Shown: positions 1 to 13,715 of the stretch, piece by piece
Position numbering within the stretch: position 1 is the first letter of the stretch
How the letters are laid out: each line of letters starts with the position of its first letter
From: Pseudomonadota bacterium
GTDB lineage: Bacteria > Pseudomonadota > Gammaproteobacteria > Burkholderiales > SG8-39
Direction: 5' to 3'
Assembly: GCA_003242425.1 (NCBI GenBank)
Contig: QGUL01000009.1
Coordinates: 1 to 13,715 of the forward strand
Length of the DNA stretch: 13,715 nt
Position numbers and translations under genes: made by a program
The notes under the pieces: model-generated
What the model was told of the DNA's origin: nothing
Seen by the model: the letters and a program-made list of their open reading frames with translations, nothing else
Database searches by the model: none

Positions 1-1
1 T

Positions 2-2968
2 CCCAACATCGACGAGCCGGTCGTCACCGTCCGCACCACGTACCGCGGCGCCAGCCCCGATATCATCGAGTCGCGTGTCACGCGGCCGCTCGAGGAACAG
101 CTCGCGGGCATCGAAGGCATCGACGTGATGACCTCGATCAGCCGCTCCGAGGAAAGCCAGATCACACTGCGCTTCCGCCTGGAGCGCGATCCCGATGCGG
201 CTGCCGCCGACGTGCGCGACCGCGTCTCGCGCGCGCGGCGTCGTCTGCCGGACGACATCGACGAGCCGATCATCACCAAGGTCGAAGCCGACGCCAACCC
301 CATCATCTGGCTCGCCTTCTCCAGCGACCGCTATTCGGCGATGGAGCTGACGGACTTCGCCAGCCGGCTGGTCAAGCCGCGCCTGCAGACGCTGCCCGGC
401 GCGGCCGATGTGCGCATCGGCGGCGAACGACGCTACGCCATGCGCATCTGGATCGACCGCGGCAAACTGGCAGGCTACGGCCTCACGCCGCAGGACGTGG
501 AGGAGGCGCTCAGACGGCAGAACGTCGAAGTACCCTCGGGCCGCATCGAAAGCGAGATGCGCGAGTTCTCGGTGGTGACGCAGACCGATCTGGTCAAGCC
601 CGAGCAGTTCGAGCAGGTCATCGTCCGCTACGTGCAGGGCTATCCGGTGCGCATCCGCGACGTCGCGCGGGTGGAAATCGCGCCCGAGAACGAACGCACC
701 GTGGTGCGCTATAACGGCAAGCCGGCCGTGGCGCTGGGCGTCATCAAGCAGGCGACCGCCAACCCGCTGGAACTGGCGGAGGCGGTGCGCGAGGAGATGC
801 CTAAGATCCTCGCCGATCTGCCGCCGGGCATCGAGGTCAACGTCGCCAACGACACCACCATCTTCATCGACCGTTCCATCCGCTCGGTCTACCGCACCAT
901 CGGCGAGGCGGTGGTGCTGGTGGTGCTGGTGATCTTCCTCTTCCTCCGCTCGATACGCGCCACGCTCATTCCGCTGGTGACCATTCCCGTGTCGCTGATC
1001 GGCGCCTTCGGGATCATGTACGTGCTCGGCTTCAGCGTGAACACGCTGACGCTGCTCGCGCTGGTGCTCGCCATCGGTCTGGTGGTGGACGACGCCATCG
1101 TCATGCTGGAGAACATCTACCGGCACATCGAGGAGGGCATGCATCCTTTCAAGGCGGCGCTGGTCGGCTCGAAGGAGATCGGTTTCGCCGTGGTCGCGAT
1201 GACGCTCACGCTGGCGGCGGTGTACGCGCCGGTGGCGTTCATGACCGGGCGCACCGGCAAGCTGTTCATCGAATTCGCGCTCACCCTCGCCTGCGCGGTG
1301 ATCGTCTCGGGCTTCGTCGCGCTCACGCTCTCGCCGATGATGTGCTCGAAGCTGCTGCGCCACGCCGAGAAGCACGGCCGCTTCTACAACTGGGTGGAGA
1401 ACGGGCTCGTCCGCCTGACGGACGCCTACCGCGGGGCGTTGCGGCGCGCGCTCGGCAGGCGCACGGCGGTGCTGCTGATCGCCTTCTGCATTCCCAGCGC
1501 GGCCATCGTGCTGCTCTTCGGCAGCCTCAAGCAGGAGCTCTCGCCGACCGAGGACCGTGGGACGATCGTGGGCAACTTCATCGCGCCCGAGGGCGCGACC
1601 ATCGACTATACCGACCGCTATGCGCGCATGCTGGAGGAGATCTATTCCCAGGCGCCGGCGGTGAACCGCTATTTCGTCATCGCCGGTTCGCCCGAAGTGT
1701 CGCGCGGCCGCTCCTACGTCCGGCTGATCGACTGGGAAGAGCGCGATATCAGCGCGCAGGAGGTCGCCGACTGGCTGAGGCCGCGCATGGCGGCGCTGCC
1801 CGGCGTGATGGCCTTCCCCTCGCTGCCGCCTTCGCTGGGCGCGAGCATCCGTTCCAAACCGGTGGAGATCGTCATCGTCACCTCGGCCGAGTATCCGGAA
1901 CTGGAGCGGGTGGTGGAGCGCATCATGGATCGCGCGGCCCAGAATCCGGGGCTGCAGAACCTGGAGACCGACCTCGTGCTCAACAAGCCCGAGCTGCGGG
2001 TGGACGTGCGGCGGGACCGCGCCGCCGACGCTGGCGTGCCGGTGGAGACCATCGGGCGCACCATGGAGACCATGCTGGGCGGCCGGCAGGTGACGCGCTT
2101 CAAGATGAACGGTGAGCAGTACGACGTGCTGGTGCAGGTGGCGGCGAGCGAACGCAACAATCCGCGCGACATCTCCAACATCTTCGTGCGCGGCGTCAAC
2201 GACGTCATGGTGCCGCTCTCCAGCCTGGTGTCGGTGCAGGAGACGGTGGCGCCGCGCGAGCTCAACCATTTCAACCAGCGCCGATCGGCCACCATCACCG
2301 CCAACCTCGCACCCGGCTATGCGCTCGGCGAGGCGCTCGATTTCCTGGAACAGGTGGCGCGCGAGGAAATGCCCGAGGGCTATGCGCTCGACTACAACGG
2401 CAACTCGCGCGAGTTCAAGGAATCTTCGGGCAGCCTGTGGTTCGCCTTCGGGCTGGCGCTGGTGTTCATCTACTTGGTGCTCTCGGCGCAGTTCGAGAGC
2501 TTCCGCGATCCGTTCATCATCATGTTCACCGTGCCGCTTTCCATGACGGGCGCGCTGCTGGCGCTCAAGCTCTCCGGCGGCACGCTTAACGTCTACAGCC
2601 AGATCGGCCTGGTGACGCTGGTGGGGCTCATCACCAAGCACGGCATCCTGATTGTCGAATTCGCCAATCAGCTGCAGGAGCGGGGCGCCGAATTGCTCGA
2701 CGCGGTCGTGGAAGCCTCGGTGCTGCGCCTGCGGCCCATCCTGATGACCACCGGCGCCATGGTGCTGGGCGCGATCCCCCTCGCGTTTGCCCACGGCGCG
2801 GGCGCGGAAAGCCGCCATCCCATCGGCTGGGTGATCGTGGGCGGCCTGATGCTCGGCACCTTGCTTACCCTGTTCGTCGTCCCGGTGGTATACAGTCTGC
2901 TCGCCCGCCGGCACCGTCCGGCCGAACTGCACGTGACGGACGAGCCGCTGGTCGGCCAGCCTCATTAA
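2..2968 (+). CDS. RND efflux pump inner-membrane (permease) subunit, HAE1 type, 5' partial
   Basis: This is the proton-driven inner-membrane pump of a tripartite efflux complex (AcrB/MexB-like), which exports drugs or other amphiphiles together with a periplasmic adaptor and an outer-membrane channel. The reading frame is open from base 2, so the true start lies left of the window. The first visible residues (PNIDEPVVTVRTTYRGASP) are the conserved stretch just after TM1. Aligning the TM4 Asp-Asp pair (GLVVDDAIVMLEN, codons at 1088-1093) with AcrB D407/D408 suggests about 44 residues are missing, giving roughly 1030 aa in total, normal for the family. A proton-relay lysine is present in LITKHGILIVEF (codon 2636-2638). 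Hydrophobic runs at about 905-1340, 1460-1530 and 2440-2930 match the two TM bundles, and the periplasmic porter/docking loops lie between them. The adaptor gene is probably upstream, outside the window. The substrate cannot be told from sequence. A drug (HAE1) rather than heavy-metal (HME) pump is inferred from the TM4 motif. Confidence 0.95.
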   Translation, partial: PNIDEPVVTVRTTYRGASPDIIESRVTRPLEEQLAGIEGIDVMTSISRSEESQITLRFRLERDPDAAAADVRDRVSRARRRLPDDIDEPIITKVEADANPIIWLAFSSDRYSAMELTDFASRLVKPRLQTLPGAADVRIGGERRYAMRIWIDRGKLAGYGLTPQDVEEALRRQNVEVPSGRIESEMREFSVVTQTDLVKPEQFEQVIVRYVQGYPVRIRDVARVEIAPENERTVVRYNGKPAVALGVIKQATANPLELAEAVREEMPKILADLPPGIEVNVANDTTIFIDRSIRSVYRTIGEAVVLVVLVIFLFLRSIRATLIPLVTIPVSLIGAFGIMYVLGFSVNTLTLLALVLAIGLVVDDAIVMLENIYRHIEEGMHPFKAALVGSKEIGFAVVAMTLTLAAVYAPVAFMTGRTGKLFIEFALTLACAVIVSGFVALTLSPMMCSKLLRHAEKHGRFYNWVENGLVRLTDAYRGALRRALGRRTAVLLIAFCIPSAAIVLLFGSLKQELSPTEDRGTIVGNFIAPEGATIDYTDRYARMLEEIYSQAPAVNRYFVIAGSPEVSRGRSYVRLIDWEERDISAQEVADWLRPRMAALPGVMAFPSLPPSLGASIRSKPVEIVIVTSAEYPELERVVERIMDRAAQNPGLQNLETDLVLNKPELRVDVRRDRAADAGVPVETIGRTMETMLGGRQVTRFKMNGEQYDVLVQVAASERNNPRDISNIFVRGVNDVMVPLSSLVSVQETVAPRELNHFNQRRSATITANLAPGYALGEALDFLEQVAREEMPEGYALDYNGNSREFKESSGSLWFAFGLALVFIYLVLSAQFESFRDPFIIMFTVPLSMTGALLALKLSGGTLNVYSQIGLVTLVGLITKHGILIVEFANQLQERGAELLDAVVEASVLRLRPILMTTGAMVLGAIPLAFAHGAGAESRHPIGWVIVGGLMLGTLLTLFVVPVVYSLLARRHRPAELHVTDEPLVGQPH

Positions 2969-2975
2969 AAGCACA

Positions 2976-3698
2976 ATGCGTCAGATCGTTCTCGATACCG
3001 AAACCACCGGCCTCAACGCCAAACTGGGCGATCGCATCGTCGAACTCGCCTGCGTGGAGCTCGTCAACCGCCGCCTCACCGGCAACAATTTCCATCGCTA
3101 TGTGAACCCGGGACGCCCGGTGGAAGAGGGGGCGTTGAAAGTGCATGGCATTACCGACGAGTTCCTCGCCGATAAGCCGAAATTCGCGGAAATCGCCGAC
3201 GAATTCCTGGAATACGTCCGCGGCGCCGAGCTCATCATCCACAACGCCGCCTTCGACGTCGAGTTTCTCAACATGGAACTGCAGAGCTGCGGCCGCGGTA
3301 CGCTGGCCGACCACGTGGCCTGCGTGATCGACACGCTGGAACACGCGCGCGAACTGCATCCCGGCAAGAAGAACTCCCTCGATGCGCTGTGCGAACGCTA
3401 TGGCGTGGACAATGCGCATCGCACGCTGCACGGCGCCCTGCTCGACGCGGAACTGCTGGCCGAGGTCTATCTGGCCATGACGCGCGGCCAGGGGACGCTC
3501 GGCATGGACCTCGAGGCGCCCGCCGCGGCCGGTCTGGCCGCCGCCGTGCTGCGGCCGCGCCCCCGGCTCGTCGTGCTGCAGGCGAGCGAGGAGGAGGTCG
3601 CCGCGCACATCGCCATCCTGGAAGACATCGCCAAGGAGGCCAAACGCGGCACGGTGTGGCAGTTCGAGCCTGCCGCTTCGGCAGTGAACGCCGCCTGA
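2976..3698 (+). CDS. dnaQ: DNA polymerase III epsilon subunit (3'-5' proofreading exonuclease)
   Basis: This is the proofreading subunit of the replicative polymerase core, a DEDDh exonuclease that removes misincorporated nucleotides and binds the alpha subunit. Visible motifs are ExoI LDTETTGL (D7, E9), ExoII HNAAFDVEFLNMEL (D94) and ExoIII RTLHGALLDAELLAEVYLAMT (H152, D157), with the same spacing as E. coli D12/E14, D103, H162/D167. RRLTGNNFH, VHGI.DEFL.DKP and RGAELIIHNAAFD are near-identical to E. coli epsilon. Q172-GTLGM occupies the place of the clamp-binding motif that follows the exonuclease domain. The C-terminal tail (about 185-240, Ala/Arg-rich, then RGTVWQF) should be the alpha-binding segment. 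The length of 240 aa is typical. The start at 2976 aligns with the E. coli RQIVLDTETTG segment; it lies 7 nt after the RND stop with no clear Shine-Dalgarno, so coupling to the upstream gene is possible. A run of six T at 3712-3717 follows the stop but has no convincing hairpin. Confidence 0.97.
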   Translation: MRQIVLDTETTGLNAKLGDRIVELACVELVNRRLTGNNFHRYVNPGRPVEEGALKVHGITDEFLADKPKFAEIADEFLEYVRGAELIIHNAAFDVEFLNMELQSCGRGTLADHVACVIDTLEHARELHPGKKNSLDALCERYGVDNAHRTLHGALLDAELLAEVYLAMTRGQGTLGMDLEAPAAAGLAAAVLRPRPRLVVLQASEEEVAAHIAILEDIAKEAKRGTVWQFEPAASAVNAA

Positions 3699-3864
3699 AC
3701 GGCCTGTCGGGTTTTTTACGCTCGTTCATATTTCGTGCGCCGATCGAAGGACCGTGCCGTACCGGTCCGCGCGCAAGTTGCGGGGCTGACAGTCGGCCGG
3801 ACGCGATCAACGCGCGCTTTTTGCTACGCCTCGGTGCAGAGCAGGCAAACATCGAGGCACGGCA

Positions 3865-5070
3865 ATGGAACATTCGTCCATCATTCAAGGCGGCCGGGCG
3901 GGCGCCCGCCGCTGGTTGTCACCGTCCAGTCTCGCGCTGGGCGCGGTGATGATGTATTACCTGGACCCCGACAAGGGACGGCGGCGGCGTGCGCTGCTGC
4001 ACGACCAGTTCGTGCATGCCGGCCGCAAGCTCCGCCGCGCACAGGGCGTGGTGGCGCGCGATTTCGCGGGGCGCGCGGCCGGGGTCCGGGCCGCCGCTGC
4101 GCGCTTCATCCGCGGCAGCGCGCCGCCCACGGACGAGGTGTTGCGCGAGCGGGTGCGTGCACAGCTCGGCCGGATCGTGTCGCATCCGCACGCCGTGCGG
4201 GTCGATGTGCAGGACGGCCATGTGGTCCTGAGCGGCACGATTCTGCAGGCCGAAGTGGCGCCCTTGCTGAAGACGGTGTGGCGCGTGCCGGGCGTGCGGT
4301 CGGTCGAGGACCGTCTCGACCAGTACCCTGAGCCGGGCAATATCCCCGCGCTGCAGGGCGGCGTCGAACGGCCGGGGCACCGCTTCGAGCTGCTTCAGGA
4401 CAACTGGTCGCCTGCGGCGCGTGTCGTAACGGGCGGAGTGGGCGCCGGGCTGCTGGCCTACGGCCTGCGCGCGCGGCATCCTGCCGCGTTCCTGTTCGGG
4501 CTGCTCGGCTCGGCGTTGCTCGTCCGGGCGGCCGCAAACCGCGACCTGCGCTGCGTGGTCGGGCTGGACGAACGCCACGATGCGGTGGAAGTGCAGAAGA
4601 CCATCCACATCGACGCGCCGGTCCCGGAGGTTTACGCCTTCTGGACCGACATCGGGAATTTTCCGCGCTTCATGTCGCACGTGCGCGAGGTGACGCGGCT
4701 GGACGAGGAACGGACGCGCTGGGTCGTCTCAGGGCCGGCCGGGGTACCGGTGGAATGGATCGCGCGGGTGACGCGCCGGGTGCCGGAGCAGTTGATCGAA
4801 TGGTGCGCCGACGAGGGCTCGACCGTCCGTCATCGCGGCGTGGTGCGCTTCGATCCGGAAGGGCAGGGCACGCGCGTGCAGGTGCGGCTGCGCTACACCC
4901 CGCCGGCGGGGCTCATCGGTCATGTCGTGGCGACGCTTTTGGGCGCCGATCCCAAACACGAGGTGGACGCCGATTTCCTACGCATGAAGACCATGATCGA
5001 AACCGGCCGCACGTCCCATGATGCGGTGCAGCGCGGCGCGCCGCCCGCGACGCAGGCGGCGAACACCTGA
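3865..5070 (+). CDS. BON domain / membrane segment / SRPBCC (cyclase-dehydrase-like) protein
   Basis: A 401-aa protein with no assigned function. Domains in order: a short hydrophobic N-terminal patch (about 19-33, SPSSLALGAVMMYYLDP) followed by a very basic stretch (37-80); a BON domain (about 89-154, with VDVQDGHVVLSGTI and VPGVRSVEDRL typical of OsmY-type lipid-associating modules); a hydrophobic Gly/Ala/Leu segment (about 186-223) resembling DUF2892, probably one hairpin of two membrane helices; and an SRPBCC/START-like domain (about 242-382, IHIDAPVPEVYAFWTDIGNFPRFMSHVREV) of the polyketide cyclase/dehydrase type, which usually holds a hydrophobic ligand. BON plus SRPBCC on one membrane-anchored chain suggests an envelope-stress or lipid-handling role, which is inference. 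The start is supported by GAGG at 3853-3856, 8 nt upstream of the ATG. It appears monocistronic: 166 nt separate it from dnaQ and 157 nt from pyrG. The domain calls are firm; the biological role is not. Confidence 0.88.
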   Translation: MEHSSIIQGGRAGARRWLSPSSLALGAVMMYYLDPDKGRRRRALLHDQFVHAGRKLRRAQGVVARDFAGRAAGVRAAAARFIRGSAPPTDEVLRERVRAQLGRIVSHPHAVRVDVQDGHVVLSGTILQAEVAPLLKTVWRVPGVRSVEDRLDQYPEPGNIPALQGGVERPGHRFELLQDNWSPAARVVTGGVGAGLLAYGLRARHPAAFLFGLLGSALLVRAAANRDLRCVVGLDERHDAVEVQKTIHIDAPVPEVYAFWTDIGNFPRFMSHVREVTRLDEERTRWVVSGPAGVPVEWIARVTRRVPEQLIEWCADEGSTVRHRGVVRFDPEGQGTRVQVRLRYTPPAGLIGHVVATLLGADPKHEVDADFLRMKTMIETGRTSHDAVQRGAPPATQAANT

Positions 5071-5172
5071 GACGGCGGAAGCCGGCGCGGAACGCTTCGG
5101 CGTCTTCTCCATCGGCCGGCATCGCCGCTTTGCTGCGGTGCGTGCACGGGCGGCGAGGCCGCCGGCGCAAAA

Positions 5173-6886
<1,714 letters not shown>

Positions 6887-6898
6887 AAATCTTTGGCG

Positions 6899-6923
6899 GC
6901 GAAGCGCGGGCAACGCGCTTCGC
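6899..6923 (+). promoter_or_regulatory. Perfect 10-bp hairpin abutting the kdsA ribosome binding site, inside a 19-codon overlapping frame
   Basis: GCGAAGCGCG (6899-6908) and CGCGCTTCGC (6914-6923) are perfect inverted repeats with a 5-nt loop GGCAA. The Shine-Dalgarno GGAGG (6924-6928) follows with no gap. No T-tract follows, so it is not an intrinsic terminator. The hairpin lies within a tiny frame (6883-6942, 19 codons, [19 protein letters not shown]) whose ATG overlaps the pyrG stop (ATGA) and whose stop overlaps the kdsA GTG start (GTGA). Translation of that frame would unfold the stem and could couple kdsA translation to pyrG. The structure is seen; the regulatory role is inferred. Confidence 0.5.
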
Positions 6924-6938
6924 GGAGGTGATACGGCC

Positions 6939-7787
6939 GTGAAACTGTGCGGATTCGAAGTGGGGCTGGACAAGCCGATCTTCCTGATCGCCGGCCCCTG
7001 CGTGGTGGAGTCGCGCGACCTGGCGCACGAGACGGCCGGGCGGCTGAAGGAGATCGCCGCGGCCGTCGGCGTCCCGTTCATTTACAAGTCGTCCTACGAC
7101 AAGGCCAACCGCAGCTCGGGCAAATCCTTCCGCGGGCCGGGCATGGAGAAGGGGCTGGAGATCCTGGCCGACGTGCGCAAGAAGATCGGCGTGCCGGTGA
7201 TCACCGACGTCCATACCGAGGCGGAAGTCCCGGCCGTGGCCGAGGTGGTGGATGTGCTGCAGACGCCGGCTTTCCTTTGCCGGCAGACCGACTTCATCCG
7301 CGCCGTTGCGCGTACCGGCAAACCGGTGAACATCAAGAAGGGCCAGTTCCTCGCGCCCGGCGACATGAAGAACGTGGTCGACAAGGCGCGCGAGGCGGCC
7401 GCCGAGGTGGGCGCGCAGGACACCATCATGGTGTGCGAGCGCGGCGTGTGCTTCGGCTACAACAACCTGGTGTCCGACATGCGCGCGCTGATGATCATGC
7501 GCGAGACCGGCTGCCCGGTGGTGTTCGACGCCACGCACTCGGTGCAACTGCCGGGCGGGAAGGGCACCGCGAGCGGTGGCCAGCGCGAATTCGTGCCGGT
7601 GCTGGCGCGTGCCGCCGTGGCCTCGGGCATCGCCGGGCTGTTCATGGAGACGCATCCCGATCCGGACCGTGCGCTCTCCGACGGGCCCAACGCCTGGCCG
7701 CTCGGCCTGATGCAGCCGCTCCTGGAGACCTTGAAGGCCCTGGACGAACTGGTGAAGGCGCACGGGTTCGCGGAAGAAAAGCTGTAA
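6939..7787 (+). CDS. kdsA: 3-deoxy-D-manno-octulosonate 8-phosphate synthase (metal-dependent class)
   Basis: Cytosolic enzyme condensing phosphoenolpyruvate with D-arabinose 5-phosphate to Kdo-8-phosphate, the precursor of the Kdo sugar linking lipid A to the LPS core. Conserved blocks are [10 protein letters not shown] (17-26), [12 protein letters not shown] (49-60), [13 protein letters not shown] (64-76), [33 protein letters not shown] (197-207) and [20 protein letters not shown] (236-255). All four ligands of the metal-dependent (class II) enzymes are present: C21, H200, E237 and D248, with H-to-E and E-to-D spacings of 37 and 11 as in Aquifex aeolicus. The metal-independent E. coli type has Asn at the Cys position. 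The GTG start at 6939 is chosen for the GGAGG at 6924-6928 (10 nt upstream) and because 282 aa matches the family; an upstream in-frame extension exists but reads through the pyrG end without homology. It lies between pyrG and eno in one operon. Confidence 0.97.
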
Positions 7788-7809
7788 AGTTCGATCATTA
7801 AAAAACACT

Positions 7810-7838
7810 GGGTGCAGGCGGAGAGTTTTGCTGCGCCC
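7810..7838 (+). other. Hairpin in the eno leader
   Basis: GGGTGCAG (7810-7817) can pair with CTGCGCCC (7831-7838) over 8 bp with one G-T wobble and a 13-nt loop, in the 69-nt gap between kdsA and eno. No T-tract follows, so it is not a terminator. It may be a processing or stability element that lets eno be expressed above kdsA. The eno ribosome binding site (AGAGG) lies downstream, outside the stem. Confidence 0.3.
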
Positions 7839-7847
7839 GTCAGATAA

Positions 7848-9140
<1,293 letters not shown>

Positions 9141-9164
9141 GGGAGCGGGCGCGCCGCCTTTGCC

Positions 9165-9464
9165 ATGAAGATCCTGGCCATCATCCTGGGGATACTGATC
9201 GTGCTGATCCAGTATCCCTTGTGGCTGGGCAAGGGCGGCTGGCTCCAGGTCTGGAAGGCCGAACGGCAGGTCGAAGCGCAGAAGCAGTTGAACGACGCCA
9301 TGCAGGCGCGCAACGACAGCCTGGCTGCGGAAGTGGCGGACCTGAAGCAGGGGCTCGAAGCCGTGGAGGAACGCGCGCGCTACGAGCTCGGCTTCGTAAA
9401 GAAGGACGAGGTGTTCTTCCAGATCGTCGAGTCCAAGAAGGATCCCCATGCGCCCGCGCGATGA
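9165..9464 (+). CDS. ftsB: Cell division protein FtsB (septum formation initiator family)
   Basis: Small bitopic inner-membrane protein of the FtsQ-FtsL-FtsB divisome subcomplex. A single N-terminal TM helix (about 3-21, ILAIILGILIVLIQYPLWLG) is followed by a short link (KGGW) and a coiled coil (about 30-72, with AQKQLNDAMQARNDSLAAEV heptads). The conserved EERARYELGFVKKDEVFFQIV segment is close to the E. coli FtsB tail ([21 protein letters not shown]). The length of 99 aa is typical. It starts 24 nt after the eno stop; a purine-rich GAGGGAG (9140-9146) is the nearest ribosome-binding-like sequence but lies 18 nt upstream, so initiation may depend on coupling. It is the last gene before the terminator at 9495. 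Confidence 0.95.
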   Translation: MKILAIILGILIVLIQYPLWLGKGGWLQVWKAERQVEAQKQLNDAMQARNDSLAAEVADLKQGLEAVEERARYELGFVKKDEVFFQIVESKKDPHAPAR

Positions 9465-9494
9465 AGCGCGCCGCGAAACCCAGCATCCAACTCG

Positions 9495-9518
9495 AAGCCC
9501 GCGATAGCGGGCTTTCTT
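9495..9518 (+). terminator. Intrinsic terminator after ftsB
   Basis: AAGCCCGC (9495-9502) and GCGGGCTT (9507-9514) form an 8-bp perfect stem with loop GATA, running into the T-rich TTTCTT (9513-9518). It closes the pyrG-kdsA-eno-ftsB transcript. Its end is only 4 nt from the ATG of the next gene (9523), so that gene's leader and ribosome binding site fall inside the terminator. Confidence 0.8.
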
Positions 9519-9522
9519 GCAC

Positions 9523-10863
9523 ATGAATCTCCATCGACTCCTTCGTCAACGTGAAGCAGCGGGCCGGCCGCTGCGCATCGCCCTCATCGGCGCCGGCAAG
9601 TTCGGCGCGATGTATCTTTCCCAGGCGCGCACCACGCCCGGCATGCATATCGCCGCCGTGGTGGATCTGCAGCCCGCGCGTGCGCACGACGCGCTCACGC
9701 GCACCGGCTGGGAAGCGGCGCGCATCGGCGCGCCGTCCGTTGAACAGGCCGTGAAGTCGCGCACGGTGCACATCACCGACGACGCGCCGGCCGTCATCGC
9801 CTCGCCGCACATCGACATCGTCATCGATGCCACGGGCAGTCCCGCCGCCGGCATCAGGCACGTGCTGGCCTGCTGCGAACACGGCAAGCACATCGTCATG
9901 GTGAACGTCGAAGCCGATGCGCTCGCCGGGCCGCTGCTCGCGCGCTACGCCGAACGCGCGGGCATCGTCTATTCGCTCGCCTACGGCGATCAGCCGGCCC
10001 TGATCTGCGAAATGGTGGATTGGGCGCGCACCGCCGGACTCGAAGTGGTGGCGGCGGGCAAGGGCACGAAATACCTGCCGGAATATCACGCCTCGACACC
10101 CGACACCGTGTGGCCCTATTACGGCTTCACGCCCGAAATGGTGGCGCAGGGCGACTTTAACGCGCAGATGTTCAACAGCTTCCTCGACGGCACCAAGTCG
10201 GCGATCGAAATGGCGGCGGTGGCGAACGCGACCGGATTGCGGCCCGCGCCCCACGGCCTGGAGTTTCCGCCCTGCGGCGTGGACGATCTGCCCAAAGTGC
10301 TGCGTCCGCGTGAAGTCGGCGGCACGCTGCATCACAGCGGCCAGGTGGAAGTGGTGTCGAGCCTCAACCGCGACGGCTCGCCGGTGTTCCGCGATCTGCG
10401 CTGGGGCGTGTACGTGGTGTTCGAAGGCGGCACCGAGTACGTGCGCAAGTGCTTCAGGGAATACGGGCTCGTCACCGACGACAGCGGCCGTTACTCCGCG
10501 ATGTACAAGCCCTATCACCTCATCGGACTAGAGTTGGGGATTACGGTGGCCTCGGTCGGCGTACGCAACGAGCCGACGGGTGCGCCGCAGGACTGGCTCG
10601 GCGACGTGGTCGCCACCGCGAAGCGCGATCTGCAGGCGGGCGAGACGCTCGACGGCGAAGGCGGCTACACCGTATACGGCAAACTCATGCCGGCCGAGGA
10701 CTCGCTGCGTCTCGGCGGATTGCCGCTCGGACTCGCCCACGGCGTGAAGCTCGTCAAGCCGGTGAAGGCGGGCGAGCCGGTGCGCTGGGAAGACGTGGCG
10801 ATCGATCCCAACGACCCGGCGGCGCGCTTCCGCCGCGAAATGGAAGCCGCGTTCAAGCGCTGA
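9523..10863 (+). CDS. NAD(P)-binding oxidoreductase with C-terminal SAF domain, homoserine-dehydrogenase-like / DXR-like (DRL) family
   Basis: A 446-aa protein. An N-terminal Rossmann fold carries LRIALIGAGKFGAMYL (17-32; G23, G25 and G28 form the dinucleotide motif) and an acidic residue at the end of strand 2 (VVDLQPAR, D48), which favours NAD over NADP. Further family blocks are IDIVIDATGSPAAGIRHV, GKHIVMVNVEADALAGPLLA, YSLAYGDQPALICEMVDWAR, VVAAGKGTKYLPEYHAS, QMFNSFLDGTKSAIEMAAVAN and FPPCGVDDLP. The C-terminus (about 368-427, RDLQAGETLDGEGGYTVYG to VKAGEPVRWEDVAI) is a SAF/antifreeze-like module. From memory this architecture matches the DRL proteins, one of which (Brucella) replaces DXP reductoisomerase in the MEP isoprenoid pathway; the family also has members of unknown or other function, so the reaction here is not assigned. 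The ATG at 9523 is preferred over the in-frame TTG at 9517 because MNLHRLLRQREAAGRPLRIAL resembles the family N-terminus. No Shine-Dalgarno is present. Confidence 0.8.
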   Translation: MNLHRLLRQREAAGRPLRIALIGAGKFGAMYLSQARTTPGMHIAAVVDLQPARAHDALTRTGWEAARIGAPSVEQAVKSRTVHITDDAPAVIASPHIDIVIDATGSPAAGIRHVLACCEHGKHIVMVNVEADALAGPLLARYAERAGIVYSLAYGDQPALICEMVDWARTAGLEVVAAGKGTKYLPEYHASTPDTVWPYYGFTPEMVAQGDFNAQMFNSFLDGTKSAIEMAAVANATGLRPAPHGLEFPPCGVDDLPKVLRPREVGGTLHHSGQVEVVSSLNRDGSPVFRDLRWGVYVVFEGGTEYVRKCFREYGLVTDDSGRYSAMYKPYHLIGLELGITVASVGVRNEPTGAPQDWLGDVVATAKRDLQAGETLDGEGGYTVYGKLMPAEDSLRLGGLPLGLAHGVKLVKPVKAGEPVRWEDVAIDPNDPAARFRREMEAAFKR

Positions 10864-11134
10864 CGCAAGGCCTGTATTCGTGAGGTGATGTGCCGGCTGT
10901 GCCGCGCCTGTCTGGTCGTTAATTATTGAAAGCAAATACTGATCGTCTCGCAGCGGCTGTTGGGTATGGTGGGCTGATATTTTGTGGTAAGCGTCGCGAG
11001 AATGCGTTTGCCGTTTACGGGCTGAAGAAAAGCCAGCCGCGCAATGGGAACAGAGAAAGGCGGCCGTAAGGCGGCCTTTTCTTTTGTGGCGTTTCGGAGG
11101 CAAGCTTGCAACTTGGGGAGGACAGAGCCGACAC
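10864..11134. other. Noncoding gap of about 270 nt, possible small RNA or long 3' UTR
   Basis: No convincing gene is seen between the DRL-like oxidoreductase and the WYL regulator. The stretch holds an AT-rich patch (about 10917-10940) that could contain a weak -10 (AATACT, 10935-10940) without a good -35. It also holds a long-range 6-bp pairing, TCTCGC (10946-10951) with GCGAGA (10996-11001), a small GGCT/AGCC stem near 11019-11034, and the terminator at 11056-11085. It matches no riboswitch class that I recognise. The terminator could end the oxidoreductase transcript or an independent RNA of roughly 120-150 nt. Confidence 0.35.
11056..11085 (+). terminator. Intrinsic terminator upstream of the WYL regulator
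   Basis: AAAGGC (11056-11061) pairs with GCCTTT (11074-11079). A G-G mismatch follows, and an inner GCC/GGC stem is capped by a GTAA (GNRA) tetraloop. The tail TTTTCTTTT spans 11077-11085. It separates the backbone genes to the left from the accessory region to the right. Confidence 0.8.
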
Positions 11135-12153
<1,019 letters not shown>

Positions 12154-12167
12154 GAGTCGGCTTTGGT

Positions 12168-12209
12168 AAAAAAGCACCCGGTCGTTTGCAGGGAGGAAAG
12201 AGGAGGTGC
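12168..12209 (-). terminator. Weak candidate terminator of the vapBC transcript
   Basis: Read on the minus strand, GCACC (12209-12205) can pair with GGTGC (12178-12174) and is followed by six T (12173-12168), 18 nt or so beyond the toxin stop. The stem is only 5 bp and the loop about 26 nt, so this is a tentative call based mainly on the T-run. No alternative terminator is visible for the WYL gene in this gap. Confidence 0.25.
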
Positions 12210-12226
12210 GGGAAAAATCCGGTCAA

Positions 12227-12655
12227 TCAATTCAGCAGGGGAATACCCGCTTCTTCGGCGGCAGCCTGCAAGGCAGCGTCATAGGCGAGGAATCCAAACG
12301 CCGATTCGCTGCCCAGCAAGCGGTACACGGCGTCGGCGGCCGCGAGATGCACACTATCGTACCCGCGCAGGCCGTAGCGTCCCGCGAATACACCCGCTTG
12401 ACGCACCAGGCGTTCGTCAACCATGACCACGCTCCAGGTCGGCCAGAGCTGGTCCAGTCCTTCTTTCAGGCGTTGAAACAGGCGCGGGTCGTTCTGGTGA
12501 CGCGCGAAGCGCGCGAACGCGGAACAGGCCTCCGCGTAGGCGACCAGGTGCGTGACGACCTCGTCGCTCGTTTCGACGATTTTCCGAACCTGTGCCGAAT
12601 GGGCTTCGTCGACCAGAAGTTTGACGAAGGCGGAGGTGTCGAGATACGCAATCAT
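12227..12655 (-). CDS. vapC: PIN-domain ribonuclease toxin, VapC family
   Basis: A 142-aa PIN-domain protein, expected to be the Mg2+-dependent RNase toxin of a type II toxin-antitoxin system; VapC toxins usually cut tRNA or rRNA and stop translation. The acidic active-site residues are all present: D6 (IAYLDTSAFVKLLVDE), E42 (VAYAEACSAFARFAR), D100 (GLRGYDSVHLAAA) and D126 (GFLAYDAALQAAAEEAGI). The C-terminus AGIPLLN is usual for the family. The ATG (12655-12653) overlaps the antitoxin stop by 4 nt (ATGA), which couples toxin to antitoxin synthesis. The protein is intact, with no frameshift or missing catalytic residue, so it is probably active. The cellular target cannot be told from sequence. 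Confidence 0.93.
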   Translation of the reverse strand: MIAYLDTSAFVKLLVDEAHSAQVRKIVETSDEVVTHLVAYAEACSAFARFARHQNDPRLFQRLKEGLDQLWPTWSVVMVDERLVRQAGVFAGRYGLRGYDSVHLAAADAVYRLLGSESAFGFLAYDAALQAAAEEAGIPLLN

Positions 12656-12936
12656 TCGCGCTGTTCGCTAACCCAGTCCGACAAGGATTTCTCCCCGCTC
12701 TTCGCTCGTGCGATCGGGTGGGGAAGAGGTGTCTTCCCCCGACTTGCACGAATCCACGGCTGGTTCCGAAGCCGCATGCGCGCGACTTCCTTGGGCGACG
12801 CCTGTTGGGCGTTGCCCGGACCGAGCAAACGGGCGATCACCTTGCCGCGCGAGGTGACTATGACTTCTTCACCTGCGTTGGCGCGGCGCAGGTATTCCGA
12901 TAGCCGGTTCTTCAGTTCTCGCACCGAGACGTCCAT
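12652..12936 (-). CDS. vapB: Phd/YefM-family antitoxin (VapB partner)
   Basis: A 94-aa antitoxin and DNA-binding autorepressor paired with the PIN toxin. The N-terminal Phd/YefM fold is clear: MDVSVRELKNRLSEYLRRAN, then AGEEVIVTSRGKVIARLLGPG (residues 1-41). The remaining part, basic and Pro-rich and ending GEKSLSDWVSEQRE, is the toxin-neutralising tail. The start is placed at 12936 because the Phd fold begins there and because the promoter predicts transcription starting near 12961, so the upstream in-frame ATGs (12996, 12969) would not lie on the mRNA. No strong Shine-Dalgarno is seen. The TGA overlaps the toxin ATG. The operator just upstream supports repression by VapB or the VapBC complex. 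Confidence 0.92.
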   Translation of the reverse strand: MDVSVRELKNRLSEYLRRANAGEEVIVTSRGKVIARLLGPGNAQQASPKEVARMRLRNQPWIRASRGKTPLPHPIARAKSGEKSLSDWVSEQRE

Positions 12937-12940
12937 GATC

Positions 12941-12970
12941 GTGGCCACATTTTTTGAATGTGGCCACATT
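12941..12970 (-). promoter_or_regulatory. Twin palindromic operator of vapBC
   Basis: GTGGCCACATT occurs twice in direct orientation on the plus strand (12941-12951 and 12960-12970), 19 bp apart centre to centre, about two helical turns. The right-hand copy is a perfect 14-bp palindrome, AATGTGGCCACATT (12957-12970). The left-hand copy has the 8-bp palindromic core GTGGCCAC. Viewed together, 12941-12950 and 12958-12967 also form a perfect 10-bp inverted repeat around a 7-nt spacer. The right copy overlaps the vapB -10 box and start of transcription. This is the expected layout for repression by a dimeric antitoxin or toxin-antitoxin complex. Confidence 0.8.
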
Positions 12971-12996
12971 ATGGCGCCTTGGGGTGTGATCCACAA
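12968..12996 (-). promoter_or_regulatory. Sigma70-type promoter of vapBC
   Basis: On the minus strand a -35 box TTGTGG (12996-12991), a 17-nt spacer and a -10 box CATAAT (12973-12968) lie directly upstream of the antitoxin gene. Transcription should start near 12961, inside the operator palindrome, leaving a leader of about 25 nt before the ATG at 12936. Confidence 0.7.
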
Positions 12997-13011
12997 CCCT
13001 TGTCCTGCCGC

Positions 13012-13044
13012 GCTGCGGCGAATAGCCGCGGCTTTTCTTTTTTT
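13012..13044 (+). terminator. Intrinsic terminator in the leader of the cas gene (possible attenuator)
   Basis: GCTGCGGC (13012-13019) pairs with GCCGCGGC (13025-13032) over 8 bp with one wobble and a GAATA loop, followed by TTTTCTTTTTTT (13033-13044). It is a strong plus-strand terminator. Only 14 nt separate the T-tract from the cas7 ATG (13059), leaving room for the Shine-Dalgarno but not for a promoter. On the minus strand it has no T-tract. It either ends plus-strand readthrough from the WYL gene across vapBC or attenuates the cas operon. Confidence 0.8.
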
Positions 13045-13058
13045 AAGAGGAGGTTACG

Positions 13059-13715
13059 ATGGATTTGCGCTCGCTTGAACTCGTCAAAGGCCCCTACGCT
13101 GCCCTGCGTATCAATCAACGTCTGCTACCGGCCGGCGGCCCGGGCAGCAAGCTGTTTCCGCCGACCTTCGAAGGCGGGGTGTACTGCTTCGAGCAGCGGC
13201 GTATCGATGGGGAGACCAAGCACTGCGTGCTGCTTCATTCCGTGGCCGCCTGCGCCAACCTGCACGAAGAAGTGCTGCTCGACCTAGCCGAGCGCGGCGA
13301 GATCGAATTGCCGCGCATGCTGGTGGATTTCGACGCGTTCCCGGAGATCGGTCACGTATCCACATTGGAGGCGTCGCATCGGGTGTTCGACGCCGTGTTT
13401 CGAGATTCGGAGCTGGAGGGGCAGCCGTTCTCGAAACATCCGCTCTACAAGGAGCTGAGCCGTTCGAACGCCCACAACGCCACGGCGCTGTTTGCGCATT
13501 CGCCGCACGCGCTGTTGTTCGGGTGTTGGGATTCGACCGGATCGGCGGGTGGCTTGGGCAATAAGTTCGCACGGCGGCTGGTGTCCGAGATCATCGGCGT
13601 CGGCGTGGAGCGCGGCGAGACGCGCGGCGGCGTGAAACAGGATCAACTCGGTATTCCCTGCAACGTTGAGATCGAAATCGACAAGAACGGCGATTGGAAG
13701 CCCAAGGGCGTATTG
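13059..13715 (+). CDS. csb1: Type I-G (formerly I-U) CRISPR Cascade subunit Cas7 (Csb1, GSU0053 family), 3' partial
   Basis: The backbone subunit expected to polymerise along the crRNA in the type I-G surveillance complex. 219 residues are visible and the frame is still open at the window end. The identification rests on the Csb1 core: STLEASHRVFDAVFRDSELEG (101-121, family form LEA.HR.ADA..RDS), HNATALFAHSPHALLFGCWD (139-158), STGSAGGLGNKFARRLVSEI (159-178) and GVGVERGETRGGVKQDQLGI (180-199), a Gly-rich RAMP-like region. The N-terminal part (YAALRINQRLLPAGGPGSKLFPPTFEGGVYCF, then CVLLHSVAACANLHEEVLL) resembles the family's opening, where a crRNA-binding RRM-like fold begins. AGGAGG (13048-13053) lies 5 nt before the ATG, an excellent ribosome binding site. 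It is the first gene of its transcript on the plus strand; the rest of the operon (in this subtype Cas5-Cas6 Csb2, Cas3, Cas8 Csx17 and the adaptation genes) should follow beyond the window. Recognition is from memory of family motifs, without a profile search. Confidence 0.82.
   Translation, partial: MDLRSLELVKGPYAALRINQRLLPAGGPGSKLFPPTFEGGVYCFEQRRIDGETKHCVLLHSVAACANLHEEVLLDLAERGEIELPRMLVDFDAFPEIGHVSTLEASHRVFDAVFRDSELEGQPFSKHPLYKELSRSNAHNATALFAHSPHALLFGCWDSTGSAGGLGNKFARRLVSEIIGVGVERGETRGGVKQDQLGIPCNVEIEIDKNGDWKPKGVL

Follow-up and report, generated by a model that had tools for sequence, protein, structure and literature searches.

Whether the open frame that closes this stretch of DNA is the beginning of a type I-G CRISPR-Cas operon, and if so which variant of the system it opens and how its expression might be controlled, is the question raised by this locus. 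The window (the whole 13,715-nt stretch analysed here) is identical to contig C199 of a 2.42 Mb assembly (533 contigs, 90.7% complete), so the frame is cut by the contig end and not by the choice of window. From its ATG it runs stop-free for 219 codons and matches the Csb1/Cas7g family far above chance, with PF09617 of Pfam at 2e-44 (152 bits, cut-off 25), TIGR02570 of NCBIfam at 1.3e-14 (54.4 bits, cut-off 38) and Cas7g of PADLOC at 4.1e-41, although the modest TIGR02570 score counts against the csb1 reading. The initial annotation had assigned the frame to Csb1/Cas7 of type I-G on account of four quoted motifs, all of which are present in the translation, and had noted an ideal AGGAGG site, which was located five bases before the ATG; it had also stated that the window ends within the first gene of a probable CRISPR operon and shows no repeats, and indeed the contig ends there and a repeat-array search of the window was empty, as was a search with Rfam at gathering score. 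The operon start is thus real and was read correctly from the letters alone, the refinements being the variant, the split of the operon and the upstream regulator. Positions 13059-13715 are very probably the 5′ half of a csb1 gene opening an operon of the csb1-csb2-cas3 variant of type I-G, split by an assembly break, for which an effector of Csb2, Csb1, a short Cas8g and Cas3g and a control by a WYL protein would be expected. The Csb1 family is well populated, a single search that scored 8,000 proteins giving 5,277 matches at E 0.001, and thinly spread: counting the own genome each time, matches were obtained in 4 of 101 relatives (TIGR02570), in 8 out of 369 genomes from the class (window protein as query) and in 6 out of 398 from the phylum (PF09617), and none in phage records.

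The last part of csb1 was found elsewhere in the same assembly, on contig C174 (3,564 bases), followed by csb2 and the start of cas3 (Table 1). Both latter genes had been predicted to lie to the right of the window, and both score above their NCBIfam cut-offs, the cas3 piece with 465 bits over profile positions 1-411 of 854 (TIGR02621, cut-off 400); the Csb1 piece on C174, by itself, was above no NCBIfam family. The overlap of C174 with the window is 195 bases long and 96% identical, and the 36 bases with which C174 begins remain unaligned, so the join rests on a database protein of 404 aa (P0091). This protein agrees with the window frame in 217 of its 219 residues and with the C174 frame in 238 of 239, which indicates that one csb1 gene spans the contig break. 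The two differences from the window frame fall at residues 200-201, close to the contig end. P0091 counts 10 members on 21 contigs, the longest of 210,235 bases. In Csb2 of C174 the glycine-rich loop is kept and a C-terminal histidine (H433) is invariant in eight aligned sequences; the catalytic histidine of the Thioalkalivibrio protein is H503 according to the available text of PMC9638904.

Table 1. Location of the features discussed in the text, in the window unless another contig or locus is named.
Feature	Location	Strand	Evidence or remark
HTH-WYL-WCX transcription regulator	11150-12153	+	frame broken between about 11368 and 11401
PIN-domain toxin gene	12227-12655	-	PF01850 7.7e-12
Phd/YefM-type antitoxin gene	12652-12936	-	PF02604 8.9e-10, TIGR01552 4.3e-11 (both on ORF 12652-12996)
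Perfect 11-nt inverted repeat GTGGCCACATT-5-AATGTGGCCAC	12941-12967		just upstream of likely antitoxin start
8-pair GC-rich hairpin (13012-13032, loop GAATA), then T-rich tract	13012-13044	+	terminator scan
AGGAGG ribosome-binding site of csb1	13048-13053	+	read from sequence; 5 bases ahead of ATG 13059
csb1 / cas7g, first 219 codons	13059-13715	+	family profiles; remainder on C174 up to 789
csb2 (Cas5-Cas6 fusion)	C174 793-2196		TIGR02165 6.2e-78, 263 bits, cut-off 45
cas3 start (Cas3g, GSU0051 family helicase-nuclease)	C174 2193-3563		TIGR02621 9e-139; cut by contig end
Type I-E operon part, own genome	L014 1-4064 (contig C135)		cas7e, cas5e, cas6e, cas1e, cas2e and three 29-nt repeats
WYL-cas slot: Phd/PIN	12227-12936		
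WYL-cas slot: PIN_3	L069 7322-7750		
WYL-cas slot: RmuC	L022 1488-2927		
WYL-cas slot: RmuC	L046 13516-15042	-	
WYL-cas slot: RmuC remnant	L020		
WYL-cas slot: YhcG-type nuclease	L040 2823-3965		
WYL-cas slot: PRiA4_ORF3 protein	L044		
CreR-like mini-array	L045 9714-9813	-	intergenic, before cas genes
CreR-like mini-array	L049 10148-10256	-	intergenic, before cas genes
CreR-like mini-array	L073 2475-2575	-	intergenic, before cas genes
CreR-like mini-array	L074 8623-8727	+	intergenic, before cas genes

Structural modelling is in agreement with the family assignment. An AlphaFold2 model of P0091, obtained from a 34-sequence alignment (mean pLDDT 81.1, pTM 0.81), had as its best PDB match the type I-G Cas7 chain 8ane_A (E 2.8e-9; TM 0.66 by target length and 0.53 by query length), and full-length Csb1 is accordingly predicted to fold like the solved protein. 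At the sequence level, P0091 alone matched none of 177,635 PDB sequences at E 0.01, a profile of 10 Csb1 sequences retrieved 8ane alone (E 0.0064), and a Csb2 profile gave no PDB match at E 0.01.

Upstream of csb1 the window encodes a regulator in which the reading frame changes between the HTH part (25.4 bits) and the WYL part. An intact near-identical regulator (P0121, 334 aa, 99% over the query, 14 members) shows WYL (4.4e-21), WCX (2.5e-19) and HTH_11 domains (4.9e-5; 23.6 bits, just below the cut-off of 25), and the frame break in the window is therefore either strain-specific or an assembly error. Homologues of P0121 recur upstream of the I-G genes, in the same orientation, in 11 of 26 distinct loci and in both gene architectures: the window itself, L020, L022, L040, L042, L043, L044, L046, L048 and L069, plus L045, which has a remnant of 114 aa. 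Identity outside the window is 43-69%. The 26 loci derive from 28 sequences, L049/L061 and L044/L062 each being a pair from one contig, and include three cut upstream (L047, L049, L072); no match was obtained in the other 15, among them L019, L021, L023, L024, L041, L070, L071 and L073-L076. In a Cereibacter plasmid locus (L077), which has no P0121 match, an annotated WYL gene adjoins cas3 in divergent orientation. The slot that separates the WYL gene from the first cas gene differs in content from locus to locus, and comprises toxin or nuclease-like genes (PIN, RmuC, YhcG-type) and others (Table 1).

WYL proteins are known in general beside CRISPR loci. In the type I-D system of Synechocystis, sll7009 is described as a WYL-domain negative regulator of CRISPR-Cas (available text of PMC4012209), and the regulator considered here has the same HTH and WYL domains (plus WCX in P0121) encoded beside cas genes; unlike sll7009, however, the regulator of the window is predicted only, and its frame is broken in its own assembly. 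In the window the slot is occupied by a toxin-antitoxin pair, for which the sequence makes 12936 the likely antitoxin start, the mechanical ORF extending to 12996. The perfect inverted repeat next to it is probably the operator of this pair. It was also considered as a first degenerate CRISPR repeat, a repeat-like end following it, and was rejected: a covariance model built from the repeats of six relatives (R1) scored the stretch 12943-12970, its only match in the leader besides the hairpin discussed below, at 5.1 and 7.0 bits, and given these low values and the position at the antitoxin start an operator is the simpler reading.

A hairpin separates the antitoxin start from the csb1 ribosome-binding site, so that a csb1 transcript starting further upstream must traverse it. 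We consider it likely that this is a plain intrinsic terminator or attenuator unrelated to CRISPR repeats, as the GC-rich stem of eight pairs followed by a T-tract would suggest. The terminator scan of positions 12150-13715 returned two sites against 2.3 expected in shuffled sequences, no sigma-70-type promoter match was present in the same stretch, and the fold of the 90-base csb1 leader exceeds that of shuffled versions by 1.6 sd, a level reached by 13 of the 200. R1 gave the hairpin only 12.7 bits (8.6 on the other strand), with E 1.7 over 301 kb and 0.015 over 2.7 kb, and the search for a crRNA-like spacer with a target gave nothing, both in favor of the terminator or attenuator. Against it stand the degenerate repeats that precede the cas genes in other I-G loci and the stem-loop core, identical at 16 of 18 bases to the I-G repeat of Tahibacter, the best of seven repeats tried; in a control, 5 of 1,360 window stretches reached as high a match, all of which may overlap the hairpin itself. 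The hairpin thus resembles the hairpin of an I-G CRISPR repeat, but weakly. A full CreR element in the window was rejected, there being one hairpin instead of two and no self-matching spacer: the self-target scan, which covered 450 bases ahead of csb1, gave no TTN-flanked match at 10/10 core positions and a single 9/10 pair, inside the toxin-antitoxin genes, and the best of 26 spacer offsets reached 7/10.

CreR-like elements belong to relatives of this locus and not to the window. R1 detected degenerate repeats just before the cas genes in L045 (23.3 and 19.8 bits), L049 (40.3 and 14.4), L074 (22.9 and 13.1) and L073 (21.2), and one hairpin in the same position in L022 (18.8). In the first four loci the first element ends in the handle ATTGAAGC, or in a variant with one mismatch, and is followed by a spacer-like stretch and a second hairpin. 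The start of the spacer matches a site in the same intergenic region beside a TTN PAM, with mismatches at positions 6 and 12, the core (positions 1-5 and 7-11) agreeing at 10/10 in L045, L049 and L073 and at 9/10 in L074; on our reading the matched sites may lie at promoters. A first scan of 464,301 bases from 32 loci, allowing up to two handle mismatches, found L045, L049 and L073, and further matched four array repeats to themselves (L059) and one stretch inside a csb2 gene (L077). In a stricter scan, limited to 311 sites with no more than one mismatch in the handle and freed of most array sites, matches beside TT at 10/10 numbered three at the true offset (L045, L049, L073) against none at an offset shifted by 30, and six (L074, L041 and L069 in addition) against two at 9/10, so that L074 alone is not decisive. 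The other 15 dinucleotides gave 13 matches at 10/10 at the true offset against five at the shifted one; among the matches listed (8 of the 13), seven came from one array (L047) and one from L020. For random 24-mers of the same loci (20,000 draws), the rate of matches to the leader was 0.0001 in L045 and likewise in L049.

In the parts of the literature available, CreR is described as mediating autorepression in types I-B, I-E and V-A (PMC13131331) and as widespread in type I (PMC12737573), the accessible text of the latter review containing neither 'I-G' nor 'I-U'. Our literature search found no paper pairing type I-G with CreR; the primary CreR survey was beyond its reach, and no priority is claimed. 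The four related I-G loci share with these described elements two degenerate repeats around a matching spacer beside a TTN PAM, whereas the window has a single repeat-like hairpin without a matching spacer. It is conceivable, albeit improbable in our judgement, that in I-G loci a repeat-derived RNA lying in front of the cas genes regulates them, CreR-like and with a nearby intergenic target in the four relatives, and that the window hairpin is a reduced form that Csb2 would bind or cut in the csb1 leader RNA, the level of Csb2 feeding back on csb1 and the WYL protein acting as a second, alternative control. None of the CreR-bearing loci has an intact WYL neighbour (a 114-aa remnant in L045, no match in L073 and L074, a cut contig in L049), but mutual exclusion of the two is not claimed, three informative loci being too few.

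The upstream frame break raises a further alternative, namely that the I-G locus is an orphan in decay and the genome relies on its type I-E system, and we regard this as unlikely. Contig C135 of the genome does bear a partial type I-E operon and three repeats of 29 nt, with Cas7e, Cas5e, Cas1e and Cas2e above their cut-offs and Cas6e below (37.4 bits against 45.2), and neither a I-G array nor a I-G Cas1 was found in the assembly. Across its 533 contigs no I-G Cas4-Cas1 was found, PF01867 matching only the type I-E Cas1 of C135, and the sole cas2 seen is the cas2e of the same contig. Two repeat patterns returned no I-G array from this fragmented genome, and neither did a stem-loop pattern, whose only exact match was the csb1 leader itself; the matches to GGCCTCRTTGAAGC with a single mismatch, nine in number, are scattered over as many contigs and hence form no array. 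Against decay, csb1, csb2 and the cas3 part are all open, csb2 and cas3 match strongly, a near-identical full-length Csb1 and an intact near-identical regulator exist elsewhere (P0091 and P0121), and the missing genes would fall beyond the contig ends. In L019 and L020, where the whole locus is on one contig, the order is csb1, csb2, cas3, short Cas8g, Cas4/Cas1, cas2 and an array of 36-nt repeats. For the operon of the window a short Cas8g, and the Cas4-Cas1, Cas2 and I-G array that the initial annotation had also placed to the right, would be expected from these relatives.

Adaptation and effector genes do not always keep the same company among the relatives. The Cas4-Cas1 proteins of L040-L042 and L045-L047 are 68-72% identical to that of L020 (43-68% in other loci), despite which their csb1, csb2 and cas3 are far apart; in L040-L042 a Csb1 of the window type went undetected by tblastn, and TIGR02570 does find a Csb1. 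This suggests that effector genes may have been swapped beside a common adaptation module. Three loci are of mixed composition, with cas3-csx17 genes followed, where the contig ends, by a csb1 of the other lineage (L043), with cas3-like genes ahead of a csb1-first operon (L044), or a csb1 remnant with a mini-array ahead of cas3 (L049), and are possible traces of effector replacement.

As to the large subunit, the fetched relatives fall into two architectures, one in csb1-csb2-cas3 order and one with cas3 first. All 11 loci of the former with sequence past cas3 carry a short Cas8g, or 'Cas3-extension' protein (NF049934), detected by HMM in six (L019, L020, L022, L023, L070, L075) and by tblastn only in five (L024, L044, L045, L069, L074; E 4e-10 to 2e-81); L021 and L076 end too early to show a protein past cas3 and are outside this count. 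In the five cas3-first loci with a tested Cas8, Csx17 (Cas8g1) follows cas3 in L040, L042 and L043, the only placement of Csx17 among the proteins tested, and Cas8g2 is present in L046 and L048; in L040 and L042 csb1 is placed after csx17. Three Cas8 size variants are described for type I-G (PMC9638904, in the text available). As the window and C174 together run in csb1-csb2-cas3 order, a short Cas8g is predicted, and the Csx17 (Cas8) that the initial annotation had placed downstream is rejected as the likely large subunit on the gene order of relatives. The same operon with Csx17 is very unlikely, even though Csx17 is the large subunit of the characterised type I-G system (available text of PMC9638904) and occurs in the bacterial family of the window (genome G037, L040; TIGR04113, 8.4e-188), for it directly follows cas3 in the three Csx17 loci tested, the same-order loci carry the short protein instead, and TIGR04113 was not found in the own assembly, where NF049934 was also silent, as both were in all of 14 control genomes.

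The locus is a genuine, ordinary member of a known system. Its gene order is equal to that of Tahibacter caeni (L019), the proteobacterial MAG ZC4RG24 (L020) and the Steroidobacteraceae MAG HOG51 (L022), whose Csb1 proteins are 59-63% identical in the best segment and which hold short Cas8g, Cas4-Cas1 and 36-nt arrays on one contig, the fetched stretch of L022 reaching the Cas4-Cas1 start only. A WYL regulator is also upstream in L020 and L022, with an RmuC remnant and RmuC, respectively, where the window has Phd/PIN, and has no match in the stretch of L019 examined. With the type I-G system of Thioalkalivibrio sulfidiphilus (PMC9638904; PDB 8ane), as far as the available text describes it, the window shares the Csb1/Cas7, Csb2 and Cas3 effector genes and the presence of toxin-antitoxin genes, and its predicted Csb1 fold matches 8ane_A best even though single-sequence search misses it; that system has Cas8g1/Csx17, whereas the csb1-csb2-cas3 order found here is tied to a short Cas8g in the fetched relatives. 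By analogy with the same characterised system (PMC9638904), the source for the cleavage by Csb2, the make-up of the effector and the TTN PAM, Csb2, a Cas5-Cas6 fusion, would cut the 36-nt repeats into crRNAs, Csb1 would form the Cascade backbone along the crRNA, the complex would be completed by a short Cas8g-like protein in place of Csx17, and Cas3g would degrade DNA adjoining a TTN PAM. Expression would most likely be controlled by the upstream HTH-WYL regulator.

With the window, the csb1-csb2-cas3 form of type I-G, for which the profile search of the PDB found only the Cas7 of the Csx17 form, gains a further member. Moreover, the WYL gene recurring in 11 of 26 loci and the CreR-like mini-arrays of four loci open the regulation of type I-G, a little-studied subtype, to direct testing.
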